64,000 nt of DNA from assembly GCF_000280925.3 (NCBI RefSeq), contig NZ_CP012109.1, forward strand, positions 8,700,501 through 8,764,500. Reading direction: 5' to 3'. Positions 1 to 64,000 of the stretch are shown here, piece by piece (position 1 is the first letter of the stretch; each line of letters begins with the position of its first letter). The stretch is from Myxococcus hansupus. GTDB lineage: Bacteria > Myxococcota > Myxococcia > Myxococcales > Myxococcaceae. Below the pieces are notes generated by a model that was given only the letters and a program-made list of their open reading frames with translations, was not told the DNA's origin and did not search any database. The translations under genes were made by a program, and so were the position numbers.

Positions 1-2740
1 CGGTCTGATGGATGCCCGAGAGGACGGCCAGGTCTGGCTTGCCGCTGCCATCGAAGTCCGCCGCCACCAGCCGCGTGGGATGGCGTCCCGCGGGCAGCGT
101 CCGGATGATGAACGTGCCGTCTCCCCGCCCATGAAAGAGCGTGACGGTGTCTGCGTCCGCATGGACATACGCCAGGTCCTGCGTACCGTTGCCATCGAGG
201 TCACCGGAGATGAGGTGGCTCGTCTCTCCGAAGCCGTACCACGTGTGGTGGTGCAGGCGCAGGGGCGCGGCGAACCGGCCGCGGCCATCCCCTTGCAACA
301 GATAGATGGAAGATTCACCCGCCCCCACGACGAGCGCGGCGATGTCCAGATGCCCATCGCCGTTGAAGTCCTCGGCGGTGGCGAAGCGGACGTTGTCTGC
401 CAGTTCGCCGATGTGTTCGGACACGAAGGTGAGCGGGCCTCGACCGTAGAAGGCCTGGAGCGCGTGGCCGACGACCATCAAGTCCCGTTGGCCGTCGTTG
501 TCGAAATCACCGGCGACCACGGTGCTCCCCGGAGTGTGGGAGAGCTTCTCTCCCTCGAAGGCCAGCGTCAGCCGCCCCCCTTCGGTGTGGCGCATGACGA
601 CAATCCGGTGGGTCAAGGCGACGACGAGCTCGGGTGTCCCGTCACCATCCAGGTCCGTTGCGACCGGAGGGGTGAGTGCATGATTGGAGTTGTCGTTGAA
701 CCGGTACGGAATGGAGCTCTGGACCGCATCATGGAAGTGACCGTCGCCCTGGCCGCGCAGGACCTGGAGGCTGGAGGTACCGCTGGAGCGGGCGTCGACG
801 GCAATCAGGTCGAGGTTGCCGTCCTGGTCCAGGTCCGCGGTGACCATGTGCTGTCCGGGCAGCCGGTTTCCGACCTGAGCGTTCGGGACGGTGAAGCCGC
901 CATGGCCCTGGCCTCGCAGCACCCACGCCTGCTCGTCGGAGGCCGAGCTGTTGTGCAGCACGGCGATGTCGGGCTTGCCGTCCCGATTGAAGTCACCCAG
1001 CGCGGTTCCATAGGTCCGCGCCGGATAGGGCTGGCGCAGGCGCCGCGTCGGGTTGGCATCCAGGTTCACCTCGCAGCGCTGCGCCGGAGCGGCGAGCGCC
1101 ACGGTGAAGGTGCGCGTCGCGGGTGAGGTGCCAGGGACGACGGCGGTGATGCGGAGCCGCGCGGAGGGTGCGACGCCGGGCACGTCCCTGGGGCGGTTCC
1201 AGCGAAAGGTGTGCGCCGCTCCACTGGGTGAAGTGTCGAGGGCGGTCAGTCCGGACGAGAAGTCGAAGAGGGTATCTCCCGCGAGGGTCGCGCGGGTGAA
1301 GTCGCCGCTGCCGGTCGCATCGAACTCCACGAGGACGTCCGCGCGCTCCTTGTCCACCTGCCGCAGGGTGTAGGTCACGGGCCGGCAGCCACGGTCCTCC
1401 GAGGGGGCGTCGACCTGTGTGAGCTCCACGGGGGCGGGGAGCGACTTCACGGGGGCCGGCGCCGCGCCGGCGGGGCCTTCCCCCGCGGCATTTCGAGCGA
1501 TGACGGTGACTGTCTGGGCCTTCGTGCTGGGGACGCCCTCCAGGACACTGCTTCGCAGGTCCGCGCCCACGTCCATCCGCACGCCGGAGGGCCGCGCTTC
1601 CACGGTGTAGCCGATGAGCGATGAACGGCCATCGGATTCCGGAGGCTGCCACGTGACGGTGAGCGTGCGCACGCCAGGCTCGGCCGCGACAGAGATGGGC
1701 GCACCCGGCCGCGCGTGTGTGCGCGCGGTGACCCCGCGGCTCTGGAGCCCCTGGCCCACCTCGTTTGTGGCGGACAGGGTGAAGGTGTACTCGGTGTCGT
1801 CCAGGAGGCTGGTGAAGGAGGCCACCGTGGCGGTGCCCTCGAGCTGCTGCGTGGCGCCCCCCGGCGAGGCCGTCACGAGGTAGCCGGACACGGGCAGTCC
1901 GCCCGTGTCCTCGGGCGACTGCCAGGAGACGGAGACCGCTCGCACCCCCGGCGAGGCGGACACGGACGTGGGCGCGCCCGGTGGTGCCGCGGGAATCACG
2001 ACGGAGGACGCTTCGGACACAGGGCCCGTGCCCACGGCGTTTACCGCGCGCACGGTGAACGTGGAGGCCACGCCGTTGGGCAACCCACTCACGGTGGCGG
2101 ACAACGACGTGCCTTCTGAATCGACGCTCGCGCCGCTGGGCTGGGCCGTCACCACGTAACGCAGCACGGGGCTCCCACCATCGGACGCAGGTGCTCGCCA
2201 GGAGATGTGGGCCTGCCGGTCGCCGCGCGCCACGGTGAGGGACTCGGGCGCGGTCGGAACATCCGGCAGTCTCACCGCCTCCACGCTCATGACAGGGCTG
2301 GCGCCCACGGCGTTCCGCGCGGCGACGGTGAAGCGGTAGGTGCCTCCCGCGCGCAGTCCGGTGACGCGCGCGGAGGTTCCGTCCACCCGCACCTCCATGC
2401 CGCCTTCGAGCGGCTCGACGCCGACGTCGTAGCCCGTAATCGCGCTGCCGCCATCCCGCGCGGGCGCGAACCAGGTGAGCGTCACCAGGCCCGGGGCCGG
2501 TAGCGCGGTCACCAGGAGCGGCGCGGAGGGGGCCGTGGGTTCAGGCGGCTTGGGTGGCCGGAGCTGTTCGCACCGGGAGGCATCCGCCACGCACAGGTTG
2601 GCGTCCACGCAGCACGTCCATCCACCGGCGCAGGGGCAGGGCCGCTCTCCCTCGTCCACGGGATTGATGCAGCCGGAGAACAGCAGGACGCCCAGCAGCA
2701 AGCTCAGGACGTGGGAGGAATGTTTCGTGAAGGTCTTCAT
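1..2740 (-). CDS. Secreted FN3 / FG-GAP (VCBS) repeat protein, C-terminus cut by window edge
   Basis: A minus-strand frame stays open from an ATG at 2740 to the window edge (913 codons), so the C terminus is missing. The N terminus is a lipoprotein-type signal (LLLGVLLFSGC, Cys about residue 23) followed by a short Cys-rich stretch. Four fibronectin type III domains follow at roughly residues 55-420, each with the DGGSxVxxYxV and YTFTVxAxNxxG signatures. After a linker of about 110 residues there are at least five FG-GAP/VCBS repeats (GDFNRDGKPDIAVL, ADLDQDGNLDLIAV, TDLDGDGTPELVVA and similar), which form a calcium-binding beta-propeller. Such proteins are usually exported and act in adhesion or surface binding; the ligand cannot be told. 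The 40-bp gap to the caspase gene upstream suggests possible co-transcription with the sigma-factor operon. Confidence 0.85.
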   Translation of the reverse strand, partial: MKTFTKHSSHVLSLLLGVLLFSGCINPVDEGERPCPCAGGWTCCVDANLCVADASRCEQLRPPKPPEPTAPSAPLLVTALPAPGLVTLTWFAPARDGGSAITGYDVGVEPLEGGMEVRVDGTSARVTGLRAGGTYRFTVAARNAVGASPVMSVEAVRLPDVPTAPESLTVARGDRQAHISWRAPASDGGSPVLRYVVTAQPSGASVDSEGTSLSATVSGLPNGVASTFTVRAVNAVGTGPVSEASSVVIPAAPPGAPTSVSASPGVRAVSVSWQSPEDTGGLPVSGYLVTASPGGATQQLEGTATVASFTSLLDDTEYTFTLSATNEVGQGLQSRGVTARTHARPGAPISVAAEPGVRTLTVTWQPPESDGRSSLIGYTVEARPSGVRMDVGADLRSSVLEGVPSTKAQTVTVIARNAAGEGPAGAAPAPVKSLPAPVELTQVDAPSEDRGCRPVTYTLRQVDKERADVLVEFDATGSGDFTRATLAGDTLFDFSSGLTALDTSPSGAAHTFRWNRPRDVPGVAPSARLRITAVVPGTSPATRTFTVALAAPAQRCEVNLDANPTRRLRQPYPARTYGTALGDFNRDGKPDIAVLHNSSASDEQAWVLRGQGHGGFTVPNAQVGNRLPGQHMVTADLDQDGNLDLIAVDARSSGTSSLQVLRGQGDGHFHDAVQSSIPYRFNDNSNHALTPPVATDLDGDGTPELVVALTHRIVVMRHTEGGRLTLAFEGEKLSHTPGSTVVAGDFDNDGQRDLMVVGHALQAFYGRGPLTFVSEHIGELADNVRFATAEDFNGDGHLDIAALVVGAGESSIYLLQGDGRGRFAAPLRLHHHTWYGFGETSHLISGDLDGNGTQDLAYVHADADTVTLFHGRGDGTFIIRTLPAGRHPTRLVAADFDGSGKPDLAVLSGIHQT

Positions 2741-2780
2741 CTCAAACGTCACAACGATGGGCGCCAGCGCATTGGACGAA

Positions 2781-4397
2781 TCAGAATGCGCCCGTGAGGC
2801 CCAGGCCCGCGCCTTCCGAGCCGAGGGTGGCCAAGGGCATCGTGTCCGTGTCGGGCCACAGGAACAGCAGCGCGCCTCCGAGCACCGCCGCGCCGCCCAA
2901 GCCGTAGAGCACCCCACTGGTGGTGTTGAGGGCGTTGATGCGGCGGTTGCGCGCGGCGGCTTCCTGCTGGGGCAGGTTCGGAGGGACGCCGTTGCGCAGG
3001 TCTCGGGCCTTCAGCGTGGTCCACATCCCGACGCCCGCGGAGGCGACGCCCAATGACAAGGCCCCCCAGCCCAGTTGCTTCCGGAGGCGCCCCGGCTCCC
3101 GGGCGTCCTCCATCAGGGTCAGTGATGGGGGCGGACGGAGTTCGAAGCCAGAGACGGTGTCGCTGCCGAAGGGCAGGGTGAAGATGTGCTGGAAGGCCGC
3201 GTGCGCCGCGCCGCGTGAGGCCACGCGAGGGGCTTCGGCGGACAGCGATTCCAGGCGCACGACATCCTGTGTGGTGGGGAGCGCGAACTCCTGCGTCTCA
3301 TCGCCCACGCGTCGCAGGAACACCGGGCCGCGCGGCGGTGGGCGCAGCAGGCGCAGCGCTTGTCCCTGTGCGTTGTGGAACTCCGCGAGGCGCACGCCGT
3401 TGGCGTCCTCCAGCAGGTAGTGCGCGCCCTGGGCGCCGTCGACCTCGAGCCGCCGATCCATGCCCGGGCGCAGGTCCACCAGCAGCTCGGAGCCCTTGGG
3501 TGGACGCGCGTGGAGTTGGGGACGGAAGCGCTCATTGGGGATGGCCGCGTTGGCGCGCTCCACGAAGGCGGCGATTTCGCGGTAGCTCACCTGGCCGTCG
3601 CCGTCCGCGTCCGCCGCGCCGAACAGGCCCGAGCGCACCTCGTGGTTGAAGACGCCGGCTTCGAAGGCCTCCCACTCGTGGCTCTCCCGGGCGGATGAGG
3701 TGGACAGCAGCAGTCCGACGTTGTCCGCCAGCGCCAGGCCCACCGCGCGCGTGAAGCCCGCGGGCAGGGGACGCCGCTGTCCGCCCGGGCCCCGGCTGTA
3801 GGCGAGGAAGTAGGAGTAACAGGCGTCGACGATGAGGTGGACGCGGTCGGCGCCGAGCTTGCCCACCACCTGCGTGGACAACTGCTGTCCGGTGAGTGGG
3901 CCGTCCTCCAGACTCACGTAGCCCTCGCCGTTGCGCACGTTGCCGTGGCCCGCGTAGACGACGTAGGCCACCGTCTCCACGCCCCGGCTGCGCGCCAGCG
4001 CGATGTCCTCGCCCAGCTTCTTCACGGAGGCGGACAGCTCGGAGTGCTTGGGGTCCAGGGCCTCGGCGGCGGCCTGTGGGTGCAATCGGCGCGTGTTGTC
4101 ATCCAGGCGCGCCAGCAGGTAGGTGCGCGCGCCGAGCATGCGGAACAGGTCGAGGTAACGCGCGGCATCGTCGTCCGCGAAGCGCAGCTCGGGCTGGTCC
4201 GGCTCGTGGCTGCGGTTGACGCCGATGATGAGGGCGAAAGAGGCGGTGCTCGGCGGAGGCGGTGCGGTCTCCGGGGCCGCGGAGCGTGGCGGCATCTCGG
4301 CTCGCAGCGATGCCGCGCGAGGGGGTGGCGTGACCTCCGGTGTGGACGCCCCCACCGCCACCGGGAGCAGGCCAAGGAGCAGGATGGCGAATCTCAT
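2781..4397 (-). CDS. Caspase-family (C14) cysteine protease with EF-hand and C-terminal membrane segment
   Basis: This 538-residue protein starts with a signal peptide (RFAILLLGLLPVAVGAS) and has a caspase/metacaspase-type p20 domain at about residues 53-245. The catalytic dyad is visible: His151 in YAGHGN and Cys193 in VDACYS. An acidic pocket FADDDA precedes the His. A canonical EF-hand loop (DADGDGQVSYRE, about 263-274) suggests calcium control, as in metacaspases. A beta-rich region follows, then a hydrophobic C-terminal helix (LYGLGGAAVLGGALLFLW, about 505-522). The start overlaps the anti-sigma stop by 4 bp (ATGA), so it is translationally coupled as third gene of the sigma/anti-sigma operon. 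Inference: it may process an envelope target or the anti-sigma factor. The substrate is unknown. Confidence 0.85.
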   Translation of the reverse strand: MRFAILLLGLLPVAVGASTPEVTPPPRAASLRAEMPPRSAAPETAPPPPSTASFALIIGVNRSHEPDQPELRFADDDAARYLDLFRMLGARTYLLARLDDNTRRLHPQAAAEALDPKHSELSASVKKLGEDIALARSRGVETVAYVVYAGHGNVRNGEGYVSLEDGPLTGQQLSTQVVGKLGADRVHLIVDACYSYFLAYSRGPGGQRRPLPAGFTRAVGLALADNVGLLLSTSSARESHEWEAFEAGVFNHEVRSGLFGAADADGDGQVSYREIAAFVERANAAIPNERFRPQLHARPPKGSELLVDLRPGMDRRLEVDGAQGAHYLLEDANGVRLAEFHNAQGQALRLLRPPPRGPVFLRRVGDETQEFALPTTQDVVRLESLSAEAPRVASRGAAHAAFQHIFTLPFGSDTVSGFELRPPPSLTLMEDAREPGRLRKQLGWGALSLGVASAGVGMWTTLKARDLRNGVPPNLPQQEAAARNRRINALNTTSGVLYGLGGAAVLGGALLFLWPDTDTMPLATLGSEGAGLGLTGAF

Positions 4398-5350
4398 GGC
4401 GTGACCTGGAGCTGGAGCGAGAGGGACTCCGCGCCGGCGGGGAGCACGGCTTCCAGGTCCCCCCGCGCCACGAGCGACTCCATCTGTTTCACGGTGAGCG
4501 GCGACTCCAGGAAGACCGCGTGAAGGGTGAGGGGCCCGGGCACGAGCGGATGAGAGATGGCTTCGGGCAGCTCGCGCAAGGTGTCCCCAGCGGGGATGGG
4601 AATCGCCGAGGGGTTGCTCGCCTCGTCGGTCCAGCCCGGGTGGTACCAGTGGACGCGGCCCGAGGCGTCGCGGGCGAAGACCATGAGGAACCGGTGGGCG
4701 TCGGGGTTGCGGAAGGCGAAGGCCAGCTCTTGTTCGGGCCGCAGCGTCGGGCCCAGCAGGCGGGTGTGGCCTCCGGGCGCCACGGCATAGGCGAGCAAGC
4801 GCGCCTGGGCCGCCGCGTTGCCCGCGCCCCGGGCGGTGAAGCCCAAGGGGTCGGTGGATGCGGAGGGCAATCGGACCACGAGCAGCGCGAGACCGGCCAC
4901 CGCCACGGGGGCGAGCAGCCATCCGCGGAGCCCTTCCTTGCCGGACGACCTGGGCCTGGTGTCTCCGCGAACGGGGTGGCCGGAGGTTGGAGCCGCCGAG
5001 GTGTCCGGGTTGAGGGCCGGCCGGTCCGGAACGGAGGTTCCATTCCTCGCCGCGCCGCCGGGGGCGAGGCGCGCTGGCGTCGCGGACTCCCGTGGGGCGC
5101 CCATGCGGTGGCGCATCCGCTGCCAGAAGGAGGCGGGGCGTCGTGCCTCGAGCCCCAATCCCCGCGCCAGCCGCGTCCGCGCATCCGGAGCGGACGGGTC
5201 GAGCCGGGCGAGGAGGAGCTGGCGCTCGTAGCGCTCACGGCAGTGGGCGCAGTCCTGGAGGTGCTCTCGCATGCGGCGCTCGTCCGGCGGGGTGATTCGC
5301 GCGGAGAAGTGACGGTCGACGAGGGGGAGGAGGTCGCAGGGGGGGCTCAT
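4394..5350 (-). CDS. Zinc-finger membrane anti-sigma factor with DUF4384-like C-terminal domain
   Basis: The 318-residue product begins with an anti-sigma zinc-finger motif (about residues 9-45; HLQDCAHCRERY gives the His-x3-Cys-x2-Cys pattern of ZAS domains). A single membrane helix lies around residues 145-165 (LLAPVAVAGLALLVVRL). The C-terminal half (about 220-318) resembles DUF4384-type domains (ELAFAFRNPDAHRFLMVFA, then VHWYHPGW), which in other bacteria sit with caspase-like or sensor proteins. It overlaps the sigma gene upstream and the caspase gene downstream by ATGA. Family knowledge: the zinc finger sequesters the cognate sigma factor at the inner membrane while the outer domain senses the envelope. 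The stimulus is unknown. The chosen ATG is the one in the ATGA overlap; the open frame continues upstream without a plausible start. Confidence 0.8.
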   Translation of the reverse strand: MSPPCDLLPLVDRHFSARITPPDERRMREHLQDCAHCRERYERQLLLARLDPSAPDARTRLARGLGLEARRPASFWQRMRHRMGAPRESATPARLAPGGAARNGTSVPDRPALNPDTSAAPTSGHPVRGDTRPRSSGKEGLRGWLLAPVAVAGLALLVVRLPSASTDPLGFTARGAGNAAAQARLLAYAVAPGGHTRLLGPTLRPEQELAFAFRNPDAHRFLMVFARDASGRVHWYHPGWTDEASNPSAIPIPAGDTLRELPEAISHPLVPGPLTLHAVFLESPLTVKQMESLVARGDLEAVLPAGAESLSLQLQVTP

Positions 5351-5982
5351 GGGGCCTCCGGGGTGAGGAGGAACCGCTTGAGGAGCTGGCGGATGCGCAG
5401 CTCCTGGTAGGCGAGGGTGGTGCGGTGGATGCGCAGCGTGGCGGCGGCCTCGCGCTGGCTGAGCTGGCGGATGAAGCGGGCTTCGAAGACGGGCGCCCAC
5501 TTGGGCGGCAGGCACTTCTGGCGGAAGTGCTCCAAGAGGAGGCTGGCGTCGAGCCCCGGCTCGGGCGGCGAGAGCTCCTCGGCCGTGGACTCCGCGGCGA
5601 GCTGGGCGAGGATGTCCGACTCGCGCCGCTGGCGGCGCACCCGGTCCACGGCGAGGTTGTGGGCGACGCTGTGAAGCCATGCCGCCAGGGAGCCGCCGTG
5701 GAAGGTGCGGCGGGCGCGCTCATCGGACACGAGGCGGAGGAACACGTCATGGACCACGGTCTCCGCGTCCACGGACGGGAGGATGCGAGCGGCGGCGCGG
5801 TACACCGTGTCGAAGTGCTCGCGGTAGCACGCGTTGAGCACCTGGGCGTCCCCGGCATGGAACCGGGCAAGCCAGCGGCTCGCCTCCTCCGAGGTGTCTT
5901 CGCTCGCGGGGTGACGGTGAGAGGGGCCAGCGGGGTCCACGAAATGCCCAACGTCCGGGACGAGGGACATGGACGAAACCAT
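5347..5982 (-). CDS. ECF-type RNA polymerase sigma factor
   Basis: The 211-residue product (207 if the second ATG at 5970 is used) carries sigma-70 region 2 (about 45-115: YREHFDTVYRAAARIL, then HSVAHNLAVDRVRRQRR) and region 4 (about 150-205: SQREAAATLRIHRTTLAYQE, a helix-turn-helix). Regions 1 and 3 are absent, as in extracytoplasmic-function sigma factors. It heads a coupled operon: its stop overlaps the anti-sigma start (ATGA), and that gene overlaps the caspase gene. No clear Shine-Dalgarno precedes either candidate ATG. Region 4 ends in a long basic tail (RIRQLLKRFLL). The sigma most likely drives its own operon, but no promoter matching an ECF consensus could be picked in the 68 bp between 5983 and 6050. 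Confidence 0.82.
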   Translation of the reverse strand: MVSSMSLVPDVGHFVDPAGPSHRHPASEDTSEEASRWLARFHAGDAQVLNACYREHFDTVYRAAARILPSVDAETVVHDVFLRLVSDERARRTFHGGSLAAWLHSVAHNLAVDRVRRQRRESDILAQLAAESTAEELSPPEPGLDASLLLEHFRQKCLPPKWAPVFEARFIRQLSQREAAATLRIHRTTLAYQELRIRQLLKRFLLTPEAP

Positions 5983-6050
5983 TTTCGGGCGGGCTCCGGA
6001 AAAGGAACCCGCCTGGGTGTGTGTCCCTGCCCGTGGGGAGTCCGCAGGGA

Positions 6051-7112
6051 CTACGGCCGGCGGCGGCTCCCCAAATCCAGCATGTCCCGTGTCACCACGG
6101 CCATCCGCGTGGGGCCGCTCAGGGCCTCGCCGCAGAAGGCATAGACGAAGTGCGTCTGGGCCTTGCCCCTGAAGGCGGGGTGCTGGAAGAGGTCGTACTC
6201 GAAGTGTCCCGTCACCAGCGCGCCCGCTTCCACCGGCGTGTCCTGGAAGCAGGGGACGCGGAGGGAAATCACCTCGGCCCCACCGGTGCGGCTGCCAATC
6301 ACCACCAGGGACACGGGGATGATGGCCACCGGACGCGGCTGGCCATGGCCGTCGTCGTCCTCCTCCACCGACGGCTCGGGCTTCGGCGGAACCCGCTCGT
6401 GGGCGAGCACGGGCACGTGGAAGGTGCCGCGGATCCACGCGGGCTTCCCGGGCTCGTACAGGAACACGCGCTCACCGTGCACGGTGATGCCCGGGGCCTC
6501 CGGCGCGGGAGGACTGTCCGGCCGTGCCTGGAACTGGCGTTCGTCCTCGCCGGGGGCGTACCGGACGGGCTCGGGCGGTGGGGGCTGTTGCTTCAGGGAC
6601 TCCAGGAAGCGGGTGACCTCTTCATCCTGGTAGCCGGGCACGGAGCGGGTGACCTGGACCTGCACGCGGTTGGAGGTGCGGTCCAGCATCAGCGCCAGCA
6701 GCAGGTAGGTGCCGGGCTGCTGCATCGTCTCCAGGCGGAGCGCATCCGTCTGCTCGACGATGGCCATGGCCCCGTTACCCGGAGGCGCTGGGTCGGGGTC
6801 GTCCTGGTCGAACAGGCCCGGCTGCTCGGGCGGCTCGGCCAATGGGGTGATGTCGAGCGTCCGGTCTTCCAGCCGCACCCCCACGAGGTGCGCCGTGCTC
6901 CACGGGTCATAGATGCGCGCGTCCTGCTGCTTCACGGCGTACAGCGACAGCAGCGGGATGCGGTCGTCCGTCCGGAGGTCGGCTCGCGCGGGTGCGTCCA
7001 GGAACAGCCCGTAGCGGTCCTCGGGGACGAACTTACGTAGCACCTGGGAGGTGAACTTGAACGGGTCGGTCCAGTAGTCCCGGCCCTCGATTTCGAAGAT
7101 GCCCGGTGCCAT
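6051..7112 (-). CDS. Hypothetical protein, last gene of metallopeptidase operon
   Basis: A 353-residue protein without a recognised domain. It begins 5 bp after the stop of the metallopeptidase gene; I chose the ATG of MAPGIFEIEGRDYW over an upstream in-frame Met because the longer form would run into the preceding gene. The sequence is mainly beta-rich, with no signal peptide or membrane segment. A central acidic/proline linker (PPKPEPSVEEDDDGHGQ, about 255-272) separates two halves: the first has charged strands and DPDPAPPG loops, the second ends in HFEYDLFQHP and FVYAFCGEALSGP. The tight spacing with the protease and with two more unknown proteins upstream suggests the four act together. 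Function unknown. Confidence 0.7.
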   Translation of the reverse strand: MAPGIFEIEGRDYWTDPFKFTSQVLRKFVPEDRYGLFLDAPARADLRTDDRIPLLSLYAVKQQDARIYDPWSTAHLVGVRLEDRTLDITPLAEPPEQPGLFDQDDPDPAPPGNGAMAIVEQTDALRLETMQQPGTYLLLALMLDRTSNRVQVQVTRSVPGYQDEEVTRFLESLKQQPPPPEPVRYAPGEDERQFQARPDSPPAPEAPGITVHGERVFLYEPGKPAWIRGTFHVPVLAHERVPPKPEPSVEEDDDGHGQPRPVAIIPVSLVVIGSRTGGAEVISLRVPCFQDTPVEAGALVTGHFEYDLFQHPAFRGKAQTHFVYAFCGEALSGPTRMAVVTRDMLDLGSRRRP

Positions 7113-7117
7113 GTCCG

Positions 7118-9355
7118 CTAGGCCTTCCAGTTCGTGGTGATGTCGAGCGCGTCGCTGGCCTTGATGTAGCGCGTGCACTCCGGGCAGTAGCTGAACTGCG
7201 CCGCCTTCGTCTGGTCGCCGGCGCCGAACAGGACACAGTTGCTGTCGAGCATGTATTCGGGAAGGTTGAAGCTCTTGACGCTCAAGTCCTTTCCTCCCAC
7301 CTTCAAACCGTGCGCGCAGTGCGAGCCCTTGTGCCCGCGGCCCGCGTAGAAGAACCCCGCCGGGATGAAGGCGTCGAACGGGACGCCGGGAATCTGGTGC
7401 TTGGTGAGTCGGCCCCGGCTGTCCGTCGCGGCGCCCTTGTTCTCGATGTACGCGTGGCCCAGGTTGTGGCCGATTTCATGGCACAGCGTCCGCGCCACGC
7501 CTTCGGCGGTGCCCAGGCCCATGCACGGCGTCATGCGAATCTTCCCTTGAAGGGCGTTGGCGTTCGCCCCCATCTGGAAGTGGCGGAGCCCCAGGGTGAC
7601 CACGATGCGGTGCTCGTAGCCGTTCCAGTTCGTCAGGTACTGGCCCGGGTCCTGCGGGTCGGTGCTCGGCAGCTTGATCTTGAACTTCTTCGCCGACTCG
7701 AAGTCGACCCACTTCGAGGCCTCCGGCAGGGTGGCGGGAAGCACCTCCGTGATCTCCCAACTGTCCCAGATGGAATTGAGAAGGGTTTGCCCGGGCTCGG
7801 CTTCCTTCCAGATGACGTCCCGCGGCAACCAATCGGTATCACCCAGCTTCCGGAAGCCGGTGATGCGCCAGTAGACCTTCTCCACGCCCCAGAGGTCTCC
7901 GGGGCCCGTGCACACGGGGTTGCGCAGGGCGGAGAGCAGCCCCTTGGGCGTCGTCTGGGCCACGGGGGTGGGGACGTGTTCGAACTTGGCGACGTACTCG
8001 CCGGGCGTCGCGGCGCTCACGTCCGCGTCATCGTCGGACAGCGTCTTGGGCAGCATGTCCGTCCAGACGAGCATGAGCCGGCGAGGGTCCGCGGGCGGAT
8101 TGTGGAGGACGCGGTCCCGGAGGGCATCCAGGTCCTTGGGGGACAGGAACGTGCAGTTCTTGCCCGGGGTGAGCCGGTCGTGGACGTATGCGCCCGGCAG
8201 GATGAAGGTGTCCGTGCCGCCTCGAGCCGAGAGCAGCGCGTTGATGTCGGCGTCCGTGTAGACGGCGCGGAAGGCGTCGGGGAACGTCAACTCGATGAAC
8301 AGCGGGTCGAGGATGCGCTTGAGGGCGGACTCGAAGTCCGGGTGGGGCTTGGGGTCCGCGTCGTCGTTGTTGACGATTTTGTCCCAGCCCTGCCGCAGGT
8401 TGCTGTGGGGGACGACGAACTCGGACTCCAGCCGCCGCCAGTTGCACACCCAGAGTTCGTCATCGCCCGTGCCGTCGTCGAAGCCGACCTGGATGTGGCA
8501 CATGTCGCCGCCGGCGTAGCCGAGCTGGACATGGAACACGCAACTGCCGCCATTCGCGGGCAGGGTGAGCTGTTCCTTGTAGACGAGGGCCGCCGTCCCG
8601 GGTGCCGCCCCCGCATCCGTGCTGGTCTTCGCCAGGCCGTTGATGATGAGCGCCGGACGGGGCGTGGTCCGCTTGCTGTTGGTGGCCTTGAAGGTGACGC
8701 ACACGCTGATCTTCTGGTCCTTCAAGCCGAGCGCCCGGTCATGCGGTGCGACTTCCACGCGCATGAGGTTTCCCTTCTCCGTGCCGTCCGTGATGGGGAG
8801 GTTCACGTACTGCTTGAAGGGGGCGTCCTCGGCCTTGCCGTCGGTGTGCGAGGTGATTTTCGCCGTCCACGGGAGCTGGGAGACCTCGAGCGCGTAGCTC
8901 GCGGCCTCGTCCGCGGAGGCCGTCTTCTTCTCGAGCTTCCAGGGCGAGACGGCATCGAAGCTGTGGGCGGCCTTCTCGAGCGGGCCCGCCCATTTGCCGC
9001 CCGTCACGGTGGGCTTCTCGGACTTCTCGCCCTGCTGCAGCGAGAACATGAAGCCTTCCGCGGAGCCCTTGGCGCCTGCCTGCATCTTGACGTCGAGCTT
9101 CAGGGTCTTGGGCCAGACGCGGAAGGTGTCCGAGCCCGAGAGGAGGTCCTCCTGCTCCGGGAGCTTGTAGTTCCACGAGATGACGTAGTTCTCCATCCCC
9201 GCGGGGACCTTGCCGCAGGTGTGCTCGTGGGTCGGGGCCGTCGCCTTCTCTTCCTTGCCCTTGCCGTCCGTGTTGATGAGGGTGAATTCGACGGCTTCCT
9301 CGGTCTCGACGCCCTTCAGCTTGATGGGGTCGCCTTCGTAGACCTCGTATTGCAC
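7118..9355 (-). CDS. Large HEXXH zinc metallopeptidase-like protein
   Basis: A 745-residue protein starting MQYEVYEGDPIKLKG, with no signal peptide. The first ~400 residues look like repeated beta-sandwich segments (for example YALEVSQLPWTAKITS and HVQLGYAGGDMCHIQVGFDDG). The C-terminal part holds a zinc-protease signature CHEIGHNLGH at about residues 625-634, giving HEXXH plus a Gly and a third His close by. Further His and Cys residues follow (GHKGSHCAHG about 674-683; a CPEC pair about 724-727), which could bind a second metal. The motif does not fit the spacing of classical metzincins (HEXXHXXGXXH), so I do not assign a MEROPS family. Absence of a leader plus beta-rich N-terminal modules is compatible with a contact-dependent or cargo-type effector; this is inference only. 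Confidence 0.75.
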   Translation of the reverse strand: MQYEVYEGDPIKLKGVETEEAVEFTLINTDGKGKEEKATAPTHEHTCGKVPAGMENYVISWNYKLPEQEDLLSGSDTFRVWPKTLKLDVKMQAGAKGSAEGFMFSLQQGEKSEKPTVTGGKWAGPLEKAAHSFDAVSPWKLEKKTASADEAASYALEVSQLPWTAKITSHTDGKAEDAPFKQYVNLPITDGTEKGNLMRVEVAPHDRALGLKDQKISVCVTFKATNSKRTTPRPALIINGLAKTSTDAGAAPGTAALVYKEQLTLPANGGSCVFHVQLGYAGGDMCHIQVGFDDGTGDDELWVCNWRRLESEFVVPHSNLRQGWDKIVNNDDADPKPHPDFESALKRILDPLFIELTFPDAFRAVYTDADINALLSARGGTDTFILPGAYVHDRLTPGKNCTFLSPKDLDALRDRVLHNPPADPRRLMLVWTDMLPKTLSDDDADVSAATPGEYVAKFEHVPTPVAQTTPKGLLSALRNPVCTGPGDLWGVEKVYWRITGFRKLGDTDWLPRDVIWKEAEPGQTLLNSIWDSWEITEVLPATLPEASKWVDFESAKKFKIKLPSTDPQDPGQYLTNWNGYEHRIVVTLGLRHFQMGANANALQGKIRMTPCMGLGTAEGVARTLCHEIGHNLGHAYIENKGAATDSRGRLTKHQIPGVPFDAFIPAGFFYAGRGHKGSHCAHGLKVGGKDLSVKSFNLPEYMLDSNCVLFGAGDQTKAAQFSYCPECTRYIKASDALDITTNWKA

Positions 9356-9379
9356 GGGGAACTCCTTGTCGGGACGGGT

Positions 9380-10036
9380 TCAGTCGCCCTGGGATGGCGG
9401 GGAAAGGGAGGCCCTGGCGGAGCTGGGGCGCGGGGAGGTGCTGTTGGCGCGAGCGGAGGCCAGCGGCCGCGACGCGGAGGCGCCCTGGGCGGAGGCTTGA
9501 GGTCGTGAATCGAAGGCGCCCTGGGCGGAGGAGGGGGGCTTCGAAACGAAGGTGGCCTGGGCCGAGGCGCGGGGCTGGGAGGTGCCGGGCTCACCCGCGC
9601 GGGACGTGAGCTGGGCCTCGGCCCGGGGCGGCGGCCGTGTCTTCACGGTGGCGACCGCCTTGGGAATCACGCACCGGACGGGGACGATGAGGCTCTTGGT
9701 TTCGCTGTCGGCCAGGGAGAAGGGCCCGGGCGGCGCGTCGATGCGGTAGTTCTTCGCGTGCGCGCCCGTGAGGTTGAGTTGCAGCGAATAGGGGCCCCCT
9801 CTCAGGGGGCGGAAGGTGACGGCCCCCGAGTCCATGGCGGTGGCGCCCTGCTGGCCGGTGGGGCCGGTGAGCTGGACGGTGGTGTCTCCGAGGAGCTGCC
9901 CGTTCTCCGGACACCACACCTGGACCACGACGGTGGCGGCGGGCGAGGGGCAGGCCATCACGGGGGCGCCGGCATCCGGAGGGACGTTGGCGACGTCCTG
10001 GGCGGCGCGGTCGGTCCAGTCAGCGGTTGGAGGCAT
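9380..10036 (-). CDS. Hypothetical protein with beta-sandwich domain and 12-residue tandem-repeat tail
   Basis: A 218-residue protein. Residues ~30-125 look like a small beta-sandwich of the carboxypeptidase-regulatory/SpaA kind (VVVQVWCPENGQLLGDTTVQLTG, then GGPYSLQLNLTG). Residues 157-216 are five imperfect 12-residue repeats of the form (A/S)SA(Q/R)xxxxSxPx, low complexity and probably disordered. Its start overlaps the stop of the upstream gene by 17 bp, and it ends 24 bp before the metallopeptidase start. It may be an adaptor or carrier for the protease. The repeat tail is a candidate for length variation between strains. Confidence 0.68.
   Translation of the reverse strand: MPPTADWTDRAAQDVANVPPDAGAPVMACPSPAATVVVQVWCPENGQLLGDTTVQLTGPTGQQGATAMDSGAVTFRPLRGGPYSLQLNLTGAHAKNYRIDAPPGPFSLADSETKSLIVPVRCVIPKAVATVKTRPPPRAEAQLTSRAGEPGTSQPRASAQATFVSKPPSSAQGAFDSRPQASAQGASASRPLASARANSTSPRPSSARASLSPPSQGD
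9389..9568 (-). repeat. Five imperfect 36-bp coding tandem repeats
   Basis: The 3' end of the 218-residue gene encodes five consecutive 12-residue units (starting ASAQATF, SSAQGAF, ASAQGAS, ASARANS, SSARASL). At DNA level this is a 36-bp period with conserved GCGGAGGC-type cores on the plus strand. The units are diverged from each other, so this is an old expansion. Confidence 0.75.
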
Positions 10037-10703
10037 CGGGCACCTCGCTGCCGCGCTGCTTGAGCATGCGGAGAATCATCCCGGCCTTCTCCTCGGGGGG
10101 AATGGACGTCGAGCGCAGGATGGCGCCGCTCCAGGCCATGGCGGGGGTGTCCTCGAAGCCGGGGCCTTTCACGACGACGAGGTCGGTGAGCAGGGTGACG
10201 CTCTTCGGGTCCTGGATGCCGTGGCGTTCGGCGGTGGCGGCGCCTGCCGCGACGAGCGCGAGCGCCTCGGCGGGGGGGAGGGCGCGCATTCGTTCCGGGA
10301 ACACGCGGCGCAGGTGCGCGAGCATCCGGTCCTCGGGTGGCGGCTTCGCGGGGGATTCGAAGGCCTGCATCTGGGCGGCGCGGATGGTCAGCGCGCCCTT
10401 CCAGGGGCCCGAGGCCACGCCATGGCCAGGGGCGGAGCGGCGGCACGTGGAGGCCCAGGCGCCAGCGTCATACTCGGGCGCGGCGGCGTCCGCGAGCACC
10501 TGACCGAGCGCGAACAGGACGGCCTGGGGTGACTCACCCAGGCCCTGCCGGTGCGCGGTGGCCAGTCCTGTCTGGAGCTTGCGGGTGGCCTCGGCCTCGC
10601 CCAAGGCGCGGTACTCCCAGGCGTAGTGCTGCTTCAGCGTCGCCAGGGCGTGCCGCAGCAGCGCCGAGGGAGGCGCTCCCGGTCCGCCGTTCCAGGAGGT
10701 CAT
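10020..10703 (-). CDS. Hypothetical protein, first gene of metallopeptidase operon
   Basis: A 227-residue, mostly helical, cytosolic-looking protein starting MTSWNGGPGAPPSALL. No signal peptide, membrane segment or recognised motif. The start is uncertain because no Shine-Dalgarno is visible; upstream in-frame sequence reads as non-coding (Arg/Val/Ser rich), which is why the ATG at 10703 was taken. It overlaps the next gene by 17 bp, so translation is probably coupled. Notable segments are LKQHYAWEYRALGEAEATRKL near the N terminus and EEKAGMILRMLKQRG near the C terminus. As the first gene in the operon it could be a chaperone or adaptor for the downstream protease; this is a guess from position. 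Confidence 0.62.
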   Translation of the reverse strand: MTSWNGGPGAPPSALLRHALATLKQHYAWEYRALGEAEATRKLQTGLATAHRQGLGESPQAVLFALGQVLADAAAPEYDAGAWASTCRRSAPGHGVASGPWKGALTIRAAQMQAFESPAKPPPEDRMLAHLRRVFPERMRALPPAEALALVAAGAATAERHGIQDPKSVTLLTDLVVVKGPGFEDTPAMAWSGAILRSTSIPPEEKAGMILRMLKQRGSEVPDASNR

Positions 10704-10804
10704 GGGTGTCGGATATTGCACGAAGGCGTGGGTGGACGGGAGGACCTGTCTGGCAGGTCGAACTCGTCTGACGCACGTGCGTGCGTGCGTATTCACTCGT
10801 AGGC
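10704..10804. other. Intergenic spacer with short hairpin and GTGC repeat
   Basis: The 101-bp spacer between the lipoprotein gene and the metallopeptidase operon (both minus strand) contains a small inverted repeat GACCTG-TCTGG-CAGGTC at 10743-10759 and a palindromic run ACGCACGTGCGT followed by GTGC repeats at 10771-10790. No T-tract follows the hairpin. It could be a weak terminator or an operator. Confidence 0.3.
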
Positions 10805-11206
10805 TCAGGGCTGAGCGGCTGCCTTCTTGCGGAACTCGATGATTGGCGTCGCATCGAGCTTCCACGCACCGTTGACACGGCGGACTTCCATGGGGACAGG
10901 AGCAACGGGGCTCTGCAGCACGACCCGCTCGGGCTCATCCGTGACGCGGGTGATTTGTACCTCGCGATACTGCTTACCGAGCGCCGCGGCCACGGGTTCG
11001 GGATAGGAGCCGCCTGACCAGAGCAACGCGGCGTCCGGGTGGTCGAGGATGAGTGACCGGATGGCCTTTTCGTCGCCAGTGAGGTTGGCGAGCATGAAGC
11101 GTCGATAGACGTCCTCGGGGGAACCGGCGGTGTCAGACCCCTTCGAGCAACCTGCCAAAGCGAGAAGCGCAGCGACAGCGACCCATCGCGTGAATCCAGA
11201 CTTCAT
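10805..11206 (-). CDS. Small lipoprotein, hypothetical
   Basis: A 133-residue protein with a clear lipoprotein signal (VAVAALLALAGC, Cys about residue 19). The rest resembles small NTF2/DUF4878-like lipoproteins: a helical start (SPEDVYRRFMLANLTGDEKAIRSLI) and a beta-sheet end (VQITRVTDEPERVVLQSPV, then VNGAWKLDATPIIE). The start at 11206 is fixed by a strong AAGGAGA Shine-Dalgarno 6 nt upstream; a longer open frame lacks one. It is probably an envelope protein facing the periplasm. Its function and partner are unknown. It stands apart from the operon downstream by 101 bp. Confidence 0.75.
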   Translation of the reverse strand: MKSGFTRWVAVAALLALAGCSKGSDTAGSPEDVYRRFMLANLTGDEKAIRSLILDHPDAALLWSGGSYPEPVAAALGKQYREVQITRVTDEPERVVLQSPVAPVPMEVRRVNGAWKLDATPIIEFRKKAAAQP

Positions 11207-11212
11207 TTGGGT

Positions 11213-11219
11213 TCTCCTT
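11213..11219 (-). promoter_or_regulatory. Shine-Dalgarno AAGGAGA of the lipoprotein gene
   Basis: On the minus strand AAGGAGA lies 6 nt before the ATG at 11206. It decides the start of this gene against the longer frame that begins at 11245. Confidence 0.7.
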
Positions 11220-11349
11220 GCATTGAACGCGGCGCTGCCTGGCACGCCATGACAGAGGTGCCTGCCACTTGCCGCTCCAATGTGGAAGCATACTCGGGTT
11301 TGAGTCTGCCTTGGGCTTGTCCACGCACGGGGGCGGGAGTGTGGTGATA

Positions 11350-11745
11350 GTGAGTGACGAGAATCCGCTTCGCATTGCGTCCGAGCTCGCCCAGGCAGGT
11401 AGGACGGCCGAAGCCATTGCTTGCCTGGAATCCGCCTTGGCGCGCACTCGGTCGAGCAAGGAGCGGCCCGCGAGTGCGTCCCTCCTGGCGAGAACAGCGG
11501 GACTCTTTTGTGAGAGCGCCGGGGAGTTATCGCAGGCAGCGCTCTATTACGAAGAAGCAGTGGCTACGGCGGAGCGCGACCCACTTCCGTTGCTCGCTCT
11601 GGCTGGCGTCCGCTGGCGATTGGGTCCGCCGGACAGCGCACGTTCGTGTCTGGCGAAAGCAGAAGCCTTGGCGCAGTCCGCCTCGGATGCGGAGGCCTTG
11701 AAGTGCGTTGCCAGTCTCCGCTCGGAGTGGGCACACGACGACTGA
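11350..11745 (+). CDS. Small TPR-like helical-repeat protein
   Basis: About 131 residues starting SDENPLRIASELAQAGR. It shows helix-pair signatures of tetratricopeptide repeats (AGRTAEAIACLESALAR, then AGELSQAALYYEEAVATAERDPLPLLALAGVRWRLG, then PDSARSCLAKAEALA). The start was put at the GTG at 11350 because GGGAG at 11335-11339 is 10 nt upstream; GTGs at 11341 and 11344 are too close to it, and a longer frame from 11269 has no ribosome site. It lies 112 bp upstream of, and on the same strand as, the SitA5-type toxin gene. A role as partner of the toxin, like the third gene seen in some sit operons, is possible but unproven. Confidence 0.6.
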   Translation: MSDENPLRIASELAQAGRTAEAIACLESALARTRSSKERPASASLLARTAGLFCESAGELSQAALYYEEAVATAERDPLPLLALAGVRWRLGPPDSARSCLAKAEALAQSASDAEALKCVASLRSEWAHDD

Positions 11746-11857
11746 GCAGCGCTCAGGAGTCCGTGGCCTGTTGTCTCTTCTCGTAGCCGGAGTTTCCGTC
11801 AGCCGTCGCCGCTAGTTTGATGGGCGCCTCGTTCGGAAGTGAGGCCGTGGGGGACAT

Positions 11858-13192
11858 ATGCGACTGCTGTGGATGGCCTTGCTCCTGTTCGTTGGGTCCG
11901 CGTGCTCGACGGTCCGTGTCGTTCGCCTGGAGACAGGTGATGCTGAGCCTCGCGTGCATGTGCCGCGTGACGCGGAAGGCGCCGGTCCTGTGGGACTGGA
12001 TGCCGAGGTGTTCGAGGCCGCCGTGGCCTCATTGGCTCGAGACGTGATGCCGTCCCTGCATCCACTGCGCGATGCGCGCCGACGCTTCGGAGTTCCGGAC
12101 AGGAGCGGTGTCTACGCGTACGAGCGCCGAGGCCAGCGGCTGATTCCCCTTGAGGAGCGCTCGGATGGCCCGCGCTTGTTGGAGAACTACGCGGACGAGG
12201 AACTGACGCGTGCCTATGGCCAGTGGTGCGCACGCAGGAGACACGCTGGAGACTGTCTTCGGCTGTTGGATGAAGGTCCGCTGCTGGCCAGCGATGGCAA
12301 GTACACGCTGGCGATGGCCATTGCCATGGATTCGGTTTGGGATGAGACGGCCGAGGCCTTGCGCGGCATGGCGGACCCTCAAGCATTGATGGCGACGATG
12401 ACGGCGTCCGTCAGCATGTACCTGCTGCTGTGGGCTTTGCCGGAGCCCGTGAGCAAGGGTGTGGCGGCCCTCGTCACGGCCGCTGCGATTGCGTACCTGG
12501 GCGTGGATACGGTGTGGCGCCTGTTGGACGGGTGGATGGCGCTGGTTCGTCAGGTGGACCGAGCCACGACGTTCGCGCAGCTCAGCGCGGCGGGGGACGC
12601 ATACGGTGAGGTTCTCGGAGAGAGCGCCGCACGCATCTTTGTGCTGCTGGCGACGGCCGCGGTCGGCAACACCGCGGGACTGGTGGCAAGGTCGTCGAGA
12701 CTTCCTGGCTCAGCGCAAGCAGCGCTGAATGCCGAGGCGCAGGCTGGCTATCGCTATGCAGTGCTTGGCGCCGTGGAGTCCGTGTCGATGACCGCCGAGG
12801 GCTTCGCCATCGTGTTGGCCCCGCACGCCGTGGCGATGGCGGCCCGAGGAACCTCGGGTGCGAGCCGCACCGAGAAGCACCACATCGCCACGAACAAGAA
12901 CGACGTCTCCACCTTGCGTGGCGGCCCGTGGACGCCCGAGTTCCGACGAATTTTCAAACGAGCTGGGATGGAACTGAAGGATCCCGAGAACATCGTCCAG
13001 GTGAGAGGGCACAAAGGGCCGCATTCGCGGGCGTACCATCAGGCTGTTCACGACAGACTCATCAACGCCACGGAAGGCTGCCGCACGATGGAGTCGTGCC
13101 GTAAGGCGCTGACGACCGCGCTCCGAGAAATGGCCGAAGAGGTCGCCACACCCGGAACGAAGCTTCACAAGCTCCTGACCCGAGCCATGTGA
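11858..13192 (+). CDS. SitA5-type polymorphic toxin with AHH nuclease-like C terminus
   Basis: A 444-residue protein with a signal sequence ending FVGSACST; Cys16 is a likely lipidation site, though the lipobox is weak (Gly at -3). The middle (about 175-330) contains several hydrophobic helices. The C-terminal ~110 residues hold a KHHIATNKN motif (His341-His342) and a second cluster GPHSRAYHQAVHDR (about 387-400), the layout of AHH-type HNH nuclease toxins. Known biology: Myxococcus SitA lipoprotein toxins are handed to siblings by TraA/TraB outer-membrane exchange and kill cells lacking the matching immunity protein. Imm11-type genes follow directly, supporting this reading. The start follows a GGGGGA ribosome site. 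Base composition appears less GC-rich than the EPS genes nearby, suggesting transfer. Confidence 0.82.
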   Translation: MRLLWMALLLFVGSACSTVRVVRLETGDAEPRVHVPRDAEGAGPVGLDAEVFEAAVASLARDVMPSLHPLRDARRRFGVPDRSGVYAYERRGQRLIPLEERSDGPRLLENYADEELTRAYGQWCARRRHAGDCLRLLDEGPLLASDGKYTLAMAIAMDSVWDETAEALRGMADPQALMATMTASVSMYLLLWALPEPVSKGVAALVTAAAIAYLGVDTVWRLLDGWMALVRQVDRATTFAQLSAAGDAYGEVLGESAARIFVLLATAAVGNTAGLVARSSRLPGSAQAALNAEAQAGYRYAVLGAVESVSMTAEGFAIVLAPHAVAMAARGTSGASRTEKHHIATNKNDVSTLRGGPWTPEFRRIFKRAGMELKDPENIVQVRGHKGPHSRAYHQAVHDRLINATEGCRTMESCRKALTTALREMAEEVATPGTKLHKLLTRAM

Positions 13193-13204
13193 GAGAAGGC
13201 CGTC

Positions 13205-13357
13205 ATGCCGAGCCGCTACTTCAAATTGACAGAAGACAGGCAGCCCGGAAACTGGGACCTGGGCGACCCGGTGCATGCGAGCGGATCATTCGCCGGAGGT
13301 CTTCGGGGGGGTGGAGCGACGGCTTCCTCATGCGGGTTCGCCCCTATACCGGCGTGA
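13205..13357 (+). pseudogene. Truncated Imm11 immunity gene directly after the toxin
   Basis: Twelve bases after the toxin stop an ATG opens a frame beginning MPSRYFKLTEDRQPGNWDLGDPV, clearly homologous to the N termini of the two intact Imm11 proteins downstream (MTKRYFRLTEN... and MPMRYFQLPDD...). Homology ends after about 27 residues (HASG); the frame then runs into unrelated Gly/Ala sequence and stops at 13357, overlapping the end of the inverted copy. The position next to the toxin is where the cognate immunity gene is expected, so a recombination event seems to have destroyed the original one. Confidence 0.78.
13245..13273 (+). repeat. Left arm of a 29-bp perfect inverted repeat in Imm11 copies
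   Basis: The 29-bp segment starting CCGGAAACTGG in the broken immunity fragment recurs exactly, inverted, at 13845-13873 in the minus-strand Imm11 gene. It encodes the end of the conserved N-terminal stretch (GNWDLGDPV). The arms enclose 571 bp containing most of the inverted gene. Confidence 0.85.
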
Positions 13358-13913
13358 ACTCCACGCCCGTGGTGCCGGACTGTTCCAGCGCGACCTTGAG
13401 GTCCTCGGAGACAATGAGGGCGAGCTTCCATCCCCAGGTGCGGAACACCTGGGCGTCACCCACTTTCGCGGGGTCGATTCGGAGGCCAATGACTGAGCGG
13501 TACTGTCCCACTCGCTCCGGCTGGCCATGCTCCGGCTTCCAATAGCGGACTTCCTCGGACGCCGCGTCGTCGATACATCGGATGAGCTTCGTGGCGACCA
13601 GGATGAGGTACTGGTCCGGCTGCCCTGAGATGTTTACGGGGACGAGTTGCACATCATCAGAGGCGAGCTCCGCGAAGAGTGAGGCCACCCGGACGTGGAC
13701 GATTGGCATCACGCCGATCCCCACGGTGCAGAAGTCCAACTGTCTGCCCGGTGTGTCGATGGGGATGTTCAGACGCCCTTCGACCTGAATGGGACGCCCG
13801 GCGGTGTACATCCAAAGGTCGTCCACTTCGTGGCCCGATGCGTCCACCGGGTCGCCCAGGTCCCAGTTTCCGGCTTGCATGTTCTCGGTCAGCCGGAAGT
13901 AGCGCTTCGTCAT
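13344..13913 (-). CDS. Imm11 (DUF1629) family immunity protein, inverted relative to toxin
   Basis: A 189-residue cytosolic protein, MTKRYFRLTENMQAGNWDLGDP at its start and FRTWGWKLALIVSEDLKVALEQ then GVEFTPV at its end. This end pattern (IF/VF..W...L.VSE.LK.AL) is typical of the Imm11/DUF1629 immunity family. It is about as long as, and closely similar to, the Imm11 protein at 13988-14554. It is transcribed against the toxin gene, which is unusual for an immunity gene, and has only 74 bp before the divergent copy in which to carry a promoter. It shares a 29-bp perfect inverted repeat with the broken fragment at 13245. Confidence 0.8.
   Translation of the reverse strand: MTKRYFRLTENMQAGNWDLGDPVDASGHEVDDLWMYTAGRPIQVEGRLNIPIDTPGRQLDFCTVGIGVMPIVHVRVASLFAELASDDVQLVPVNISGQPDQYLILVATKLIRCIDDAASEEVRYWKPEHGQPERVGQYRSVIGLRIDPAKVGDAQVFRTWGWKLALIVSEDLKVALEQSGTTGVEFTPV
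13845..13873 (-). repeat. Right arm of the 29-bp perfect inverted repeat
   Basis: Exact inverted copy of 13245-13273, inside the 5' part of the minus-strand Imm11 gene. Flanking bases differ at both ends, so the repeat is bounded by real divergence. Confidence 0.85.
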
Positions 13914-13987
13914 GAGGGCCTTGAACGATGTTCGCGGGTCTTCTCAGTAGCTCTGATGCAGGATGGCCCGATATCGAAAGTTCCACC

Positions 13988-14554
13988 ATGCCGATGCGGT
14001 ACTTCCAGCTCCCGGACGACATGTACCTGCCCCATCGCTGGGAGCTGGGGAGCCTCATCGGACCGGACGCCCAAGATGTACAGCCCTCGTTGCTCCGAAG
14101 CGGGACACCGCTGGAGATGCAGGGGCGCTTGAAAGTCTCTATCGAGACGCCCGGCCGCCCGCTCGACTTCACGCATGCGGCGTACAGCATCCCCATCGTC
14201 CACGTCCGGGTGGCGTCCCTTCTCTCGGAGGTAGCGCCGGACGACGTTCAATTCCTGCGGGTGGATGTTCCGTCACAGCCCGACGCGTATCTCGTGCTGA
14301 ACGCGCTCCATCTCATCCGGTGCATCGATGACGAGCGCTCCACGGAAGTCCGTTACTGGGAGCCCGAGGACGGCATGCCGGAGAAGGTCGGGACCTATTT
14401 CTCCGTGGCCGGCCTGCGCATCGACCCCACGAAGGTCGGCGGCGCCAGGATTTTCCGCACCTGGGGATGGACCGGGGCCCTCATCGTCTCCGAGGACCTC
14501 AAGGCCGCGCTGGAACAGTCCGGGGCCACGGGGATGAAGTTCACCCCCGTGTGA
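13988..14554 (+). CDS. Imm11 (DUF1629) family immunity protein
   Basis: A 188-residue protein, paralogous to the inverted copy along its whole length (PIVHVRVASL, HLIRCIDD, EVRYWEPE, RIFRTWGWTGALIVSEDLK, MKFTPV). The start at MPMRYFQLPDDMY was chosen because it lines up with the start of the paralogue; an open frame from 13928 adds 20 residues without homology. It is on the toxin's strand, about 800 bp downstream, and ends 16 bp before the convergent epsA gene. It probably gives immunity to the SitA5 toxin or to a related one. Two intact paralogues suggest accumulated protection against several toxin variants. Confidence 0.8.
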   Translation: MPMRYFQLPDDMYLPHRWELGSLIGPDAQDVQPSLLRSGTPLEMQGRLKVSIETPGRPLDFTHAAYSIPIVHVRVASLLSEVAPDDVQFLRVDVPSQPDAYLVLNALHLIRCIDDERSTEVRYWEPEDGMPEKVGTYFSVAGLRIDPTKVGGARIFRTWGWTGALIVSEDLKAALEQSGATGMKFTPV

Positions 14555-14570
14555 CGCACGGACGTGCCGG

Positions 14571-15386
14571 CTACTCCGACTTCTGCGCCCCCGTCCGCTG
14601 CCAGAACTCCCGCAGCAGAATCGTGGCGAAGCGCGAGTCATTCAGGATGTACCGGCGCCACAGGCGCTTGGGCTCGTTCACCAGCCGGTAGAGCCACTCG
14701 AAGCCCGCGCGCGAAATCCACACAGGCGCGCGCTTCGCCGTGCCCGCGATGAAGTCCAACCCCGCGCCAATGCCAATCGCCACCGTGGGCCCCAGCTTGG
14801 ACGCCACCTGCGAAATCCACACCTCCTGCTTCGGGCTGCCGAGCGCCACCAGGAGCAGGTGCGGGTCCTTCTCGCGAATCTTCGCGACAATCGGGTCGTT
14901 CTGCGCGTCGCCGCCGTCCAGGCGCACCATGGGCGAATCCCAGCCCACCACCTCCACGCCGTACTGCTCGCCGACGATGCGGCCCACCTTCTCCGCCACG
15001 CCTGGGCCTGCGCCCAGCAGGAACACGCGCCACTTGCGCTCCGCCCCCAGCTTCATCAGCGGGAGGATGAGGTCGGAGCCGGCGATGCGCTCGGGCAGCG
15101 GCACGTCCATGGCGCGAGACGCCCAGACGATGGGCATGCCATCCACCACCGAAATCGTGGCGCGCGAGTACGCCTCGCGGAACTGCGCGTTGTCCTCGGC
15201 CAGCACCACGTGGTCCACGTTGGCCGTGAAGACGTAGCCGCCCTGGCGCGAATCCACCAGGCGGCCAATCTCCGTTATGGCCTCGTCGAACGTGAGCTGA
15301 TCGATGGCGAGCTGGCCGATGTTCAGGCGCGCGCGGCCGGTGGTGAAGGGAGTCTGCGGAGGGACGGGGGCAGCGGCGGAGCTCAT
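14571..15386 (-). CDS. epsA: EpsA, WecG/TagA/CpsF-family glycosyltransferase (GT26)
   Basis: A 271-residue glycosyltransferase. Family signatures are present: TANVDHVVLAE (about 54-64), SVVDGMPIVWASR (about 79-91), FLLGAGPGVAEK (about 121-132), VALGSPKQEVWI and GIGAGLDFIAGTAKRAP (about 205-221), and the C-terminal LYRLVNEPKRLWRRY. WecG/TagA enzymes transfer a sugar such as ManNAc to a lipid-linked acceptor at the inner membrane. In the M. xanthus EPS locus the matching gene is epsA, also at the end of a run epsD-epsC-epsB-epsA. The start overlaps the epsB stop by ATGA. No membrane segment, as is usual for the family. Confidence 0.88.
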   Translation of the reverse strand: MSSAAAPVPPQTPFTTGRARLNIGQLAIDQLTFDEAITEIGRLVDSRQGGYVFTANVDHVVLAEDNAQFREAYSRATISVVDGMPIVWASRAMDVPLPERIAGSDLILPLMKLGAERKWRVFLLGAGPGVAEKVGRIVGEQYGVEVVGWDSPMVRLDGGDAQNDPIVAKIREKDPHLLLVALGSPKQEVWISQVASKLGPTVAIGIGAGLDFIAGTAKRAPVWISRAGFEWLYRLVNEPKRLWRRYILNDSRFATILLREFWQRTGAQKSE

Positions 15387-17617
15387 GGCTTCTTCACCGT
15401 CAGGTCGAGCACGGTCATGGAATAGGGCGGCAGCCGCTGTGTGAGTGAGCCCGCGGCCTTCGTTCCGGGAGTCTGCTCGGTGAACCCCCCAGGTGCGCCC
15501 GAGTAGCCCAGCACGCGCACGCTGTCGAGTGTACCGCAGCCCTTGAGTTCAATCTGCGCCTGAGCCGCCTGGTCGGGGTCGAAGTTGAGCACCACCGCCA
15601 CCAGCTTGCCGCCCGCCTCGTCCCGCGAGGCGAACACGCTGGTGTTCTCGGCGGCCTTGGCTGGCACCCACATGTCCTGGAAGCGGCCCCCCTTGCCGTC
15701 GAAGTTGCGGAACGCGCGGAACGCCCAGAACACGGGCGAGCCCTCGGTGGGGTACTGCCAGAAGTAGGCGGAGTAGATGTTCTCCTGCGCGAAGCGGCCC
15801 AGCGTCTCGGCCTGGGCCAGGCCGCCGCTCATGTGCCGGAAGGCGCCGAAGTTGTACTCGCCAATGGAGATGCGCAGACCTGGGTAGTTGTCGGCGATCC
15901 ACTCCTTCATGCGCGGAATCAGCCGGATGGGCTCACCAATCCAGGACTCGTCCTTGTACGTGGGGTCCCACAGCCCGCGCGTGGAGCGGATGCGCCGCGC
16001 GTTGGTGGCCGGGTCGGTGTTGCCCTCCAGTCCCACGCCCACGTTGCTTTGCGGATAGAAGTGCAGGTCCACGATGTCGAGCAGCTTCACGCCCGTCTTC
16101 TTCTCGTGCTCGCGGAGCTGCCGCAGGTACCAGGGCAGCAGCGGCACGTTGCCGTGCGCGCGCCGGTCCGAGTGCGGCATCTTCCCCGGCGCGAAGTCCG
16201 CCGCGGACCACAGGTAGTTCGTCCAACCCCACTCGGCCGGGCCCGCGATGAGGCCCTCCGGGTCCGCTTTCCGCACCGCGGTGCCGTAGGCGATGGTGCG
16301 CTCCATCAGCCCGTCATACGTGAGCGGCTCCGGATGCACGTCGCGGTGCGTGGAGTTCCAGAGCATGGGCTCGTTGTCCAGGATGTACATCTGGACGCTG
16401 CGCTGACCGCGCTCCTGGTCCTTCTTGCGGATGGCCTGAATCCATTCCGCGATGAACTCCGGAGACGCCTCGGTGCTGGTGAGCGTGGGCGCGCCGGGCT
16501 TCAGCGGCGTGCCGTCCCGGGCGAGCCCGTTGCCCGAGCCGTTGTCCTCCTGCTGCTGCGGGCCGAAGCGCATCACCGGGAAGCCCACCGACTTCGCGTC
16601 CTTGGCCACCCAGCCCAGGATGGGCACCGTCAGCGCGGAGCTCATGCCGTGCTTGCGGTTGGACTCCAGGAAGTCGTCGTAGCTCACGCCGATGTCGACG
16701 TTCTGGAAGAACCAGTCGTTCGCCGTGTTCCACGTGCCGCCCAGCTTCCAGTTGTAGCGGGACGTGGGGTTGCCGCCCCAGCGGCGCGAGGTGGCGCCGA
16801 CCTCGTACTGGTGCTTGTCCTTCTTCTCGGTGAGCCCGTCGAAGGCGATGCCGTAGATGAGCGGGCTGATGCGGTGGCTCGGGGCGGTGCAGTCGATGGT
16901 CATGGGGGCCTCGCGGCCACTGCCCTGACCCTGGCGTCCGCCTCCCGCGGCGAGCGCGGCGGCCAGCTCGGGCGGCAGGGCCGCCAGCGCCACCTTGTCG
17001 AAGAGTACCCACTCCCGGCCCACGCTCTTGGACGCGCGCATCACCACGCGGTCGAACGGCTGACCGCGCGGGTTGAGCATCTCCATGGGGATGATGATTT
17101 CAGCCCACTCGCCGTCCTTGCGGACCTGGAGCTCGGGGGTGATGGGGATGCGCGGGAAGCTCGCGGCGCCGGGCGCGTCCAGGCGGACCTCCAGGAACTC
17201 GCCGAAGGCCTCCGGGGCGCTGAGCCGGAACGAGAGCGCGCCGAAGGTCCCCTCCAGCTTGGGCTGGTAGAGAATCCACCCGCTGTAGTTGAACATGCGC
17301 ATGCGCGCGGGCGCGCCCTTGGGGAGCTGGCGCTGCGCCCAGCCGAGGTCCTTCCAGCCCGAGGCCAGGCCCCCGTCGTACAGCATCAGCGGGGCGGTCT
17401 TCTCCAGGCTGGCGGTGAGGCTCGCCGCGGCGGTGTCGGCAGCAGCCGCTGGGGCAGTGCCGCTCGGGGCACCGGCTGCCGTGGTGCTGGCCGCTGCCGC
17501 GTTGCCGCTCGCACCCGGCGCCTCCGCGCCCACGGCCTGAGCCACGGCCACCGAGCCACCGGCGAGCAGCACACCCGACAGGACCGCGGCGCCCGCCTTC
17601 GTCCGTGAACGCTTCAC
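15383..17617 (-). CDS. epsB: EpsB, exported GH44-type glycoside hydrolase
   Basis: A 744-residue exported enzyme starting at a GTG, with a signal peptide (AAVLSGVLLAGGSVAVAQA) and an Ala/Gly/Pro-rich linker. Residues ~60-215 form a beta-sandwich that may bind carbohydrate. Residues ~240-640 match glycoside hydrolase family 44 (endoglucanase/xyloglucanase TIM barrel): SPLIYGIAF, RWGGNPTSRYNW, the acid-base Glu in AGPAEWGW (about 459) and the nucleophile Glu in ISIGEYNFG (about 587). A small beta domain ends the protein. In the EPS locus this enzyme may trim or release polymer. It is coupled to epsA by ATGA. Several degenerate copies of its first 24 bp lie upstream. Confidence 0.87.
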   Translation of the reverse strand: MKRSRTKAGAAVLSGVLLAGGSVAVAQAVGAEAPGASGNAAAASTTAAGAPSGTAPAAAADTAAASLTASLEKTAPLMLYDGGLASGWKDLGWAQRQLPKGAPARMRMFNYSGWILYQPKLEGTFGALSFRLSAPEAFGEFLEVRLDAPGAASFPRIPITPELQVRKDGEWAEIIIPMEMLNPRGQPFDRVVMRASKSVGREWVLFDKVALAALPPELAAALAAGGGRQGQGSGREAPMTIDCTAPSHRISPLIYGIAFDGLTEKKDKHQYEVGATSRRWGGNPTSRYNWKLGGTWNTANDWFFQNVDIGVSYDDFLESNRKHGMSSALTVPILGWVAKDAKSVGFPVMRFGPQQQEDNGSGNGLARDGTPLKPGAPTLTSTEASPEFIAEWIQAIRKKDQERGQRSVQMYILDNEPMLWNSTHRDVHPEPLTYDGLMERTIAYGTAVRKADPEGLIAGPAEWGWTNYLWSAADFAPGKMPHSDRRAHGNVPLLPWYLRQLREHEKKTGVKLLDIVDLHFYPQSNVGVGLEGNTDPATNARRIRSTRGLWDPTYKDESWIGEPIRLIPRMKEWIADNYPGLRISIGEYNFGAFRHMSGGLAQAETLGRFAQENIYSAYFWQYPTEGSPVFWAFRAFRNFDGKGGRFQDMWVPAKAAENTSVFASRDEAGGKLVAVVLNFDPDQAAQAQIELKGCGTLDSVRVLGYSGAPGGFTEQTPGTKAAGSLTQRLPPYSMTVLDLTVKKP

Positions 17618-17659
17618 TGTGTCCTCACTGAGCGAGTTGCCACCACCGTGCCCTCGTGC

Positions 17660-17786
17660 GCCATCGTCCGCGAACGCTTCACCCCGGCCCTCATGGGAGC
17701 GCGGCCCAGGCGCGAGCCGAGCTCCGCGACTGCTTCACCCCGTGGGTGCGTCGCCGCCCCTGCGCCATCGTCCGCGAACGCTCCAC
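17660..17786 (-). repeat. Degenerate copies of the epsB 5' end upstream of epsB
   Basis: The first bases of epsB (GTGAAGCGTTCACGGACGA at 17617) recur on the same strand at 17682 (GTGAAGCGTTCGCGGACGA), at 17738 in a weaker form (GTGAAGCAGTCGCGGA) and at 17786 (GTGGAGCGTTCGCGGACGA). Copy spacing is 65, 56 and 48 bp. The copies occupy most of the 202-bp gap between epsC and epsB, and are not in one frame with epsB. Confidence 0.65.
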
Positions 17787-17819
17787 GCCGGCTTCCATCG
17801 GCACGCCCGTCCCGCCGCG

Positions 17820-18377
17820 CTAGAGCGCGACTTCGTCCGTGTCCTTGCGCGGGAAGATGCGCGCGGGGATGCCCACGGCCACGCTGTCCGGCGGCACGTC
17901 CTGGAGCACCACCGCGTTGGCGCCGATGCGCGAGCGCGCGCCGATGCGCACTGGCCCGAGAATCCGCGCCCCCGCGCCAATCCACACGTCATCCTCGATG
18001 ACGGGGTAGCCGTTGTCCTTCGCGGTGCCCACGGTGTTGTTGCCGTAGAAGCGCACCCGGTCGCCGATGCGCGCGTCTCCGCCGATGACGACGCCCAGGC
18101 TGTGCACGAAGTACACGCCCTTGCCGAGCGTGACGTCCTTGCCAATCTCAATCCCCATCACCGCCGTCTGCGCCACGCGCAGCACGTGGTTCAGCAGGGG
18201 GATGCGGTACGTCAGCGCGGCCTCACGGGCGCGGTTGAGCGCGGTGATGCGGTACGAATCACTGGTCAGCACCACCTTGGCAATGGACTTCGCATCCGAG
18301 TTGCCATTGGCGGCCTTCGCCAGTTCCAGCGCATCCGTGACGAGCGAGCCAATCATCGAGTCCCTGGCCTTCCGCAT
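17820..18377 (-). CDS. epsC: EpsC, serine O-acetyltransferase-like hexapeptide acyltransferase
   Basis: A 185-residue protein with an N-terminal helical region (LVTDALELAKAANG) and a left-handed beta-helix of hexapeptide repeats (about 85-170: VTLGKGVYFVHSLGVVIGGDARIGDRV, then PVIEDDVWIGAGARILGPVRIGARSRIGANAVVLQDV). The catalytic His sits in YFVHSLG. The end VGIPARIF is typical for CysE-like transferases. In this locus it more likely acetylates the EPS or its precursors than makes O-acetylserine. It lies between epsD and epsB on the same strand, 9 bp downstream of epsD. Confidence 0.86.
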   Translation of the reverse strand: MRKARDSMIGSLVTDALELAKAANGNSDAKSIAKVVLTSDSYRITALNRAREAALTYRIPLLNHVLRVAQTAVMGIEIGKDVTLGKGVYFVHSLGVVIGGDARIGDRVRFYGNNTVGTAKDNGYPVIEDDVWIGAGARILGPVRIGARSRIGANAVVLQDVPPDSVAVGIPARIFPRKDTDEVAL

Positions 18378-18386
18378 GGTGTGTGA

Positions 18387-19400
18387 TTACTCCCCCCGGC
18401 CCTGCAGGTAGCGGGCGACCTCGCGGGCGATGCCCGTCCAGCCGCCGGCCTCGCCGCGCGCGCCGCGCAGATACTCCATGCCGTACACCACCGACGTGCC
18501 CGCGAACGCGGCCTTCTCCAGGCCCAGCTTGTCCGCGGCGTTCGCGGCGTGCATCACCGCGCGCGTCAGCACCCGCGAGGCCTCCGGCGCCACCAGCGTG
18601 GCGGCCAGCAGCGGGCGGGTGAGGGGATTCGTCTTGAACAGCAGTCGCAACGGATTGACGTCGCGCACGTCCGGGTGCTTCCGGGCGACCTGCGTGTCGA
18701 ACATGCCGTAGCGGTGCGCGCGCTTCAGCCAGCGCTCGAAGGAGACGTGGTCGCTGCCATGCAGCACGTACGCGTCCCGCGCGAAGACGAAGGCGCAGCC
18801 GGCCTTCTCCAGCCGCACGCCCAGCTCCACGTCTTCCGACTGGCCCAGGGACTTGTCGAAGCCGCCCACGCCCACGTAGTCGGCGCGGGGGAAGGACACG
18901 TTGCCGGTGAAGAGGTGGACGCCGCGGGCGCGCGCGCCGGGGACGGAGAGTTCGTCCGCCATGCGGTTGTTGAGGTACGCGTACCAGCGCTCGAACAGCG
19001 GCATGTCGCCAATGGACGGGTCGGGCCGGATGCGGCCCAGCACGACGACGCGCGAGCCCTCCGGGTGGTGGGCCAGGTGGCGCTCCAGGAAGTCCGGGGC
19101 CACCTGCATGTCGTCGTCGGTGACGAGCACCACCTCGCCCCGCGCGGCCAGGACGCCTCGGTGGCGCGCGGCGGCGGCGCCCGCGTTCTGCTGGACCTCC
19201 ACGCGCAGGGTGTAGGGCAGGGACAGGGCCTGGAGCGGCTCGCGCGTGGGCTCCTTCGAGCCGTCGTCCACGACGACAACCTCGAACTGCTCGGGCGGCA
19301 GCGTCTGCCCGGCGAGCTGCCACAACAGCCGGGTGATGAGCGGCAGCCGGTTGTAGGTGGCGATGACGACGCTGAGCCGGGGCGCGGAGGCGGAGGTCAT
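18387..19400 (-). CDS. epsD: EpsD, family 2 glycosyltransferase
   Basis: A 337-residue GT2 enzyme. The GT-A fold is visible: RLSVVIATYNR (about 8-18), VVVVDDGSKE (about 37-46), the metal-binding DDD in VLVTDDDMQV (about 90-99), and the acceptor region GQSEDVELGVRL with the catalytic ED (about 191-202). The C terminus is amphipathic (LTRAVMHAANAADKLG). It adds a sugar to the lipid-linked EPS repeat unit on the cytoplasmic side. The start was set at MTSASAPRLSVV because it overlaps the upstream stop (ATGA); a longer frame is antisense-like. Confidence 0.87.
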   Translation of the reverse strand: MTSASAPRLSVVIATYNRLPLITRLLWQLAGQTLPPEQFEVVVVDDGSKEPTREPLQALSLPYTLRVEVQQNAGAAAARHRGVLAARGEVVLVTDDDMQVAPDFLERHLAHHPEGSRVVVLGRIRPDPSIGDMPLFERWYAYLNNRMADELSVPGARARGVHLFTGNVSFPRADYVGVGGFDKSLGQSEDVELGVRLEKAGCAFVFARDAYVLHGSDHVSFERWLKRAHRYGMFDTQVARKHPDVRDVNPLRLLFKTNPLTRPLLAATLVAPEASRVLTRAVMHAANAADKLGLEKAAFAGTSVVYGMEYLRGARGEAGGWTGIAREVARYLQGRGE

Positions 19401-19918
19401 GGCTTCTTGTTCTTCTTTGCCAACGCCCGGCGTTGCTTCTTCGTCAGCCGGGGAAAGGTGACGCTGCCGAGGAAGCGCTCGCGGCCCACGAAGTCCAGGG
19501 TCTTGTTGGCGGCGCCGAAGTCCGTCTCGCCCAGGGTGACGCACAGCAGGCAGCCGTCGGCGGCGAGCGCCAGGGGCAGGCTGGCCGGGCGGGTCATCAG
19601 GGAGTCGATGACGGCGACGACGCGCTCACCTCGGGACACGCGCTCGCGCAGCTCCAGCACCTTCTGCGCGGCGGCGGTGGGCGACAGGCCGCTGGCGTCC
19701 TCGAGGTGGATCTTCTCCATGTACGCGTACGGCGCGCCGGCCTCCAGCACCGCCATGGCCGCTTCCAGCGCGGGCGCGCCCGGGTGCGCGGGCACCACGG
19801 TGATGAACCTCCAGGCGTGGCGCTCCAGGGCGAACCACAGCCGTTGCAGCGCCGGAGAAGGAATGGCGCTGTCGGGCGAAGTGGCGTCTGCGGGCGGTGC
19901 GCTGGAATCGGCGGCCAT
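19397..19918 (-). CDS. Small EPS-locus protein resembling a P-loop-less tyrosine-kinase/ParA fold
   Basis: A 173-residue cytosolic protein just upstream of epsD (ATGA overlap). The order of strands (WRFITVVPAHPGAPALEAAMAVL, then ERVVAVIDSLMTRPASLPLALAADGCLLCVTLGETDFGAANKTLDFVGRERFLGSVTF) resembles the C-terminal half of CpsD/CapB-type bacterial tyrosine kinases (ALAADGxxLVV...T......L..LG.VL). It lacks a Walker A motif and a Tyr tail, and ends in a strongly basic tail (KKQRRALAKKNKKP). EpsV, the chain-length protein of this locus, has no kinase domain, so this could be a degenerate partner for it. That is inference; no function is assigned. Confidence 0.72.
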   Translation of the reverse strand: MAADSSAPPADATSPDSAIPSPALQRLWFALERHAWRFITVVPAHPGAPALEAAMAVLEAGAPYAYMEKIHLEDASGLSPTAAAQKVLELRERVSRGERVVAVIDSLMTRPASLPLALAADGCLLCVTLGETDFGAANKTLDFVGRERFLGSVTFPRLTKKQRRALAKKNKKP

Positions 19919-20249
19919 GGGGAGGCGCTCGGTATAGCGCAACGCGTGGCGTCGGCCCAACGGCCTCGCCGGGCAGTTCAGGGCGCGCAGGCCTGCCCAC
20001 CTGCCAAGGCACGGAGGCGAGGGGCTCCAGGTCGCGCGGCGCCGCCCGCTGCCAGGGCACGAGCCACCAGGCTCGTCCGCTCCGGCTCGCCAGGGGGATG
20101 CACGGCGGCAAGGAACCGGCGTGGTGGGGCGCCCGGGGACGCGCGCGGCGCCACTGTCCCTCCATGCCGCCAGTCCTGCACGCGTGAAGGCCATGTCACG
20201 GGCTGGGTGCGCGGCCACCCACGCCGTGGCAGGGGCGGGCAGGCGTGTT
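19919..20249. promoter_or_regulatory. Divergent intergenic region between the epsD and epsE transcription units
   Basis: 331 bp of GC-rich sequence separates the minus-strand epsDCBA unit from plus-strand epsE. On the minus strand a TATACC box at 19932-19937, with TTGGGC 18 bp upstream, is a weak sigma-70-like candidate, but it would leave almost no leader before the ATG. Nothing comparable is seen on the plus strand. No hairpin or open frame with coding character was found. Confidence 0.3.
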
Positions 20250-21488
20250 ATGCCATCCCGCGTGCAGAAGATTGGCTACCTGATTCCCGAGTTCCCCGGA
20301 CAGACACACATCTTCTTCTGGCGCGAGCTGCAGGCGCTGCCGGGCAAGGGCGTGTCGCCGGAGCTGGTCTCCACGCGTCCTCCGCCCGCGGGCATCATCT
20401 CGCACCGCTGGGCGCACGAGGCCATGGCGCGCACGGAGTACCTCATGCCGCCCGGGCCGCTGGGCGTCGTGAAGGCCGCCGCGGAGGTGGCCCGCGCGAT
20501 GCCGTCCGGCTGGGCCCGCTGCCTGGCCTCCATCGCCCGCGCGGAGGGCCTGGACGCGAAGGGCCGCGCGCAATTGCTCGCCTTCGCCATCATGGGCGGC
20601 CGGCTGGCCTCGCTGGCGCGGGAGCGTGGCTGGACGCACGTCCACGTGCACTCCTGCGCCAACGCCGCGCACGTGGCGCTCTTCGCCCACCTCCTGTCGG
20701 GGCTCACGTACAGCCTGACGCTGCACGGGCCGCTCTACGACTACGGCCCCAACCAGCGTGAGAAGTGGCGGCACGCGCAGTTCGCCTTCGTCATCACGAA
20801 GAAGCTGCTCCAGGAAGTGAACGACGAGCTGGCCGGCGCGCTGCCGTCGCGCATCGAGCTGGCGCCCATGGGCGTGGAGCTGCGCAAGTTCAATCGCTCC
20901 GTGGCGTACGCGCCGTGGACGGGCGAAGGCCCGCTGCGCATCTTCTCCTGCGGCCGTCTCAACCCCTGCAAGGGCCACGCGGACCTCATCGACGCGGTGG
21001 GGCTGCTGCGCGCGAAGGGGCTGGACGCGCGGCTGGCCATCGCGGGCGAGGACGAGGCGGGCGGCACCACGTACCGCAAGGTGCTGGAGGCCAAACTCCA
21101 GGAGACGCGTCTGGGCGACGCGGTGACGCTGCTGGGCGCGGTGAGTGAGGACACGGTGCGCGGGGAAATCGAGCGCGCGCACATCTTCTCATTGGCCAGC
21201 CTCCAGGAGCCGCTGGGCGTCGCCATCATGGAGGCCATGGCCATGCGCGTGCCCGTGGTGGTGACGGGCGCGGGCGGTGTGCCGGAGCTGGTGGATGATG
21301 GCGTGGACGGAATCCTCGTCCCCCCGCAGCAGCCCCAGGTCCTGGCGGACAAGCTGGAGGCCGTGGCCCGTGATGCCCAGGAGGCACACCGGCTGGGCGA
21401 GGCGGGCCGCCGGAAGGTGGAGACGACGTTCAGCAGCGAGCGCAGCGCGGACATGCTCGCGCTGATGCTCCAGCGGGCGGTGGTGTAG
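20250..21488 (+). CDS. epsE: EpsE, family 4 glycosyltransferase
   Basis: A 412-residue GT-B enzyme. The N-terminal domain has the acceptor-side signatures GYLIPEFPGQTHIFFWREL and WTHVHVHSCANAAHVAL. The C-terminal donor domain (about 230-410) has FSCGRLNPCKGHADLIDAV, RLAIAGEDEAG, and the catalytic E-x7-E motif in SLQEPLGVAIMEAMAMRVPVV, followed by GGVPELVDDG. It matches the EpsE group of the Myxococcus EPS locus. The ATG at 20250 was taken as start (MPSRVQKIGYL); a GTG 12 bp later is an alternative. It is the first of three plus-strand genes (epsE, sensor kinase, mgtE). Confidence 0.86.
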   Translation: MPSRVQKIGYLIPEFPGQTHIFFWRELQALPGKGVSPELVSTRPPPAGIISHRWAHEAMARTEYLMPPGPLGVVKAAAEVARAMPSGWARCLASIARAEGLDAKGRAQLLAFAIMGGRLASLARERGWTHVHVHSCANAAHVALFAHLLSGLTYSLTLHGPLYDYGPNQREKWRHAQFAFVITKKLLQEVNDELAGALPSRIELAPMGVELRKFNRSVAYAPWTGEGPLRIFSCGRLNPCKGHADLIDAVGLLRAKGLDARLAIAGEDEAGGTTYRKVLEAKLQETRLGDAVTLLGAVSEDTVRGEIERAHIFSLASLQEPLGVAIMEAMAMRVPVVVTGAGGVPELVDDGVDGILVPPQQPQVLADKLEAVARDAQEAHRLGEAGRRKVETTFSSERSADMLALMLQRAVV

Positions 21489-21723
21489 CGGGGCACACGG
21501 TAGGACGTCCTCCCGCATGCGCAGGTGTTTGCGGGCCGTCACTGGCCCACCCGGCGTCGTTCCTGGACTGGTGAGGCCGGTGGACGCGGCCCATGATGGG
21601 AACGTCCTGACCGGGGCCCCTGTTGTCGCCCGGTGACCAACGGGAGGAGCGGGCCGGACCCGTTGCCAGACGGCCCACGGCGCATTACCGCCTGGGGTTC
21701 AGGCCCGAAGGGAGGCATCGCGG

Positions 21724-23268
21724 GTGAGAGCGCCCGAGCAACCCACGTTCCATGCACCCGTCCTGCTGGTGGACGACAACGCGGCCAACCTGCTCGCGCT
21801 GGAGGCCGTCCTGGAGCCGCTCGGCCAGCGGTTGGTGCGGGCCATGTCCGGTCCGGAGGCCCTGCGGTGGCTGCTCCAGGAGGAGTTCGCCGTCATCCTG
21901 CTGGACGTGCAGATGCCCGGCGTGGACGGTTTCGAGACGGCCCGTCTCATCCGTCAGCGCCAGCGCACGCGCTTCACGCCCATCATCTTCCTCACGGCAC
22001 ACAGCCGTGACGAAGCACACCTGGTGCATGGCTACGCGATGGGCGCCGCGGACTACGTGGTGAAGCCCTTCCACCCGGACGTGCTGCGCTGGAAGGTGGA
22101 GGCCTTCGTCGGGCTGTACCTGGAGCAGCAGCGGCTCCAGCAGCACGAGTCCACGCTGTGGGAGCGCGAGCGGCGGATGCTGGAGCAGCAGGGCGAGCTG
22201 CGCTTCCGCAGGATGGTGGACACCATGCCCCAGTTCGTCTGGGAGCTGCTGGTGGACGGAAGCATCGGCTACGCCAACCGGGGCTGGCTGGACTACGCGG
22301 GGCTGACGCCGGAGCAGGGGCGGCAGTGGAAGGACACGCTGCGCTGCCTGCACCCGGAGGACGTGCCCGCCCTCCGCTCCGCGTGGCAAAAGGCCCAGAA
22401 CGAAGGAAGGCCCCTGGAGCGGGAATGCCGGCTGAGGCGCTCGGAGGGGGACTACCGCTGGTTCCTGACGCGCACCATCCCGGAGCGGGATGAGCGGGGT
22501 CAGCTCGCCGGCTGGGTGTCCACGGCGACGGACATCGACGACGCGCGCCATGCGGTGGAGACGCTGCGCGCGGCCAGCGAGGCCAAGGACATGTTCCTCA
22601 CCATGGCGGCGCACGAGCTGCGCACGCCGCTCCAGGCGGCGCGGAGCTTCGCGCACCTGGCCACCGTGCGGGCGGGGGACACCTTGCCGCAGGGCATGGA
22701 CAAGGCGCTGCACGGCCTGCACCGCAGCGTGAATCGGATGGCGAAGCTGGTGGAGAACCTGCTCGACGTGGGCCGCATCCAGCGGGGCGAGCTGCACCTG
22801 CGGCCCTCCATGCTGGACGTGAGCTCGCTGCTGCGCGAGGTGGCGGAGCACTTCGAGCCCCTGCCAGACGGCCAGCGCATCGAGTTGGACGCGCCGGAGG
22901 GGCTGGTGGTGCCGGGGGACCGCGAGCGGTTGGACCAGGTGTTCACCAACCTGGTCTCCAATGCGCTGCGCTACTCGCCGGAGGGCGGACGCATCCGGCT
23001 CGCCGCGCGTGAGGAGGCGGGCCGCGTGCACGTGGAGGTGGTGGACCACGGGCTGGGGATTCCGGGCGGGAAGCTGGAGCACATCTTCGAGCGCTTCAGT
23101 CGCGCGCACGGGATTTCGTACGGCGGGCTCGGGCTGGGCCTGTCCATCGCCCGCGGCATCGTCGAGCGCCACGGGGGCCGCATCTGGGCGGAGTCACCGG
23201 GCGGCGAGGGCTCGGGGAGCACCTTCCACGTGGTGCTGCCCGGGGAGCCTGGGGCGCCAGCGCGGTGA
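21724..23268 (+). CDS. Hybrid sensor histidine kinase (REC-PAS-HisKA-HATPase)
   Basis: A 514-residue soluble kinase starting at GTG. Domains in order: an N-terminal receiver (about 12-130; VLLVDDNAANL, phospho-acceptor Asp in VILLDVQMPG, Lys in VVKPF); a PAS domain (about 155-285; FRRMVDTMPQFVWELLVDG, YRWFLTRTIP); HisKA with the phospho-His in MAAHELRTPLQAAR (about 297-310); and HATPase (N-box NLVSNALRYSPEGG, G boxes VDHGLGIPGG and GGLGLGLSIARGIVERHGG). No membrane segment. A receiver in front of a kinase means it is itself controlled by another kinase. It lies between epsE and mgtE inside the EPS region, so a role in EPS control is plausible. Confidence 0.87.
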   Translation: MRAPEQPTFHAPVLLVDDNAANLLALEAVLEPLGQRLVRAMSGPEALRWLLQEEFAVILLDVQMPGVDGFETARLIRQRQRTRFTPIIFLTAHSRDEAHLVHGYAMGAADYVVKPFHPDVLRWKVEAFVGLYLEQQRLQQHESTLWERERRMLEQQGELRFRRMVDTMPQFVWELLVDGSIGYANRGWLDYAGLTPEQGRQWKDTLRCLHPEDVPALRSAWQKAQNEGRPLERECRLRRSEGDYRWFLTRTIPERDERGQLAGWVSTATDIDDARHAVETLRAASEAKDMFLTMAAHELRTPLQAARSFAHLATVRAGDTLPQGMDKALHGLHRSVNRMAKLVENLLDVGRIQRGELHLRPSMLDVSSLLREVAEHFEPLPDGQRIELDAPEGLVVPGDRERLDQVFTNLVSNALRYSPEGGRIRLAAREEAGRVHVEVVDHGLGIPGGKLEHIFERFSRAHGISYGGLGLGLSIARGIVERHGGRIWAESPGGEGSGSTFHVVLPGEPGAPAR

Positions 23269-23304
23269 CGCCGTGGGTGGGGCCACGGCGAGGGGGGAGT
23301 CGTC

Positions 23305-24624
23305 ATGGAGGCCGAGGCCGAGGCGGTCCACGAGGATGAGCTGCGCGACGCGTGGCCCGTGCTGTCGCCTCGCGAGCGGGTGGAGGGCTTCCACCTGCTG
23401 CGTCCCGAGCGCGCGCGGGACTTCTTCGCCACCCTGGAGCCGCCGGAGCAGGTGGGCCTGCTCCAGGCGCTCTCGCCCGGGGAGCGGGGCACGTGGCTGC
23501 GGGTGATGGCGCCGGATGACGCGGCGGACGTCGTGCAGCGGCTGCCCCCGGAGGAGCGGGAGGACTGGTTGGCCCTGCTGGACGCGCCGTCCCTGCGCGA
23601 GGTGCGGGCCCTGTTGGCGTACGGCGAGGACGCGGCGGGCGGGCTGATGAACCCGCGCTTCGTCCGCGTGCGCCCGGAGCTGCGCATCGACGAGGCCCTC
23701 AGCTACCTGCGCCGGCAGGCCCGGGAGCAGGTGGAGACCGTCTATTACGCCTACGTGCTGGACGCGGAGCAGCGCCTGGTGGGCGTGGTGTCGCTGCGCC
23801 AGCTCTTCCAGGCCACGCCGGACAAGGTGGTGCGGGAGGTGATGCGCACGGACCTGGTGCGTGTGCGCGAGGACACGGACCAGGAGGAGGTGGGGCGCCT
23901 CTTCGGACGCCACGGCCTGGTGGCCATCCCCGTGGTGGACGGGCAGGGGCGGATGAAGGGCATCGTCACCGTGGACGACATCGTCACCGTGGTGCAGGAG
24001 GAGGCCACCGAGGACATCCAGAAGGTGGGTGGCACGGAGGCGTTGGGCGCGCCGTACCTGGAGGTGGGGCTGCGCGCGATGCTGAAGAAGCGCGCGGGCT
24101 GGCTGCTGGTGCTCTTCCTGTCGGAGATGCTCACCGCCACCGCGATGACGCGCTACCAGGACGAGATTGCCCGCGCGGTGGTGCTCAGCCTCTTCGTGCC
24201 GCTCATCATCTCCGCCGGGGGCAACGCCGGCAGCCAGGCCTCCACGCTGGTCATCCGCGCGCTGGCGCTGGCGCAGGTGCGGCTGCGCGACGTGTGGCGG
24301 GTGCTGCGGCGCGAAATCGTGTCCGGCCTGTTGCTGGGCGCGGTGCTGGGCGCGGTGGGCGTGACGCGCATCCTGCTGTGGCAGGAGCTGTTCCACCTCT
24401 ACGGCGAGCACTTCCTCAAGGTGGCTTTCACCGTGGGCCTGTCCGTGCTGGGCGTGGTGACGTGGGGGACGCTGGCGGGCGCGATGCTGCCGTTCCTGCT
24501 GCGGCGGATGGGCTTCGACCCGGCGAGCGCGTCCGCGCCCTTCGTGGCCACGCTGGTGGATGTCAGCGGGCTGGTCATCTACTTCACCACGGCGGAGTTC
24601 ATCCTCCGCGGCACGCTGCTGTAA
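23305..24624 (+). CDS. mgtE: MgtE-type magnesium transporter
   Basis: A 439-residue MgtE protein. The cytosolic part has the helical N domain (about 15-130; RARDFFATLEPPEQVGLLQAL, PDDAADVVQRLPPEER) and two CBS domains (about 140-260; AGGLMNPRFVRVRP, MRTDLVRVREDTDQEEV, GIVTVDDIVTVV). Five membrane helices follow (about 285-438), with the conserved pore signature PLIISAGGNAGSQASTLVIRALAL and ASAPFVATLVDVSG near the C terminus. It imports Mg2+ across the inner membrane, with the cytosolic domains as Mg2+ gate. It begins 36 bp after the sensor kinase and ends 3 bp before the convergent wzy gene. Confidence 0.93.
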   Translation: MEAEAEAVHEDELRDAWPVLSPRERVEGFHLLRPERARDFFATLEPPEQVGLLQALSPGERGTWLRVMAPDDAADVVQRLPPEEREDWLALLDAPSLREVRALLAYGEDAAGGLMNPRFVRVRPELRIDEALSYLRRQAREQVETVYYAYVLDAEQRLVGVVSLRQLFQATPDKVVREVMRTDLVRVREDTDQEEVGRLFGRHGLVAIPVVDGQGRMKGIVTVDDIVTVVQEEATEDIQKVGGTEALGAPYLEVGLRAMLKKRAGWLLVLFLSEMLTATAMTRYQDEIARAVVLSLFVPLIISAGGNAGSQASTLVIRALALAQVRLRDVWRVLRREIVSGLLLGAVLGAVGVTRILLWQELFHLYGEHFLKVAFTVGLSVLGVVTWGTLAGAMLPFLLRRMGFDPASASAPFVATLVDVSGLVIYFTTAEFILRGTLL

Positions 24625-24627
24625 CCC

Positions 24628-26219
24628 TTACGCGTTGCCCTCGCGCGCGGCGGGCGCCGGGGCGTCTTCTTCGTTGGGGTAGTGGATGGCGCCCGGCGGC
24701 GGCACCGGCGCGGTGGGCGCGGGCCCCATCAGCCGGCTGTGCGGCATGGGCCACGCGCCGGTGTACACGGCGAGCTTCCCCGTCATCGCCACGGCCAGCG
24801 ATATCTGGAACGTGCAGATGTACGAGATGATGCCCATGTCTCCGAACACCTGGTTGATGTACGTGGCCACCAGTCCCACGATGATGAGCGCGGCGGCGCG
24901 GTACTCCGACACGTCGCAGCGGTGGTACGAGCGCACCACCAGGTAGACGGTGACGGCCAGGTACAGCCACACGCCCGTGTAGCCGAGCATCCCCCGAACG
25001 CGAACAGCCCCAGCAGCGAGTTGTGGGGATGGAAGCGGTACTGGGGGAAGACGAAGGCGATGTCCGGCAGGGGGATGGGTTCCAGGAACTCGTGCCCGTA
25101 GCCGGTGCCCAGGATGGGGAACTGGGCCCACGTGGCGATCATGTCCAGGTTCTCGATGTCGCGGTAGTCCAGGTTGCCCTCGCCGCCCTGGCCGTCAATC
25201 AGCGAGCGGATGGTCTGCACCGGCGCGAAGGCGGACGAGCCCGAGTTCCACCCCACCGCCATGTACACGATGATGAAGGGAATGAAGAGCGGCGCCAGCC
25301 GGACCAGGAAGCGCTTCAGCGGCGTCCACGGGTTGATGAGGAAGGCCGCCATCAGGCAGCCCATGAAGCTCACGTAGGCCAGTCGCCGGTCGTTGAAGAC
25401 CATGCCAATGCCGATGAGCGCGATGATGAGCAGCCCTCTCAGCACGTGCGCGGCCTTGGGTTTCTCGATGACCCGCATCGTCGACACCAGCAGGGCGAAG
25501 ACGAACGTCATCGAGTCGGAGTGGGACGTGGTGTACTCCACCTCCACACCCAGCTCGTGCACCACCACCATGGCGAAGTAGGTGCTCACCGCGGACTTGG
25601 TGAGGCCGGCCAGGATGATGGTCTTCGCGAAGGCGGGCCAGTCCTCGGGGCCCCGCATGGCGTAGTGATACATCGCGACGATGAAGGGCATCATCGCGGC
25701 CTGGTGCCATTGCCAGAGCGAGTTCTTGATGTCCCCGCCCCGGGCGATACCCCGCACCTCAATCCAGAGGATGGCGACCAGGGACAGCGCCACCACGGCG
25801 ATGAGCGGCCGGGGCATGGGCATGGGCTCCGGGTCGATTTTCAACCCCTTCACCCGCCGGTACATCGCCAGCCCCATCAGCCCGACGATGAGCACGTCCA
25901 CCAAGGGGAAGCGCAACGCCCCGATTTTGGTGATGTAGCTGAGTTGCGCGAACATCAATTCGCCCAACGGGTACAGGGGTGAGGGCCACAGGCCCGCCTG
26001 GGGCCGCTCCGGCACGTAGTCCACCGCGAGGACGAGCCAGGTCACCACCAACACCGGGTACTTCACCGGCACCTTCAGGATGACCCACACCACCCCAATC
26101 CCCAGGACTGGGGCCAATGCGACCACGGGGTGCAGGATGGCGCCGCCCACGGTGGCCAGCACCAGGACTGCGAGCAGCGCGGCGAAGCGCAGGTAGGGCG
26201 GCCGGTGGGGGGCGTACAT
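24628..26219 (-). pseudogene. wzy: Wzy EPS polymerase gene with a one-base frameshift
   Basis: Two overlapping frames make one O-antigen-polymerase-like membrane protein of about 530 residues with around 12 hydrophobic segments. The first frame runs from ATG 26219 to about 24995 and reads correctly up to HPHNSLLGLFAFGG; the periplasmic-loop signature LGTGYGHEF and FHPHNSLL are typical of Wzy. The frame then breaks at a G5 run (24991-24995) and the protein continues in the next frame with MLGYTGVWLYLAVTVYLVV, ending at 24628. One missing base explains it. Wzy joins EPS repeat units in the periplasm and is required for EPS in M. xanthus. This is either a real loss or a sequencing error. Confidence 0.85.
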
Positions 26220-26275
26220 CGGGACCGGAGGAGGCTACATCCCAGGCACGGGTTGGGATAGATGGAGTGGCACGT

Positions 26276-27583
26276 ATGCCTGCTCCCCGCCCACGCGTCC
26301 TCTTGATTGCCGAGCTGTGCAACCCTGACTGGGTGAGCGTCCCGCTGGAGGGCTGGTCGCTCTACCACGCGCTGGCCGAAGTGGCCGACGTTCACCTGGT
26401 CACCCATGTCCGCAACCGGGAGAACATCCTGAAGCAGGGCGTGCAGGAGGGCTCGCAGTTCACGGCGCTGGACTCCACGCCGGTGGAGAAGCCACTCGAC
26501 AAGGTGGGCGAGGTGCTGCGGGGCAGCACCGGCGTGGGGTGGACCACGGCCACCGCGCTCAGCGCGCTGCCCTACTACTACTTCGAGGAGGTGCTCTGGC
26601 GCCGCTTCGGTCCGCGCATCGAGGCGGGCGAGTTCGACCTGGTGCACCGCTACACGCCCATCAGCCCCACCACGCCCAGCACGCTGGCGGCGCGGTGCAA
26701 GAAGGCGGGCGTGCCCTTCGTCATGGGGCCGCTCAATGGCGGCCTGCCCTGGCCCAAGGGTTTCGGCGGCGCGCGGCGGCGGGAGAAGGAGTGGCTCAGC
26801 TACATCCGGGACGCCTACAAGCTGATGCCCTTCTACAAGTCCACGCGGGACAACGCGTCCGCCATCATCACCGGCTCGCGCGCCACGCGGGGGCAGGTGT
26901 CGGACCGGTGGCAGGGCAAGACGGTGTACGTGCCGGAGAACGCCATCGACGTGCGGCGCTTCGGCACGGCGAAGTCGGAGGGCCCGGTGGAGCTGCCGCT
27001 GCGGGTGGCCTTCGTGGGCCGCTTCGTACCCTACAAGGGCATGGCCATGCTGATGGAGGCCGCCGCGCCGCTCATCCGCGAGGGCAAGGTGGTGCTGGAG
27101 TACATCGGTGACGGGCAGGAGATGGCCAACCTCAAGGCCCAGGCGGCGCGCGACGGCATCGAGTCCGGCGTGACGTTCGCCGGCTGGGTGAAGCACCACG
27201 AGCTCCAGGACCGGCTGGCGAAGAACCACATCTTCGGCTTCCCCAGCGTGCGCGAGTTCGGCGGCGCGGTGGTGTGCGAGGCCATGGCCCTGGGGCTGGT
27301 GCCCATCGTCATGGACTACGGCGGTCCGGGTGAAATCGTGAGCCCGGCCACGGGCTTCGCCATCCCCATGGGGACGCCGGAGGAAATCGTCGCCCGCGTG
27401 CGCGAGGTGCTGGCGAAGCTGGCCGCGGACCCGTCCGTCATCCGTCCCATGGGCGAGCGCGCCCGCGAGCGCGTCTTCAAGTACTTCACCTGGAAGGCGA
27501 AGGCGGAGCAGGTGCTGGAGGTGTACCGCTGGGTGATGGGTGAGCGCGGCCAGCCCGACTGGGGCATGCCGCTGGCGGACTGA
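26276..27583 (+). CDS. epsH: EpsH, family 4 glycosyltransferase
   Basis: A 435-residue GT-B glycosyltransferase. The N-terminal domain contains RVLLIAELCNPDWVSVPLEGW and FDLVHRYTPISPTTPS. The donor-binding domain has VAFVGRFVPYKGMAMLMEA (about 240-258), VLEYIGDGQEM, VTFAGWVKHHELQDRL, and the E-x7-E motif region FPSVREFGGAVVCEAMALGLVPIVMDYGGPGEIV. It matches the EpsH slot next to wzy in the Myxococcus EPS locus and is divergent from it with a 56-bp gap. The start follows GGAG (TGGAGTGG) about 10 nt upstream. It builds the repeat unit on the cytosolic side. Confidence 0.87.
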   Translation: MPAPRPRVLLIAELCNPDWVSVPLEGWSLYHALAEVADVHLVTHVRNRENILKQGVQEGSQFTALDSTPVEKPLDKVGEVLRGSTGVGWTTATALSALPYYYFEEVLWRRFGPRIEAGEFDLVHRYTPISPTTPSTLAARCKKAGVPFVMGPLNGGLPWPKGFGGARRREKEWLSYIRDAYKLMPFYKSTRDNASAIITGSRATRGQVSDRWQGKTVYVPENAIDVRRFGTAKSEGPVELPLRVAFVGRFVPYKGMAMLMEAAAPLIREGKVVLEYIGDGQEMANLKAQAARDGIESGVTFAGWVKHHELQDRLAKNHIFGFPSVREFGGAVVCEAMALGLVPIVMDYGGPGEIVSPATGFAIPMGTPEEIVARVREVLAKLAADPSVIRPMGERARERVFKYFTWKAKAEQVLEVYRWVMGERGQPDWGMPLAD

Positions 27584-27595
27584 GGTCCGCGGGGC

Positions 27596-28951
27596 CTACT
27601 CCTCCAGGTCCAGCTTGCGGTACAGCGTGCGCCGGTTGATGCCCAGGATGCGCGCGGCGGCGGCCTTGTTGCCACCCTGCGCCTCCACCACCCGGCGCAC
27701 ATAGGCGCGCTCCACCTCTTCCAGGGGCGCGTCTTCTCCCGAGGCGCGGTTGAGCAGCGAGGTGATGCCGCTGTCGTCGCCGCCCGGCAGGTCGAAGTCC
27801 TCCGGCACCAGCGTGTCGTGGTCCGCCAGGGCCACCGCGCGCTCCAGCAGGTTGGCCAATTCGCGCACGTTGCCGGGCCAGGCGTGGGCCATCAGCCGCT
27901 TCATGGCGCTGGCGGACACGCCCAGCACCTCGCGTGACTGCTGCTCGCCCAGCCGGCCGAGGAAGAAGTCCACCAGCGGGAGGATGTCCTCGCGCCGCTC
28001 GCGCAGCGGGGGCACCTCGATGCGGATGACGTTGAGCCGGTAGTAGAGGTCCGCGCGGAAGCGGCCCTCGCGCAGCAGCGTCTCCAGCGGCCGGTTGGTG
28101 GCGGCCAGCACGCGGGCGCGCACGGGCGTCTCCGTGCTCGAGCCCAGCGGGCGCACGCGCCCCGTCTCCAGCGCCTGGAGCAGCTTGGCCTGCACCTCCA
28201 GCGACAGCTCGCCCACCTCGTCGAGGAACAGCGTCCCGCCGCCCGCGGACACGAAGACGCCGGCCCGGTCCTCGCGCGCGTCGGTGTACGCGCCGCGCCT
28301 GGCGCCGAACAGCTCGCTCTCCGCTAGGCTCGCGGGCAGGGCGGCGCAGTTGAGTTGGAGGAAGGGTTGGGCGCGCCGGTTGCTGGACTCGTGGATGAAG
28401 CGGGCCAGGGAGCTCTTGCCGGTGCCTGTCTCCCCCGTCAGGAGGACTGTGGCGTCGCTGCGCCCCGCGCGGCGGGAGACCTCCAGCGCCTTCTGCATGG
28501 CGGCGCTGCGGGCCACCAGGCCTCCGGGCGTGTCCCCGGGGACGGCGGCGCGCAGGCGCACGATTTCGCGGCGGAGCTGCCGCTCGCGGAAGGCGCGCTC
28601 CAGCGTGAGGACGAGCGCGTCGATGTTGAACGGCTTCGTCACGAAGTCGCAGGCGCCGGCCTTCACCGCCGCGACCGCCAGCTCCACGCTGCCGAAGGCG
28701 GTGATGAGCACCACGAGCTGGCCCGGCTTGCGCGTCAGCAGCGCCTCCAGCACCTCGGTGCCCCGCATGCGCGGCATCTCCACGTCGGTGATGACCAGGT
28801 CGAAGGGCTCGCGCTCGAAGAGGCTCAGCGCCTCCTCGGGCGACGTGCGGCCCACGGCCTCGTAGCCGCGCGCGTCCAGGCTCTCGCAGAGGAAGTCCAC
28901 CACCCCCGCGTCGTCATCCAGGACGAGCAGACGCTTCTTGGGAGTGCTCAT
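27596..28951 (-). CDS. epsI: EpsI/Nla24, NtrC-type response regulator with altered GAFTGA loop
   Basis: A 451-residue NtrC-family regulator. It has a receiver domain (about 6-120; phospho-Asp56 in VITDVEMP), an AAA+ sigma-54 activation domain (Walker A GETGTGKS 173-180; Walker B GGTLFLDEVGE 238-248), and a Fis-type helix-turn-helix (NKAAAARILGINRRTLYRKL) at the C terminus. The loop that normally reads GAFTGA and contacts sigma-54 is GAYTDA here (residues 220-225). The orthologue in M. xanthus, EpsI/Nla24, is needed for EPS and binds c-di-GMP. It overlaps the upstream histidine kinase by ATGA, so the two form a coupled two-component system. The longer open frame upstream is antisense-like. Confidence 0.88.
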   Translation of the reverse strand: MSTPKKRLLVLDDDAGVVDFLCESLDARGYEAVGRTSPEEALSLFEREPFDLVITDVEMPRMRGTEVLEALLTRKPGQLVVLITAFGSVELAVAAVKAGACDFVTKPFNIDALVLTLERAFRERQLRREIVRLRAAVPGDTPGGLVARSAAMQKALEVSRRAGRSDATVLLTGETGTGKSSLARFIHESSNRRAQPFLQLNCAALPASLAESELFGARRGAYTDAREDRAGVFVSAGGGTLFLDEVGELSLEVQAKLLQALETGRVRPLGSSTETPVRARVLAATNRPLETLLREGRFRADLYYRLNVIRIEVPPLRERREDILPLVDFFLGRLGEQQSREVLGVSASAMKRLMAHAWPGNVRELANLLERAVALADHDTLVPEDFDLPGGDDSGITSLLNRASGEDAPLEEVERAYVRRVVEAQGGNKAAAARILGINRRTLYRKLDLEE

Positions 28952-30477
28952 ACCGCCCCCGTTCCCTCTTCCGTCGCGGAAGGGATGTGTACGACGAAGT
29001 GACTGCCCTGGCCCTGCTGTGACGTCACCGTCACGGCGCCCCCGTGTTCGGCGACGATGGCCTTCACCACCGGCAGGCCCAGGCCCGTGCCGCCGTGGGT
29101 GCCCCAGGTGCTGAAGAAGGGCTCGAAGACGCGCTCCAGCGCCGCCGCGTCCATGCCCACGCCGGTGTCCTCCACGGAGAGGCACACGCCGTGGCGCTCG
29201 CGCAGGCCGGGGGCGGGCTGGAAGGTGGAGGGCTTCAGCGTCACGCGCACCTCGCCGCCCCGGGGCGTGGCGCGCAGCGCGTTGGTGAGCAGGTTGAGCG
29301 TCACCTGCTGCAAGCCGTCGCCGTCCGCCATCACCTGGGGCAGGGCGGGCTCGAAGTGGAACGTCAGCCGGACGTCGCGCTTGCGGGCGTCGAACTCCAG
29401 CAGGTCCACCACGGCGCGCACCGAGGCGAGTGCGTCCAGCGGCTCCAACCGCGAGGGCTTGCGGCGCGCCAGGTCCAGGAGCTGGCGGACGATGCGCTCG
29501 ATGCGCTCCGACTGCTCCACCAGGATGCGCGCGTTGCGCCGCACGTCGTCCGGCAGCTCCGCGCGCGCGGCCAGGGCCTGCGCGCGCCCGTTGAGGATGA
29601 GCAGCGGCGAGCCGATTTCATGCGCCAGCCCCGCGGAGAGCTGCCCCACGGCGGCCAGCTTGTCCACGCGCCGCAGGCCCGCCTCCAGCGCGAGCCGCGA
29701 GTCCGCCTCCTCCGACAGGCGCAGCCGCGCCACGCGCAGCTCCGTCACCATGGCGTTGAAGGCGTGGACCACCTCGCCCACTTCGTCGTCGCCGCCGGCC
29801 ACCACCGTGGCGGTGAAGTCGCCGCCGCGCACCGCGCGCATGCCGCGCACCACGCGCTCCAGGGGCTGCTGGAGGTAGAGCATCAGCAGCAGCCACCCCA
29901 CCACGGAGATGCCCGCGATGAGCGTCAGCACCGAGAGCACGGTGGCCCGGGTGGTGTGCTCCAAGTCTTGCCGCAGCCCGTCCAGGGGCTTCACCACGCC
30001 CAGCGCGCCAATGGCGCCGCCGTCGTCGCTGAGCAGCGGCAGGACGACGAGCAGGTGGGACAGCTTGTCCGGGCCCGCGAAGTGGGTGAGCGAGTGGCGC
30101 GTCTTCAACACGCGCTGGGACGCGTCCTCCACCAGGTGGAGCGTCTGGGTGCTGCCCGGCGAGCGCACCATCACCGCGCCCCGCGCGTCGAAGACGAACA
30201 GGTCCACCGTGGGGTCGCGGCGCTCCAGCGACTCGAGGATTTCGTTGACGTCCCCCGCCTGTCCGTCCCGGAAGGCGTTCTCCATGGCCACCTGGAGGGC
30301 CGTGGCCAGCAGCCGCGTCGACTGCTCGGTGGCCGTCCGCAGGTCGTACTCCTCCCGCTGGAGCTGGCTGTAGCCGTAGGCCCCCAGGATGATGGCGCTG
30401 GTCAGCGTCAGGCCCAGGCCCAGTTTCGTGGAGATGCGCACGCCGGGCACTGTGGCGAAAGTGCACAGGTGGTTCAA
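28948..30477 (-). CDS. Membrane sensor histidine kinase paired with EpsI
   Basis: A 509-residue sensor kinase. It has a first membrane helix (LGLGLTLTSAIILGAYGYS, about 18-36), a periplasmic sensor of about 140 residues, and a second helix (LSVLTLIAGISVVGWLLLMLYL, about 181-202). HAMP follows (LERVVRGMRAVRGGDFTATV), then HisKA with phospho-His in SAGLAHEIGSPL, and HATPase (N-box NLLTNALRATPRGG; EDTGVGMD; GTGLGLPVVKAIVAEHGG). Its stop overlaps the epsI start, which strongly implies it phosphorylates EpsI. The start could be the ATG at 30477 or a GTG about 12 codons later. It is divergent from the RND operon, with 102 bp between them. Confidence 0.88.
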   Translation of the reverse strand: MNHLCTFATVPGVRISTKLGLGLTLTSAIILGAYGYSQLQREEYDLRTATEQSTRLLATALQVAMENAFRDGQAGDVNEILESLERRDPTVDLFVFDARGAVMVRSPGSTQTLHLVEDASQRVLKTRHSLTHFAGPDKLSHLLVVLPLLSDDGGAIGALGVVKPLDGLRQDLEHTTRATVLSVLTLIAGISVVGWLLLMLYLQQPLERVVRGMRAVRGGDFTATVVAGGDDEVGEVVHAFNAMVTELRVARLRLSEEADSRLALEAGLRRVDKLAAVGQLSAGLAHEIGSPLLILNGRAQALAARAELPDDVRRNARILVEQSERIERIVRQLLDLARRKPSRLEPLDALASVRAVVDLLEFDARKRDVRLTFHFEPALPQVMADGDGLQQVTLNLLTNALRATPRGGEVRVTLKPSTFQPAPGLRERHGVCLSVEDTGVGMDAAALERVFEPFFSTWGTHGGTGLGLPVVKAIVAEHGGAVTVTSQQGQGSHFVVHIPSATEEGTGAV

Positions 30478-30579
30478 TAAGCACCAGTCACGCCTGCTCG
30501 GCGAGCGTCGCCTTCCTCAATGATTCCAGGGGGTTGAGGATGTGGCGCGGTGGGCCCGGACTTGCTCAGGGGCCTGGGC

Positions 30580-31689
30580 ATGAACAGGACCCTGCTCCTT
30601 GGCCTCTGGGCCTTCTCCACCGCCGCCTGCTCGGGCGCCTCCGCCCCTCCCGCCCCCCCCGAGCGCGCGGCCCCCGCGCCTCTGAAGGAGGGCGTGGTGC
30701 AGCTCGCCGAGGCCTCCCGGGCCTTCGTCACTGTCACCCCGGTGAAGGCGGATGCCAGCAGCGCGGCGGTCCAGGCCCCGGCGCGCGTGGCCTTCCGAGA
30801 TGGAGCGCTGTCCCGCGTGGTGCCGCCCTTGGCGGGTCGGGTGGTGAGCGTCCATGTGCGCACCGGTGACACCGTGAAGCCGGGGGATGCGCTCGTGACA
30901 CTGGACTGCCCGGAGGCCGCGGCGGCGCGCACGGCGGTGGCCACGGCGACGGCGACGCTGCGCGAGGCCCAGTTGGCCTTCGAGCGCGAGGTCCGCATGT
31001 TCGAGCAGGGCGTCACCACCGAGCGCGAGCGGCTGGCGGCGGAGACGCGGCTGGCGGAGATGCAGGCGGAGCTGGCGCGGGCGAAGGCGTCGGTGGGCTT
31101 CGTGGGCACGGGCAACGGAACGACGGTGGTGCTGCGCGCGCCGCTGGCGGGCACGGTGCTGAGCCGGAGCGCGGTGGACGGCCTCGCCGTGCAGCCGGGC
31201 GGGGACCCGTTGGTGGAGGTGGGTGACCCCTCCGCGCTGTGGGTGATGGCGGACGTGTTCGAGCGCGACCTGTCCCTGGTGCACGAGGGCGCGCGGGTGC
31301 AGGTGACGCTGCCGTCGGTGCACGCGCCGCTGGCGGGCAAGGTGGAGTGGGTGGGCGCGGTGGTGGCTGGGGGCTCGCGGACGGCGCCGGTGCGCATCAC
31401 CCTGGACACGCCCGCCAACGGGCTGCGCCCCGGCATGTTCGGGCGCGTCCGCATCGACTCGCCGGACGCCATCCTGACGCTGCCGGTGGAGGCGGTGCTG
31501 CTGCGCAACGGCAAGGACTCGGTGGTGTACGTGCAGGAGGCGGCCGCGGGCACCTACGTGCGGCGGCCTGTCGTCGTCGCCCAGCCGGTGGATGGGCGGG
31601 TGCAGGTCATCGGCGGTCTCTCACCGGGTGAGCAGGTCGTCACTCGCGGCGCGCTGCTGCTGGACGGCGCGGCGGACCAGCTTCTCTAG
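30580..31689 (+). CDS. RND efflux periplasmic adaptor (membrane-fusion) lipoprotein
   Basis: A 369-residue adaptor. The signal ends LWAFSTAACSG (lipidation Cys about 17). The barrel-sandwich (biotinyl-lipoyl-like) hybrid domain has LAGRVVSVHVRTGDTVKPGDALVTLDCPE. It is followed by a coiled-coil hairpin (about 110-165), then VLRAPLAGTVLSRSAVDGLAVQPGG, a beta-barrel (LWVMADVFERDLSLVHEGARVQVTLPS) and the membrane-proximal domain. It belongs to the CzcB/CusB-like group but lacks a His-rich or Met-rich metal-binding N terminus. It links the inner-membrane pump to the outer-membrane channel encoded downstream. The start was placed at MNRTLLLG to give a proper signal; a frame from 30550 adds ten residues. 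Confidence 0.88.
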   Translation: MNRTLLLGLWAFSTAACSGASAPPAPPERAAPAPLKEGVVQLAEASRAFVTVTPVKADASSAAVQAPARVAFRDGALSRVVPPLAGRVVSVHVRTGDTVKPGDALVTLDCPEAAAARTAVATATATLREAQLAFEREVRMFEQGVTTERERLAAETRLAEMQAELARAKASVGFVGTGNGTTVVLRAPLAGTVLSRSAVDGLAVQPGGDPLVEVGDPSALWVMADVFERDLSLVHEGARVQVTLPSVHAPLAGKVEWVGAVVAGGSRTAPVRITLDTPANGLRPGMFGRVRIDSPDAILTLPVEAVLLRNGKDSVVYVQEAAAGTYVRRPVVVAQPVDGRVQVIGGLSPGEQVVTRGALLLDGAADQLL

Positions 31690-31710
31690 GCGCGGCGAGG
31701 ACACCCACCC

Positions 31711-34700
31711 ATGTTGAGAGCACTCATCGCGTTTTGTGTGAAGAGCCGCCTGCCCGTCCTGTTGCTGACGCTGGGCATCGGTCTCTTCGGTGTGAAGGCC
31801 TACCTGGAGACGCCGGTGGAGGCGTTTCCGGACGTCACCAACCTCCAGGTGAACGTCATCGCGCAGATGCCCGGGCTGGCGCCCGAGGAAATCGAGCGGC
31901 AGGTGACGGTGCCCCTGGAGCGCGTGCTCAACGGCACGCCGGGCATGGTGCAGATGCGCAGCGAGAGCCTCTTCGGGCTGTCGCTCATCTTCCTCACCTT
32001 CGATGACGGCGTGGACCCGTTCCGGGCGCGCACCATCGTGGGGGAGCGCATGTCCAACGCGGACATGCCGGACGGCGCCGACGTGCGGCTGGCGCCCGAG
32101 GCCACGCCGCTGGGCAAAATCTACCAGTTCCGCGTGCTGAGCGACCGGCACACCCTCACCGAGACGCGCTCGGAGATGGAGTGGAACATCGCGCGGCACC
32201 TGCGCCAGGTGCCCGGCGTGGCGGACGTGCTCAGCCTGGGCGGCTTCCTAAAGGAGTTCCACGTGCAGGTGGACCCGTCGCGGCTGCTCGCGCACGAGCT
32301 GACGCTGGCGGACGTCACCGAGGCGCTGGAGCGCTCCAACCGCAACGTGGGCGGCGGCTTCCTGCGCCAGGGTGACCAGGAGCTGCTCATCCGCGGCGTG
32401 GGCTACCTGCGCAACGCGCGGGACGTGCAGAGCATCGTGCTCAAGAGCGAGGACGGCACGCCGGTGACGGTGGGCGACGTGGCGCGCGTGGTGGCGTCGC
32501 ACACGCCGCGCCGCGGCTCGGTGAGCCACAACCTGGACATGGACGTCACCGAGGGCGTCGTCCTGCTGCGCCGCGGGGAGAACCCCAGCACGGTGCTGGA
32601 GGGCGTGCACGCGAAGGTGGCGGAGCTGAACTCGCACGTGCTGCCCAAGGGCATGCGCATCGAGGCCTTCTACGACCGGAACGATTTGGTGGGGCACACG
32701 CTGTCCACGGTGCACCACAACCTGATGCACGGCGCGCTGCTGGTGGTGGCGGTGGCGTGGCTGTTCCTGCGCAGCCTGCGCTGCTCGCTCATCGTCGCGT
32801 CCGTCATCCCGCTGGCGCTGCTGACCGCGTTCATCGGCCTGAAGATGGTGGGCCTGCCCGCCAACCTCATCTCCATGGGCGCCATCGACTTCGGCATCCT
32901 CGTGGATGGCGCGGTGGTGCTGGTGGAGAACGTGTTGCATGAGGCGGGCGTGCAGCGGCCCCGGAAGCGGCGGGAGATGCTGGGCCTCATCCTGCGCTCG
33001 GCGCTGGACGTGGCGCGGCCGACCTTCTTCGCGATGGCCATCATCATCGCCGCGCTCATCCCCGTCTTCACGCTGGAGCGCGTGGAAGGCCGCATCTTCC
33101 GTCCGCTGTCGCTGACGTACAGCTTCGCGCTGGTGGGCGCGCTCGTCTTCGCGCTGACGGTGGTGCCCGCCCTGTGCGCGCTGCTGCTGCGGCCCCAGGA
33201 CGCGGAAGTGAAGGAGCCGAAGCTGTTGACGACGCTGCGGGACGGCTACGCCCGCGCGGTGTCCTGGCTGATGCCGCGCAAGGTGATGGTGTTCGCGAGC
33301 ATGGCGGCGCTGGTGCTCGTCACCGGCGTGGTGGGCTCGCGGGTGGGCAGTGAGTTCCTCCCGGAGCTGGACGAAGGTGACATCAACATCTTCGTGGAGA
33401 TGCCGGCCAGCATCTCCCTGGGCAAGGGCGCGGACATCCTCCTGGAGGTGCGGCGCCGGCTGCTCGACTTCCCCGAGGTGAAGGAGGTGCTCGTCGAGCA
33501 GGGCCGCCCGGAGGACGGCACGGACAACGAAGCCGTGAACATGGGCAAGACCTTCGTCCGCTTCAACGCCGAGGAGACGTGGCGCAAGGGCTGGGACAAG
33601 GAGCGGCTGGTGCGGGAGATGCGCGCCTCGCTGCTGGAGATTCCGGGCGTCGCCTTCAACTTCTCGCAGCCCATCAAGGACAGCGTGGAGGAGGCCATCA
33701 GCGGCGTGCGTGGCAAGGTGGTGCTGAAGATTTTCGGCACCGACCTGGCGGCCATGCGCGGCACGTTGGAGCAGGCCGTCACGTCGCTCCAGAAGGTGGA
33801 GGGCGTGGTGGACCTGGGGCTCTACCGCGACTCCAGCGTGCCGCAGCTCCAGGTGGTGCTGGACCGCCCGGCGCTGGCGCGCGTGGGCGTGGACGTGGCC
33901 GCGGCGCAGGACCTGGTGGAGACGGCGCTGGGCGGCCGGGTGGTGACGGAGCTGTGGGAGCAGGAGCGGCCCGTCCCGGTGCGCGTCATCCTCCCGGGCT
34001 CGGAGCGGGATGACGAGGCGCGCATCGGCAACATCCGGGTGCCCACCGCCAATGGCGGCCAGGTGCCGTTGCGCGAGGTGGCGAAGCTGGAGAAGGCGCT
34101 GGGCCGCGCGAGCATCAATCGCGAGGCGAACAGCCGCACCCTGGCGCTGAAGTTCAACGTGGAGGGCCGCGACATGGGCTCCACCATCCAGGAGGCCATG
34201 GCCACGGTGGAGCGCGAGGTGACGGTGCCCGAAGGCACGTTCCTCAAGTGGGGCGGCGAGTTCGAGAACCAGGAGCGCGCGCTGGGCCGGCTGGCGGTCA
34301 TCGTGCCCATCTCGTTCCTGGTGGTGTTCGCGCTGCTGTACGCGGCGCTGGGCTCCATGCGCAGCGCGGGCGCGGTGTTGGCGGGAGCGCCCTTCGCGAT
34401 GTGCGGCGGCGTGCTCGCGCTGGCCGTCACGGGCATCCCGTTGTCCGTGAGCGCGGCGGTGGGCTTCATCACGCTGCTGGGGCAGGTGTGTCTGGCGTCG
34501 CTGCTGGTGGTGAGCGCGGTGGATGACCGGCGCAAGGCGGGCGAGGCGCTGGACACGGCGCTTCCGGCGGGCGCGGCCAGCCGCTTCCGCGCGGTGCTGA
34601 TGACGGCGCTGCTGGCGATGCTGGGGCTGATGCCGGCGGCGCTCTCCAGCGGCGCGGGCAGCGAGACGCAGCGGCCCTTCGCGGTGGTCATCATCGGCGG

Positions 34701-34884
34701 GCTGGTGACGGCGGTGCTGGTGTCGCTGTTCGCGCTGCCGGCCTTCTACGCCGTCATCGTGGGCAACAGCACGTCCTCCTCGGGCTCGAAGGATGACGAG
34801 GACCTGGACCTGGACGAGGGCGTGGGGCACCTCGAGCCGAAGGGCCACGGCCCCGTGCACGGCACGACGGGGGTGGCGGCGTGA
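31711..34884 (+). CDS. CzcA/CusA-type heavy-metal RND efflux pump
   Basis: A 1057-residue inner-membrane pump with 12 membrane helices in two halves (about 10-30 and 340-480; 530-550 and 870-1040) and two large periplasmic loops. The heavy-metal-efflux signature is clear: VEAFPDVTNLQVNVI near the N terminus, the DFGILVDGAVVLVENVLHEA proton-relay helix 4, and NMGKTFVRF in the second half. Length matches the family (about 1040). The C-terminal tail is acidic (SKDDEDLDLDEGVGH), then His-containing, and could touch metal. It starts 21 bp after the adaptor. The ion is unknown: DFG-type helix 4 fits divalent cations (Co/Zn/Cd) better than Cu/Ag. Confidence 0.93.
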   Translation: MLRALIAFCVKSRLPVLLLTLGIGLFGVKAYLETPVEAFPDVTNLQVNVIAQMPGLAPEEIERQVTVPLERVLNGTPGMVQMRSESLFGLSLIFLTFDDGVDPFRARTIVGERMSNADMPDGADVRLAPEATPLGKIYQFRVLSDRHTLTETRSEMEWNIARHLRQVPGVADVLSLGGFLKEFHVQVDPSRLLAHELTLADVTEALERSNRNVGGGFLRQGDQELLIRGVGYLRNARDVQSIVLKSEDGTPVTVGDVARVVASHTPRRGSVSHNLDMDVTEGVVLLRRGENPSTVLEGVHAKVAELNSHVLPKGMRIEAFYDRNDLVGHTLSTVHHNLMHGALLVVAVAWLFLRSLRCSLIVASVIPLALLTAFIGLKMVGLPANLISMGAIDFGILVDGAVVLVENVLHEAGVQRPRKRREMLGLILRSALDVARPTFFAMAIIIAALIPVFTLERVEGRIFRPLSLTYSFALVGALVFALTVVPALCALLLRPQDAEVKEPKLLTTLRDGYARAVSWLMPRKVMVFASMAALVLVTGVVGSRVGSEFLPELDEGDINIFVEMPASISLGKGADILLEVRRRLLDFPEVKEVLVEQGRPEDGTDNEAVNMGKTFVRFNAEETWRKGWDKERLVREMRASLLEIPGVAFNFSQPIKDSVEEAISGVRGKVVLKIFGTDLAAMRGTLEQAVTSLQKVEGVVDLGLYRDSSVPQLQVVLDRPALARVGVDVAAAQDLVETALGGRVVTELWEQERPVPVRVILPGSERDDEARIGNIRVPTANGGQVPLREVAKLEKALGRASINREANSRTLALKFNVEGRDMGSTIQEAMATVEREVTVPEGTFLKWGGEFENQERALGRLAVIVPISFLVVFALLYAALGSMRSAGAVLAGAPFAMCGGVLALAVTGIPLSVSAAVGFITLLGQVCLASLLVVSAVDDRRKAGEALDTALPAGAASRFRAVLMTALLAMLGLMPAALSSGAGSETQRPFAVVIIGGLVTAVLVSLFALPAFYAVIVGNSTSSSGSKDDEDLDLDEGVGHLEPKGHGPVHGTTGVAA

Positions 34885-35186
34885 GGCGCTTCAGCGGGAC
34901 ACGCGTCCGGTGGTCGGGTGTTGCACCCAGCGGCGCTTCGGCGTTTCGGCGGGCCGGGAGCAAGGCCCGCCACCGTTGGAGCAGCGATGCCGGTCCTCGC
35001 GATGCCGGGGCCGGTCCCACGCTTCGTGGCGGCCTGCGGTCCGTGGGTGGCGGCCTGAAGCGCTTCATGCCGGTGCGCGCCCACTGGGCGGAGCCGAAGC
35101 CCGAGGGGCGTTTGAGCACAGAGGGAGTTCCATGTCTGTCGTTGGTGCTGGAAGGCGTTCAGGGCGAGGCGGAGGTGACGGAATGA
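34881..35186 (+). CDS. Possible small ORF between the RND pump and outer-membrane channel
   Basis: A 101-codon frame begins with a GTG overlapping the pump stop (GTGA) and ends in a TGA overlapping the ATG of the channel gene (ATGA). Overlaps at both ends are what a real operon gene would show, and it fills an otherwise unexplained 298-bp gap. Against it, the product is a low-information Arg/Gly/Ser/Ala-rich sequence without a recognisable fold, and codon use is less biased than its neighbours. The stretch may instead be duplicated non-coding DNA. Confidence 0.25.
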   Translation: MRRFSGTRVRWSGVAPSGASAFRRAGSKARHRWSSDAGPRDAGAGPTLRGGLRSVGGGLKRFMPVRAHWAEPKPEGRLSTEGVPCLSLVLEGVQGEAEVTE

Positions 35187-36466
35187 AGCGGTTCATCACA
35201 TGGGGCACCCTGTGCCTGCTGATGGCCGGGAGCGCGGGCGCGGAGCAGGCCGCGGCCCCCGTGACGCTGGAGCAGAAGCGGACCGGGACCGCGCCGCCGT
35301 CCGAGCTCACGCTGGAGCAGGCGCTGACGCTGTTGGACGAGCGCAGCCCCTGGACCGCGGCGGAGCGTGCACGCGTGGACGTGGCGGCGGCGGACCGGGT
35401 CGAGGCGAACATCCTGCCCAACCCGTCGTTCAGCTACGGCACGCAGTTGCTGGCGGCGGGGGTGAACACGGGCTCGTCCGTGGTGCACGAGCTGTCGTTG
35501 GAGCAGCCGCTGCTCATCTTCGGGCAGCGGGGTGTCCGCCGTGAATTGGCGGAGCGCAACGTGTCCGCGGAGCAGGCGCGGGTGAAGGCCTCGGTGGCGG
35601 AGCGGGCGTTCGCCGTGCGCGAGGCCTTCGCGGCGCTGCTGACGAACCAGGAGGAGCTGCGCGTCCTGCAGGAGACGTCGGTGGACCTGGGCCGGGTGGA
35701 GAAGGTGGTGAAGGGCCGCGCCTCGGCGGGTGATTCCAGCCGGTACGACGTGGAGCGCATCGAAGTGGAGAGCCGCGCGTTGGAGGTGGAGGTGATGAAC
35801 GCGCGTGCCAGCGTGGACGATGCCTCCGGGCGGTTGGCGGCGTTGCTCGGCATCGAAGGGTGGCACCCTCGGGCGCAGGGCACGCTGCGCACCACCGAGT
35901 CCCTGCCGGACCTTCCGCTCCTGTGGGAGTCGGCGCAGCAGCGCCGGCCGTCGCTGGTGGCGGCGAGGGCGCGGCAGGAGGTGGCGCGTGGTGGGCTGGA
36001 CGTGGCGCGCAGGGACCGGCTGCCGGTGCCCTCCGTGGCGGCGGGCGTGATGCTCACGCGCAACGAGAAGAGCACCATCGCCATGGTGGGCGTGGGGTTG
36101 CCGTTGCCGCTGTTCGACCGGAACCAGGGTTCCATCGCCCGGGCGTCCGCGGAGATGCAGGCGGAGGCCCGCGCGTTGGACGCGGAGCTGGCCGAGGCCC
36201 GCGCGGAGCTGTCCCGGGCGCACGCCGTCCTGGAGGGCCGCAAGAGCGCGCTGGTGCGCTTGGAGCAGGACGTGGTGGAGCGGCTGCCCACGATGCGCCG
36301 GATGGCGGAGGACGCCTACCGCGAGGGCCGAGGCGGCATCCTGGAGTTGCTGGACGCGTTCCGGTCGCTCAAGGACATGCGCGTGCTCCACTTGAAGCAG
36401 ATGGAGACGGTGAAGGTCGCGGAGGCCTCGGTGCTCTTCGCGGCGGGGATGGACGCGGCGCCCTGA
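35183..36466 (+). CDS. TolC/CzcC-type outer-membrane efflux channel
   Basis: A 427-residue outer-membrane efflux protein with a signal peptide (FITWGTLCLLMAGSAGA). Two OEP repeats give the typical coiled-coil pattern. The first (about 45-225) has LTLEQALTLLDERSPW, ANILPNPSFSYG, LEQPLLIFGQRGVRRELAERN. The second (about 240-425) has SAQQRRPSLVAARARQEVA, VGLPLPLFDRNQGSIARASAEM, YREGRGGILELLDAFRSLKD. It completes the tripartite heavy-metal efflux system with the two genes upstream. The start ATG at 35183 precedes a clean signal; an open frame from 34793 is out of phase with the pump. Confidence 0.9.
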   Translation: MKRFITWGTLCLLMAGSAGAEQAAAPVTLEQKRTGTAPPSELTLEQALTLLDERSPWTAAERARVDVAAADRVEANILPNPSFSYGTQLLAAGVNTGSSVVHELSLEQPLLIFGQRGVRRELAERNVSAEQARVKASVAERAFAVREAFAALLTNQEELRVLQETSVDLGRVEKVVKGRASAGDSSRYDVERIEVESRALEVEVMNARASVDDASGRLAALLGIEGWHPRAQGTLRTTESLPDLPLLWESAQQRRPSLVAARARQEVARGGLDVARRDRLPVPSVAAGVMLTRNEKSTIAMVGVGLPLPLFDRNQGSIARASAEMQAEARALDAELAEARAELSRAHAVLEGRKSALVRLEQDVVERLPTMRRMAEDAYREGRGGILELLDAFRSLKDMRVLHLKQMETVKVAEASVLFAAGMDAAP

Positions 36467-36576
36467 TGGGGTGTCGGCGCGAGGTTTCGCCGCGGTGCCG
36501 GAGTGGGCCTTTGGAGGAGGCCCCCATGCCCTTCGCGGTGGGCAGGGTTTCGGCGCTGTGACGGAGGCTGGCGCTC

Positions 36577-36624
36577 GCGCCTGGTGAAATCGTCCCGTCA
36601 TGGGAGGGACGTGACGCCAGGCGC
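36577..36624. terminator. Nested hairpin between convergent efflux and VWA genes
   Basis: Outer arms GCGCCTGG (36577-36584) and CCAGGCGC (36617-36624) enclose inner arms CGTCCC (36591-36596) and GGGACG (36606-36611). It lies between the ends of a plus-strand and a minus-strand gene and could stop transcription both ways. No T-tract is present. A smaller hairpin (GGGCCT...AGGCCC) lies about 70 bp to the left. Confidence 0.45.
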
Positions 36625-36635
36625 GGGCGCGGGGC

Positions 36636-38726
36636 TCAGGGCAGGGTGGGCACGCGGTCGAAGTCCATCGTGCTCACCGGAGCGAAGGCCTCGAAGCGGT
36701 CCGTGCGGCGGTCCATCGCGCGAGCCTTCTGGATGAGGCCTCCCAGCTCCACGACATCCGCACGCTCCTTCAGCGGCTGTCCGAGCTCCTGCCACAGGGA
36801 GCCCAGGGTGTCGTAGCTGAGGGTGCGCACCCAGTACGAGCCTCGGAGCTTCTCGGCGAAGGCGGCGGCCACGTAGGACAGGCGCGTGGGCGGTGCGGCG
36901 CTGCCATAGGCGGGGCGTAGCACCTTGGAGGGCAGCGGCTTCTCGATGAGCTTGGAGGCCCCGCCCATGGGCGCCTTGTAGCGGATGCGCAGGGTGCCGA
37001 GGGACTTCGAGGCCTCGGTCAGCTTCACTTCATAGAGCGCGGTGACGGAGTGGCCCGCGCCGACTTCGCCCGCGTCCACGCGGTCATCGGAGAACTGCTC
37101 CTTCGTGAGCATGCGGTTCTCGTAGCCAAGCAGTCGGAAGTGGGACACGGCCTTCGGATTGAACTCCACCTGGAGCTTCACGTCCTTGGCCACCACCTGG
37201 AGTGTACCGGTGAGGTCACGGACGAAGAGTCGGTGGGCTTCCTGGAGACGGTCGACGTACGCGTAGTTGCCCTCGCCAACGTGAGACAGGCGCTCCATCA
37301 GCACGTCGTTGTAGTTGCCCATGCCGAAGCCCACGGTGGACAGCGTGATGCCCTTCTCCGCGTGTTCACGGATGCGGTTCCAGATGCCATCCGCGTCCGT
37401 GATTCCGGTGTTGGCCACGCCGTCCGAGCACAAGATGACGCGGTTGATGCCGCCCTCCACGAAGTGCGAGGCCGCGAGCGAATAGCCCAGCTCCAGTCCC
37501 GCCTGGGCGTTGGTGACGCCCTCGGTGTGGAGACTCTCGATGGCGGCGCGGATGACGTGCTTGTGCGTGGCGCTCGTCGGCTCCAGCACCTGCCTCGCGG
37601 TGGAGCCATACACGACGATGGACACCTGGTCGCGTTCGTCCAACGCGTTCACGAGCAGGTAGAGCGACCGTTTCACCAGACCCAGCCGGCTCTCCATCTC
37701 CATGGAGCCGGACACGTCGATGACGAACACGAGGTGGCTCGGCTTGCGCTCCGTGTGGGTGACCTCCTGGGCTTTCACGCCGATGTGGACCACGTGGTAG
37801 CCCTTGCGCACGGGCGAAGGGAATCCCTCCATCTGGACGTTGAAGGGGGCGTCGCGCTGGGGCGAGTAGCCGTAGTCGAAGCTGTTGACGAACTCCTCCA
37901 CGCGGACGGCGCGTTCGTCGGGCAGGCTTCCGCGTTCCAGGTAGGCCCGCGTCAGCGAGTACGACGCGGAATCCGTGTCGACGGAGAAGGTGGAGAAGCG
38001 CTCTTCCTCGGTGTTGACGGTGGGATTGACGCCGTACCCCTGGAAGTACATGTGGAACGGGGAGACCGGCGCCGGAGTCGGTTCGGAGGGCTCGACGATA
38101 CCGAGGACGAGCTGAGGCTCCTTCGGTGGTGTGCGAACGCCACGGCGGCTCACGGTCTGCGAGGGCAAGATGGACGCCGGCGGCCCGTTGATGCTCGCGC
38201 CGTAGTGGTCGTTGGCGCTCCCGGGTGAAAGCTCCGCGAGGCTTTCAAAGGACCGTGTGGGCCCACCTTGGGCACCAGGCCGGGCGACGGCGATGCGCTT
38301 GATGAACTCCTGGTCGACGTTCACGCCCATCGTCGTGGAACCCACGTCGAGTCTTGGCGGCGGAGCCGCCGCTGCCGTTCTGCCCATGCTCGCGGGGAGT
38401 AACTTCACGTTGACGCGGAGGGTGCGCTGCGCGCCCAGGGCAATGGCGGAGCGTTCATAGAGTTCGTACTGCTCCAACTCGTAGCGAAGCGTGTACTTGC
38501 CCGAGGGAAGATGCGGGAGCCGGTAGTGGCCCTGCGCATCTGTCACGACGACGTACTCGCCCGGAAGATTGGGCGAGGTCGCGCTCACGATGACGTCGGC
38601 GAGGGGCTTCTGGGTCGTTACGTCTTCCACCATGCCAATGATGGTGCCGTAGCCATCTTGGGCCCGCGCGAGGAAGGCCGACAGCAACAGGAAGACGCAC
38701 AGCGCACTGCGTGCGAAGGACTGCAT
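36636..38726 (-). CDS. Exported von Willebrand A protein with carboxypeptidase-regulatory N-domain (YfbK-like)
   Basis: A 696-residue exported protein (signal SALCVFLLLSAFLARAQ). Residues ~25-110 form a carboxypeptidase-regulatory-like beta domain (IGMVEDVTTQKPLADVIVSA, GHYRLPHLPSGKYTLRYE), as in TonB-receptor plug extensions. A von Willebrand-type domain precedes a VWA domain (about 325-500) with an intact MIDAS motif (FVIDVSGSMEMESR, then ARQVLEPTSATHK). A C-terminal DUF3520-like region (about 515-690) follows. This architecture is shared with YfbK-type proteins. It probably binds protein partners in the envelope. The start has an AGAGGTGA ribosome site. It lies in the gap that splits the EPS locus. 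Confidence 0.85.
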   Translation of the reverse strand: MQSFARSALCVFLLLSAFLARAQDGYGTIIGMVEDVTTQKPLADVIVSATSPNLPGEYVVVTDAQGHYRLPHLPSGKYTLRYELEQYELYERSAIALGAQRTLRVNVKLLPASMGRTAAAAPPPRLDVGSTTMGVNVDQEFIKRIAVARPGAQGGPTRSFESLAELSPGSANDHYGASINGPPASILPSQTVSRRGVRTPPKEPQLVLGIVEPSEPTPAPVSPFHMYFQGYGVNPTVNTEEERFSTFSVDTDSASYSLTRAYLERGSLPDERAVRVEEFVNSFDYGYSPQRDAPFNVQMEGFPSPVRKGYHVVHIGVKAQEVTHTERKPSHLVFVIDVSGSMEMESRLGLVKRSLYLLVNALDERDQVSIVVYGSTARQVLEPTSATHKHVIRAAIESLHTEGVTNAQAGLELGYSLAASHFVEGGINRVILCSDGVANTGITDADGIWNRIREHAEKGITLSTVGFGMGNYNDVLMERLSHVGEGNYAYVDRLQEAHRLFVRDLTGTLQVVAKDVKLQVEFNPKAVSHFRLLGYENRMLTKEQFSDDRVDAGEVGAGHSVTALYEVKLTEASKSLGTLRIRYKAPMGGASKLIEKPLPSKVLRPAYGSAAPPTRLSYVAAAFAEKLRGSYWVRTLSYDTLGSLWQELGQPLKERADVVELGGLIQKARAMDRRTDRFEAFAPVSTMDFDRVPTLP

Positions 38727-38981
38727 CGCGAATCACCTCTGAAGAACGAGAGGTGTGCATGTTCCAGAAGTGGGGCCTCATTCGGGTCATGCGAGGCTCG
38801 TCTCTTCATCACGGTTCCCGCATTGTTCGTGCGCGACGAACATCCGTGTCCCCCGGGAAGGGAACGCCTCAAAACGGAGTGGGGTGCTCGGCCCAGCGCG
38901 TGGCCACGTCGAGAATCTCCGTGGCCTCTGCGTGCCAACGCACCCGCATCCAGGGCCTTGCGGCGGACCGCCTCGGGGACC

Positions 38982-39353
38982 TCAATGGGATGAGCCGTGT
39001 TCACTCTCGATGGGGAGACCTCGCCAATCCACGCGAAGGAGTGGCCGGTCCGGCGTCAGTGCCCAGTCGATGAGGCGGCGAACGAAGCCGGGGCCCACGG
39101 CAGTGGAATCCCAATCAGGCGCTCGCACCCGAATCCAGGAGCCGCCCGCGTCCGGGAGTCCGGGAAACTCCCTCCCGAGGACCGCCACGCAGCCCGTCTC
39201 AGCCGGTTGCTCCAACGCATACAGAACGTGGAACCGCTTGTCGTCCGCGATGACGTGCAGGACCGTTTCCGGCCCATCCGTTGCGTCCACCCACCAGATG
39301 AACAGGCGGCCTTCCCGATGGAGCTTTCGTCGTCCCTTGGAGCGTACGCCCAT
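38982..39353 (-). CDS. Hypothetical protein (123 residues)
   Basis: A small cytosolic protein of 123 residues with coding-like composition (LFIWWVDATDGPETVLHVIADDKRFHVLYALEQP, WIRVRAPDWDSTAV, FVRRLIDWALTPDRP). No family was recognised. The Trp-rich beta strands and acidic loops resemble small immunity or regulatory proteins, but no toxin gene is adjacent. It lies between the VWA gene (255-bp gap with no visible feature) and a pair of palindromes upstream of its start. These palindromes might act as its operator. Confidence 0.5.
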   Translation of the reverse strand: MGVRSKGRRKLHREGRLFIWWVDATDGPETVLHVIADDKRFHVLYALEQPAETGCVAVLGREFPGLPDAGGSWIRVRAPDWDSTAVGPGFVRRLIDWALTPDRPLLRVDWRGLPIESEHGSSH

Positions 39354-39408
39354 TCGCGATGTCGCCTCCGCTCAGCCTGCGCGGATGACCACGGCGCGCC
39401 GTTCCTAC

Positions 39409-39441
39409 GCACGAAACTCAAGTCCAATTTGAGTTTCGTGC
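39409..39441. repeat. 33-bp palindrome, copy 1
   Basis: GCACGAAACTCAA at the left and TTGAGTTTCGTGC at the right form 13-bp perfect arms around a 7-base loop. A near-identical palindrome follows at 39460-39492, 51 bp later. Both lie in the 149-bp gap between the hypothetical gene at 38982-39353 and the end of epsU. They may be tandem operators, terminators or a dispersed repeat. Confidence 0.7.
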
Positions 39442-39459
39442 AAGGAGCGCCTGCAGTCC

Positions 39460-39492
39460 GCACGAAACTCAAGTCCGACTTGAGCTTCGTGC
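39460..39492. repeat. 33-bp palindrome, copy 2
   Basis: Arms GCACGAAACTCAAGTC and GACTTGAGCTTCGTGC (16 bp, one mismatch) around one base. The left arm is identical to that of copy 1. The right end is 11 bp from the stop of the minus-strand epsU gene, a fitting place for an epsU terminator, although no T-tract is visible. Confidence 0.7.
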
Positions 39493-39502
39493 ACCCAACC
39501 CG

Positions 39503-40750
39503 CTACCGGTTCTCGCCCTCACGCGAGGTCCGCACCCACTCGCCGCGCTTCTCCGCGCCGGGGCCGCGAATCATGAGCCACACCTTCCACACCACGTACA
39601 CAGGCGCCCAGGCCAGGTCCAACAGACCCCGAGCCCCCACGCCGGACACCCACCAGCCGCGCAGCACGTAGAGCCCCAGGCTCGTCAGGCTGAAGCCCGC
39701 CACGCCCAGCGCCCACGGCATGGGCGCACCGGACACCACCGAGAACGCCCCCGCCAGCACCGAGCAGCCCACGGCCGCCAGCACCAATTGGCTCAGCGGC
39801 GGCACCAGCACGTCCATGGCCAGGTCCAACAGCGTGCCGTCCTTCTTGCTCAACCCGTCCTTCAACAGCGGCCACCCGTGCAGCTTGCGCATCTGCGCGC
39901 GCCCGCCCTCCCAGCGCTGCCGCTGCGAGCGGCTCTGCTTCTCCGCGGACACCATCTCCCCCAGCACCTCCGCCTCCCAGACGTAGTGCACGCGGAAGCC
40001 GCTGCGGGCCAGACGGATGCCGTACTCCAAGTCCTCCACCACGCTGAAGGCGTCATGCGGCACCTTGTCCAGCGCGTGGTGCGTGAAGCACATGCCGTTG
40101 CCGCGCAGGCCGCACGACACGCCCAGCGCCTCGCGTCCCTGCGAGCGCACCTTGTGGAACATGCCCAGCGCGATGGTCATCAGCCGCGTGCGCCAGGACG
40201 CCGTGGGGTTCATCACCCCGTAGTGCGCCTGCATGGCGTGCGCAGATTCCGTCTGGCCCTTCTCACCTTCGGCACCCTCGATGCGCAGCGCGAACGCGGT
40301 GAGCAGGTTGGGCGACACCACCGTGTCCGCGTCCACCACGACCACGGCCTCGGCGAAGCCTTCCTTCTGGCTGAACTCGAAGGCGTGGGCCAGCGCGTAG
40401 CCCTTGCCCCGCTTCGTCGTGTCCTGGCGCTCCAGCACCAGCGCGCCCGCCTCACGGGCCTTCTGCGCCGTCGCGTCCGAGCAGTTGTCCGCCACCACGA
40501 TGATGCGCCGCAGGTGGGCCGGGTAGTCGACCGCGGACAGGTTCATCACCGTCCGGGCGATGCCCAGCTCCTCGTTGTGGGAAGGGATGATGATGTCGAA
40601 CTTCCGCCTCGGCGCGATGCGCGTCGAGGGCGGCTGGGGCCGATAGGACAACAGCGTCAGGGTCAGCAGGTAGCCACACGCCACCGCCACGGGAAGCTGC
40701 ACCAGGCACAGCGCCACGTCCAACCACGTCCACGTTGTCACGACATGCAC
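39503..40750 (-). CDS. epsU: EpsU, membrane-anchored family 2 glycosyltransferase
   Basis: A 415-residue GT2 enzyme of the processive type. It has an N-terminal membrane helix (LDVALCLVQLPVAVACGYLLTLTLL), then FDIIIPSHNEELGIART (about 50-66), VVADNCSDAT, the metal site VVVDADTVV (about 138-146), a GNGMCFTHHAL acceptor region, VVEDLEYGIRL (catalytic ED) and QSRSQRQRWEGGR, the QxxRW motif of cellulose-synthase-like enzymes. Two or three C-terminal membrane helices follow. It starts at GTG 40750, 15 bp downstream of epsV. It adds a sugar to the EPS repeat unit at the inner membrane. Confidence 0.88.
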   Translation of the reverse strand: MHVVTTWTWLDVALCLVQLPVAVACGYLLTLTLLSYRPQPPSTRIAPRRKFDIIIPSHNEELGIARTVMNLSAVDYPAHLRRIIVVADNCSDATAQKAREAGALVLERQDTTKRGKGYALAHAFEFSQKEGFAEAVVVVDADTVVSPNLLTAFALRIEGAEGEKGQTESAHAMQAHYGVMNPTASWRTRLMTIALGMFHKVRSQGREALGVSCGLRGNGMCFTHHALDKVPHDAFSVVEDLEYGIRLARSGFRVHYVWEAEVLGEMVSAEKQSRSQRQRWEGGRAQMRKLHGWPLLKDGLSKKDGTLLDLAMDVLVPPLSQLVLAAVGCSVLAGAFSVVSGAPMPWALGVAGFSLTSLGLYVLRGWWVSGVGARGLLDLAWAPVYVVWKVWLMIRGPGAEKRGEWVRTSREGENR

Positions 40751-40765
40751 CCCCGAGCGCGCGCG

Positions 40766-42292
40766 TCAGCGGCGCTCCAGCTCCGCCAGCACCGGTAGCT
40801 TCAGAATCCGCTCGACCTGCCACTTCTCCAGAATCCGCCGGCGGATGATGTCCAACGCCAGCGCCGCGAAGATGCCCAGGCCAATGCCACCCACCACGCC
40901 CGCGGCGACGATGAGCTGCACCTTCGGCTTGGACGGCCGCTCCGGGAAGGTGGGCGGCGCCAGCACGCTGAAGCGGTGCTTCATGGACGCGCGGGAAATC
41001 TCCAGCTCCGTGCGCGCCTGGTCCAGCCGCCGCGTCTTCTCCTGGTGCCGCATCACCAGCATGCGCACCTTGTCCGCCGCCACGGACACCTCCGGGTCAT
41101 CCGACGCGGGCGTGCCGCCGAACGTCGCGCCGCCCAGCGCGGCCGTCGTCAGTCCGGACTCCAGCTCCGCCGGGTCACCGCCGTTGCGCACGTACTCGTT
41201 GATGAGCTCCGTCATCTCCGAGCGCAGCGCCACGAGCTGCGGCGAGTCCTCCTGGAGCGAGGAGATGCGCTGCTCCAGGTCGGTGATGATGGGGTGCTGC
41301 GGCGAATAGATGACGCGCTGCTCGGAGAGCTGGTTGCGCAGCTCCGTCAGCCGCCGCGAGCGGAAGTCCTCGACGTCACCAATGGCGCGGCGCTTCGTCT
41401 GAATCATGAAGCGCATCTGCGCCAGCAGGTGGTCGGTGTTGATGCCCAGCGCGGCGTTGGCCGCGGCCGCGGCGCCGCCCCGCCGCCCCTTCTTGGCCTC
41501 TTCCTTCTTCTGCCGGGCCTCCACGCGCTTCACCGCCGCGTTGAGCTGGCCAATGGCCTGCTGGATGCCCGCGGCCTCGTCAATCACCTGCTTCTCCAGG
41601 ATGGTGATGGCCTCCTGCACCGCGCCCATCTCCGCCGCCTGGCGCATGTCGAGGAAGTTCTGCTGCGCGGCCTTCACGATGTCGAGCGCGAGCTGCGGGT
41701 CGCTCCACTCCACGCCGATGGAGACCGTGCCCGTGCCACCCTCCACGCCCACAATCATCGCCTGCTCGAGCATGGCGGTGAGCGCGTCGCGCTTGTCGTC
41801 GTCCGACATGGGCGCGGGCGGCTTGCGCAGCACCTGCTCCTTCAGCCGGCTCGCCGGTGAGCGCTGAAGCTCCCAGTACTCCACCAGCTTCGCCTGCGCG
41901 ACGATGGAGCGCAGGTTGTCGTGCTTCATCACCATCTCCCACGCGGCGCGCGTGGGCTGGTCCGCGTCCACGGGGATGGAGCGCCCGGGGTTGGCCAGCG
42001 AGGAGATGATGAAGTTGCGCTGCGTCAGCATCCGCGTCTCCACGCGGTACTTGCGCGGCATGATTTTGCTGACGCCCACGGCCAGCGCGGACACCGTGCC
42101 CATCACCACCAGGGCGAGGAACCAGTGCCGCAGCACCGCGTTCTTCAAATAGAAGACCGCGTCGATGGCGAAGCCCCAGTCGATGAGGTCCGCCGGGGCG
42201 TTCGTCTCCGGACGCTCCGGAGTGAAGGCGGGCTGCGGCGCGGGCATCAACGATGGGCGCGGCCCGGGAGCCCCGGGCGCGGGGACTGTCAC
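40766..42292 (-). CDS. epsV: EpsV, Wzc-like polysaccharide co-polymerase without kinase domain
   Basis: A 508-residue chain-length determinant of the PCP-2 type. Two membrane helices (about 57-77, LALVVMGTVSALAVGVSKI; about 460-485, LIVAAGVVGGIGLGIFAALAL) flank a large periplasmic coiled-coil region with a Lys/Ala-rich segment (KKEEAKKGRRGGAAAAANAAL). The C-terminal cytosolic part is only ~25 residues (RRRILEKWQVERILKLPVLAELERR), so the tyrosine-kinase domain of Wzc is missing. It sets EPS chain length with Wzy and docks to the OPX protein. It starts at a GTG that overlaps the epsW stop (GTGA). Confidence 0.87.
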   Translation of the reverse strand: MTVPAPGAPGPRPSLMPAPQPAFTPERPETNAPADLIDWGFAIDAVFYLKNAVLRHWFLALVVMGTVSALAVGVSKIMPRKYRVETRMLTQRNFIISSLANPGRSIPVDADQPTRAAWEMVMKHDNLRSIVAQAKLVEYWELQRSPASRLKEQVLRKPPAPMSDDDKRDALTAMLEQAMIVGVEGGTGTVSIGVEWSDPQLALDIVKAAQQNFLDMRQAAEMGAVQEAITILEKQVIDEAAGIQQAIGQLNAAVKRVEARQKKEEAKKGRRGGAAAAANAALGINTDHLLAQMRFMIQTKRRAIGDVEDFRSRRLTELRNQLSEQRVIYSPQHPIITDLEQRISSLQEDSPQLVALRSEMTELINEYVRNGGDPAELESGLTTAALGGATFGGTPASDDPEVSVAADKVRMLVMRHQEKTRRLDQARTELEISRASMKHRFSVLAPPTFPERPSKPKVQLIVAAGVVGGIGLGIFAALALDIIRRRILEKWQVERILKLPVLAELERR

Positions 42293-42693
42293 GGAGTCCT
42301 CCTCGCCGCGCTGCTCTTGAGGAGCGACTGCACCCGGCGGGTGAACTCCTCCTGCGTGAAGGGCTTGCCCAGGTAGCCGTTGGCGCCCGCCTCCTCGGCG
42401 TGGGCCTTGTCCTCGGGCAAATCCCGCGCGCTCACCACCAGCACCGGCACGTCCGCCATCACCGGCGTGCGGCGGATGTGCTCGCAGAGGTCATAGCCGG
42501 AGATGTCCGGCAGCGTCAGGTCCAGGCACACCAGGTCCGGACGCGAGGCGGTCTCCAGATGCTTGAGCGCGGCGCGCCCACTGGGCAGCTCCACCACTTC
42601 CTTGAACCCCATGTCCCGCAGGTAGTCGCCCAGCATCTTCCGAAAGAAGGGGGCGTCCTCCACCAAGAGGACCGTGCGCAAGTCGGACACCAT
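42289..42693 (-). CDS. epsW: EpsW, single-domain response regulator
   Basis: A 134-residue receiver domain with no output domain. The acidic pocket (VLLVEDAPFFRKML), phospho-Asp in PDLVCLDLTLPDISG (about residue 57), Ser/Thr switch in VLVVSARD and Lys in YLGKPF are all present. In the EPS locus it is coupled to epsV by a GTGA overlap, so it may act on the export machinery by protein contact rather than on DNA. The kinase is not known; the orphan-type kinases in this window are candidates. Confidence 0.88.
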   Translation of the reverse strand: MVSDLRTVLLVEDAPFFRKMLGDYLRDMGFKEVVELPSGRAALKHLETASRPDLVCLDLTLPDISGYDLCEHIRRTPVMADVPVLVVSARDLPEDKAHAEEAGANGYLGKPFTQEEFTRRVQSLLKSSAARRTP

Positions 42694-42719
42694 CCGTCGT
42701 CAACCTTTCTGAAACTCGC

Positions 42720-42896
42720 TCAGCCGAACCCGAGCCTCGGCACCCAGACAACGACGCCGTACGTGTATGCCGCGTTGAAGAGCACGAACCAGAGGATGGC
42801 CTTCTTCAACCCCCGCTTGGGATGCGGATCCCTCGCCGCCCTGGCTGGCAGGATGATGGTGAGGAAGAGGACGGACATCAAAATGAGCTTCGCCAT
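42720..42896 (-). CDS. Small two-helix membrane protein of the EPS locus
   Basis: A 58-residue protein between epsX and epsW, starting MAKLILMSVLFLTIILP. It has two hydrophobic segments (about 3-18 and 33-52, KKAILWFVLFNAAYTYGVVVW) with a basic loop between (ARDPHPKRGLKK), so both ends probably face the same side of the inner membrane. It begins 11 bp after the epsX stop and ends 26 bp before epsW. The position corresponds to an unnamed small gene (MXAN_7419) in the M. xanthus locus. The role is unknown; it could be an assembly factor. Confidence 0.7.
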   Translation of the reverse strand: MAKLILMSVLFLTIILPARAARDPHPKRGLKKAILWFVLFNAAYTYGVVVWVPRLGFG

Positions 42897-42907
42897 GGCG
42901 CCAGCCC

Positions 42908-44158
42908 TCAGAGAATACCAGTTTGTCGCACGGACAGGCCCAGCGTTGCCGCCCATGTCAGCCGAGCGGCCGGGAGTTCGGGCGAGCGGCTCCAGGTTCC
43001 TCGGACGTCGGTATCCACGGACACCCACCGTGTGAGAATCCAGGAACCCGTGAAGCCCCCGGAGAGGATGCTGTCTCCGCTGCTTCCGCCCACGGCCGTC
43101 GCGCCGCCGCCAATCGCGGAGACCCGCACCCGGGGTCCCAGGGCCCACGTCCCCGTCAGCGTGAGGTCCGCTCGGGGATAGACGCGCGCGGTGAGCCGGT
43201 CCGTGAAGGGGACGACGCGCAGGTCCGCCCGGCCATTGAAGTCCGCCGTGCGCGAGGGAATCCGGTGGCTCACGCCCAGATTCAGGTTGGGGAGCAGCTC
43301 TGTCCGGGGCCCGTCCAGCGGACCGGGCTCGGGCTCGCCTTCGGCGGGGGGCACCGGGATGGAGTTCACCACGCTCACGCCCGCCCCGGCCTCCAGGGAG
43401 GTGCGCCTGTCCAGCCGGTGACCCCAGGCCTCGCGCAGCGTGACGATGGTGTTGTTCGCCCCGGTGGAGAAGTGCGCGTAGTTGACGGCGAGGGAGCTGG
43501 TGATGGCGGTCCGCGACGACAGCGCGTGGCTGAGGGACGCGTCCGCGCGGGGGCCGTACTGCAGGGGCACGGCTTCGCGGGCGGGGCCGTCCATGCCGCC
43601 GCTGATGGAGAAGCCGGCTGAGCCCGTGAGGTTCCACCGCCGCCCCAGCCAGCCGGTGTCCGCCGTCAGCGTGGTGGCCGACGAGAGGAAGTAGACGGTG
43701 TCCGCCTGGGGCAGGGGTTGCAGCGGACCGCCGTTGCCCGGAGGCCGCAGCGGTCCGTCCGGGTCGGTGCCGGGCGTGCCCCCGGGCAGCGAGCCCAGGT
43801 CCGCGGTGAGCAGGTTGACGCTGCCCAGCACCAGCTCCTCCGACAGGCGCAGGGACAGGCCGCGCTCGGGGCGCCAGAGGCCAATGAGGCGGCCCATGTG
43901 CTGCACTTCGGTGCGCGGGCGGAAGGTGACTTCGCGCAGGCTGATGCGCGGGCCGTACTCCACCTGGAGCGCGGCGTTGCCGTCGCGAATCTCCAGGCCC
44001 AGCAGGGGCGTGACGTCGGTGTCGCCCGCGACGCTGGGCGCGTCCGGCGTGGGGTCCTCGTTCGAGCGCACGCGCGAGTCGACACGCGCGGCCGTGGAGT
44101 AGGTGACGGAGGCGGAGGACACCTCCATCCACGCCACGGTGAGGACCGTCCCCAGCAC
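42908..44158 (-). CDS. epsX: EpsX, outer-membrane beta-barrel partner of the OPX protein
   Basis: A 416-residue protein starting at GTG with a short signal (VLTVAWMEVSSASV). The rest consists of alternating amphipathic strands with aromatic girdles (for example AALQVEYGPRISLREVTFRPR, WNLTGSAGFSISGGM, RVYPRADLTLTGTWALG, LTWAATLGLSVRQTGIL), about 18 strands, ending in a hydrophobic last strand. EpsX in M. xanthus is proposed to be the outer-membrane pore that works with EpsY, because this OPX protein lacks its own membrane-spanning part. Its stop is 3 bp before the epsY stop side boundary, that is, it starts 3 bp after epsY ends. Confidence 0.82.
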   Translation of the reverse strand: MLGTVLTVAWMEVSSASVTYSTAARVDSRVRSNEDPTPDAPSVAGDTDVTPLLGLEIRDGNAALQVEYGPRISLREVTFRPRTEVQHMGRLIGLWRPERGLSLRLSEELVLGSVNLLTADLGSLPGGTPGTDPDGPLRPPGNGGPLQPLPQADTVYFLSSATTLTADTGWLGRRWNLTGSAGFSISGGMDGPAREAVPLQYGPRADASLSHALSSRTAITSSLAVNYAHFSTGANNTIVTLREAWGHRLDRRTSLEAGAGVSVVNSIPVPPAEGEPEPGPLDGPRTELLPNLNLGVSHRIPSRTADFNGRADLRVVPFTDRLTARVYPRADLTLTGTWALGPRVRVSAIGGGATAVGGSSGDSILSGGFTGSWILTRWVSVDTDVRGTWSRSPELPAARLTWAATLGLSVRQTGIL

Positions 44159-44161
44159 GGG

Positions 44162-44824
44162 TTACTCCACCACCACCACGTCACCGGGGCGCAGCCGGAA
44201 GGCCGGCGCGCGTCCCTCGGCGTGGATGAGGTCGTCGTAGCGGAAGCGGATGCGCTCGGGAGCGGCGTCGCCTTCTTCCTGCCGCATCACGAAGATGCGG
44301 TCCTTGTGGGCGTACTCGGTGAAGCCGCCCGCGCCGGCCAGGGCCTGGAGCAGGCTGGCGCCCGGCTCGATTTCCAGCGGGCCAATGCGGTTCACCTCGC
44401 CCACCATCGTCACGCGGATGGGGCGCGCCATCTCCAGCGCCACGGTGACGACGGGGTGGTTGATGTAGTCCTTCAGCCGCGTCTGGATTTGCTGCGACAG
44501 CAGGGCCGGCGTGTGGCCCGCGGCCTCCACGTCGTCCAGGAAGAGCAGGCTGATGCGGCCGTCCTCGCGCACGCGGGCCTGCGTGGTGAGCGACTCCTGG
44601 TTCCACACGCGGATGTTGAGCAAGTCGCCGGCGGCGATGCGGTACGCCGCGTCCACCGGGGGCGGCTTCTCCTGGTATTCGTCCACCCAGGTGTACTTGC
44701 CCAGTCCCCGGCAGGCGGGCGCCAGCAGCAGCAGCGCGGCGCAGGCGAGCGTGCGCCAGGGGCGGCGCGGGGGGGAGGCGGGGGGACGGTGCGTGGACGG
44801 CATGAGCGGCGGGGTCCTCTTCAA
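44162..44824 (-). CDS. epsY: EpsY, short Wza/OPX polysaccharide export lipoprotein
   Basis: A 220-residue OPX protein. The signal ends LLLLAPACRG (Cys about 38). The PES domain spans about 60-145 (YRIAAGDLLNIRVWNQESLTTQARVREDGRISLLFLDDV) and one SLBB domain about 147-215 (VTMVGEVNRIGPLEIEPGASLLQALAGAGGFTEYA). It lacks the C-terminal amphipathic helix with which Wza spans the outer membrane, so it would need a separate pore such as EpsX. It overlaps the wzx stop by ATGA. It exports EPS through the periplasm to the surface. Confidence 0.88.
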   Translation of the reverse strand: MKRTPPLMPSTHRPPASPPRRPWRTLACAALLLLAPACRGLGKYTWVDEYQEKPPPVDAAYRIAAGDLLNIRVWNQESLTTQARVREDGRISLLFLDDVEAAGHTPALLSQQIQTRLKDYINHPVVTVALEMARPIRVTMVGEVNRIGPLEIEPGASLLQALAGAGGFTEYAHKDRIFVMRQEEGDAAPERIRFRYDDLIHAEGRAPAFRLRPGDVVVVE

Positions 44825-46356
44825 GGGGTGGGCGCGGCCTCGGGCGCGGGGTTGCCACGGCGGCGGGCGATGCGCGCCACCGCGAGCACTTCACCCGGGC
44901 GCACCGCTCCGGTGGCGAGCACCGCGACGATGTAGAGCACCGCCTCCAGCGCCAGGCGCACCCAGGCGTTCAGGAAGGCGAGCAGCGTCTGGTCCAGCAC
45001 CGCGATGACCACGCAGATGGCGGCCGTCTTGGCCATCATGGACAACAGGCGCGCGTCGAAGGCCGCCTTGCCCATGCGGCCCAGCAGGCTGATGGTGACG
45101 CAGACCTCCATGAGCAGCATGGACAGCGCCGTGGCCGCCGCGCCGCCGCCGTTGCCCAACGCTTCGTACATCAGCGGAATCAGCAGCAGGTTGAGCAGGG
45201 GAATCAGCACCATGCTGCCCACGACGCTGGTGATGGTCACCCACCACTCGCGGTTCGTCATGGTCAACCACAGGCCGGCGTTCATCGTCACGAAGGCCAG
45301 CACGAACAGCGGCGACATCAGCCGCAGCGGCATGGCGGACTCGGAGAACGCGCCGCCCATCAGCCCCACCCACAGCGGCGCGCCCAGGACGATGAGCATC
45401 ATCATGGGCACGGTGACGGCCAGCGTGCCCTCCATGGCGCGGCGGGTGAGCTGCGTCAGCTCCGCCTCCGAGCGCTCCGCCGCGCGGGACGCCAGCGGCA
45501 TCAACACCCAGCCGAACACCGGGTTGAGGAAGAACGTCAGGCCCGCGATGTTCCACGCCGCGCCGTACCAGCCCACCTCTTCGTGGCTGGAGACCATGCC
45601 CAGCAGCATCACATCCAGGCGCCCGTTGGCCGCCAGCGCCGCGCCGGTGATGAAGAAGGGCAGGCTGGCCTTGAGCACCCGCAGCGTCGCCGGGAGGTCC
45701 ACCTTGAAGGTGAGGCCCATGTGCTGGCGCGCCAGGTACCAGCCCACCGCGAGCTTCACCGCCTCCGACGCCACCAGCGGTATCGCCAGCCACGGCAGGG
45801 GCAGGCCGGCCATGGCCACCGCGAGCAGACCGCCGCCCCACACCACCTTGGTGACGATGTTGGAGACGCTCAGCCCCGCCACCTTGCCCTTGGCGTGCAG
45901 CAGCGCGGCCACGGAGGCGTTGATGATGATGAGGGATTGGGCCAGGGCGAAGACGTAGACGAGCTGCCGGACTTCCTGGGGCTCGTCGAAGTGGGCCATG
46001 ACCAGGGCCATGAGGCCCATCAGCACCGCGGTGAGGCCCAGCCGCAGCAGCAAGGTGCTGCCGAAGAAGTCGCTGGCGTGCTCGGGCCGGCGCGACACCT
46101 CCTTGCGGATGTACATCTCCAGGCCCAGGTGGGTGGCGATGAAGAAGACGGCGGAGAAGCTGTCCGCGTAGTTGAAGCGCCCGAAGCTCTCTGGCCCCAG
46201 GTGGGCGGGCAGCAGGAAGCGCACGCCCATGGCGATGGCATACGTCGCCAGCAGGGAGCCGCCGAGCTGGAGCCCGTTGCGCACAGCGCCCATCGCCTCA
46301 TTCGAGCGCTGGCGCTCGTCCGCGTCCTGCGAAATGGAATGGCTGGGACTGTTCAC
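44821..46356 (-). CDS. wzx: Wzx, EPS repeat-unit flippase
   Basis: A 511-residue polysaccharide flippase of the MOP superfamily with about 14 membrane helices. Family signs are ATYAIAMGVRFLLPAHLGPESFGRFNYADSFSAVF in the first helices and KASLPFFITGAALAANGRLDVMLLG in the middle, plus GWYGAAWNIAGLTFFLNPVFGWVL. It flips undecaprenyl-linked EPS repeat units to the periplasm. It starts at a GTG (46356), 113 bp downstream of epsZ, behind a strong hairpin terminator. It ends overlapping epsY by ATGA. Confidence 0.88.
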   Translation of the reverse strand: MNSPSHSISQDADERQRSNEAMGAVRNGLQLGGSLLATYAIAMGVRFLLPAHLGPESFGRFNYADSFSAVFFIATHLGLEMYIRKEVSRRPEHASDFFGSTLLLRLGLTAVLMGLMALVMAHFDEPQEVRQLVYVFALAQSLIIINASVAALLHAKGKVAGLSVSNIVTKVVWGGGLLAVAMAGLPLPWLAIPLVASEAVKLAVGWYLARQHMGLTFKVDLPATLRVLKASLPFFITGAALAANGRLDVMLLGMVSSHEEVGWYGAAWNIAGLTFFLNPVFGWVLMPLASRAAERSEAELTQLTRRAMEGTLAVTVPMMMLIVLGAPLWVGLMGGAFSESAMPLRLMSPLFVLAFVTMNAGLWLTMTNREWWVTITSVVGSMVLIPLLNLLLIPLMYEALGNGGGAAATALSMLLMEVCVTISLLGRMGKAAFDARLLSMMAKTAAICVVIAVLDQTLLAFLNAWVRLALEAVLYIVAVLATGAVRPGEVLAVARIARRRGNPAPEAAPTP

Positions 46357-46402
46357 GATGGGAGCGTGCGGCCCCGGCGCCGGCCAGGACAGAACACGGG
46401 TG

Positions 46403-46444
46403 CATAGAAAACGAGCGGGGGCGGCACGTCAATGCCGCCCCCGC
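46403..46444 (-). terminator. Rho-independent terminator between epsZ and wzx
   Basis: On the minus strand a 12-bp perfect stem (GCGGGGGCGGCA / TGCCGCCCCCGC, 46415-46426 and 46433-46444) with a 6-base loop is followed at once by TCGTTTTCT. This is the best intrinsic terminator in the window. It lies 26 bp after the epsZ stop and 47 bp before the wzx start. Confidence 0.8.
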
Positions 46445-46469
46445 AAAGGTTGGGTCGCCTGGTGGGTCG

Positions 46470-47945
46470 CTAGCTGGCGCCGCGGCCCGTGAGCACCACC
46501 GGCACCGTCTGGAGCAGCAGGCGCAGGTCGCTCGTCAGGCTCCAGTGGTCGATGTACTGCATATCCAGGTACATCCAGTCCTCGAAGGAGATCTGGTTCC
46601 GTCCTGACACCTGCCAGATGCAGGTGAGTCCAGGACGCACCGACAGGCGGCGGCGCTGCCAGGTCTCGTACTTGGCGACCTCGGTGGGCACCGGCGGGCG
46701 CGGCCCGACGATGCTCATCTCCCCGCGCAGCACGTTGATGAACTGGGGCAGCTCGTCGATGGAGAACTTGCGGATGAAGCGGCCGATGCCGGTGATGCGC
46801 GGGTCGTGCTTCATCTTGAAGACGGGGCCCGTCTGCTCGTTGAGCGCCGCCAGCTTCTCCTTCAGCTCCTCGGCGTTCACCACCATGGAGCGGAACTTCA
46901 GCATGTAGAACGGCTTGCCGTTCTGCCCCACGCGGAGCTGCTTGAAGAAGATGGGGCCCTTGGAGGTGAACTTCACCACCAACGCCACCATGGCCAAGAG
47001 CGGCAGCAGCGCCCACAGCGCGGCCGCGGACACGCAGATGTCGAACAGGCGCTTCATCGCCATTTGGTGCGGCTTGGGGCTCACCGCCGCGAAGTGCAGG
47101 AAGCCGTCCGCCACCGCGCGGCGCTCCACCGGGCGGGCGCGGTCCAGGCGGAAGCTGTGCGCGGGCAGCGCGAAGGGAACGCCGAAGCGCTCGGCCAGCT
47201 TGATGGCCGCCTGCATGGACTCGCCCTGCTTCAGCGTGTTGCCAGCGATGTAGACCTCGTCCACCGCGGTGTTGCGGAGGATGCGCTCCAGGTCCTCCAC
47301 CGAGCCCATGACGGGGCCGGGCAGCTCTCCCGAGGAGCCCGCGTCGTCGTGGAAGCGCACGTAGCCCAGAATCTGGCGGCGGCCGCGGTTGGCCAGGTCC
47401 TCACCCGTGTAGCGGCCCATGGCGCCCGTGCCCACGATGAGCACCGCGTCCATGGGGCGCTCCTGCGAGGCCACCGGACGGAACACGAACAGCCGCAACA
47501 GCAGCGTCACCGGCCAGAAGATGAAGAGCAGCGGGGCCACGACGGGCGTCGTCACCACCGTGGGAAGCGCCACGCTGCCCAGCGCCAGCACCGTCACCAC
47601 CGCCAGCGTCGTCACCGACACGAGCGCCACGTGGTCCAGCTTGCTGCGCTCGGCAAAGCGCGAGTCGTACAGACACAGCGCGGTGCCCGTGACAATCCAC
47701 ACCATCCACGCCGCCAGCACCAGCCCCGACACCTTCCAACCCGACTCCGCGGACAGCAGGCCGCTCAGCCACGCCGAGCCCGCGAGCACCGATGACAGCA
47801 GGACCAGGTCGACCGACAGGTTCAGCTTCGCCGCGAACCCCGGCGCCAGCTTCGGCGGTCCCTGCACTTCTTCTGTGACTTGTCCCTGAGCGTTGGCCGA
47901 CCCAGGAGCACCGACCACCGCCGCACTTGCCGTTGCGCCGCTCAT
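46470..47945 (-). CDS. epsZ: EpsZ, polyprenyl-phosphate hexose-1-phosphate transferase (WbaP-like)
   Basis: A 491-residue priming transferase. Four or five N-terminal membrane helices (about 40-150) are followed by a CoA-binding-like region (VLIVGTGAMGRYTGEDLANRGRR, about 165-187) and a final helix. The catalytic bacterial-sugar-transferase domain (about 290-490) has KRLFDICVSAAALWALLPLLAMV, KFTSKGPIFFKQLRVGQNGKPFYMLKFRSM, and IRKFSIDELPQFINVLRGEMSIVGPRPP. It transfers hexose-1-P, probably galactose or glucose, to undecaprenyl phosphate as the first step of EPS. The ATG at 47945 was preferred over a GTG at 47954, which is too close to the AGAGGGGG ribosome site. Confidence 0.9.
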   Translation of the reverse strand: MSGATASAAVVGAPGSANAQGQVTEEVQGPPKLAPGFAAKLNLSVDLVLLSSVLAGSAWLSGLLSAESGWKVSGLVLAAWMVWIVTGTALCLYDSRFAERSKLDHVALVSVTTLAVVTVLALGSVALPTVVTTPVVAPLLFIFWPVTLLLRLFVFRPVASQERPMDAVLIVGTGAMGRYTGEDLANRGRRQILGYVRFHDDAGSSGELPGPVMGSVEDLERILRNTAVDEVYIAGNTLKQGESMQAAIKLAERFGVPFALPAHSFRLDRARPVERRAVADGFLHFAAVSPKPHQMAMKRLFDICVSAAALWALLPLLAMVALVVKFTSKGPIFFKQLRVGQNGKPFYMLKFRSMVVNAEELKEKLAALNEQTGPVFKMKHDPRITGIGRFIRKFSIDELPQFINVLRGEMSIVGPRPPVPTEVAKYETWQRRRLSVRPGLTCIWQVSGRNQISFEDWMYLDMQYIDHWSLTSDLRLLLQTVPVVLTGRGAS

Positions 47946-48280
47946 CGTGTCCACCCCCCTCTGCCCACTTTCGTGCAGTTCAGGCAGAGGTTGCCGTTGA
48001 GGCTAAAAATATTTAAGTCGGAAGGAAACCAGTTTTGCCCGATATCGCGGCGCGTTGCAACCCCTGCCGCGTAAGTAAGACGTGACAGCATGTGAAATCT
48101 TGTGAGCGCCCTACTGGGGTCTGGGTTCACCGAGCACCACGAACACATCGTGTTGCCCGAGCGCTTCCCGCGTTTCCTTCGACACGCCTTTGTTGCATAT
48201 ACGATGCCGCTCTGACGCCAGGGACCGGATGATGCCAGTCATGGGACGTCTCCGGGAAGGGGCCCTGGAGTTTCAAGGGG
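47946..48280 (-). promoter_or_regulatory. Upstream region of epsZ
   Basis: 335 bp without a gene. It contains the least GC-rich stretch in the area: minus strand TTAAATATTTTTAG at about 48004-48017, a likely -10/UP-type or melting region about 60 bp upstream of the epsZ start. No convincing -35 box pairs with it. A CGATATCG palindrome lies near 48043. A GGCAGGGGTTGC sequence at about 48054-48069 resembles a sigma-54 site, but GG-GC spacing is 8 rather than 10. It is the likely promoter region of epsZ. Confidence 0.4.
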
Positions 48281-49672
48281 TTACGGAGGCTGCAGGCGTG
48301 CTTGGCCGGTGTAGACGTTGAAGCGCCCGTTCCGGACGAACGTGGCCAGCGTCATACCAGCACGCAGCGCCAGGTCCACTGCGAGCGAGCTGGCGGCCGA
48401 TACGCCGGCGACGATGGGGATCCGCGCCATGGCGGCCTTTTGGATGATCTCAAAGCTGACGCGTCCACTGACGGCGAGCATTGCGGGCTGACGTGTCAAC
48501 GGCGGGTGCGGGCGCCGGCCGCCCCGCACGGAACCGGCGAGCACGAGGCTGCCCACCACCTTGTCCACGGCGTTGTGGCGGCCCACGTCCTCATACGCGG
48601 CGAGGACCTGGCCTTGGGCGTCGAGCGCGGCGGCGGCGTGGACTCCGCCGGTGCGCGCGAAGTTCCGCTGCACGCCGCGCAGGTGCTCGGTGGCGCGGGC
48701 CACGGCGTCGGGTGCGAGCACGGGCCCGGGAGGCAGGGGCGGGCAGAGGGCGAGCAGGTCCTCCACGTTTCGCCGGCCGCACACGCCGCACGCGGAGGTG
48801 GTGAGCGTGCCCCGGCGGGCGGCGCGCACGCGCTCCACGTCCAGGATGACGCCGGGGGCGGGCGTGACTTCGATGACGTTGCCCCAGCCTTCCTCGCCGG
48901 GCCGGCCGCAGTGGGCGAGCCCGCCCAGGTCGTCCACGCTGGGGAGGATGCCTTCGGCGAAGAGGAAGCCCGTGGCCAGCTCTCGGTCATGACCCGGGGT
49001 ACGCATGGTGGTGGCCACTGGATCTCCGCTGACGCGAATCTCCAGGGGCTCCTCCACCGCGAGGTCGTCGTCCTGGGCGGGGGAGAGCGCGGCGCCGTTC
49101 CACCGCTGCACGGGGCGGCGCGTGACGCCCCGGGCGTCCGCGGGAGGCAGTGGGGCGCGGCGCTCCGGGCGCAGGCGGGCGAGGATGAGGTCGGCCACGG
49201 CGGGCACGTCGCCGAGGCTCAGCGTCCGGAGTCCCTGGGGGAAGTCCGAGGGGAGCTTGGGTTCGGTGGTGAGGACCGCGAGGACCTCGGGACGGGAGGG
49301 GGCCAGGGGCGGGCCGAGGCCGCTGCGCCAGACCTCGAGCTTCGGCAGGGGGCCGTCCTTCCAGCCTTCGACGAGGAACAGGTCCACCTCTCCGGTGTGG
49401 CGCTCGAGCAGCCTCGGCAGCGCGTCCGCGGGCGCGATGGGGGTGGTGAGCTGGACGCCCGCGGGGGAGGCGAAGCCCGTGAGGAGCGCGCCTGCCTGCT
49501 CGTAGCGGGCGGTGTCGCTGCCGGGCCGGTGCAGCGGGTGGGCGTCGGAGGAGTGCTTCACCACGGCCACGCGGAGGCCACGCGCGGCGAGTTCCGGGAC
49601 GAGCCGGGTGATCAGCGTCGTCTTTCCGGCGCCGGACCAGCCCACCACGCTGAGCGCGGGCACGCGGCTCAC
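48281..49672 (-). CDS. fdhD: MobB-FdhD fusion protein
   Basis: A 463-residue fusion. Residues ~1-170 are MobB (Walker A GWSGAGKTTLIT at about 12-23; VVKHSSDAHPLHRPGSDTARYEQAGA; LFLVEGWKDGPLPKLEVWR), a GTP-binding helper of molybdopterin guanine dinucleotide synthesis. Residues ~185-460 are FdhD (LAVEEPLEIRVSGDP, MRTPGHDRELATGFLFAEGI, the sulfur-relay Cys pair SACGVCGRRN, AAYEDVGRHNAVDKVVG, VSGRVSFEIIQKAAMARIPIVAGVSAASSLAVDLA). FdhD passes sulfur to the molybdenum cofactor for formate dehydrogenase. The start GTG overlaps the moeA stop (GTGA). No break or stop separates the two halves. Confidence 0.9.
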   Translation of the reverse strand: MSRVPALSVVGWSGAGKTTLITRLVPELAARGLRVAVVKHSSDAHPLHRPGSDTARYEQAGALLTGFASPAGVQLTTPIAPADALPRLLERHTGEVDLFLVEGWKDGPLPKLEVWRSGLGPPLAPSRPEVLAVLTTEPKLPSDFPQGLRTLSLGDVPAVADLILARLRPERRAPLPPADARGVTRRPVQRWNGAALSPAQDDDLAVEEPLEIRVSGDPVATTMRTPGHDRELATGFLFAEGILPSVDDLGGLAHCGRPGEEGWGNVIEVTPAPGVILDVERVRAARRGTLTTSACGVCGRRNVEDLLALCPPLPPGPVLAPDAVARATEHLRGVQRNFARTGGVHAAAALDAQGQVLAAYEDVGRHNAVDKVVGSLVLAGSVRGGRRPHPPLTRQPAMLAVSGRVSFEIIQKAAMARIPIVAGVSAASSLAVDLALRAGMTLATFVRNGRFNVYTGQARLQPP

Positions 49673-50919
49673 GCGAGCGGCTCCACCGGCGAGTAGACGG
49701 GCCGGTCGAAGAGCTCCACGTCGACGGCGTCCTCCGCCGCGAAGTCCGCGCGGCCCGGGGGGAGGATGGCCCAGCCTTCGCCGTGGACGTTCTGGAGAAT
49801 CTGTCCGGCGCCCTGGGGGCGCAGCAGGGCGCGGGGGGCGTGTCCCTCGCGGGATTCCAGCGTGGTGGTGATGAGGTAGGTGAGGCCCGCTTGCTTGTGG
49901 CGCGGCTCGGAGAGGTGGGCGCGGACGCGGCGGCGTGTTTCGTGGACGCCCTGGTGCTTGAGGAGGAGCGGGCGGGCGAGCTGATCAAACGCCACGGTGG
50001 CGGCGCCGGGATTGCCGGGCAGCACGACGACGGTGGTGTCACCCAGGCGGGCCACGGCCACGGGCTTGCCGGGCTTGAGCGCGACGCCGTCCACGAAGAA
50101 GCGCGCGCCGAGCGTGGTGAGGACCCGCTTCACGAAGTCCTTGTCGCCCACGGAGGCGCCGCCGGTGGTGATGAGCACGTCCACTCGAGGCGCGAGCCGG
50201 GTGAGGGCTTCACGGAGTGCGTGCTCGTCATCGGGGGCGCGGGTGAGTTCGCGGACGTCCGCGCCGGCCTCGCGGGCGAGCGCGGCCACGAGGACGAGGT
50301 TGCTCTCGTAGACCTGGTGGGGCAGGGCGGGGGTGCCAGGGGGCACGAGTTCATCGCCCGTGGCGAGCACGGCGACGCGGGGGGCGGGGCGCACGGGGAC
50401 TTCGGTGGCACCCAGGGACGCGAGCACACCGAGCACGGCGGCGCTCACGCGCTGGCCCGCATCGAAGAGGGGCGCGCCGGTGAGGACTTCCTCCCCGGTG
50501 CGGCGGATGTCGTTGCCGGGGGGGACGGAGATGAAGATGTCCACGCAGGTGCCGTCCTCGCTGGCGCGCGCGGCCTCCTGTCGGACGACGGCGTCGGCGC
50601 CGGGGGGCAGGGGGGCGCCGGTGAAGATGCGCGCGGCCTCGCCGGGGTGGAGTCGGGTGGCGGGGAGCTTTCCGGCGAAAACGGTGTCGATGATGCGCAG
50701 GCGCGTGGGGGTGTCGCGGTGGGCGCCCTGGGTCTCCTCGGCGCGCACGGCCCAGCCGTCCATGGCGGAGTTGTCGCAGCCGGGCAGTGAGCGCGACGCG
50801 GCGACGCGCGTGGCGAGGAACCGGCCCTGGGCGTCGAGTAAGCGCACGCGCTCGGGCGCCGCCGGGGCGATGGCATCGAGTGCGGCCTGCCGGGCGGCGC
50901 TGAGGGACGTGAGGGGCAT
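49669..50919 (-). CDS. moeA: MoeA, molybdopterin molybdenumtransferase
   Basis: A 416-residue MoeA. It has the N-terminal domains (about 5-170; PGCDNSAMDGWAVRAEE, HPGEAARIFTGAPLPPGADAVVRQE) and the molybdopterin-binding domain (about 175-320; RVAVLATGDELVPPG, VLITTGGASVGDKDFV, GKPVAVARLGDTTVVVLPGNPGAATVAFDQL). The C-terminal beta domain is complete (ILQNVHGEGWAILPPG). The enzyme inserts molybdate into adenylylated molybdopterin. It is coupled to the MobB-FdhD fusion. It is divergent from mobA with a gap of about 210 bp. Confidence 0.92.
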   Translation of the reverse strand: MPLTSLSAARQAALDAIAPAAPERVRLLDAQGRFLATRVAASRSLPGCDNSAMDGWAVRAEETQGAHRDTPTRLRIIDTVFAGKLPATRLHPGEAARIFTGAPLPPGADAVVRQEAARASEDGTCVDIFISVPPGNDIRRTGEEVLTGAPLFDAGQRVSAAVLGVLASLGATEVPVRPAPRVAVLATGDELVPPGTPALPHQVYESNLVLVAALAREAGADVRELTRAPDDEHALREALTRLAPRVDVLITTGGASVGDKDFVKRVLTTLGARFFVDGVALKPGKPVAVARLGDTTVVVLPGNPGAATVAFDQLARPLLLKHQGVHETRRRVRAHLSEPRHKQAGLTYLITTTLESREGHAPRALLRPQGAGQILQNVHGEGWAILPPGRADFAAEDAVDVELFDRPVYSPVEPLA

Positions 50920-51131
50920 GGGCAGCGTCGCAGCCTATGCGCCTGAGCGTGCGCTGTGTCCACGGAGGTGCGGGAAACGTCGGCTGCTTGCTGCTCCTGG
51001 GGCGCGCGGTGTCGGCTGCGATGCGGGGCGCTGCGCACGTGTACCGTCCACGGGAGCAGGGAGACTGTTCCGCGGAGGCCGTGCACCGGAGAACGGATAG
51101 GGTGGACGCGGTGGGTGACTGGGGCACGCGC

Positions 51132-51746
51132 ATGGTGAGAAGCGGCACGGAGTTTCCGGACGTGACCCTGGCCATCATCGCGGGAGGCCAAGGCCGGCGT
51201 TTGTCCGGAGTGCCCAAGGGACTGCTGTCGGTGGACGGTCGCACCGTGCTGGAGCGACTTCTGCTGTTGGCGCCGCGCTTCGAGGACGTGTTGCTGGTGG
51301 CAAACACACCCGAGCCCTATGTCCACTTCGGACTGCGCACGGTGGCGGACGTGGTGCCGGGCAAGGGTGCGCCGGGCGGCGTTCACGCGGCGCTGATGGC
51401 AGCGCGAACGCCGTGGGTGGTCGCGGTGGCGTGCGACATGCCGTTCATCGCGCCAGAGGTCATCTGTGTCCTGCTGGCCTCAAGGGGCGAAGATGTGGAC
51501 GCGGTGTGCTTCGAAGCGGGTGGGCGACTGGAGCCACTGCTCGCCACCTATCGGTCATCGCTCGCTCCCGCGTGGGGAGAAGCGCTGGCGAATGACCCTT
51601 CGATGCGTGACCTACTGTCCCGAGCGCGCACGCGGCTGCTGCCAGAGGCGACGTTGCGCACTGTGGACCCCACTCTGCGCTCCCTGGCGAACGTGAACAC
51701 ACCCGAGGACCTGGAGCGCTACGGCGTCACGCTGCCACCCAGGTGA
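51132..51746 (+). CDS. mobA: MobA, molybdenum cofactor guanylyltransferase
   Basis: A 204-residue nucleotidyltransferase. Its signature AIIAGGQGRRLSGVPKGLL (about 12-30) binds GTP; VLLVANTPEPY, VVPGKGAPGGVHAALMAARTPWVVAVACDMPFI and the C-terminal RLEPLLATYRSS, LRSLANVNTPEDLERYG complete the family pattern. It makes the guanine dinucleotide form of the cofactor. The start ATG at 51132 lacks a strong ribosome site. The last ~257 bp are duplicated 1.83 kb downstream, on the far side of the toxin/immunity pair. Confidence 0.9.
   Translation: MVRSGTEFPDVTLAIIAGGQGRRLSGVPKGLLSVDGRTVLERLLLLAPRFEDVLLVANTPEPYVHFGLRTVADVVPGKGAPGGVHAALMAARTPWVVAVACDMPFIAPEVICVLLASRGEDVDAVCFEAGGRLEPLLATYRSSLAPAWGEALANDPSMRDLLSRARTRLLPEATLRTVDPTLRSLANVNTPEDLERYGVTLPPR
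51484..51740 (+). repeat. mobA 3'-end direct repeat, intact copy
   Basis: The 3' part of mobA (from GGGGCGAAGA to CTGCCACC) recurs at 53315-53570 in the same direction. By eye roughly nine bases in ten agree. Together the copies bracket the toxin/immunity pair. Confidence 0.88.
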
Positions 51747-51890
51747 GGTGCTCGGCTCCTCGCATGGACTCATGCCGCGCGGAGCCCCGTGGCGTGCGCG
51801 GCGCCGTTCTGTTGCGGCCCAGATATCGTGGCGGTGCGGGCTTGAGAGGCGTCAGCGTCTCGGTTCACAGGAGCGCTAGGGTGATGGGCC

Positions 51891-52562
51891 GTGCGACCTC
51901 TCATGTACGGATGTCTGCTGGCGTTCGTCCTGTGTTGGACCGGGTGTTCCACGGTTGCGCATGCTCCCGTGCCGCAGCCCTGGGATGGCACTGCGTCGGA
52001 GTGCCAATCACCCGGTGATGACGCGTGTGTCTCCCTGTTGTGTCTGGGGGACGCTTGCGGCTTCTACGCTTGCGAGGACCTGCCCGGTGTCGTGGAAGTG
52101 GCACGCTTTCCACCTGCGCGCCCTCCCGCCGCCGCGGCATCTCCCGGGCGAGGGCCTCGGAGGCGCTGGGGTGGCGGCCAGAACCTGCCGCGGGGCGCTG
52201 TCATGGTGTTCCCCAACTGGAGCGGGGCGCCCGAGCGAGTCATCCCGCCGTCCCACCGGTTGACCCCTGGCCGCTGGGAGAAACACCACATCTTCCCGCA
52301 GGCGGAAGACCTGTCGATGTGGTTCGGGTCTCGCGGCGTCAAAATCCATGACTTCACGATGCCGATACCTCGAGATGTTCATCGCCGCATCCACGGATCG
52401 GACGGACGCGGCGGGGCGTGGAATCAAGCCTGGCGTGACTTCAAATCCGAGAAGCCCGGCGCGACCTCTACGGAGATCTTCAAACACGCGGGCGAGCTCA
52501 TCCACCGCTTCCAGCTCATCGGTGGTCCCATTCAGCCCTACTATTCGCGCCCAGGAGCGTGA
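51891..52562 (+). CDS. SitA6-type (TIGR02269-like) lipoprotein toxin
   Basis: A 223-residue protein starting at GTG. The signal CLLAFVLCWTGCST gives a lipidation Cys at 19. A Cys-rich segment follows (CVSLLCLGDACGFYACED, about 46-62), then an Arg/Gly/Pro linker. The C-terminal toxin domain has KHHIFPQAEDLSMWF (about 131-145), IHDFTMPIPRDVHRRIHG (about 152-169) and GGAWNQAWRDF, the HNH-like pattern of the myxobacterial TIGR02269/SitA6 group. SitA lipoproteins are transferred between cells by outer-membrane exchange and kill non-immune siblings. The immunity gene follows 6 bp later. Confidence 0.84.
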   Translation: MRPLMYGCLLAFVLCWTGCSTVAHAPVPQPWDGTASECQSPGDDACVSLLCLGDACGFYACEDLPGVVEVARFPPARPPAAAASPGRGPRRRWGGGQNLPRGAVMVFPNWSGAPERVIPPSHRLTPGRWEKHHIFPQAEDLSMWFGSRGVKIHDFTMPIPRDVHRRIHGSDGRGGAWNQAWRDFKSEKPGATSTEIFKHAGELIHRFQLIGGPIQPYYSRPGA

Positions 52563-52568
52563 GACCCG

Positions 52569-53291
52569 ATGAGCCGTTTCTTCTGGATGCAAGAGGACCG
52601 TGCGGCGACAGAGAAGCTCGGCGGGCAGCTCAACGCATGGCATCAGCTATCGCTGCCGGGCGCGAGTTGCGACACCTGTGGCGAGACCTGGGCCAGCACG
52701 GGCCACGAGTATCCGTGCATCGACGTATCGCGACTTCCGGAGCGGAAGGCGTTCGAGAAGCCTCGGCCCGAGCCATTCGCAGAGTTCGCACGCCTCAGGG
52801 AACGGGTGCGTCCTCTGGCGCCTCCGCACGCGGAGCTGCCACCGGGGACGGGCTTCGGCCCACTGGTAGGGCGCGCCTCCGGAGCGTTTGGTCCCATCGC
52901 CTGGGTCTGGAGCCAGAAACTGCTCGTGCGCCACGACGCCCTGGAGCGTCTCCGGGAATCAGGGGTGCGAGGACTTCAGGCTTGCGACACCCAGTTGCGC
53001 TTCCGTCAGGCGGATCCGCCGCGACTGTTGGAGCTTCAAATCGAGCCCTGGGGTGCGCTCCATCCGGACTGCATCCCCGTGGAGACGCCGCCGCCCTGCC
53101 AGACATGTGGGCGGTTCGGCCTGTCGCGCCCGGATGCTCCCATCCTCGCCGCCGCATCGTTGCCGCGGGACGTGGACCTGTTCCGAGTAGGGAACTTCGC
53201 CACGATGATCATCGGGACCGAGCGGCTCCAGGATGCCGTCAGTCGGCTGTCGCTGGATGGCATCACCTTCGCCGAACTGCCCACACGGTGA
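52569..53291 (+). CDS. SitI6-type double-CXXCG immunity protein
   Basis: A 240-residue cytosolic protein with two CXXCG motifs, CDTCG at 34-38 and CQTCG at 177-181, which define a Myxococcus paralogous family now linked to Sit immunity. Together the four Cys residues probably bind zinc. It also has FRQADPPRLLELQIEPWGALHPDC and VDLFRVGNFATMIIGTERLQDAV, as usual near the C terminus. It starts 6 bp after the SitA6-type toxin gene, so the two are an operon. It is expected to neutralise that toxin specifically. A duplicated mobA fragment begins 23 bp after its stop. Confidence 0.85.
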   Translation: MSRFFWMQEDRAATEKLGGQLNAWHQLSLPGASCDTCGETWASTGHEYPCIDVSRLPERKAFEKPRPEPFAEFARLRERVRPLAPPHAELPPGTGFGPLVGRASGAFGPIAWVWSQKLLVRHDALERLRESGVRGLQACDTQLRFRQADPPRLLELQIEPWGALHPDCIPVETPPPCQTCGRFGLSRPDAPILAAASLPRDVDLFRVGNFATMIIGTERLQDAVSRLSLDGITFAELPTR

Positions 53292-53314
53292 TGACGGTAC
53301 AGCCGTGGCAGCGC

Positions 53315-53576
53315 GGGGCGAAGACGTGGACACGGTGTTCTTCGACGTAGGCGGGCGACTGGAGCCACTGCTCGCCACCTGTCGGTCTGTACTCGCGCCC
53401 GCGTGGGGCGAAGCGCTGGCGGAGGACCCGTCGATGCGTGACCTGCTGTCCCGAGCGCGCACGCGGCTGCTGCCAGAGTATGCGTTGCGCACCGTGGACC
53501 CCACGCTGCGCTCCCTGGCGAACGTGCCCCCCCCGAGGACCTGGAGTGCTACGGCGTCGCGCTGCCACCGCAATGA
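53315..53576 (+). pseudogene. Decayed duplicate of the mobA 3' end
   Basis: This stretch repeats the last ~257 bp of mobA. It starts in the middle of the gene with GEDVDTVFFDVGGRLEPLLATC and keeps the frame through SMRDLLSRARTRLLPE and TLRSLANV. A one-base loss in the run GTGCCCCCCCC (mobA has GTGAACACACCC) then shifts the frame, and the original stop is lost. There is no start codon or 5' half. It is a remnant that marks an insertion or duplication event next to the SitA6/SitI6 pair. Confidence 0.88.
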
Positions 53577-53589
53577 TGCTGAACCGCCG

Positions 53590-54063
53590 TCACGGCATGG
53601 CGGGATACCGTTCGATGCGTCCTTCTGGAGACACGGCGTACAGCTCGAACCCGTCGTACTCGAGGCTCACACCGGGCCCGAACTCCGGGCACTTGTCGAC
53701 CCGGCGATTGACGCGGACGAAGTGCCATCCATTCCGGTAGCCGACGACGAACTCCAGGGCGCGTGGTGAGAACGCGCATGACTTCGACGCTGCCTTGGGA
53801 AAGCGTTTCATCACTTCCTGGAGCACCCCATGCGCGGCGAGGACGGCGGGACCGTCCATCGTCCCCATCGGCTCGAACTCCTCTTCGGGCCAAGGAACGG
53901 GAGTCGAGGCATCCGTCGTGCCCGCGTCCAAGGACACAGGTGTTCGCACTGGGCGGGATGACGCCACGCCAGCATCCGTGCCCGCGTCGTGCGCAGGGGC
54001 CGCGGACGGCTCCCTGTCCGCCAGCAGTGTGACGAGGATGATGAGGTGATGGAGTCTCAGCAT
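53590..54063 (-). CDS. Exported hypothetical protein
   Basis: A 157-residue protein with a short signal (HHLIILVTLLADREPSA) and an Asp/Ala/Thr-rich linker (about 20-60). The folded part has VLQEVMKRFPKAASKSCAFSP, LEFVVGYRNGWHFVRVNRRVDKCPEF and FELYAVSPEGRIERYP; two Cys residues may form a disulfide. No family was recognised. It lies just beyond the mobA remnant, on the opposite strand, and could be part of the imported segment or the original neighbour of mobA. Confidence 0.6.
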   Translation of the reverse strand: MLRLHHLIILVTLLADREPSAAPAHDAGTDAGVASSRPVRTPVSLDAGTTDASTPVPWPEEEFEPMGTMDGPAVLAAHGVLQEVMKRFPKAASKSCAFSPRALEFVVGYRNGWHFVRVNRRVDKCPEFGPGVSLEYDGFELYAVSPEGRIERYPAMP

Positions 54064-54250
54064 GTGGCACCTCGGCTCAGCCTACGGGTGTGGCGCTCGC
54101 TGGACGGGAGTGTCTTCATGGAACTGCCCGCACGTGGACGAACGATGGCGCCGCCCTCGACCGAGGAAGCAGGCAACCAGGCACCCCCTGCGTCACCATG
54201 ACTCATGGACCACGGCGCACAGGAGTGGGAAACAGGCGGGGGAGAACCTC

Positions 54251-54568
54251 ATGCTGAAGACCTCACTGGGACGTTTCCGCGCCGTGGCCCTCGCCGAGGG
54301 CCTGTCCGTCATCGCGCTCTTCTTCATCGCGATGCCCCTGAAGTACGCAGCGGGCATCCCAGAGGCCGTGAAGTTCACCGGCTGGGTCCACGGCCTGCTC
54401 TTCGTGCTCTACCTCTTCGCGCTCATGGAGGCGGCCATCACCTACCGCTGGTCCATCGTGCGTGTGCTGGGCGGTCTCGCCGCGTCGCTGCTCCCCTTCG
54501 GCACCTTCGTCTTCGAGGCGCGCCTGCGCCGCGAAGCGCAGCAGCCGGACGTCGAGCCCGCGCGCTGA
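54251..54568 (+). CDS. DUF3817-family inner-membrane protein
   Basis: A 105-residue membrane protein with three hydrophobic helices (about 10-30, VALAEGLSVIALFFIAMPLKY; 42-65, GWVHGLLFVLYLFALMEAAI; 75-92, VLGGLAASLLPFGTFVFEA). The motif AxxEGxSxxxLxxxxMPLKY with WVHGxLFxxY is typical of DUF3817. Function unknown. The start follows a GGGGGAG ribosome site; the longer frame starting at 54062 is spurious, as it overlaps the promoter of the divergent gene. Confidence 0.83.
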   Translation: MLKTSLGRFRAVALAEGLSVIALFFIAMPLKYAAGIPEAVKFTGWVHGLLFVLYLFALMEAAITYRWSIVRVLGGLAASLLPFGTFVFEARLRREAQQPDVEPAR

Positions 54569-54695
54569 GCGCTGTCACCCACCCGACGTCCCAGGTCGGT
54601 CTCCACCACGCCGGGCCGCGCGCGCCGCAGCCCGGAGTTCGCGCGCGCGCCGAAGCTGTGCCAGCATCCCGCGCGTTTTCAGTCGGGAGGTGAGC

Positions 54696-55310
54696 ATGGA
54701 GCGCGGCAAGTGGGAGACGCCCGAGGACGTGGAGCGCGAGCTGACCGCGCGCCTCGCGCTCGTGGAGGAATCCGAGGGGATTCGCGGCATGCACTTCGCC
54801 GCCGTCCTCGACACCGTGCGCTTCCTCGGCGGTGAGCAGGCGGTGACGCACATCCAGCAAGAGGGGGACTACCCCGCGGACCTGGACCCCACCGAGTTCT
54901 ACCCCGTCCCGCCGTTCATGCGCTTCTTCTTCTCCGCGTCCCGGCGGCTCGCGCCGCAGTTGGGCGGCATCGAGGAGGCCATGCGGCAGCTCGGCGTCCA
55001 GGGCACGCTGGCCTTCATCAACTCCATGTTCGGCGCCGAGGTCCGGCAGCAGGTGGGCGGCGAGCCCAAGCGCCTGATGGAGATGCTCCCCGAGGCCTAC
55101 CGCATGGCCATCAACTTCGGAGAGCTCCAGGTGTCGTGGACGGGCCCGCGCTCGGGCCGCATCCACATGCGCCGCATCTTCACCCCCGTGGCCTACAACG
55201 AGGGCATGCTCGAAGGCGCCCTGCAGGCCGTGGGCGCGCAGGACATCCAGGTGCGCGGCGCGCAGACCTCGCTGCTCGACAGCGAGTACACGCTGTCGTG
55301 GGACAACTGA
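54696..55310 (+). CDS. TIGR02265 (DUF2378) family protein
   Basis: A 204-residue protein. It has the features of the Myxococcus paralogous family TIGR02265: an N-terminal GMHFAAVLDTVRFLGG, EFYPVPPFMRFFFSASRRLAP, EEAMRQLGVQGTLAFINSMFG, LPEAYRMAINFGELQVSWTGPRSGRI and a C-terminal ALQAVGAQDIQVRGAQTSLLDSEYTLSW. Related folds are heme-NO-binding-like, but no ligand can be asserted here. The ATG follows GGGAGGTGAGC. It ends one base before the stop of the convergent dehydrogenase gene. Confidence 0.8.
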   Translation: MERGKWETPEDVERELTARLALVEESEGIRGMHFAAVLDTVRFLGGEQAVTHIQQEGDYPADLDPTEFYPVPPFMRFFFSASRRLAPQLGGIEEAMRQLGVQGTLAFINSMFGAEVRQQVGGEPKRLMEMLPEAYRMAINFGELQVSWTGPRSGRIHMRRIFTPVAYNEGMLEGALQAVGAQDIQVRGAQTSLLDSEYTLSWDN

Positions 55311-55311
55311 C

Positions 55312-56619
55312 CTACTTCGCGTAACGGATGCGGTAGATGCGTCCGTTGCCGTCGTCGGTCAGCAGCAGGCTCCCGTCCGGGTGCTCCAGCAGGCCCACCG
55401 GCCGCGCGAAGGTCTCCGGCTTCTTCGCGTCCACGAGGAAGCCCGTGAGGAAGTCCTCGAAGCCGCCTTCCGGCCGGCCCTGGGCGTTGAAGGGCACGAA
55501 CACCACCTTGTAGCCGGTGCCCTCGGAGCGGTTCCAGCTCCCCCGGAAGGCCACGAAGGCGCCGTTCCGGTAGCGCTCCGGGAAGGCCGTCCCCTTGTAG
55601 AAAACGAGCCCCAGCGCCGCCGAGTGCGACGGAAAGAGCACGTCCGGCGTCACCGTCTTCGCCACCAGGTCCGGCTGTTCGCTCTGGCCGTTCTTCGTCC
55701 GGCGCGGGTCCACGTTCTTCGGAGACAGGTACGCGTAGGGCCAGCCGTAGAAGGCGCCCTGCTGCACGCGGGTGAGGTAGTCCGGCACCAGGTCGTCGCC
55801 CAGGCCGTCACGTTCATTGATGGTGCTGTAGGGCTCGCCGGTGCGCGGGTGGAAGTCCAGTCCCACCGGGTTGCGCAGGCCGCTGGCGAAGACCTCGCGG
55901 CCCTTGCCATCCAACCCCATCACCAGCACCGAGGCGCGCGGTGATGGCTCCACGTCCACGTTGCTCTCGCTGCCCACGGTGACGAAGAGGCGCTTCCCAT
56001 CCGGTGCCACGCGCACGTTGCGCGTCCAGTGCTGGTTGTAGCCGAGCCCCGGCAGCTTCGTGAGCTCCTCGCCCTTGCCGGTGAGCTTCCCCTGTCCCCG
56101 CTGGTACGGGTAGCGCTTCACCGCGTTGGTGTTGGCCAGGAAGAAGTGGGTGTCGTTGAAGGCCATGCCGAAGGGCAGGTTCAGGCCGTTGGCCTCGGCG
56201 GCGAACGGCTCGCGTGCCTCGGCGACGCCGTCCTGGTCCGCGTCGCGCAGGCGCTGGATGCGATTGGAGCGGCTCTCCACCACCAGCACGTCGCCTTCGG
56301 GCGAGAGCGTCATCCAGCGCGGCTCTTTCAGTGCGTCCGCGTAGACGTTGACGGCGAAGCCCTGGGGCACGCGCAGCGTGGCGTTGGCCGGTGGGGGCAC
56401 GACGGTGGGGCTCTTCGACGCGCTCCGCGTCGCATAGGGTTTGGGCAACGCGTCCAGCTTCACCTGCTGACGTTGGGGCGACAGGGGTTCGGTGCGCACG
56501 CGCGAGGCGGCGGGCGGCTCGCGCGGCGTGGCGGGAGCGGCGGGGGCCTGCGCGAGCGCGGCGTGGGGGAGCACGGCGGTGGTGAGGAGCAGGGCGGACA
56601 GACGGGAGCGGAGCGACAC
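55312..56619 (-). CDS. Exported PQQ-dependent sorbosone/glucose dehydrogenase-like beta-propeller
   Basis: A 435-residue exported protein with signal SALLLTTAVLPHAALAQA and a Pro/Ala linker. The propeller (about 85-435) shows RVPQGFAVNVYADALKEPRWMTLSPEGDVLVVESRSNRI, GLNLPFGMAFNDT, YNQHWTRNVRVAPDGKRLFVTVGSESNVDVEP, FASGLRNPVGLDFHPRTGEPYSTINERDGLGDDLVPDYLT and RPVGLLEHPDGSLLLTDDGNGRIYRI, the pattern of L-sorbosone/soluble aldose dehydrogenases. The start is GTG 56619, since AAAGGA lies 7 nt upstream. The substrate is not determined. Confidence 0.85.
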   Translation of the reverse strand: MSLRSRLSALLLTTAVLPHAALAQAPAAPATPREPPAASRVRTEPLSPQRQQVKLDALPKPYATRSASKSPTVVPPPANATLRVPQGFAVNVYADALKEPRWMTLSPEGDVLVVESRSNRIQRLRDADQDGVAEAREPFAAEANGLNLPFGMAFNDTHFFLANTNAVKRYPYQRGQGKLTGKGEELTKLPGLGYNQHWTRNVRVAPDGKRLFVTVGSESNVDVEPSPRASVLVMGLDGKGREVFASGLRNPVGLDFHPRTGEPYSTINERDGLGDDLVPDYLTRVQQGAFYGWPYAYLSPKNVDPRRTKNGQSEQPDLVAKTVTPDVLFPSHSAALGLVFYKGTAFPERYRNGAFVAFRGSWNRSEGTGYKVVFVPFNAQGRPEGGFEDFLTGFLVDAKKPETFARPVGLLEHPDGSLLLTDDGNGRIYRIRYAK

Positions 56620-56851
56620 GCGGGCGTCCTTTCGAAGTGGGGCCGTGCAAGTCATGGAGCGGCGGCGCCGGGCCCGCAACGGAGGGCTTCGGCAAGTGCA
56701 TGGCCGTACACATCCGTGGGATCAGCGCGTGACTTCGACGCGACTGTTCACAACCATGACGAAATAAATGATGTGCCGCCGCGCCCATTGGCTAGAAGGG
56801 CGGCGAGCGCCCGGAAATACGCGCCGGGCCTACGCAACGGAGGGACGTCTC

Positions 56852-57409
56852 ATGAAGGCAAACAACTTGAAGAACCTGGCCGCGGTGGCGGGCGTCATGG
56901 TCTCGCTCAGCGCCGGCGCGCAGGAGTCGTCGGGGAGCTTCGGTCAGGAGGGACAGTTCGTCATCAGCACGGACGCGTCCGCGAGCCTGGGTTACTCCAC
57001 GCAGGGCAGCGGCGTGGGCTACATCTTCCTGGAGCCCGGCGCCGACTACTTCCTCAAGAAGAACCTGTCCGTGGGTAGCGGCCTCCAGGTCCGCGCCCTC
57101 TTCGGCAGCGGCGACACCGTGGCGGCGTTCGGCCTGAACGCGCGCATCGGTTACAACATCCCGCTGACGGACCGCGTGTCCGTGTGGCCCAAGGGCCAGG
57201 TGTCGCTCTACATCGGCGACAACATCCTGCCCTTCGCCAACCAGGCCCTGCCCGCCGACGTCACGGTCATCCTGGAGGGCTACGCGCCCTTCCTCTTCCA
57301 CGTGACGCCGCACTTCTTCGTGGGCGGTGGCCCGCGCCTGGCCTTCGGCCTGGGCGGTGACGTGGAGGTGAACTTCAGCGTCGCGACCACCATCGGCGGC
57401 TACTTCTAG
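56852..57409 (+). CDS. Outer-membrane beta-barrel protein (OmpW/OmpA-like size)
   Basis: A 185-residue protein with a signal (LAAVAGVMVSLSAGAQ) and about eight amphipathic strands (FVISTDASASLGYST, GYIFLEPGADYFLKKNLSVGSGLQVRALFG, FGLNARIGYNIPLTDRVSVWPKGQVSLYIG, FFVGGGPRLAFGLGGDVEVNFSVATTIGGYF), ending in an aromatic Phe as barrels do. The ATG at 56852 has a GGAGGG ribosome site 7 nt upstream. Probably a small outer-membrane pore or structural protein. Confidence 0.8.
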   Translation: MKANNLKNLAAVAGVMVSLSAGAQESSGSFGQEGQFVISTDASASLGYSTQGSGVGYIFLEPGADYFLKKNLSVGSGLQVRALFGSGDTVAAFGLNARIGYNIPLTDRVSVWPKGQVSLYIGDNILPFANQALPADVTVILEGYAPFLFHVTPHFFVGGGPRLAFGLGGDVEVNFSVATTIGGYF

Positions 57410-57484
57410 CCTCTGGGTGGATGTGCTGTCTCCGGGCCCCGGGCGGGGTGGGCATGTGCCCACCGCGTGCCGGGGTCTGGCGTT

Positions 57485-59278
57485 TCACTGGCTCCGCTGT
57501 TGGCCGGGGCCGTCCCCGCGAGCCAGGTTCATCGCGGTGCCCACCAGCGCCAGGTGGCTGAAGGCCTGCGGGAAGTTGCCCGTCATCCTCCGCGCCGTCG
57601 GGTCGTATTCCTCGGACAGCAGGCCCACGTCGTTGCACAGGCTCAGCAGGTGCTCGAAGCGTTCGCGCGCCTCGTGCTCGCGGCCCATCATCGCCAGCGC
57701 GTCCGCCAGCCAGAAGCTGCACGCCAGGAACACGCCTTCCCCGGGCGGCAGGCCGTCCCGCGTCTTGTGCGTGTGGTAGCGGCGGACCAGGCCTTCGTAG
57801 GAGAGCTCGCGCTCGATGGCCTCCACGGTGCCGCGCGCGCGAGGGTCCTCGGGCGGGAGGAAGCCCACCAGGGGAATCAAGAGCAGGCTGGCGTCGAGCG
57901 CCTCGCTGCCAAAGGCCTGGGTGAAGGTGTTGCGGCGCGCGTCGTAACCCCGCGCGCAGATTTCCGCGTGCATCCGCGCGCGCAGCGCCACCCAGTGGTC
58001 CACCTGGGCGCCGCGCATGCCGCGGAGCTGCGCCGTCTTCACCATCCGGTCCATGGCCACCCACGCCATGACCTTGGAGTGGGTGAACTGCTGGCGTCCG
58101 CCGCGCACCTCCCAGATGCCCTCGTCGGGCTCGGTCCAGTGGTCCTCCACGAAGCGCAGCAGGTGGACGCTCACGTCCCACGCCTCGTCGTCCGAACAGA
58201 CGCCGTGGCGGAGCGCGTGGTAGAGGCAGTCCGCGATTTCGCCGAAGACGTCCAACTGGAACTGGCTCACGGCGGCGTTGCCGATGCGCACGGGGCGCGA
58301 GCCCTCGTAGCCCGGCAGCCACCGCAGCTCCAGCTCGGTGACGCGTCGCTCGCCGGCCAGGCCGTAGAGGATTTGCAGCTCGTCCGGCTCACCCGCCACC
58401 GCGCGCAACAGCCAGTCGCGCCACGACTGCGCCTCCTGGGTGTAGCCCGCGTCCAGCAGCGTCAGCAGGGTGAGCGTGGCGTCCCGCAGCCAGCAGAAGC
58501 GGTAGTCCCAGTTGCGCACCCCGCCCAGCCGCTCCGGCAGGGACGTGGTGGGCGCGGCCACCAGCCCGCCCGTGGGCGAATAGGTGAGCGCCTTGAGCGT
58601 GATGAGCGAGCGCATCACCTGCGGGCGCCAGCGACTCTGGTGGAGACACTGGTGTGCCCAGGCGCGCCACCACCGCAGCGTGTCCTCCCGCAGCAGGTGG
58701 GCCGCCTGCGGCTGCCGGGGCGGGAGCAGGTGTGACGGGTGCCAGGAGAGGACGAAGGCTTGCTGCTGCCGCTCCGGAACGCGGAAGTCCGCGAGCACGT
58801 GGCTGCGCTCCATGCGCAGCGGCAGGTCGGTGGCCAGATAGAGCGCGTCCGGGCCGGCCTTGGTGCTCACGCCGCCGGGAATCAGCCGGGCCCACGGCGT
58901 GCGGTCGCCGTAGCCGAAGCAGGGGGCGAACTCCATGTGCAGGGGCACCTCGCCGGAGAGCGCTTCGACGATGCGCACCAGCCGCGGCGTGTCCTCGCGC
59001 AGCGGCATGAAGTCGCAGAGGCGCACGGCGCCCGTGTCGGTGTGGAACTCCGTCTCCAAGACGAGGGTGTCGCGCACGTAGCGGCGGTGGACGCGCCGCA
59101 CCGGCACGTCGGGGGTGATGCGCCAGAAGCCGTGTCGCTCGCAGCCCAGCAGCGCGGAGAAGCAGGCGTCCGAGTCGAAGCGCGGCCAGCACAGCCAGTC
59201 GATGGTGCCGTCCTTCGCCACCAGCGCGGCGCTGTGGGTATCTCCAATGAGCGCGTGGTCTTCGATGGGGGCCGCCAT
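57485..59278 (-). CDS. Glycoside hydrolase family 15 protein (glucoamylase/trehalase-like)
   Basis: A 597-residue cytosolic enzyme. The N-terminal beta-sandwich starts APIEDHALIGDTHSAALVAKDGTIDWLCWPRFDSDACFSALLG, highly characteristic of bacterial GH15 proteins. The (alpha/alpha)6 barrel follows (about 225-590; YSPTGGLVAAPTTSLPERLGGVRNWDYRFCWLRDATLTL, DEGIWEVRGGRQQFTHSKVMAWVAMDRM, PPGEGVFLACSFWLADAL). The catalytic acid is in PDEGIWEVR and the base in GEGVFLACSFW. Such enzymes cleave alpha-glucosidic bonds in storage sugars or trehalose. Confidence 0.9.
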   Translation of the reverse strand: MAAPIEDHALIGDTHSAALVAKDGTIDWLCWPRFDSDACFSALLGCERHGFWRITPDVPVRRVHRRYVRDTLVLETEFHTDTGAVRLCDFMPLREDTPRLVRIVEALSGEVPLHMEFAPCFGYGDRTPWARLIPGGVSTKAGPDALYLATDLPLRMERSHVLADFRVPERQQQAFVLSWHPSHLLPPRQPQAAHLLREDTLRWWRAWAHQCLHQSRWRPQVMRSLITLKALTYSPTGGLVAAPTTSLPERLGGVRNWDYRFCWLRDATLTLLTLLDAGYTQEAQSWRDWLLRAVAGEPDELQILYGLAGERRVTELELRWLPGYEGSRPVRIGNAAVSQFQLDVFGEIADCLYHALRHGVCSDDEAWDVSVHLLRFVEDHWTEPDEGIWEVRGGRQQFTHSKVMAWVAMDRMVKTAQLRGMRGAQVDHWVALRARMHAEICARGYDARRNTFTQAFGSEALDASLLLIPLVGFLPPEDPRARGTVEAIERELSYEGLVRRYHTHKTRDGLPPGEGVFLACSFWLADALAMMGREHEARERFEHLLSLCNDVGLLSEEYDPTARRMTGNFPQAFSHLALVGTAMNLARGDGPGQQRSQ

Positions 59279-59636
59279 GCCGCAAAGCTAGGGACGCCAT
59301 GGCCGCGTCGGGTCAGGGGCCCCGGGCGCACGCCGGGCCTCTTCCAGCGCCGCCGAACCGCCAAGGCCCGGGCCGTCCGGACGCCTTCGCGGATGAATCA
59401 TCACCCCGCCTGAGACACGCGGCCTGAGCAGTCAATGGCGGGCCCTTCCGTGAAGCTTGCGATGCCAGGCACCGCCACGGTGAAAGCCCTTGCGCGGCGG
59501 ACATTCGCGGTTGGTTTTCCCAGGGGCGCGCGAGGGTCGGTCCGTGGCCTCGGTCTGGTGTTTCAACCGCGTGTTTCACGTGCGGGGCCGGGTCGAACGG
59601 GCCCGCACCGCCCGCACCGCCCGCGCGTACCGGAGC
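59279..59636. other. Gene-free region upstream of the GH15 gene
   Basis: 358 bp without a supported gene. It holds the presumed promoter of the minus-strand GH15 gene, but no -35/-10 pair stands out. A tandem 9-mer CCCGCACCG occurs twice at about 59602-59619. No hairpin with a T-tract follows the GH15 gene's upstream neighbour. Confidence 0.4.
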
Positions 59637-60575
59637 CTACCCACGTACCAGGTTGCGCAGCAGGAAGCCCAGATTGGCGGGGCGCTCGGCCAGGCGGCGC
59701 ATGAAGTAGGGGTACCAGTGCCGTCCGTAGGGGACGTAGATGCGCACCGGGTGACCCTCCCTCACGAGTCGTTCCTGCAAGTCCCGCCGGATGCCGTAGA
59801 GCATCTGGAACTCGAAGGCGCCGCGCGGCAGGCCCCGCCGCGTGGCGTGGTCCAGTGTGGCTTCAATCATCCGCTCATCGTGCGTGGCGATGCCGTGATA
59901 CACGCCGCTGTCGAGCAGCACGCGCATGCTTCGGATGAAGCTCGCGTCCACGTCGCGCTTGTCTGGAAAGGCCACGTCGGGCTTCTCCAGATAGGCGCCC
60001 TTGCACAGACGGATGCGGATGCGCTGGGCGCACAAGTCTTCCGCGTCCTGCTCGGTGCGCCGCAGGGCGCTTTGCAACACGGCGCCCACGTGTGGCTCGC
60101 CGAACTCGGCGCGGAGCTGGCGGACGATGTCCAACGTCACCTGCGTCACCGAGCTGTCCTCCATGTCGATGCGCACGAAGGAGTCCCGGGCGGCGGCCTC
60201 GGCCACCACGGTGCGGGCATTCTCCAGCGCCAGGGCCTCGTCGAAGAGCAGCCCGCACTGGGTGAGCTTCAGGGACACGTTGGCCCGCACGCCCACCGCG
60301 TCGATGCGGTGGAGCAGCCGCTGGTACTCACGCACCTCCGCGCGCGTCTCCTCGGGCGTCTGGACGGCCTCGTTGAGGTGGTCGAACGACGCCATGAGCC
60401 CCTTCGCGCCCAGCGCCTTCACCGCGTCCAGCGCCTCCTCCATCGACTCGCCCGCGATGAAGCGCGAGGCCAACCGCCGGAAGGGCCCCAGCCGGGTGGC
60501 GACATCCTTGAGGGCGGGCTTGCGGGCCAGGAAGTGCAGCGCGGCGCGAGACAGGTGGGTGGTGTCGGCGGTCAT
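59637..60575 (-). CDS. Monofunctional proline dehydrogenase
   Basis: A 312-residue FAD-dependent enzyme. TIM-barrel signatures: GLMASFDHLNEAV (about 60-72), ANVSLKLTQCGLLFD (about 97-111), SFVRIDMEDSSVTQVTLDIV (about 130-149), RIRLCKGAYLEKPDVAFPDK (about 188-207), YHGIATHDERMIE, and the C-terminal substrate motif PVRIYVPYGRHWYPYFMRRLAERPAN (about 276-301), with the Tyr-x5-Arg-Arg-type residues of ProDH. It oxidises proline to pyrroline-5-carboxylate at the membrane. The matching P5C dehydrogenase is not in this window. It is the last gene of a three-gene run. Confidence 0.9.
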   Translation of the reverse strand: MTADTTHLSRAALHFLARKPALKDVATRLGPFRRLASRFIAGESMEEALDAVKALGAKGLMASFDHLNEAVQTPEETRAEVREYQRLLHRIDAVGVRANVSLKLTQCGLLFDEALALENARTVVAEAAARDSFVRIDMEDSSVTQVTLDIVRQLRAEFGEPHVGAVLQSALRRTEQDAEDLCAQRIRIRLCKGAYLEKPDVAFPDKRDVDASFIRSMRVLLDSGVYHGIATHDERMIEATLDHATRRGLPRGAFEFQMLYGIRRDLQERLVREGHPVRIYVPYGRHWYPYFMRRLAERPANLGFLLRNLVRG

Positions 60576-60595
60576 GGCGGGTGGGCGGTGTCCAT

Positions 60596-61474
60596 TCAGT
60601 CGAGGTGCCGCCGGAGGAAATCCCCGGCGAGCGCGTTGAAGGCGTCTGGGTGGCTCATGTAGGGCAGGTGGCTGGCGCTTCGGATGAGCTCCAGGCGCGC
60701 GCCGGGGATGTGCTCGGCCACGTCGCGGGCGGCGCGGCGGGGCACCAGCAGGTCCCTGCCGCCCTGGATGACGAGCGTGGGCACCTGGAGTGCGTGGAGC
60801 CGGGACAGGTAGTCCGCCGCCAGCACGTCTCGCAGCCGGCGCAGCAGCTCCACTGGAGACAGCCGCCGGGCCTCGCGCACGATTTCCGCCCGCCCCTCCG
60901 CGGGCAGGCTCAGGCCTCCCAGCACCCGCGCCACGGTGGGGGCCAGCAGGTAGGCCAGGGGCCGGGGCGAGCGCACCAGGGTGGACAGCGTCAGCGCCAG
61001 CCGGCGGATGCGGTGCACGCTGGCCACCGGGGACACCAGCACCAGCGCCTTCACCCGCTCCGGGTGCGCCAGGGCATAGGCGATGGACAGCAGGCTTCCA
61101 TAGGAGGAGCCCAGCAACGCGAAGCGCCCCGGCAGCCCCGACTCCGCGTGGTCCAGCAGCGCCAGGTTCCACAACAGGGGGGTATGGGTGGCGGGCGTGC
61201 GCAGCGGCGGCGTCCACAACAGCAGCCTCAAGGTGGTGGCCAGGGGCTCCATGGGCGCGAACGAACGTCCACTCGCACCCAGCCCCGGAAGGCACACCAC
61301 GGTGCGTGTCTCGTCCGTGTTGCCTTCCGGAAAGGTGAACAAACGTACCGGTGTGCCTCGCACCGGACGTTGTTCGCAATGCAGGTGGGCGTAGCCTTTC
61401 TGGATGTCTTCCACGTCCGGGACGAGCGGCGGACTGGCGACGCTCCCCGTGCGGGGTGAGAGGGCTTCAAGCAT
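60596..61474 (-). CDS. Alpha/beta hydrolase
   Basis: A 292-residue hydrolase. It shows VVCLPGLGASGRSFAPME (oxyanion region), the nucleophile elbow LLGSSYGSLLSIAYALAHPERV (Ser in GSSYG, about 126), the acidic residue in PTLVIQGGRDLLVP (about 240) and the final His in SASHLPYMSHPDAF (about 266). A cap of helices lies between. The substrate is not known; neighbours suggest lipid metabolism. Its start overlaps the acyltransferase stop by 8 bp, and it ends 20 bp before the proline dehydrogenase start, so the three genes are an operon. Confidence 0.88.
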   Translation of the reverse strand: MLEALSPRTGSVASPPLVPDVEDIQKGYAHLHCEQRPVRGTPVRLFTFPEGNTDETRTVVCLPGLGASGRSFAPMEPLATTLRLLLWTPPLRTPATHTPLLWNLALLDHAESGLPGRFALLGSSYGSLLSIAYALAHPERVKALVLVSPVASVHRIRRLALTLSTLVRSPRPLAYLLAPTVARVLGGLSLPAEGRAEIVREARRLSPVELLRRLRDVLAADYLSRLHALQVPTLVIQGGRDLLVPRRAARDVAEHIPGARLELIRSASHLPYMSHPDAFNALAGDFLRRHLD

Positions 61475-62189
61475 GCGCGGACCTCGTGAGCAGCCGCCGC
61501 ACGCTGGCGGCCACGGTGTCGCGGAAGGCCCGGAGGCGGGATTCGCTGGCGTCCGGCGGTGGTGGCTCGAGGGGCGCGCCCACTGCGAAGGTGAGCCGCA
61601 CGGGCCAGGGCAGGGGGCCCATGCCCACCACCAACGGCATCCGGTATTTGTCATCGGCGGACAGGCGCACGCACAGACGCTCCTCGCCAGGGGGCCACCG
61701 GAAGGTGTCATCCACGCCCAGTCCGGCGAAGGGCACCACCGGCACGCCTGTCTGGGCCGCGAGCCGCGCGAAGCCCAGCGCCCGCTCCCAGCACAGCCGG
61801 TAGCGGCCCTGGCTGCGTTTGAAGGTCTCCCGAGCGCCTCCTGGATAACAGACGACCAGCGCGCCACCCTGGAGCGCCGTGAGCGCGTTCTCCCGCGTCC
61901 CCTCCACGCCGCCCAGCCACGGCAGCACCGTGCGGATCAACGGAATGCGAAAAAAGCCTCGCTCCGCCAGGCCCAACGGATAGCGGCCGGTGCTCTGGTG
62001 GATCAGATGAAAGAAGGCAGGCGTCTCGTAACCCCAGACGCCATGGTTGCCCACGAGCAGTACCGGACCTTGTAATGGCAGGTGCTCGGTGCCCAGCAGT
62101 CGCGCCCGATGGTACAGGGCGGAGAGGGCGGCGCCCTGTTCGGCGAGCCGGAAGATGGCTCGGCGCAGGCTGGCGAGCGGGGCGTCCAT
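61467..62189 (-). CDS. Lysophospholipid/diacylglycerol acyltransferase-like protein
   Basis: A 240-residue acyltransferase of the LPLAT superfamily. Motif I is VLLVGNHGVWGYETP, where NHGVWGYE replaces the usual NHxxxxD. Motif III is ALVVCYPGGARETFKRSQGRY, and motif IV PVVPFAGLGVDDTFRWPPG. These variants fit the DGAT/wax-synthase-related branch rather than PlsC proper. It probably adds fatty acyl chains to a lipid at the inner membrane. It is first in the operon with the hydrolase and proline dehydrogenase. Confidence 0.84.
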   Translation of the reverse strand: MDAPLASLRRAIFRLAEQGAALSALYHRARLLGTEHLPLQGPVLLVGNHGVWGYETPAFFHLIHQSTGRYPLGLAERGFFRIPLIRTVLPWLGGVEGTRENALTALQGGALVVCYPGGARETFKRSQGRYRLCWERALGFARLAAQTGVPVVPFAGLGVDDTFRWPPGEERLCVRLSADDKYRMPLVVGMGPLPWPVRLTFAVGAPLEPPPPDASESRLRAFRDTVAASVRRLLTRSAHA

Positions 62190-62371
62190 GGTGGAAAAAC
62201 ATGGGGATGCGCGCCCGCCCTGGCAGTTTTTACCTGTCTCCTGGTTGGCGAGCGGTCAGGCACACATGGGTGTGAAGCCCTGCGCATGCACAGGCGTAGG
62301 AGTTTGATTAATGCCCGCTTGTAGGCATACTCAGGTTGTCTGCTTCCCGGTGCATGCCGAACGTTGGGTGT

Positions 62372-62863
62372 ATGGGCAGCCCGTTCGACAGCCTCATCCA
62401 TCAGCACCGGGAGCTGGAGGAGCGTTTCGAGCGCCTGGCGTCTGGGGTGGACTCGGGGGCGTCGCGGGAAACCGAGGAGCTGCTGGCATTGCTGCGGTTC
62501 CATTCGCGTCTGGAGGAGCGCTGCCTCTACCCGTTGCTGGCGCAGGTGGCCGGGCGGGAGCGCTGCCGCGAGCAGACGGAAGACCATCTCACCATGCGAG
62601 AATTGATGGATGAGCTGGAAGCGCTGCCACCGGGTCACTCCGAGTGGCAGGCCCGTCTGTTGACACTGGAAGACCTGGTGGTGGCGCATTTCCAAGAAGA
62701 GGAGAATGCGCTGCTGCCCCAGCTCATGACTGCCCTGGATTCCCTGGCGTTGGATGACCTGCGGCGTGATTTATCGGCCACGCGGATGGAACTGCTCGCG
62801 CGCCCTCAGGTGTCCCATGTGGCGGGAGCGCCCCTCCTGGATTCACTCCACTGGGACGGTTAG
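62372..62863 (+). CDS. Hemerythrin-like HHE-domain protein
   Basis: A 163-residue helical protein. The metal-ligand pattern of hemerythrin-like domains is visible: SLIHQHRELEERFERL, LALLRFHSRLEERCLYPLL, REQTEDHLTMRELMDEL and VAHFQEEENALLPQLM, giving four helices with His/Glu ligands for a di-iron site. Such proteins sense or bind O2, NO or iron stress. The start is uncertain: ATG at 62372 or ATG at 62354; neither has a strong ribosome site. It is divergent from the acyltransferase operon with a 182-bp gap. Confidence 0.82.
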   Translation: MGSPFDSLIHQHRELEERFERLASGVDSGASRETEELLALLRFHSRLEERCLYPLLAQVAGRERCREQTEDHLTMRELMDELEALPPGHSEWQARLLTLEDLVVAHFQEEENALLPQLMTALDSLALDDLRRDLSATRMELLARPQVSHVAGAPLLDSLHWDG

Positions 62864-62864
62864 A

Positions 62865-62878
62865 CCCCCCGGAGGGGG
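62865..62878 (+). terminator. Short GC hairpin after the hemerythrin-like gene
   Basis: CCCCC (62865-62869) and GGGGG (62874-62878) form a short stem 1 base after the stop. No T-tract follows, so its terminator strength is doubtful. Confidence 0.35.
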
Positions 62879-63062
62879 CCTGGAAACAGGTGAGACCTGC
62901 GACAACGGGGTGAAGGTCCGTTGCTCAGTCACAACTTTTATCTCTTCCTTTAGACAAAACCATTTTTGGCAGGTATGGGTATGGGCAGCATCACAAGCAT
63001 CGAGCATCAGCCCCCCCTAGTACTGCATTACCCTTGTCGTTCCCCAGGTGAGGATTCAACGA

Positions 63063-63605
63063 ATGTCCGTGGATAAAGCGTTTCGCGACATGATCCGCAA
63101 TGAGATCGAAGTCCAGCTCAAGCCGCTGCGTGACGTGGTCGCGCGGCTGGAGGAGGGCACGGCGGATCTGGACGCGCTCCGCAACGTGGCCGAGCGCCTG
63201 GCGCCCCTGGCCGAGGTCGTGGGGCCCCTGTTCGGCGCGCAGATTCCGGCGGCGGCCAAGGCGGGTCGGCGTGGCCCGGGTCGCCCGGCGAGCGCGGCTC
63301 GCAGCACCCTGACGGCGGCTCCCGCCGCGGCGGCCGGTGGCAAGCGCCGGGGCCGCAAGCCCGCGGCGGCTGGTGCTGACGGCTCGCGCGCCTGCGCCAT
63401 CATCGGCTGCGGCAAGCCCAGCCGCACCAAGGGCTACTGCGCGGCCCACTACCAGAAGCTCCGCATGCTGGAGAAGACCAACCGTCGCCCGAGCGACTGG
63501 AAGGACTACGCGGACCCGGACTCCGTGGACGACATCAAGCTGCCGCGCGGACGCGCCGCGTCGAAGGCGCTGGCGGCTGCCGCTCAGGCTGGGCACGCAG
63601 GCTAG
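63063..63605 (+). CDS. AT-hook-like protein with a Cys/His zinc motif
   Basis: A 180-residue basic protein. The N-terminal ~60 residues are helical and acidic/amphipathic (DKAFRDMIRNEIEVQLKPLRDVVARLEEG). AT-hook-like cores follow (AGRRGPGRPASA about 68-79 and KRRGRKPAA about 95-103), then a compact Cys/His motif CAIIGCGKPSRTKGYCAAHYQKLRM (about 111-135) with ligands C-x4-C, C-x2-H. The pattern suggests DNA binding with a zinc ribbon. The ATG at 63063 was preferred to a GTG 15 bp upstream. It may be a nucleoid-associated or regulatory protein; no target is known. A low-GC stretch at about 62930-62960 is the probable promoter region. Confidence 0.75.
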   Translation: MSVDKAFRDMIRNEIEVQLKPLRDVVARLEEGTADLDALRNVAERLAPLAEVVGPLFGAQIPAAAKAGRRGPGRPASAARSTLTAAPAAAAGGKRRGRKPAAAGADGSRACAIIGCGKPSRTKGYCAAHYQKLRMLEKTNRRPSDWKDYADPDSVDDIKLPRGRAASKALAAAAQAGHAG

Positions 63606-63746
63606 CCAGCGGCACGCTGCCCCGGCCCGGGCAGAGAGTGACCGCGCCCCCGTTGTTCCGCTCTGTTGCACAGAGAGGATTCGGGGTCCGCCCATGCGGG
63701 AGAGACTTGCCCGTGGGGGCTTGCACGAGCATGAATGCCCGGGCCC

Positions 63747-64000
63747 ATGAACACACGCGATTTGGAGCCTGGAATCATCACCGACCTGGCCGGACGGACC
63801 ACGTACGGTGATTACCTGCAGCTCGACCGACTCTTGTCGGCCCAGGTGACGCGCTCACAGCCGCCTCACCACGACGAGCTGTTGTTCATCATCCAGCATC
63901 AGACGAGCGAGCTGTGGATGAAGCTGCTCATCCACGAACTGGGCGCCTGCATCCGTTACGTGCAGGCCGACCGGCTGGAGCCGTCGTTCAAGATTTTCGC
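63747..64000 (+). CDS. kynA: Tryptophan 2,3-dioxygenase, N-terminal part
   Basis: The first 84 codons are inside the window. They read [33 protein letters not shown], then [25 protein letters not shown], the characteristic opening of heme-dependent tryptophan 2,3-dioxygenase; His in QHQTSELW is the active-site base. The enzyme opens the indole ring of L-tryptophan to N-formylkynurenine. The rest lies beyond the right edge. Confidence 0.95.

Follow-up and report, generated by a model that had tools for sequence, protein, structure and literature searches.

Metacaspase genes located beside sigma factor genes have been described in myxobacteria. In Myxococcus xanthus, four of the five metacaspases are encoded in operons with sigma-70 factors, and such operons also occur in Anaeromyxobacter, Haliangium, Sorangium, Ralstonia, and Fibrobacter (Asplund-Samuelsson et al. 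2012, PMC3501461). The sigma/metacaspase operon in Myxococcus has been in print since that survey, which tied the myxobacterial metacaspases, speculatively, to developmental cell death. Like the locus described here, the operons reported there combine a sigma factor with a metacaspase; the section devoted to them makes no mention of an anti-sigma factor, a linker site, paired promoters, or a mechanism.

In the CASP/Craspase system (Csx29 TPR-CHAT, Csx30, CASP-sigma; PMC10028731), a caspase-fold protease cleaves the protein that inhibits an ECF-like sigma factor, and the inhibition is lifted, much as is proposed for the present locus. However, the Craspase protease is a CRISPR RNA-guided TPR-CHAT protein, whereas the protease studied here is a PF00656 protein with an export signal. 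The part of PMC10028731 used here describes no membrane anchor for the Craspase inhibitor, in contrast to the membrane zinc-type anti-sigma factor of our locus. Proteolytic control, with a caspase-like domain nearby, was likewise proposed for ECF54 (CHAT, subtilase, and carboxypeptidase context); in the part of PMC8999054 used here the proposal involves no anti-sigma factor, unlike ours. In RseA/DegS and RsiW-type regulated intramembrane proteolysis, a membrane anti-sigma factor receives an extracytoplasmic site-1 cut and is then processed by a site-2 protease (PMC10028731), as is proposed below. Our locus differs from both in that the gene for the candidate protease overlaps the anti-sigma gene within one operon. 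To our knowledge, none of the site-1 proteases of the RseA/DegS and RsiW-type systems is a caspase, and few substrates are known for the bacterial relatives of caspases.

The window (the whole 64,000-nucleotide stretch of Myxococcus hansupus DNA that was analysed) contains the following genes and promoter-like elements:

5949..5977, minus strand: promoter-like element 1, TTCGTCC-N17-CGTT, 5′ of the sigma gene, from the ortholog alignment
5347..5940, minus strand: ECF-type sigma factor, reading frame open to 5982 (PF04542, 3e-10; TIGR02937, 2.8e-14)
4394..5350, minus strand: membrane anti-sigma factor, 318 aa, with a zinc-type N-domain, one TM stretch, and a beta-rich ectodomain (residues 184-316)
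2781..4397, minus strand: caspase, 538 aa (PF00656, 23.8 bits vs a cut-off of 21.4)
2752..2780, minus strand: promoter-like element 2, motif and spacing as in element 1, in 11 of the 12 closest loci
1..2740, minus strand, incomplete because the window ends within the gene: fn3/FG-GAP repeat lipoprotein, lipobox by rule of thumb

The genes are ordered sigma, anti-sigma, caspase, and at both junctions the neighbours share a 4-base ATGA, so the coupling claimed in the original prediction is real. Among the matches listed, a spacing of exactly -4 was found at 38 of 61 related sigma/anti-sigma junctions and at 45 of 61 anti-sigma/caspase junctions. Because the same spacing was seen in only 12 of 95 other co-directional gene pairs, for which the start-calling rule differed slightly, it is more frequent in these loci than expected by chance. 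The assignment of the first gene to the ECF type was also correct, since its profile matches cover sigma regions 2 and 4 only (PF04542 and TIGR02937). TIGR02937 spans residues 49-204 with 53.1 bits against a cut-off of 42.9, and PF04542 is over its cut-off as well; PF04545 (region 4) alone scored below its own (14 vs 24.1 bits).

Element 1 has an identical spacing upstream of the sigma gene in 12/12 closest loci, the window counted in. It overlaps both ATG 5982 and ATG 5970; judged from the sequence, neither of these is probably the start of the sigma gene. We therefore propose GTG 5940, a choice that also agrees with shorter orthologs. Element 2 begins directly 3′ of the caspase stop codon and precedes the lipoprotein gene, whose product matched FG-GAP_3 (4.8e-48) and fn3 (4e-42). 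A single promoter-like motif ahead of both the sigma gene and an fn3/FG-GAP lipoprotein gene looks new. The lipoprotein gene seems to belong to the unit, and we propose it as a target of the sigma factor. The motif was found in none of the nine more distant loci examined (L054-L062). Five of them (L054-L056, L058, and L059) have instead a 4-base overlap between the caspase and lipoprotein genes.

The linkage was surveyed in the best 80 loci found, eight of which were dropped for having under 900 bases upstream. Among the matches listed, 67 of the 72 judgeable Myxococcota loci have a sigma gene no more than 5 kb from the caspase, and 61 of these are co-directional; in 59 of the 61, the space between sigma and caspase is taken up by a single ORF of anti-sigma size. 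The remaining 5/72 listed loci lack a sigma gene over that distance; one of them, L240, has an anti-sigma-like ORF. The survey was also run in reverse, with 39 further anti-sigma factors picked by hand from long matches not already known beside a caspase; gene calls were available for 35 of them (4/39 had none), and 30 of these 35 are followed by a caspase. The linkage thus holds across Myxococcota, which supports the original view of the triplet as one signalling unit. The opposite outcome named with that view, a caspase that mostly lacks the pair, is not what this caspase family shows. It is not a rule for all PF00656 caspases: the arrangement was found in only 13 of 40 sampled Myxococcota caspases (every third entry among the top 120 of the score-sorted PF00656 list), as judged by sigma matches. 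No match to PADLOC-DB was obtained for the sigma factor, the anti-sigma factor, or the caspase, and a role in anti-phage defence was set aside.

The caspase begins with an N-terminal export signal (by inspection), followed by the caspase domain (about 50-300), a beta region (305-373), and a C-terminal helical hairpin. Its main features are:

4167..4169, minus strand: Asp77, S1-pocket acid, equivalent by motif to metacaspase Asp95, in 73/73 relatives
3951..3953, minus strand: Ala149, variable S1-pocket position, equivalent by motif to metacaspase Ser156, top-ranked in covariation with the anti-sigma R/K
3945..3947, minus strand: catalytic His151, codon checked
3825..3827, minus strand: Asp191, S1-pocket acid, equivalent by motif to metacaspase Asp211, in 73/73 relatives
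3819..3821, minus strand: catalytic Cys193, codon checked
3789..3794, minus strand: Arg202-Gly203, candidate self-processing site in the loop after Cys193
3576..3611, minus strand: EF-hand loop, residues 263-274, a complete 12-residue loop
2859..3095, minus strand: C-terminal helical hairpin, residues 435-513, modelled as two long helices

The intact His/Cys dyad predicted earlier is present with the correct numbering, and both residues are invariant in 73/73 aligned relatives. We take His158 and Cys213 to be their counterparts in TbMCA2. The best structural matches of the caspase model were metacaspases and legumains (AtMC4, Z 20.1, 219 residues aligned, rmsd 3.2), and MALT1 and caspases were matched as well. 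Asp77 and Asp191 were equated by motif position with Asp95 and Asp211 of TbMCA2, which are among the S1-pocket residues given for that enzyme in the part of PMC4357240 used here. The protein therefore combines three traits of peptidase family C14B (metacaspases and orthocaspases): the caspase fold, the dyad, and two acidic S1 residues suited to a basic P1. Cutting after Arg or Lys and a dependence on calcium are further traits of this family. Metacaspases have a strict preference for Arg or Lys (PMC4357240). In the loop after Cys193, R/K occupies the first position of the candidate self-processing site in 76/76 sequences, with G next in 62/76; the flexible residues 201-220 have a pLDDT of 56-58.

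The EF-hand was predicted correctly. D1, D/N3, D/N5, and E12 of the loop are kept in 73/73 relatives and G6 in 66/73, the model has it as helix-loop-helix, and EF-hand_5 matched with 0.0015 and 18.3 bits, under the cut-off of 25.9. The loop is not a hallmark of the triplet, as similar loops, counted in reading frames that also show the catalytic Cys motif, occur in caspases without the sigma/anti-sigma pair, e.g., at L137-L139. Each helix of the C-terminal hairpin has a hydrophobic stretch (by inspection), and from the model the hairpin is probably a membrane anchor that would insert into the membrane.

The anti-sigma factor has an H30-x3-C34-x2-C37 motif, of the kind seen in zinc-binding (ZAS) class I anti-sigma factors, and a single hydrophobic stretch, and the model shows helices. 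The zf-HC2 match is under the cut-off (17.0 vs 22.2 bits), and the H-x3-C-x2-C motif occurs in 37/61 relatives among the matches listed. DUF4384 was considered for the ectodomain; it was not reported up to E 1 and had no match in the same genome. When the whole model was used for a fold search, no hit reached E <= 0.001, the best being a Wzt carbohydrate-binding domain (6e-3); the ectodomain was therefore left unnamed. Between the TM stretch and the ectodomain there are:

4802..4873, minus strand: linker, residues 160-183
4826..4831, minus strand: Arg174-Gly175 in the linker, candidate cleavage site, codons checked

The linker has no regular structure in the model (pLDDT 50-60), which is weak evidence because the TM helix is equally low (about 50). 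Position 174 is R or K in 58/58 aligned anti-sigma factors, with G next in 51/58. After thinning at 40% identity the R/K remains in 44/44, whereas the next most basic column reaches 59%, and the divergent loci scored have R in 12/12. The motif scoring covered loci with complete gene calls and an anti-sigma factor, and so leaves out L051, L061, L062, L073, L074, L084, L092, and L099 (genes truncated or missed by the simple caller) and L083 (without an anti-sigma factor). An invariant linker residue of the type after which metacaspases cut appears to be new.

The identity of this residue was compared with the columns of the adjacent caspase. Linker K pairs with Ser at caspase position 149 in 46/46 pairs (27/27 thinned), and linker R pairs with A, S, T, V, or I. 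In the R rows there are A 23 and T 8 by pattern, and A 25 and T 7 in the alignment column. In a correlated-evolution model, with R/K labels outside alignment A2 assigned by eye and column 149 kept in the tree, position 149 ranked 1 of 196 columns, and 1 of 192 without a deep second clade. Position 202, the first residue of the candidate self-processing site, ranked 3 and 7; the linker and self-loop residues disagree in 9/76 pairs. Base composition does not explain the association of R/K with Ser. The sister-pair test had only 5 pairs on supported branches and was not significant; the pocket residue moved in the same way in 1.6 pairs on average, and never in the opposite way. Alignment A2 omits L230, L232, L237, and L239, and the pair table omits L082 and L302, which have no caspase-domain match (L082 has, by eye, K with Ser). 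Covariation between the linker residue and the lone variable S1-pocket position of the neighbouring caspase also looks new. The original suggestion that the caspase might cleave the anti-sigma factor thus gains indirect support from the invariant linker R/K and the pocket covariation, and less strongly from the caspase loop residue, all of which are consistent with cleavage.

Gene order, motifs, covariation, and the twin promoter-like elements were read directly from the DNA. The explanation we favour, and hold to be somewhat probable, is that the envelope metacaspase-like protease is the site-1 protease of the co-encoded anti-sigma factor, in a positive feedback unit that includes the lipoprotein gene. 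Bound by the anti-sigma factor, the sigma factor would stay at the inner membrane. The exported, probably membrane-anchored caspase would be activated by an envelope signal, calcium, or a self-cut after Arg202, and would cleave the anti-sigma linker after Arg174, directly beyond the membrane. Release of the sigma factor would then fall to a site-2 protease; members of this family are present in the genome (PF02163, best 2.6e-75). The freed sigma factor would drive its own operon, giving more caspase, and the lipoprotein gene. This proposal supplies a defined substrate, bond, specificity pocket residue, and candidate target gene for a bacterial caspase. If it is true, caspases belong among the site-1 proteases through which envelope signals reach transcription, in a signalling role rather than killing. 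We are evenly divided on its broader form: a phylum-wide module whose dedicated anti-sigma site-1 protease is an exported caspase bearing a calcium-type loop, with a linker that resembles the self-processing site, coevolution of pocket and substrate between Arg and Lys on several occasions, and, as a result, insulated parallel switches within one genome. If true, several parallel copies in one genome would be a natural test of protease/substrate insulation.

The caspase could instead be an output, with the sigma/anti-sigma pair sensing the envelope otherwise and merely expressing a secreted protease and a lipoprotein for other targets (surface-protein processing, killing, or development). ECF sigma factors often control the genes next to them, element 1 would place the caspase itself under sigma control, and lipoprotein-like products were found for 44/83 co-directional genes downstream within 400 bases vs 95/654 others. 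However, an output role does not predict the invariant linker R/K, the S1-pocket covariation, or the linkage kept where sigma and anti-sigma face the opposite way, and we regard it as unlikely. A caspase acting mainly on the lipoprotein or another envelope protein, with the anti-sigma ectodomain only sensing it by binding, would fit the 30/35 further anti-sigma factors of the same ectodomain family that are followed by a caspase, as by a binding partner. Binding alone gives no account of why the linker, which is not part of the folded ectodomain, keeps R/K, and this is by far the least probable alternative.

The linker R/K-G may also be structural or the site of another protease, its covariation with the caspase reflecting shared operon descent. 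Five anti-sigma factors without an adjacent caspase (an orthologous group of four and one more) retain K-G in the linker, and therefore the motif could be partly structural; operon partners also have a common history, and the sister-pair test was not significant. Shared descent, however, should affect all caspase columns alike, yet position 149 came first in both rankings, and the variable distances from R/K to the TM stretch and to the ectodomain argue against a structural role. We consider this account slightly less likely than an output role, and cleavage by the co-encoded caspase remains the preferred reading. The four orthologous K-G anti-sigma genes precede a gene that, by eye, resembles a remnant of the caspase C-terminus.

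The genome holding the window comprises 9.49 Mb in one contig, and the window itself has a GC content of about 70%. Three consecutive genes were located on its minus strand:

5347-5982 (as open frame), minus strand, ORF of the sigma factor
4394-5350, minus strand, ORF of the anti-sigma factor
2781-4397, minus strand, ORF of the caspase

The coupling proposed in the original prediction was confirmed, as neighbouring genes share 4-base ATGA overlaps. The genes had been assigned to an ECF-type sigma factor, a zinc-finger membrane anti-sigma factor and a caspase with an EF-hand; the family scans match these assignments, with the zinc-finger and EF-hand models scoring under their cut-offs. His151 and Cys193 of the predicted dyad, as well as the EF loop of 12 residues (263-274), are kept in an alignment of 73 caspase relatives. 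Two genes upstream of the sigma gene (6051-9355; open frames of 375 and 745 aa) gave no Pfam match at ≤0.01. Among seven orthologous loci compared, L043 and L045 have a relative of the nearer one, 81-82% identical, ahead of the sigma gene.

A relative of the window's caspase is present in 92 of 96 genomes of the same family, and the named relatives among the matches listed belong to Myxococcota, which makes a myxobacterial origin of the window probable. The record of one fetched locus, L251, is titled Comamonas sp. KCTC 72670; mislabelling or contamination of a myxobacterial genome is probable here, since the locus is 89% identical over 7.5 kb to L076 of the window's own genome. The gene order was compared in the window and 60 fetched stretches, 61 in all. 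The sigma and anti-sigma genes lie upstream of the caspase gene in the window and all its 19 closest orthologs (L043-L061). In more distant groups of this set, where some stretches were too short or badly gene-called, the pair is found upstream or inverted beside the caspase gene, with some exceptions. One caspase group has an inverted pair together with a gene of ~250 aa after the caspase; it comprises loci L063, L064, L066, L067, L075, L085, L087, L088, L090, L093, L094 and L101.

A wider, mostly named set consisted of the best 80 of the loci found, 72 of them with enough upstream sequence. Among these best loci, a sigma gene lies within 5 kb of the caspase gene in 67/72 (61 co-directional, 6 divergent), and 5/72 have none in that interval. 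Of the 61 co-directional loci, 59 have the gap bridged by a single ORF of anti-sigma size; the interval in L231 and L237 is wide enough for one more gene. The gap ORFs contain a transmembrane stretch in 57/61 cases by a simple hydropathy rule and H-x3-C-x2-C in 37/61. Exact -4 junctions were counted in 38/61 and 45/61 cases, compared with 12/95 other pairs. Eight caspases were found in the window's own genome: six with both partners, one with an anti-sigma-like gene (judged by eye) and one with neither. For the reverse question, 39 further long anti-sigma matches were hand-picked and fetched; of the 35 with a gene call, a caspase follows in 30 and is not next in 5. Unlike the window's caspase family, PF00656 caspases at large show the arrangement in just 13 of 40 systematically sampled cases.

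In the structure model of the anti-sigma factor, a confidently modelled helical N-domain is followed by a transmembrane helix of low confidence (148-158, pLDDT about 50) and a linker at ~160-183 without regular structure (pLDDT 50-60); the beta-rich ectodomain (184-316) is again confident. In an alignment of 58 sequences, 17-45% identical to the window's protein, one column is always basic (46 R, 12 K), with G directly after it in 51/58. This residue lies 7-32 residues past the transmembrane stretch and 6-19 ahead of the first ectodomain strand. It is kept in 44/44 rows after thinning at 40% identity, and no other column is more than 59% basic. In 500 linker shuffles [KR]G occurred in a mean of 18.7 and a maximum of 30 linkers, against the 51 observed. 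All 12 scorable divergent loci have R at the candidate cut by eye, followed by S (6), G (3), K (2) or A (1).

In the caspase model, the caspase domain is accompanied by a helix-loop-helix resembling an EF-hand, a beta region and, at the C-terminus, a helical hairpin. By structure, the model is matched best by Arabidopsis metacaspase 4 (Z 20.1, 219 aligned, rmsd 3.2) and by legumains. With the N-terminal export signal, judged by inspection, and the hairpin, the caspase domain would share a compartment with the anti-sigma ectodomain, outside the inner membrane. The window's caspase ends in GAGLGLTGAF past the hairpin (2781-2860), and many relatives have G-x-F type endings. In contrast to this hairpin, the C-terminal parts of the caspases in L077, L078, L079, L080, L082, L095 and L096 resemble, by eye, outer-membrane beta-strand sequence; perhaps a single protease domain is combined with several kinds of anchor.

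According to PMC4357240, metacaspases have a strict preference for Arg and Lys at P1, and the S1 residues of T. brucei MCA2 are Cys92, Asp95, Ser156 and Asp211 (the third is printed as Ser159 in PMC6426788). By motif position, their equivalents in the window are A74, D77, A149 and D191. Positions 74, 77 and 191 are invariant in 73/73 sequences, and position 149 is variable. Position 202, in a low-confidence loop past Cys193, is basic in 76/76 caspases and followed by G in 62/76, and for these reasons looks like a self-processing site akin to the anti-sigma site. The two sites are alike in the window (YSR-G and TAR-G).

The linker residue (R or K) was compared with caspase columns 50 to 300 in 54 loci with both proteins aligned; positions 78 and 149 came out on top, the MCA2 S1 list being already known when columns were ranked. 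The set was then 136 pairs, or 76 after thinning at 75% identity. Linker K is paired with Ser149 in 46/46 cases (27/27 thinned), and linker R with A (47), V (18), T (13), S (10) or I (2). By plain mutual information, position 202 was the best of 202 columns and 149 the second; position 202 is R in 48/49 R loci and K in 19/27 K loci. A correlated-evolution model with one rule was applied to 196 columns on a tree of 76 caspase domains, built with column 149 included; it placed 149 at rank 1 (likelihood ratio 28.3, next 21.8), 202 at rank 3 and 78 at rank 12. When the deep second clade was removed, leaving 60 rows and 192 columns, 149 was again at rank 1 (29.4, next 18.4), with 202 at rank 7 and 78 at rank 32. 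The caspase tree requires at least 8 R/K changes, 5 of them forced by well-supported branches. A sister-pair test, with only 5 pairs on such branches, was not significant, and 0 pairs ran in the wrong direction. K and R loci are alike in GC (0.676 and 0.666), and among the 49 loci above 67% GC, Ser149 occurs in 18/18 K rows versus 7/31 R rows. R-type and K-type systems exist side by side in the window's own genome.

What speaks most strongly against the candidate cut site is that five anti-sigma factors without a neighbouring caspase still have K-G in the linker. Four of them form one orthologous group (L310, L312, L314, L321). Here, a gene of 174-203 aa follows sigma and anti-sigma and resembles, by eye, the C-terminal part of the long L077-type caspase (sequence read in L310, L314 and L321; L312 judged on gene sizes); this system has possibly lost the protease domain. 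On balance, we regard cutting of the anti-sigma factor by the caspase at the candidate site as moderately probable. Conservation of an operon with sigma factor and metacaspase has been in print since 2012 (PMC3501461). In CRISPR CASP systems, a caspase-like protease cuts the inhibitor of an ECF-like sigma factor (PMC10028731). In the literature searched, with most subscription journals outside its scope, we found no description of membrane anti-sigma cleavage by a PF00656 caspase.

TTCGTCC-N17-CGTT stands upstream of the sigma gene both in the window and in its orthologs, even where the adjacent gene is a different one. An extended form of this motif has two copies in the window (expected 0.01): before the sigma gene, the source of its derivation, and directly past the caspase stop, ahead of the lipoprotein gene, a copy unused in the derivation. 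The whole genome contains six matches with spacing 14-16, spacing 16 occurring only in the two window copies; a backward control pattern gave one match. Among the 12 closest loci, window counted, the first element is present in 12 and the second in 11, all with N17, and none of the nine more distant loci scored has a copy. Both elements may be promoters of this sigma factor. The lipoprotein, with fn3 and FG-GAP repeats, is adhesin-like in make-up. By a rule of thumb, and in loci partly repeating each other, 44 of the 83 co-directional genes that follow the caspase at up to 400 bases are lipoprotein-like, compared with 95 of 654 other genes.
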